DNA of 8,002 nucleotides from Tannerellaceae bacterium (lineage in GTDB: Bacteria; Bacteroidota; Bacteroidia; Bacteroidales; Tannerellaceae), in contig JAISCM010000061.1 in NCBI GenBank assembly GCA_031265595.1, positions 1 through 8,002 on the forward strand, in the 5' to 3' direction. The notes under the pieces are model-generated. The model worked only from the letters and a program-made list of their open reading frames with translations. It did no database searches and was not told where the DNA came from. The position numbers and the translations under genes were made by a program. This document shows positions 1 through 8,002 of this stretch, piece after piece; within the stretch, counting starts at the first letter, position 1; each line of letters begins with the position of its first letter.

Positions 1-297
1 GCAATCAATCCCCTCCCGGCGCGCCAGGATGCAGAGGCTGTTCATCTCGCGCTGCCCCACTGCACGGAAGCGGCCCCCACTGCTGTTTTTCGGGCGAAAC
101 TCCGTAACTTCCGTCAGCAGATTGATGCGGAAATCAAAGCGCTCTTTCAGGAATTGCTCCGTTACACACGAAATATCCTCCCGTTTCACCACCTCCGGCC
201 GAATGGTTTCCTGCTTGTAAACAAGCTGTTGAGAGACGCAACTCTTTCTCCGGCTAAGGGAAAAAACTCTTTTGATAAATAAAACGATTCTCTTCAT
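1..297 (-). CDS. VapE (virulence-associated E)-like protein, N-terminal fragment
   Basis: An open frame of 99 codons runs without a stop from an ATG (295-297, complement) to the left edge, so the gene is cut by the window. The protein starts MKRIVLFIKRVFSLSRRK, a basic N-terminus. From about residue 46 it reads VTEQFLKERFDFRINLLTEV, then a segment with F-R-P-K, then VGQREMNSLCILARREGIDC. This resembles the region ahead of the ATPase domain in Bacteroidales VapE/DUF3874 proteins (pattern: F-L-x-x-R-Y/F-D-x-R-x-N, TEYR, V-x-x-R-x-x-N-S-L-C, A-R-x-E-G-I-D-C). Family members are large primase/helicase-like P-loop proteins often found on phage-derived or mobile islands. The catalytic part lies outside the window, so activity cannot be judged. 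The assignment rests on recalled family motifs. A weak promoter candidate lies at 324-355. Confidence 0.7.
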   Translation of the reverse strand, partial: MKRIVLFIKRVFSLSRRKSCVSQQLVYKQETIRPEVVKREDISCVTEQFLKERFDFRINLLTEVTEFRPKNSSGGRFRAVGQREMNSLCILARREGIDC

Positions 298-323
298 ATC
301 ATCAGTAGATTAAAATCTGGATA

Positions 324-355
324 CGAAAGTAATACCCGGACAAGGCGGTTTGCAA
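324..355 (-). promoter_or_regulatory. Candidate promoter of the VapE-like gene
   Basis: On the complement, TTGC (352-355), a 20-bp spacer and TACTTTCG (324-331) resemble the Bacteroidales -33/-7 pattern (TTTG, 19-21 bp, TAnnTTTG) with one mismatch in the -7 box. The ATG lies 26 bases further on. This is a pattern match only. Confidence 0.3.
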
Positions 356-449
356 CTTTTCCAGAGACGAAAAGCAATTACTGCCCGCAATATGTAGATA
401 TATGGTTTTGTATACGCTAATTTCATATCGTTGCGCCGTCAATCTAAGT

Positions 450-555
450 GTTTCACCCTTGTGAAACAACTGTTTCACCCCCGTGAAACGATCGTTTCAC
501 CCGGGTGAAACGCGTGTTTCACGGAGGTGAAACGCTTGTTTCAAAAGGGTGAAAG
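450..555. repeat. Phased array of five 18-bp dyads, 22-bp period
   Basis: Five 18-bp units start at 450, 472, 494, 516 and 538. Each has the form GTTTCAC-N4-GTGAAAC and is separated from the next by exactly 4 bases (aact, gatc, gcgt, gctt). The unit centres are CCTT, CCCC, CCGG, GGAG and AAGG. The third unit, GTTTCACCCGGGTGAAAC, is a perfect palindrome. The last unit is degenerate in both arms (GTTTCAA, GTGAAAG). Seen another way, ten heptamers alternate in orientation every 11 bp, about one helical turn, so each can pair with either neighbour. The arms are conserved while the 4-base centres and spacers vary, which fits a repeated protein-binding site (operator or iteron array) or a run of hairpins in RNA. 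It lies 152 bases upstream of the VapE-like start and 255 upstream of the first lipoprotein gene. The function is not known to me. Confidence 0.9.
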
Positions 556-630
556 ATTCAATGTATCGTGAACAAAGTAATAAATCATTGTATATAAACA
601 GCTAAAGCTATGAATATACCTGAATAGAAG
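556..630. other. AT-rich non-coding stretch beside the dyad array
   Basis: This interval is rich in A and T (for example aacaaagtaataaatcattg, 579-598) and holds no credible gene. It contains only very short frames, such as a 14-codon one from 569. Its position next to a repeated dyad array would suit a DNA-unwinding element, but nothing in the sequence proves that. The stretch from 298 to 449 likewise holds no gene or clear structure apart from the promoter candidate at 324-355. Confidence 0.4.
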
Positions 631-708
631 GGCTACAACCTCCCCCGCTACGATCCGGTGAAAGGAAACTACCGCCGGTGGAACGACCCTATTAAAAAGC
701 CACTGTAG
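610..708 (+). pseudogene. Degenerate small-protein frame inside the intergenic repeat
   Basis: From ATG 610 the frame reads MNIPE, then an in-frame TAG (625-627), then KGYNLPRYDPVKGNYRRW, then NDPIKKPL and a stop at 706-708. The composition after the internal stop (paired Tyr, Pro-Val-Lys-Gly-Asn, Arg-Arg-Trp-Asn) looks protein-like, not random. Related peptides can be read in the other copies of the repeat: GYHNFPLYKPVKGN from 2007, WNVPIKKLL ending before the TAG at 2149-2151, and GYHNLYEPVR from 3401. This could be a broken member of a tiny protein family carried by the repeat, or only shared DNA ancestry seen through translation. I cannot name a family. Confidence 0.3.
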
Positions 709-775
709 CACGCCCTTTTTCTAAATAAAAAGGCTAACTTGCGAAGGTTTTTAATAACCTTGTATATTGTAACCG
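628..775 (+). repeat. Intergenic repeat, copy 1 (upstream of first lipoprotein gene)
   Basis: This segment matches the sequence at the end of, and after, the first lipoprotein gene (about 2007-2219). Shared blocks in order are: GGCTAC..ACAAC.TCCCCC..TAC....CCGGTGAAAGGAAAC; GGTGGAACG; CCTATTAAAAAGC.ACTGTAG; GCCCTTTTTCTAAATAAAAA; GCTAACTTGCGAAGGTTTTT; and ATAACCTT. Copy 1 lacks about 65 bases that copy 2 has between GGAAAC and GGTGGAACG. The left part of copy 1 corresponds to the coding tail of a propeller gene (frame ATTSPATIR-stop compared with ATTTSPSTSR-stop), although no complete propeller gene precedes it here. Confidence 0.8.
739..770 (+). promoter_or_regulatory. Candidate promoter of first lipoprotein gene, with dyad in the spacer
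   Basis: TTGC (739-742), a 20-bp spacer and TATATTGT (763-770) loosely fit the Bacteroidales -33/-7 pattern. A dyad, AAGGTT (744-749) / AACCTT (756-761), lies in the spacer and is also present in the second copy upstream of the next gene. It could be an operator. A predicted transcript start near 777 would leave a leader of about 34 nt, which contains a nine-codon frame (777-806, MRKLLNFKL). Confidence 0.4.
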
Positions 776-810
776 GATGAGAAAGTTATTGAATTTTAAA
801 CTATAAGAAT

Positions 811-2040
811 ATGAAAAAAGTAACTACCCTTTCCGTAATGATCCTGTTTGTGATGGCAGGATGTAATCGGTCTGCTACGCAAAGTGATGGCTTCATTACC
901 GTAGATGTGACCGCAAATTATCCTAAAAAGGAACTGATTCTTCAAGACTTTCTGGATGTGGAATACATTCCGTTGGAAACAAATGACGAATTTCTAACTT
1001 CGGCAAGGATACAAGCCATTGGCAAGGATATTATGATCTTTAGAAATATAAGAAGAGATGGCGATATATTTATCTTTGACAGAAATGGGAAAGGCCTGAG
1101 AAAGATCAATCATTACGGACAGGGCGTCGGAGAATATACAAATATGCAGGATATTGTTCCCGACGAAGAGAATGACGAAATGTATGTCAACAATACTTTT
1201 TCAACAATCCTGTTAGTGTACGACCTGCTTGGGAATTTTAAACGGAGCTTCCGTCAGAAGGACGACCTTTTACTAAATCAAATGGCTGATTTCGATCGGG
1301 ATAATTTAATTTGTCACGATAATTATTTTCACTTTGATCATGAAACGCTAATAGATAAGAAGAGAAACTGCTTTTTGATTGTATCCAAACAGGATGGTTG
1401 CATCAAAGAAATACCTATTCCTTACGACGAAGAAAAGAAATCGACAATGCTATTAGGAAGGGATGCTAATGGCAAGATAATTGACAGGAGCATTCGTAAC
1501 AGGAAACTCATTCCTTACCAGGGCAGTTGGATACTTACAGAGATATCCGCCGATACAATCTATCGTTATTCGCCCGATCATACCATGACGCCTTTTATTG
1601 TAAGGACTCCGTCCATCCAATCCATGAATCCGGAAGTATTTCTTTTTACAGGCGTTTTTACAGACCGTTATTACTTTATGCAAACCGTAAAGAAAGTGTA
1701 TAACTATGTAACGAATACAGGATTTCCAAGTATTGATTTACTCTATGACAGACAAGAGAATGCCATCTTTGAATGTGCCGTATATAATGATGACTATACA
1801 AATAAAAAGCCGGTGAATCTGGTTTACGAAACATCCGTCACGCTGATAAACAACCATGAAATAGCCTTTGCGGAAAGACTGGAAGCTTTTGAACTTGTTG
1901 AAGCTTACGAGAAAGGACAGTTGAAAGGCAAATTGAAAGAAATTGCGGCTGAATTGGACGAAGAATCCAATGCGGTGATTATGCTGGCTAAGCATAAGGC
2001 AACACCGGCTACCACAACTTCCCCCTCTACAAGCCGGTGA
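811..2040 (+). CDS. 6-bladed beta-propeller lipoprotein (paralog 1)
   Basis: The protein is 409 aa with a lipoprotein signal peptide: MKK, a hydrophobic core, then lipobox MAGC with Cys18 as the likely lipidated residue, so it should be envelope-anchored. The mature part has the sequence style of the Bacteroidales 6-bladed beta-propeller family (DUF5128-like). It opens with LQDFLDVEYIPLET at about residues 44-57. Strand-like blade units follow, such as DIFIFDRNGKGLRKI and LVYDLLGNFKRSF, and then PFIVRTPSI and the ending KGKLKEIAAELDEESN. The family is common beside outer membrane proteins but its ligand is generally unknown. It is about 2% longer than, and clearly paralogous to, the next gene; signal peptide, propeller start and C-terminus are near identical. 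The last 14 residues, KATPATTTSPSTSR, are low-complexity and coincide with the intergenic repeat. The start is fixed by the signal peptide. Confidence 0.88.
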   Translation: MKKVTTLSVMILFVMAGCNRSATQSDGFITVDVTANYPKKELILQDFLDVEYIPLETNDEFLTSARIQAIGKDIMIFRNIRRDGDIFIFDRNGKGLRKINHYGQGVGEYTNMQDIVPDEENDEMYVNNTFSTILLVYDLLGNFKRSFRQKDDLLLNQMADFDRDNLICHDNYFHFDHETLIDKKRNCFLIVSKQDGCIKEIPIPYDEEKKSTMLLGRDANGKIIDRSIRNRKLIPYQGSWILTEISADTIYRYSPDHTMTPFIVRTPSIQSMNPEVFLFTGVFTDRYYFMQTVKKVYNYVTNTGFPSIDLLYDRQENAIFECAVYNDDYTNKKPVNLVYETSVTLINNHEIAFAERLEAFELVEAYEKGQLKGKLKEIAAELDEESNAVIMLAKHKATPATTTSPSTSR

Positions 2041-2067
2041 AAGGAAACGCCCATCGGTGAAACGCCC

Positions 2068-2129
2068 ACGTTCCACCCTACTTCCCGCTCCGGCAAAGGG
2101 TTTCCGGCAGAAGGTGGAAGGTGGAACGT
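2068..2129. repeat. 10-bp perfect inverted repeat with an inner hairpin
   Basis: ACGTTCCACC (2068-2077) and GGTGGAACGT (2120-2129) are perfect reverse complements 42 bases apart. Inside lies a smaller hairpin, CCGG-c-AAA-ggg-TTT-CCGG (2090-2107), with one bulged C. In RNA this would form a long stem between the two lipoprotein genes. No U-run follows directly, so a classical terminator is unlikely. An RNA-stability or attenuation element, or a mobile-repeat terminus, is possible. Confidence 0.6.
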
Positions 2130-2181
2130 ACCTATTAAAAAGCTACTGTAGTATGCCCTTTTTCTAAATAAAAATGCTAAC

Positions 2182-2212
2182 TTGCGAAGGTTTTTTGATA
2201 ACCTTATAATTG
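2182..2212 (+). promoter_or_regulatory. Candidate promoter of second lipoprotein gene
   Basis: TTGC (2182-2185), a 19-bp spacer and TATAATTG (2205-2212) form the counterpart of the promoter upstream of the first gene, with the same AAGGTT/AACCTT dyad (2187-2205) in the spacer. The -7 box ends only 7 bases before the ATG at 2220, so a transcript from here would have almost no leader. Confidence 0.4.
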
Positions 2213-2219
2213 TGGCCAG

Positions 2220-3428
2220 ATGAAAAAAGTAACTACCCTTTTCGTAATGATCCTGTTTGTGATGGCAGGGTGCGGAGGGAACAAACAAGCAACAGATGAG
2301 CTCATCATAGTTGATATTACAAAGAATTATCCTGAAAAGGAACTGATATTACAGGATTTTATGGATGTGGAATACATCCCGCTGGAAACAAATGATGAGT
2401 TTATTACCCAAGGTAAAGTAATGGCTATTGGTACGGAAATTATACTAATAACAAACTGGATCAACGATGGGGATTTATTTGTTTTTGACAGAAAAACCGG
2501 TAAAGCCTTGAGAAAGATAAACCGGAAAGGGCAAGGCGGCGAAGAATATGTAGGTATTACTGAGATTGTTCTGGATGAGGCAAACAATGAAATGTTTGTT
2601 ATAGCCTACGCCGGAAGTAAAATCGCAGTGTATGATCTATACGGAAATTTCAAAAGGAGTTTCAAAGCCGGAGATACGGATTATCACATAAATACATTTA
2701 ATTACGACTGGGAGAATTTGATTTCTTATATACCAGATAATAGTCTGGAAAACCCTTCAGGCATCATGCATCCATATTATTTAATCTTTTCCAGGCAGGA
2801 TGGAAGTATCACCCGCAAAATTTCAATTCCTTTTAATGAGATCAAAAGACCGATTGCGAGAGAGGGGGAGGCTTGGACAGCCGTGGTACCGACTGCTGTA
2901 TACCAACTAATTCCAGATCATGGCAGTTGGGTACTTATGGACACATCATCCGATACCGTGTACCACTATGCACCGGATGCTACTATGGCAATCCCCTTTA
3001 TTGTAAGAACCCCCTCCATACACGCCATGGTTCCCCCGGAAGTATTTCTTATGCCAGGCATTTTTACCGGCCGTTATTATTTCATGAGCGTCCTGAAAGC
3101 AGAATTTAACTTTGCAACAGGGAGAGGATTTCCATCTTCCGGGTTGATGTACGATAAGCTGGAACATTCTTTCTTCACACCTAAAATATACAATGGTGAT
3201 TATACCTGCCAAAGAGAAGTGGATATGACGTCGAGACGACCTTTAGATCACGAGTTCGCAACCGGCCAATCATTACAGGCCCACGAACTTGTCGAAGCTT
3301 ACGGGAAAGGACAACTGAAAGGCAAATTGAAAGAAATTGCTGCTGAATTGGACGAAGAATCAAATCCGGTGATTATGCTTGTGAAGCATAAGGCAACGCC
3401 GGCTACCACAACCTCTACGAGCCGGTGA
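2220..3428 (+). CDS. 6-bladed beta-propeller lipoprotein (paralog 2)
   Basis: The protein is 402 aa with signal peptide MKKVTTLFVMILFVMAGC; lipobox MAGC places the lipidated Cys at 18, followed by GGNKQATDE. It is a tandem paralog of the preceding gene. Shared blocks include KELILQDF.DVEYIPLETN, FDR..GKALRKINR.GQG, VYDLYGNFKRSF, PFIVRTPSI, PEVFL, F.GRYYFM and QLKGKLKEIAAELDEESN. These fit the Bacteroidales 6-bladed beta-propeller family (DUF5128-like), a predicted surface or periplasmic lipoprotein of unknown ligand. The middle of the chain (about 150-240) diverges more from its paralog, as expected if blade loops set specificity. The tail KATPATTTSTSR again lies in repeat DNA. The stop (3426-3428) is 1 nt before the ATG of the outer membrane protein gene, so the two are probably cotranscribed and translationally coupled. 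No ribosome-binding site is evident before the start. Confidence 0.88.
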   Translation: MKKVTTLFVMILFVMAGCGGNKQATDELIIVDITKNYPEKELILQDFMDVEYIPLETNDEFITQGKVMAIGTEIILITNWINDGDLFVFDRKTGKALRKINRKGQGGEEYVGITEIVLDEANNEMFVIAYAGSKIAVYDLYGNFKRSFKAGDTDYHINTFNYDWENLISYIPDNSLENPSGIMHPYYLIFSRQDGSITRKISIPFNEIKRPIAREGEAWTAVVPTAVYQLIPDHGSWVLMDTSSDTVYHYAPDATMAIPFIVRTPSIHAMVPPEVFLMPGIFTGRYYFMSVLKAEFNFATGRGFPSSGLMYDKLEHSFFTPKIYNGDYTCQREVDMTSRRPLDHEFATGQSLQAHELVEAYGKGQLKGKLKEIAAELDEESNPVIMLVKHKATPATTTSTSR

Positions 3429-3429
3429 G

Positions 3430-3792
3430 ATGAAAAAGCTATTTTATATATCCCTTGTGCTGCTTTCTTCGATTGTATGTTCTGCGTATGCGCAAAGTCC
3501 GGTATCGGCTTGTGTGCAGGGGGTGGAGGGAAGCGTGTTGCCGTATGCAAACGTATTGTTTTTTCAGCATGATTCGCTGGCGGGAGGCGTTTATACCGAC
3601 GATAAGGGTTGCTTTACGATCCGTATGGATACGGGGGCGTATGTGATGACTGTTTCTTACGTAGGCTATAAAGATCATACAGAGGACATACAATTGACGG
3701 CTGAGGGATTGCACGTACCCCCTCCTCGTTATGCAGATAAGCGAGGTGGAATTAAGCGAAGTCACCGTACTGGGAAAGCAGCAAACCGCTAA
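3430..3792 (+). CDS. N-terminal part of the outer membrane protein: signal peptide plus CarboxypepD_reg-like domain
   Basis: This frame is 120 codons. Residues 1-22 are a Sec signal peptide (MKKLFYISLVLLSSIVCSAYAQ, cut probably after AYA). Residues about 24-95 form a carboxypeptidase-regulatory-like beta-sandwich: VQGVEGSVLPYANVLFF, then TDDKGCFTIRMDTGAYVMTV and SYVGYKD. This domain commonly precedes TonB-dependent receptor plugs in Bacteroidetes. After the C-tract the frame continues as PPPRYADKRGGIKRSHRTGK, which looks like out-of-frame translation, and stops at 3790-3792. As it stands it would yield a short periplasmic domain with no barrel. Confidence 0.65.
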   Translation: MKKLFYISLVLLSSIVCSAYAQSPVSACVQGVEGSVLPYANVLFFQHDSLAGGVYTDDKGCFTIRMDTGAYVMTVSYVGYKDHTEDIQLTAEGLHVPPPRYADKRGGIKRSHRTGKAANR

Positions 3793-5761
3793 ATTAAACA
3801 GAGATATTTACCGTATTTCTCCGGAGATAAAAAGGTCTTCGCCCGATGTGTTTTTGGCGCTAAGCAGTTTGCCTGTGCTGGCGGTAGACGATTTTAATAA
3901 AACGGTAAGCCTGAGAGGGGCAAGCAACAGCGTGGTATTGGTGAATAACATTCGCCGGACAAAGGAATATGTACAGTTGATACGGCCGGAAAATATCGAA
4001 AGAATCGAAGTGAGCCATTCGCCCGGAGCAAGATATACGGTGAATGGCGTGGATGGGATCATAAACATCATTACCAAATACCCGACGACCGGCTACAATG
4101 GGTTTACCAATGATGAGATAAGTACTTCGTCCCTGTATACCAGAGTAGAGGGAGGCTTCAACTATGTTACCGAAAACATGGTTACGTCTCTCGTTGGCAG
4201 CGAATCTTTGTATCACGACAAACGCCGCGACATATCATTGCTGCGCGATGCAAACGGCGTTCATACCGATAAAAGAAACAACGGGCGATACGACGCCACC
4301 TATCATATACCCAAATTGAATGTCAACTGGGATTATACCCTGTCGCCCGAAACATTTATCAGCCTCAATGCCAACTATTCCGATTTCCCGAAGAAAACGG
4401 AAACACCTTATGATATATCACGCACTTCGTCTGATGGACAAGGAATCAATCTGTTTGACGCCCTGGAAAAAGAAGATGAGACGAACGCAAGATACAATAC
4501 AAGCCTTTATTTCCAGACAGCGTTTACCCCTCAAAAGACGCTGAATGTAGATATGGATTACTCCACCTCAAAAGGTAGAACCAGGTATGATTATCATGAA
4601 TACAATAGAGCAACAGGCGATGTATCCGGCATACATCAGGTGAGACGGAATAAGGAGCAATCCGCCAATATGCAAGTAAACTTCCGGCAGGAGTTTGCTA
4701 AAATCGAATGGGAAGAGGGCGTCAGGTTTCAGTGGGAAGACTATCAATTCCACCATGAATCCCAAACTTCTACCACCGACAGGCAGCAGCGAACACGGGG
4801 GTATGCGTATCTGAATGCTACGGGAAGTATTGGCGAACGCTTTGTTTATCAATCGGAAAACATATTCGATATAGCGAACATGAAAGGCCAGGGCGAAACG
4901 TCGCATACGTATAAAGGTTTTACGCCCCAGATCATGCTTCGTTACTTTTTGGGAGACAATCAAAGCGTGATGTTCAATTACGGACTTAGCCATACGTATC
5001 CCGACTTTTCGCTCCTGAATCCTACGCCGGTGTATCTGGATTCTTCCCGGATCACGTCCGGGAATCCGAATCTGAAACCATTCTTCAGGCAGTCGTACCG
5101 TTTGACGTATCAACTGACAAGGCCCAACGTAAAAAACCTTTTCATTCGATTAGCCATTTTATACCAGCTAACAAACAACAATATTACACGAAAAGAGGAG
5201 GCAGACGCCGACGGGATCTATCATATCAGTTATTTGAATGCCGCCCGTCATTATAATCTGCAATTCCAGATCAATGCCGCCCTCAACGTCATCAATAATT
5301 GGTATCTGTATATGGAAGCCTGGGGGCGTCGCCTTACATTTAAAGATGACTATCAGTTGCAGTTCAATAAACAATATTGGGAATATTTCTTCTCTATGGG
5401 AAGCCAGTTCCGGTATAAGAATTTCATCTTTATGTATACCTACATCCCTACCTTCCGGACTCCTACGCTGACAGGCTTTGAGAAAACCGAAACGTATTCG
5501 GCCGTCTCAGCACGATACAGAATAAACCGCTCGTTGGACGTAGGCCTGTCTTTCCGTGATTTCGCAGCGCCAAAGACATACAAGCGCGAAGCCTATACAG
5601 ATACGTATAATGAAATCTATACCAACACGATGACCCAAAGGCGCAACGAGCTCTACATTACTATTAACTGGTACTTCCAGAAAGGAATACAAAAACAAAA
5701 AAAGCAAAAACAGACAAAAGAATACGAGAACAGTATCGGAATAGATACAAGAAACTATTAA
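3731..5761 (+). CDS. C-terminal part of the outer membrane protein: TonB plug plus beta-barrel
   Basis: This frame is 676 codons from the first ATG after the frame change. That ATG is probably internal to the original gene, since no signal peptide follows it. The plug domain spans roughly residues 8-115: SSPDVFLALSSLPVLAVDD, VSLRGASNSVVLVNN (LRG motif at 61-63), RPENIERIEVSHSPGARY and GVDGIINIITK. The rest is rich in alternating aromatic strands typical of a barrel (OMP_b-brl_3-like), including FNYGLSHTYPDFSLLNP and ITSGNPNLKPFFRQSYRLTY. The last predicted strand is ELYITINWYF, followed by a Lys/Gln-rich tail ending in a TAA. Without the upstream signal peptide the product would not be exported, so function depends on restoring the frame. 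Confidence 0.8.
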   Translation: MQISEVELSEVTVLGKQQTAKLNRDIYRISPEIKRSSPDVFLALSSLPVLAVDDFNKTVSLRGASNSVVLVNNIRRTKEYVQLIRPENIERIEVSHSPGARYTVNGVDGIINIITKYPTTGYNGFTNDEISTSSLYTRVEGGFNYVTENMVTSLVGSESLYHDKRRDISLLRDANGVHTDKRNNGRYDATYHIPKLNVNWDYTLSPETFISLNANYSDFPKKTETPYDISRTSSDGQGINLFDALEKEDETNARYNTSLYFQTAFTPQKTLNVDMDYSTSKGRTRYDYHEYNRATGDVSGIHQVRRNKEQSANMQVNFRQEFAKIEWEEGVRFQWEDYQFHHESQTSTTDRQQRTRGYAYLNATGSIGERFVYQSENIFDIANMKGQGETSHTYKGFTPQIMLRYFLGDNQSVMFNYGLSHTYPDFSLLNPTPVYLDSSRITSGNPNLKPFFRQSYRLTYQLTRPNVKNLFIRLAILYQLTNNNITRKEEADADGIYHISYLNAARHYNLQFQINAALNVINNWYLYMEAWGRRLTFKDDYQLQFNKQYWEYFFSMGSQFRYKNFIFMYTYIPTFRTPTLTGFEKTETYSAVSARYRINRSLDVGLSFRDFAAPKTYKREAYTDTYNEIYTNTMTQRRNELYITINWYFQKGIQKQKKQKQTKEYENSIGIDTRNY

Positions 5762-5763
5762 AC

Positions 5764-5793
5764 AATCGCCCAGCATGACTTTCAAAGGCGATT
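5764..5793. terminator. Candidate bidirectional terminator stem-loop between convergent genes
   Basis: AATCGCC (5764-5770) and GGCGATT (5787-5793) form a perfect 7-bp stem with a 16-base loop, filling the gap between the convergent stops of the outer membrane protein gene and the DUF456 gene. There is no strong T-run on the plus strand; on the minus strand the stem is followed by GTTTAATAGTTT. Termination is inferred from position. Confidence 0.35.
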
Positions 5794-6269
5794 CACCCAC
5801 CATAGAAGAAAGGGGAAGCCATGGCGAAGAAACAATAAAGAAGCTTTACGCCCGTCCCGAGTATAAACCCGGCAAAAGCGCCTAATGCTGCCTTCAATGC
5901 GCTTTTGGCATCTTTTCTGGCAAAAAGAAACTCACCGGCAAAAGCCCCCAGCAACAACCCGGCCAACATACCAACAGGCGTAAAGAACAACCCGGCAATC
6001 ATCCCTATAATCGAACCGGTAGCAGCATAGCCGGAACCGCCGGATTTCTTTGTCAGCAAAGGAGGAAGAAAGTAATCAGCGATCGAAATAACCAGCATAA
6101 TAACACCTGTCCACAGCAAAAAAGCCCCCGTAAACTCACAATACCCGCTCCAATGCACCAACCATATCCCCAAATACGAGAGAGGAGGCCCGGGAAGCGC
6201 CGGAAGTATCGACCCGGCAATACCAACCAAAAAACAACCAACAGCCAAAACTATCAATACTACATCCAT
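5793..6269 (-). CDS. DUF456-family small membrane protein
   Basis: The protein is 158 aa when started at the ATG at 6267-6269 (complement). A TTG 12 bases upstream is also open, but the ATG gives the usual family start MDVVLIVLAVGCFLVG. It is strongly hydrophobic. Segments lie at about residues 2-20, 45-66, 78-112 (glycine-rich, possibly two helices) and 122-147. The conserved family motif LPALPGPPLSYLG is at 22-34, and a charged loop, FLFARKDAKSA, precedes the last segment. DUF456 proteins are inner-membrane proteins of unknown function. Its stop (TGA, 5793-5795) faces the outer membrane protein gene. It lies 31 bases after the stop of the ATPase gene on the same strand but appears to have its own promoter. 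Confidence 0.88.
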   Translation of the reverse strand: MDVVLIVLAVGCFLVGIAGSILPALPGPPLSYLGIWLVHWSGYCEFTGAFLLWTGVIMLVISIADYFLPPLLTKKSGGSGYAATGSIIGMIAGLFFTPVGMLAGLLLGAFAGEFLFARKDAKSALKAALGAFAGFILGTGVKLLYCFFAMASPFFYGG

Positions 6270-6291
6270 CGTCTGATACAAGATTGTTTTG

Positions 6292-6322
6292 CAAAGATAC
6301 TTACATATCTTCTAACGACAAA
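6292..6322 (-). promoter_or_regulatory. Strong-consensus Bacteroidales promoter of the DUF456 gene
   Basis: On the complement, TTTG (6319-6322), a 19-bp spacer and TATCTTTG (6292-6299) match the Bacteroidales -33/-7 consensus (TTTG, TAnnTTTG) exactly. The expected transcript start near 6285 is about 16 bases before the ATG. The -33 element and most of the spacer lie within the last codons of the upstream ATPase gene. Confidence 0.7.
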
Positions 6323-7623
6323 CAAATAGTCTCAATCTGATACTTAGGTAGCAACTTATTTTTAAGATGCTCCACCTTAGTAGTCAATAGCTCAGGTTTG
6401 AAGTTTTTCTTGTGTCGTTTTACTTCTACTGCTACTGCTCGATTCTTCTCCAATTTCAGCGCTACAATATCAATTTCATACTGATTGCCTTTAGACTCCC
6501 ACCATGAGCCAATGGCCCGGTATTGGAAGCTTTCGGCAAATTGCTGTTTGAAGTACCTTTCCAGCATACTACCTGAATAAGTAGGGTAATCAGATTTGAT
6601 GATAGCTTGCAGACCGATAAAGTTCTTTATTTCTATCAGAGAACGATGGCGGTCGAAATAATTAAACCAAAATCGAATAAAATTATCTTGTATCTCATAC
6701 CGGACAGCCTGACTACCATCTTTTGCTAATATCGGACGTTGGCGAACGATGATGTTATAATCTTCAATCAATCGCTTAATTTGTCCACCGATGCTTTTAT
6801 CTCCCAATGCGGCTTCTATTTCCGGCTGCGTGTTAATACCTCCTGATATAGCGCTTAGGATAGAAAAGTAAGTAGCATAGTTTTTTCCAAACTCTTCTAT
6901 CAACAGGTTTTTCCCTTCATCGGTAAATGAAGAGTTTGTCCGAACCATAAACGAAATCATTTCATCTATACTCAATGTGATGTTATCACAGAACAACTCT
7001 ACATACTTGGGAACTCCTCCTGTAAACGTATAGAGCGCAAGCAAGTCATCATTGGTATAATCAGGATTGTAGTCACATATAATCTCTTTCAGCGTGCTCA
7101 AATCAAAAGCAGATAATTTGATGATATTGTCCGCTCTGCCAAACAGCGGCTCTTTGTTGTTTTGAAATATTTTCTGCATCAACGAATAAACAGAGCCCGA
7201 CACAATCAAGTTCATCTTAGATCTTTTGCGGTAGGTATCCCATATATTCTGCATGTCACTATATACCGATTCGTTGATGGTGCAGAACTCCTGAAATTCA
7301 TCAATAACCAGATTGAACGGTTTTTGCAAAGCCAGTTCCATCAGATATTGGAATAGCGACCGAAAGGTTCGTATTTCCGCAGGAACAAACGCATCAAGCG
7401 ATTGACTGATAATAGGAATAAACTCGGAACAAAGCGTTGCCTCGCTTTTACGACTGACAAATAGATAGACAGTAGGTAAATCTTCTACCGACTTCATGAT
7501 AAGGCTTGTTTTACCGATCCTCCTTCTTCCTGTTACTACAGTCAGACGGGAATGGTCGCTGAACGATAAGTTTTGTATCCGTTTCAGCTCTGCCAACTCG
7601 CTTACTCTATTATAAAACTTCAT
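6301..7623 (-). CDS. AAA-type ATPase with DUF234 / PD-(D/E)XK-like C-terminal domain
   Basis: The protein is 440 aa, starting MKFYNRVSELAELKRIQ, the usual opening of this family (F-x-x-R-x-x-E-L). The N-terminal P-loop ATPase (ATPase_2-like) has Walker A TGRRRIGKTS at 31-40 and Walker B LVIDEFQEF at 105-113. It also has the sensor-like LIVSGS at 139-144, GRAD with a candidate Arg finger at 162-165, and TGGVPKYVEL at 201-210. A winged-helix-like segment follows (about 245-300), then DNFIRFWFNYF (313-323), typical of the DUF234 region. The C-terminus carries a nuclease-fold signature: Glu355, Asp385 within NQYEIDIVAL, and EVK at 400-402. This architecture is widespread in Bacteroidales and archaea, and its biological role is mostly undefined. 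It is cytoplasmic and divergent from uvrA with 146 bases between the starts. All key residues appear intact. Confidence 0.9.
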   Translation of the reverse strand: MKFYNRVSELAELKRIQNLSFSDHSRLTVVTGRRRIGKTSLIMKSVEDLPTVYLFVSRKSEATLCSEFIPIISQSLDAFVPAEIRTFRSLFQYLMELALQKPFNLVIDEFQEFCTINESVYSDMQNIWDTYRKRSKMNLIVSGSVYSLMQKIFQNNKEPLFGRADNIIKLSAFDLSTLKEIICDYNPDYTNDDLLALYTFTGGVPKYVELFCDNITLSIDEMISFMVRTNSSFTDEGKNLLIEEFGKNYATYFSILSAISGGINTQPEIEAALGDKSIGGQIKRLIEDYNIIVRQRPILAKDGSQAVRYEIQDNFIRFWFNYFDRHRSLIEIKNFIGLQAIIKSDYPTYSGSMLERYFKQQFAESFQYRAIGSWWESKGNQYEIDIVALKLEKNRAVAVEVKRHKKNFKPELLTTKVEHLKNKLLPKYQIETICLSLEDM

Positions 7624-7705
7624 ACCCTCAATCTTGTTATATCCGTAACAGTTACAATGGTTACAAAGATGGCAAAAAAAATTGAATATACGAGTAAAGG
7701 ATGGC

Positions 7706-7737
7706 TTTTCATCGTTCGGTTAATTTCCGTATCTTTA
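7706..7737 (+). promoter_or_regulatory. Candidate promoter of uvrA
   Basis: TTTT (7706-7709), a 20-bp spacer and TATCTTTA (7730-7737) approach the Bacteroidales TTTG / TAnnTTTG pattern with one mismatch in each box. The predicted leader is about 26 nt and contains GAAAGGTGGGAAG before the ATG. I saw no LexA-like operator. Confidence 0.45.
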
Positions 7738-7769
7738 CGCGTTTTTATTGAAAGGTGGGAAGTTATTGT

Positions 7770-8002
7770 ATGACTAATGAACAGAATATTTTGATTAAGG
7801 GCGCACGCGTCAACAATCTCAAGAACATAGATGTGGCAATTCCCCGTGATACGCTTGTTGTTATCACCGGATTGTCGGGGAGTGGCAAGTCGTCGCTGGC
7901 TTTTGATACGCTGTATGCCGAAGGGCAGCGCAGGTATGTGGAAAGCCTGTCGGCATACGCCCGTCAGTTTTTAGGGCGTATGAGTAAACCGGAGGCTGAT
8001 TA
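7770..8002 (+). CDS. uvrA: UvrABC excinuclease subunit A, N-terminal fragment
   Basis: The first 77 codons of the gene, cut by the right edge; full UvrA proteins are about 940 aa. The protein starts [20 protein letters not shown]. It carries the first Walker A, GLSGSGKS, at 34-41, and then the UvrA-specific stretch [20 protein letters not shown] followed by [13 protein letters not shown]. UvrA is the ATP-dependent DNA damage sensor of nucleotide excision repair, acting as a dimer that loads UvrB. The ATG at 7770 gives the normal family N-terminus and is preceded by a purine-rich GGTGGGAAG. It is divergent from the AAA ATPase gene, and no functional link between the two is evident. Confidence 0.96.

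Follow-up and report, generated by a model that had tools for sequence, protein, structure and literature searches.

The window, the whole 8,002-nucleotide stretch of Tannerellaceae DNA analysed here, carries at positions 450 to 555 (no strand assigned) an array of 10 alternating heptamer half-sites forming 5 dyads with a 22-bp period, and this array is one member of a dispersed element family in several Bacteroidales genera. Judging from sequence comparisons, we put at about one half the probability that the array is a dispersed element resembling BIMEs or Rickettsia palindromic elements (RPEs), whose half-sites putatively dock a cooperative dimeric protein. Such an element would consist of tandem dyads of the half-site GTTTC-A-Y, flipped every 11 bp, about one helical turn. 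A putative dimeric DNA-binding protein would dock on the half-sites and may assemble cooperatively on a single face of the helix. The copies would have spread as a BIME- or RPE-like repeat, with mirror symmetry suggesting birth by inverted copying, and nucleoid organisation or local expression would be candidate cellular roles of the complex. Docking is suggested by the strict phasing, the many copies in some genomes and the retention of the arms while the centres drift. Against docking, the elements come and go between species, as selfish DNA would; varying arm words would require the protein to co-evolve; the unit number is variable; and the tested neighbours share no function.

In the window, the heptamers start at 450, 461, 472, 483, 494, 505, 516, 527, 538, and 549. 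GTTTCAC and GTGAAAC occur by turns at a step of 11 bp, and every gap is 4 bases long. The strict ten-heptamer array with 4-base gaps described by the sequence-only reading was thus borne out, with 8 of 10 heptamers perfect and the other two being GTTTCAA (ninth) and GTGAAAG (tenth). The pattern GTTTCA-N5-GTGAAA matched 9 times (both strands, 5 dyads), versus 0 matches in 200 dinucleotide shuffles. The dyads, all without an assigned strand, are GTTTCAC-CCTT-GTGAAAC (450 to 467), GTTTCAC-CCCC-GTGAAAC (472 to 489), GTTTCAC-CCGG-GTGAAAC (494 to 511), GTTTCAC-GGAG-GTGAAAC (516 to 533), and GTTTCAA-AAGG-GTGAAAG (538 to 555), the last with one mismatch in each arm. The third is a perfect palindrome and forms the mirror centre of the array. 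The centres are mirrored across the whole array, a feature absent from the sequence-only reading: CCTT and AAGG match fully, CCCC and GGAG match at 3 of 4 letters, and the middle CCGG is self-complementary. Therefore, the 104 bp from 451 to 554 (no strand assigned) form one near-palindrome, with arms at 451 to 502 and 503 to 554 that are 87% complementary. The spacers are poorly mirrored (2/4 and 1/4).

The array sits between two diverging reading frames. On the left, a frame of 99 amino acids without a Pfam match (1 to 297, minus strand) runs off the window, and on the right lies a gene for a DUF5128 six-bladed beta-propeller protein (811 to 2040, plus strand); both point away from the array. 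The array's own site was not found in relatives among 123 family genomes, in which the best match to the outer-membrane protein of the window was 31% identical. Named proteins nearest to those of the window belong to Tannerellaceae and Parabacteroides. Elsewhere in the window, a reading frame with a CarboxypepD_reg start (3430 to 3792) overlaps, in a different frame, one encoding an outer-membrane barrel whose plug match is weak (3731 to 5761), as if one TonB-dependent receptor gene had been split near 3730 by a frameshift or a sequence error. By eye, the regions upstream of two DUF5128 genes (630 to 770 and 2016 to 2220) are alike and both seem to hold the tail end of a preceding copy; the DUF5128 genes look like a decaying tandem duplication.

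The distribution of the family was surveyed with two patterns. When one genome per GTDB species was searched, the exact three-heptamer pattern was found in 6 stretches, all from Bacteroidales: one each in a Bacteroides metagenome-assembled genome (MAG), a Porphyromonas MAG, and Porphyromonas uenonis, and three in Phocaeicola oris. The looser pattern TTTCA-N6-TGAAA-N6-TTTCA gave 55 (in the Bacteroides MAG), 10, 8, and 29 matches in these four genomes, versus 0 for the control, which was the same pattern reversed. Among 393 Bacteroidales genomes, 59 had the looser pattern and 16 had control matches, and most single matches look like chance. In the family of genome G293, taken to be Tannerellaceae, 29 of 123 genomes held 165 matches versus 15 control matches in 8 genomes; both totals are hand sums in which overlapping matches of one array count separately, and 49 of the 165 come from genome G461. 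Thus, the array family is real but patchy. The exact pattern had no match in viral contigs, and a blastn search of plasmids and phages with window positions 400 to 620 had none. In the open-access literature, judged by titles and the starts of abstracts and with subscription journals mostly outside its scope, no paper on the array family was found.

To describe the family, 120 loci selected from the places listed in 13 genomes were taken together with as much as 2 kb of DNA to either side. In these, 121 arrays were delimited, making 122 with that of the window, and as delimited they have 3 to 13 half-sites, a count that hangs on the stop rule of the script. The typical number is 6 in G435 (11 of 16 arrays) and G439 (7/8), 8 in G431 (4/4), G430 (4/6), and G001 (14/20), and 4 in G461 (18 of 21), while the number varies widely in G004 (4 to 13), G429 (7 to 12), G438 (3 to 10), and G440 (3 to 8). 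The spacing itself is specific. In 400 kb of G430 picked regardless of arrays, the alternating 11-bp spacing gave 3 arrays, one of them weak, and six other spacings, the direct orientation, and four control words gave 0 arrays in the same 400 kb. Centres, spacers, and arm words form genome-specific dialects. The commonest arm words in 398 seed-free half-sites were GTTTCAT (81), GTTTCAC (43), GTTTCTC (37), and TTTTCAC (20), and among arrays L136 to L148 of G430, G431, and G450 the spacer GATC is nearly fixed in the last two genomes and common in G430, with a varying spacer in other genomes. As a separate observation, G438 and G440 (L159, L164, L166, L168) appear to hold another kind of dispersed element; the flanks surrounding TGAAAATCGATTTTCAT are conserved in it, and it ends near GGGTAATATTTTTTAA.

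The mirror symmetry of the window array recurs in two other genomes. In the 18 three-unit arrays of G435 and G439, the outer centres mirrored each other at 44 of 72 letters versus 29.9 expected (0 of 4,000 shuffles), and the spacers of the same arrays avoided mutual mirroring (37/72 versus 46.1 expected). Over all 68 of the 122 arrays that could enter the test, namely those starting with TTTCA and having an even half-site number, the total was not significant (174/452 versus 164.6; 753 of 4,000 shuffles), and there were 11 full mirror matches versus 6.0 (72 of 4,000 shuffles). A hairpin of the whole element was rejected as a general trait, since among five sets of arrays the total mirror matches were significant only in G435 plus G439. 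By eye, the mirror was not maintained by compensation in four alignable ortholog pairs. The symmetry of the window and the two genomes would thus be a trace of birth by inverted copying rather than a maintained structure.

Most arrays lie between genes. With that of the window included, 111 of 122 have a called gene on both sides, 8 were initially placed inside a gene, and 3 lack one neighbour. The intergenic arrays are co-directional in 61 cases, divergent in 28, and convergent in 22, which fits the background (P = 0.24 to 0.62), with genes called by a simple script and the intergenic space of one genome, G430, as the background. A terminator or 3'-end role was rejected, as these 111 arrays have no orientation bias. 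The 30 genes flanking 15 arrays (10 of the 16 fetched for G435 and 5 of the 6 for G430) have no common function; they include those for CTP synthase, PhoU, MraW, a MutS-like protein, TatC, a lipoamide dehydrogenase-like protein, an HU-like protein, and others, and one of the 30 lacks a Pfam match. A regulon was rejected as well, because these 30 genes give no theme. The sequence-only reading had turned to relatives for recurrence of the array beside conserved neighbours; the recurrence was confirmed, with arrays in other family genomes and some at shared positions, and the common function of neighbours did not appear among those tested.

Several array positions are common to related genomes, and others differ between them. 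The L128 array is absent from G464 and G448. The L122 site has no array in G448, G438, and G440, and G439 has a different palindromic repeat there. Neither of these empty sites could be aligned to the base. The intergenic region between phoU and a porin gene holds two unrelated repeat types, namely a GTTTCA array in G435 and a TTTCCGA...TCGGAAA palindromic array in G439 (L320, about 1990 to 2320). At L128 (1950 to 2112), in both G435 and G439, the array has the end of a dihydrolipoamide dehydrogenase-like gene on one side and a terminator-like hairpin on the other.

A few arrays occupy coding sequence. Three of the 122 (L126/L152 and L141) lie within a frame that stays open over 150 amino acids or more, and the remaining five that were first classed as inside do not. 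L126/L152 are in frame in the gene for a heavy-metal P-type ATPase (G435 and G439), and L141 is in frame in prmC of G430. The prmC genes of G431 and G450, orthologs found by DNA similarity, also carry an array. Among 17 prmC loci read (18 genomes searched), 3 had an array, 2 (G429 and G293) had a shorter TTTCT-type stretch, and 12 had no insert. The long loop is present in 31 of 120 listed ATPase homologs and a loop 14 residues shorter in 10, and 79 stayed unclassed (24 read past the site by the pattern of the script and 55 unmatched by it). Sequence around the site agrees between the homologs P0142 and P0149, and the difference at the site itself is exactly 14 residues.

At orthologous sites, the arms are under constraint. 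Over 12 comparisons of orthologous arrays, differences were found at 27 of 445 arm positions (13/230 when seed-free), 90 of 308 centre positions, and 200 of 1,008 flank positions, where the poorly aligned L124 pair (60/84) is part of the flank total and three-way sites contribute repeatedly. When each site was reduced to one pair and the L124 pair left out, seed-free arms differed at 4/120, centres at 51/176, and flanks at 77/588 (arms versus centres, P = 2e-9; arms versus flanks, P = 0.001; centres versus flanks, P = 3e-6). The arrays and most of their orthologous partners were found by motif, a bias that the masking of seeds lessens and does not abolish. For prmC, where similarity rather than the motif led to two of the three orthologs, seed-free arms differed at 8/90 and centres at 33/84. 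Here, letters are retained at the DNA level within a coding gene. The centres change faster than the flanks, so that either the flanks are partly constrained or the centres are turning over actively, perhaps through copying from unit to unit; plain neutrality does not explain the faster centres unless the flanks are constrained.

The elements may instead be selfish palindromic repeats of the REP, MITE, or RPE kind, devoid of host function, with arms that serve as recognition sites for their own propagation machinery. We regard this explanation as somewhat unlikely. It accords with the dispersed copies, their presence or absence between species, the in-frame position within prmC and the P-type ATPase of which relatives lack the insert, and the lack of a shared function among tested neighbours. 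It also accords with the mirror symmetry of the outer units in the 18 arrays of G435 and G439, which the ortholog pairs, read by eye, do not maintain by compensation. However, the arms resist change at sites conserved in position, which a dead insertion would not do, and at the empty L128 and L122 sites neither terminal repeats nor target duplications could be delimited. In addition, the Y1/RAYT transposase (PF01797), matched in 44 of 123 family genomes, had no match in eight array-bearing genomes (G429, G430, G431, G438, G439, G450, G458, and G461) and was matched in five others (G109, G435, G440, G470, and G507). The GTAG and CGTC tags of REPs (PMC3733652, as far as the available text goes) were sought within 12 bp outside 244 array ends, where GTAG occurred 8 times and CGTC 5 times, compared with 4 times each 100 bp further out. 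A RAYT-dependent REP is therefore unlikely, as the transposase match is missing from those eight genomes (and present in five) and there is no end tag.

Among described repeats, BIMEs and Rickettsia palindromic elements come nearest. BIMEs are reported to contain binding sites for several proteins (PMC2817692, available part). Like BIMEs and REPs, the arrays are dispersed and mostly extragenic, with palindromic units alternating at a regular spacing. Unlike them, the arrays consist of 7-bp half-sites at 11 bp, whereas REPs measure 20 to 40 bp in the available part of PMC3733652; eight array carriers lack a Y1 transposase match; and the arrays do not avoid divergent regions and also occur inside genes. 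Rickettsia palindromic elements are described, in the accessible portion of PMC10969869, as inserted in frame in unrelated metabolic genes, and the arrays resemble them as palindromic repeats in frame in unrelated genes whose relatives have none. However, RPEs are about 150 bp long and, in the same portion, reported mainly inside genes, whereas the arrays are mostly intergenic and that of the window spans 106 bp. BrickBuilt, a MITE minisatellite of Porphyromonas gingivalis with the 23-nucleotide consensus AGAYCATARTATCCTCTCRTRTG (PMC4596501, available sections), is likewise repeated in tandem, with a similar period, in an intergenic element of Bacteroidales, but its consensus lacks the arm word and its termini are insertion sequence (IS)-like in those sections. 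Identity with BrickBuilt was ruled out by the different consensus, as given there. The RepRanger paper, in its available text, lists only other Bacteroidota genera.

A more specific version of docking, which we consider doubtful, is that these are Bacteroidales-specific docking arrays of half-parS-like heptamers, one per helical turn and in species dialects. A ParB-like protein, or another dimeric protein of the nucleoid, would be loaded on them as a filament at up to tens of chromosomal places in a genome, and the arrays would have spread by inverted copying into intergenic and even coding DNA.

It is quite improbable that the heptamers are half-parS sites proper, the array retaining ParB away from parS as in Pseudomonas aeruginosa. 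In the available part of PMC10419367, most ParB ChIP peaks of that species contain a half-parS heptamer, GTTCCAC or GTTTCAC, and GTTTCAC of the window is exactly one of these two; the variant GTTCCAC also occurs in the arrays. Among the matches listed, one canonical parS (GTTTCACGTGAAAC or GTTCCACGTGAAAC) was found in each of 14 of 23 genomes, and the fourth arm letter is only T or C (344 T and 54 C of 398), as in GTTYCAC. However, parS joins its halves with no gap, whereas the arrays have a gap of 4 bp. GTTYCAC is exact in 8 of 10 window heptamers, but in only 54 of 398 seed-free half-sites pooled over other genomes (GTTTCAC 43, GTTCCAC 11), and A, the sixth letter in parS, occupies that arm position in only 270/398. 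Array arms thus vary where parS is constant, and the available part of PMC10419367 describes scattered heptamers and no phased arrays. In the source text available, binding of half-sites by Bacillus subtilis ParB was not observed. Because the gap differs and only 54 of 398 arms are GTTYCAC, ParB stays a rival; from the identity of the heptamer with half-parS, it may serve as a testable candidate binder.

The sequence-only reading had offered two interpretations, cooperative binding of a dimeric protein and a chain of interchangeable RNA hairpins. The first is retained as a plausible interpretation, given the phasing at 11 bp only, the conserved arms, and the changing centres, and the second was not borne out by arm covariation or strand tests. 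Changes in the dyad arms were compensatory in 10 cases, paired but non-complementary in 3, and one-sided in 397, and on the transcribed strand G-U and A-C mismatches were equally common (86 versus 93). Array extension admitted only small arm changes, and the absolute covariation numbers are accordingly soft. Covariation is present in one spacer pair, the outermost letters (C..G or A..T), which were complementary in 269 of 339 dyads versus 250 expected (0 of 2,000 shuffles), this being one of eight pairs tested in that register. The innermost letters avoided self-complementarity (57/339 versus 138.7 expected), and the two registers of the test share half-sites, so that their counts are not independent. 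The outermost covariation suits a symmetric protein site and also a hairpin. As the arms are constrained and rarely compensated, with no excess of G-U, a constraint on duplex DNA is favoured over RNA hairpins.

Thus, RNA hairpins acting as transcript terminators, mRNA stabilisers, or a chain of stem-loops are highly improbable: each dyad could form a short stem capped by a tetraloop, the array of the window as a single strand folds into one long hairpin (-42.6 kcal/mol, z = -10.3, DNA parameters), two terminator-like matches overlap it versus 0.4 expected in the region, one array (L128/L150) is positioned between a gene end and a terminator-like hairpin, and both spacer trends fit, but the arm changes are uncompensated and without a G-U excess, divergent intergenic regions are not avoided, and no Rfam family matched the window.

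If the elements are selfish, they would be an unusual repeat, with arms fixed even where no RAYT transposase is found. If the docking of a cooperative dimeric protein is true, the family would be a dispersed, phased binding array whose protein has no description yet, and it would give access to nucleoid organisation in a phylum that has received little study. In addition, the joint evolution of a protein and its sites could be followed through the many species with different dialects, which would form a natural series.
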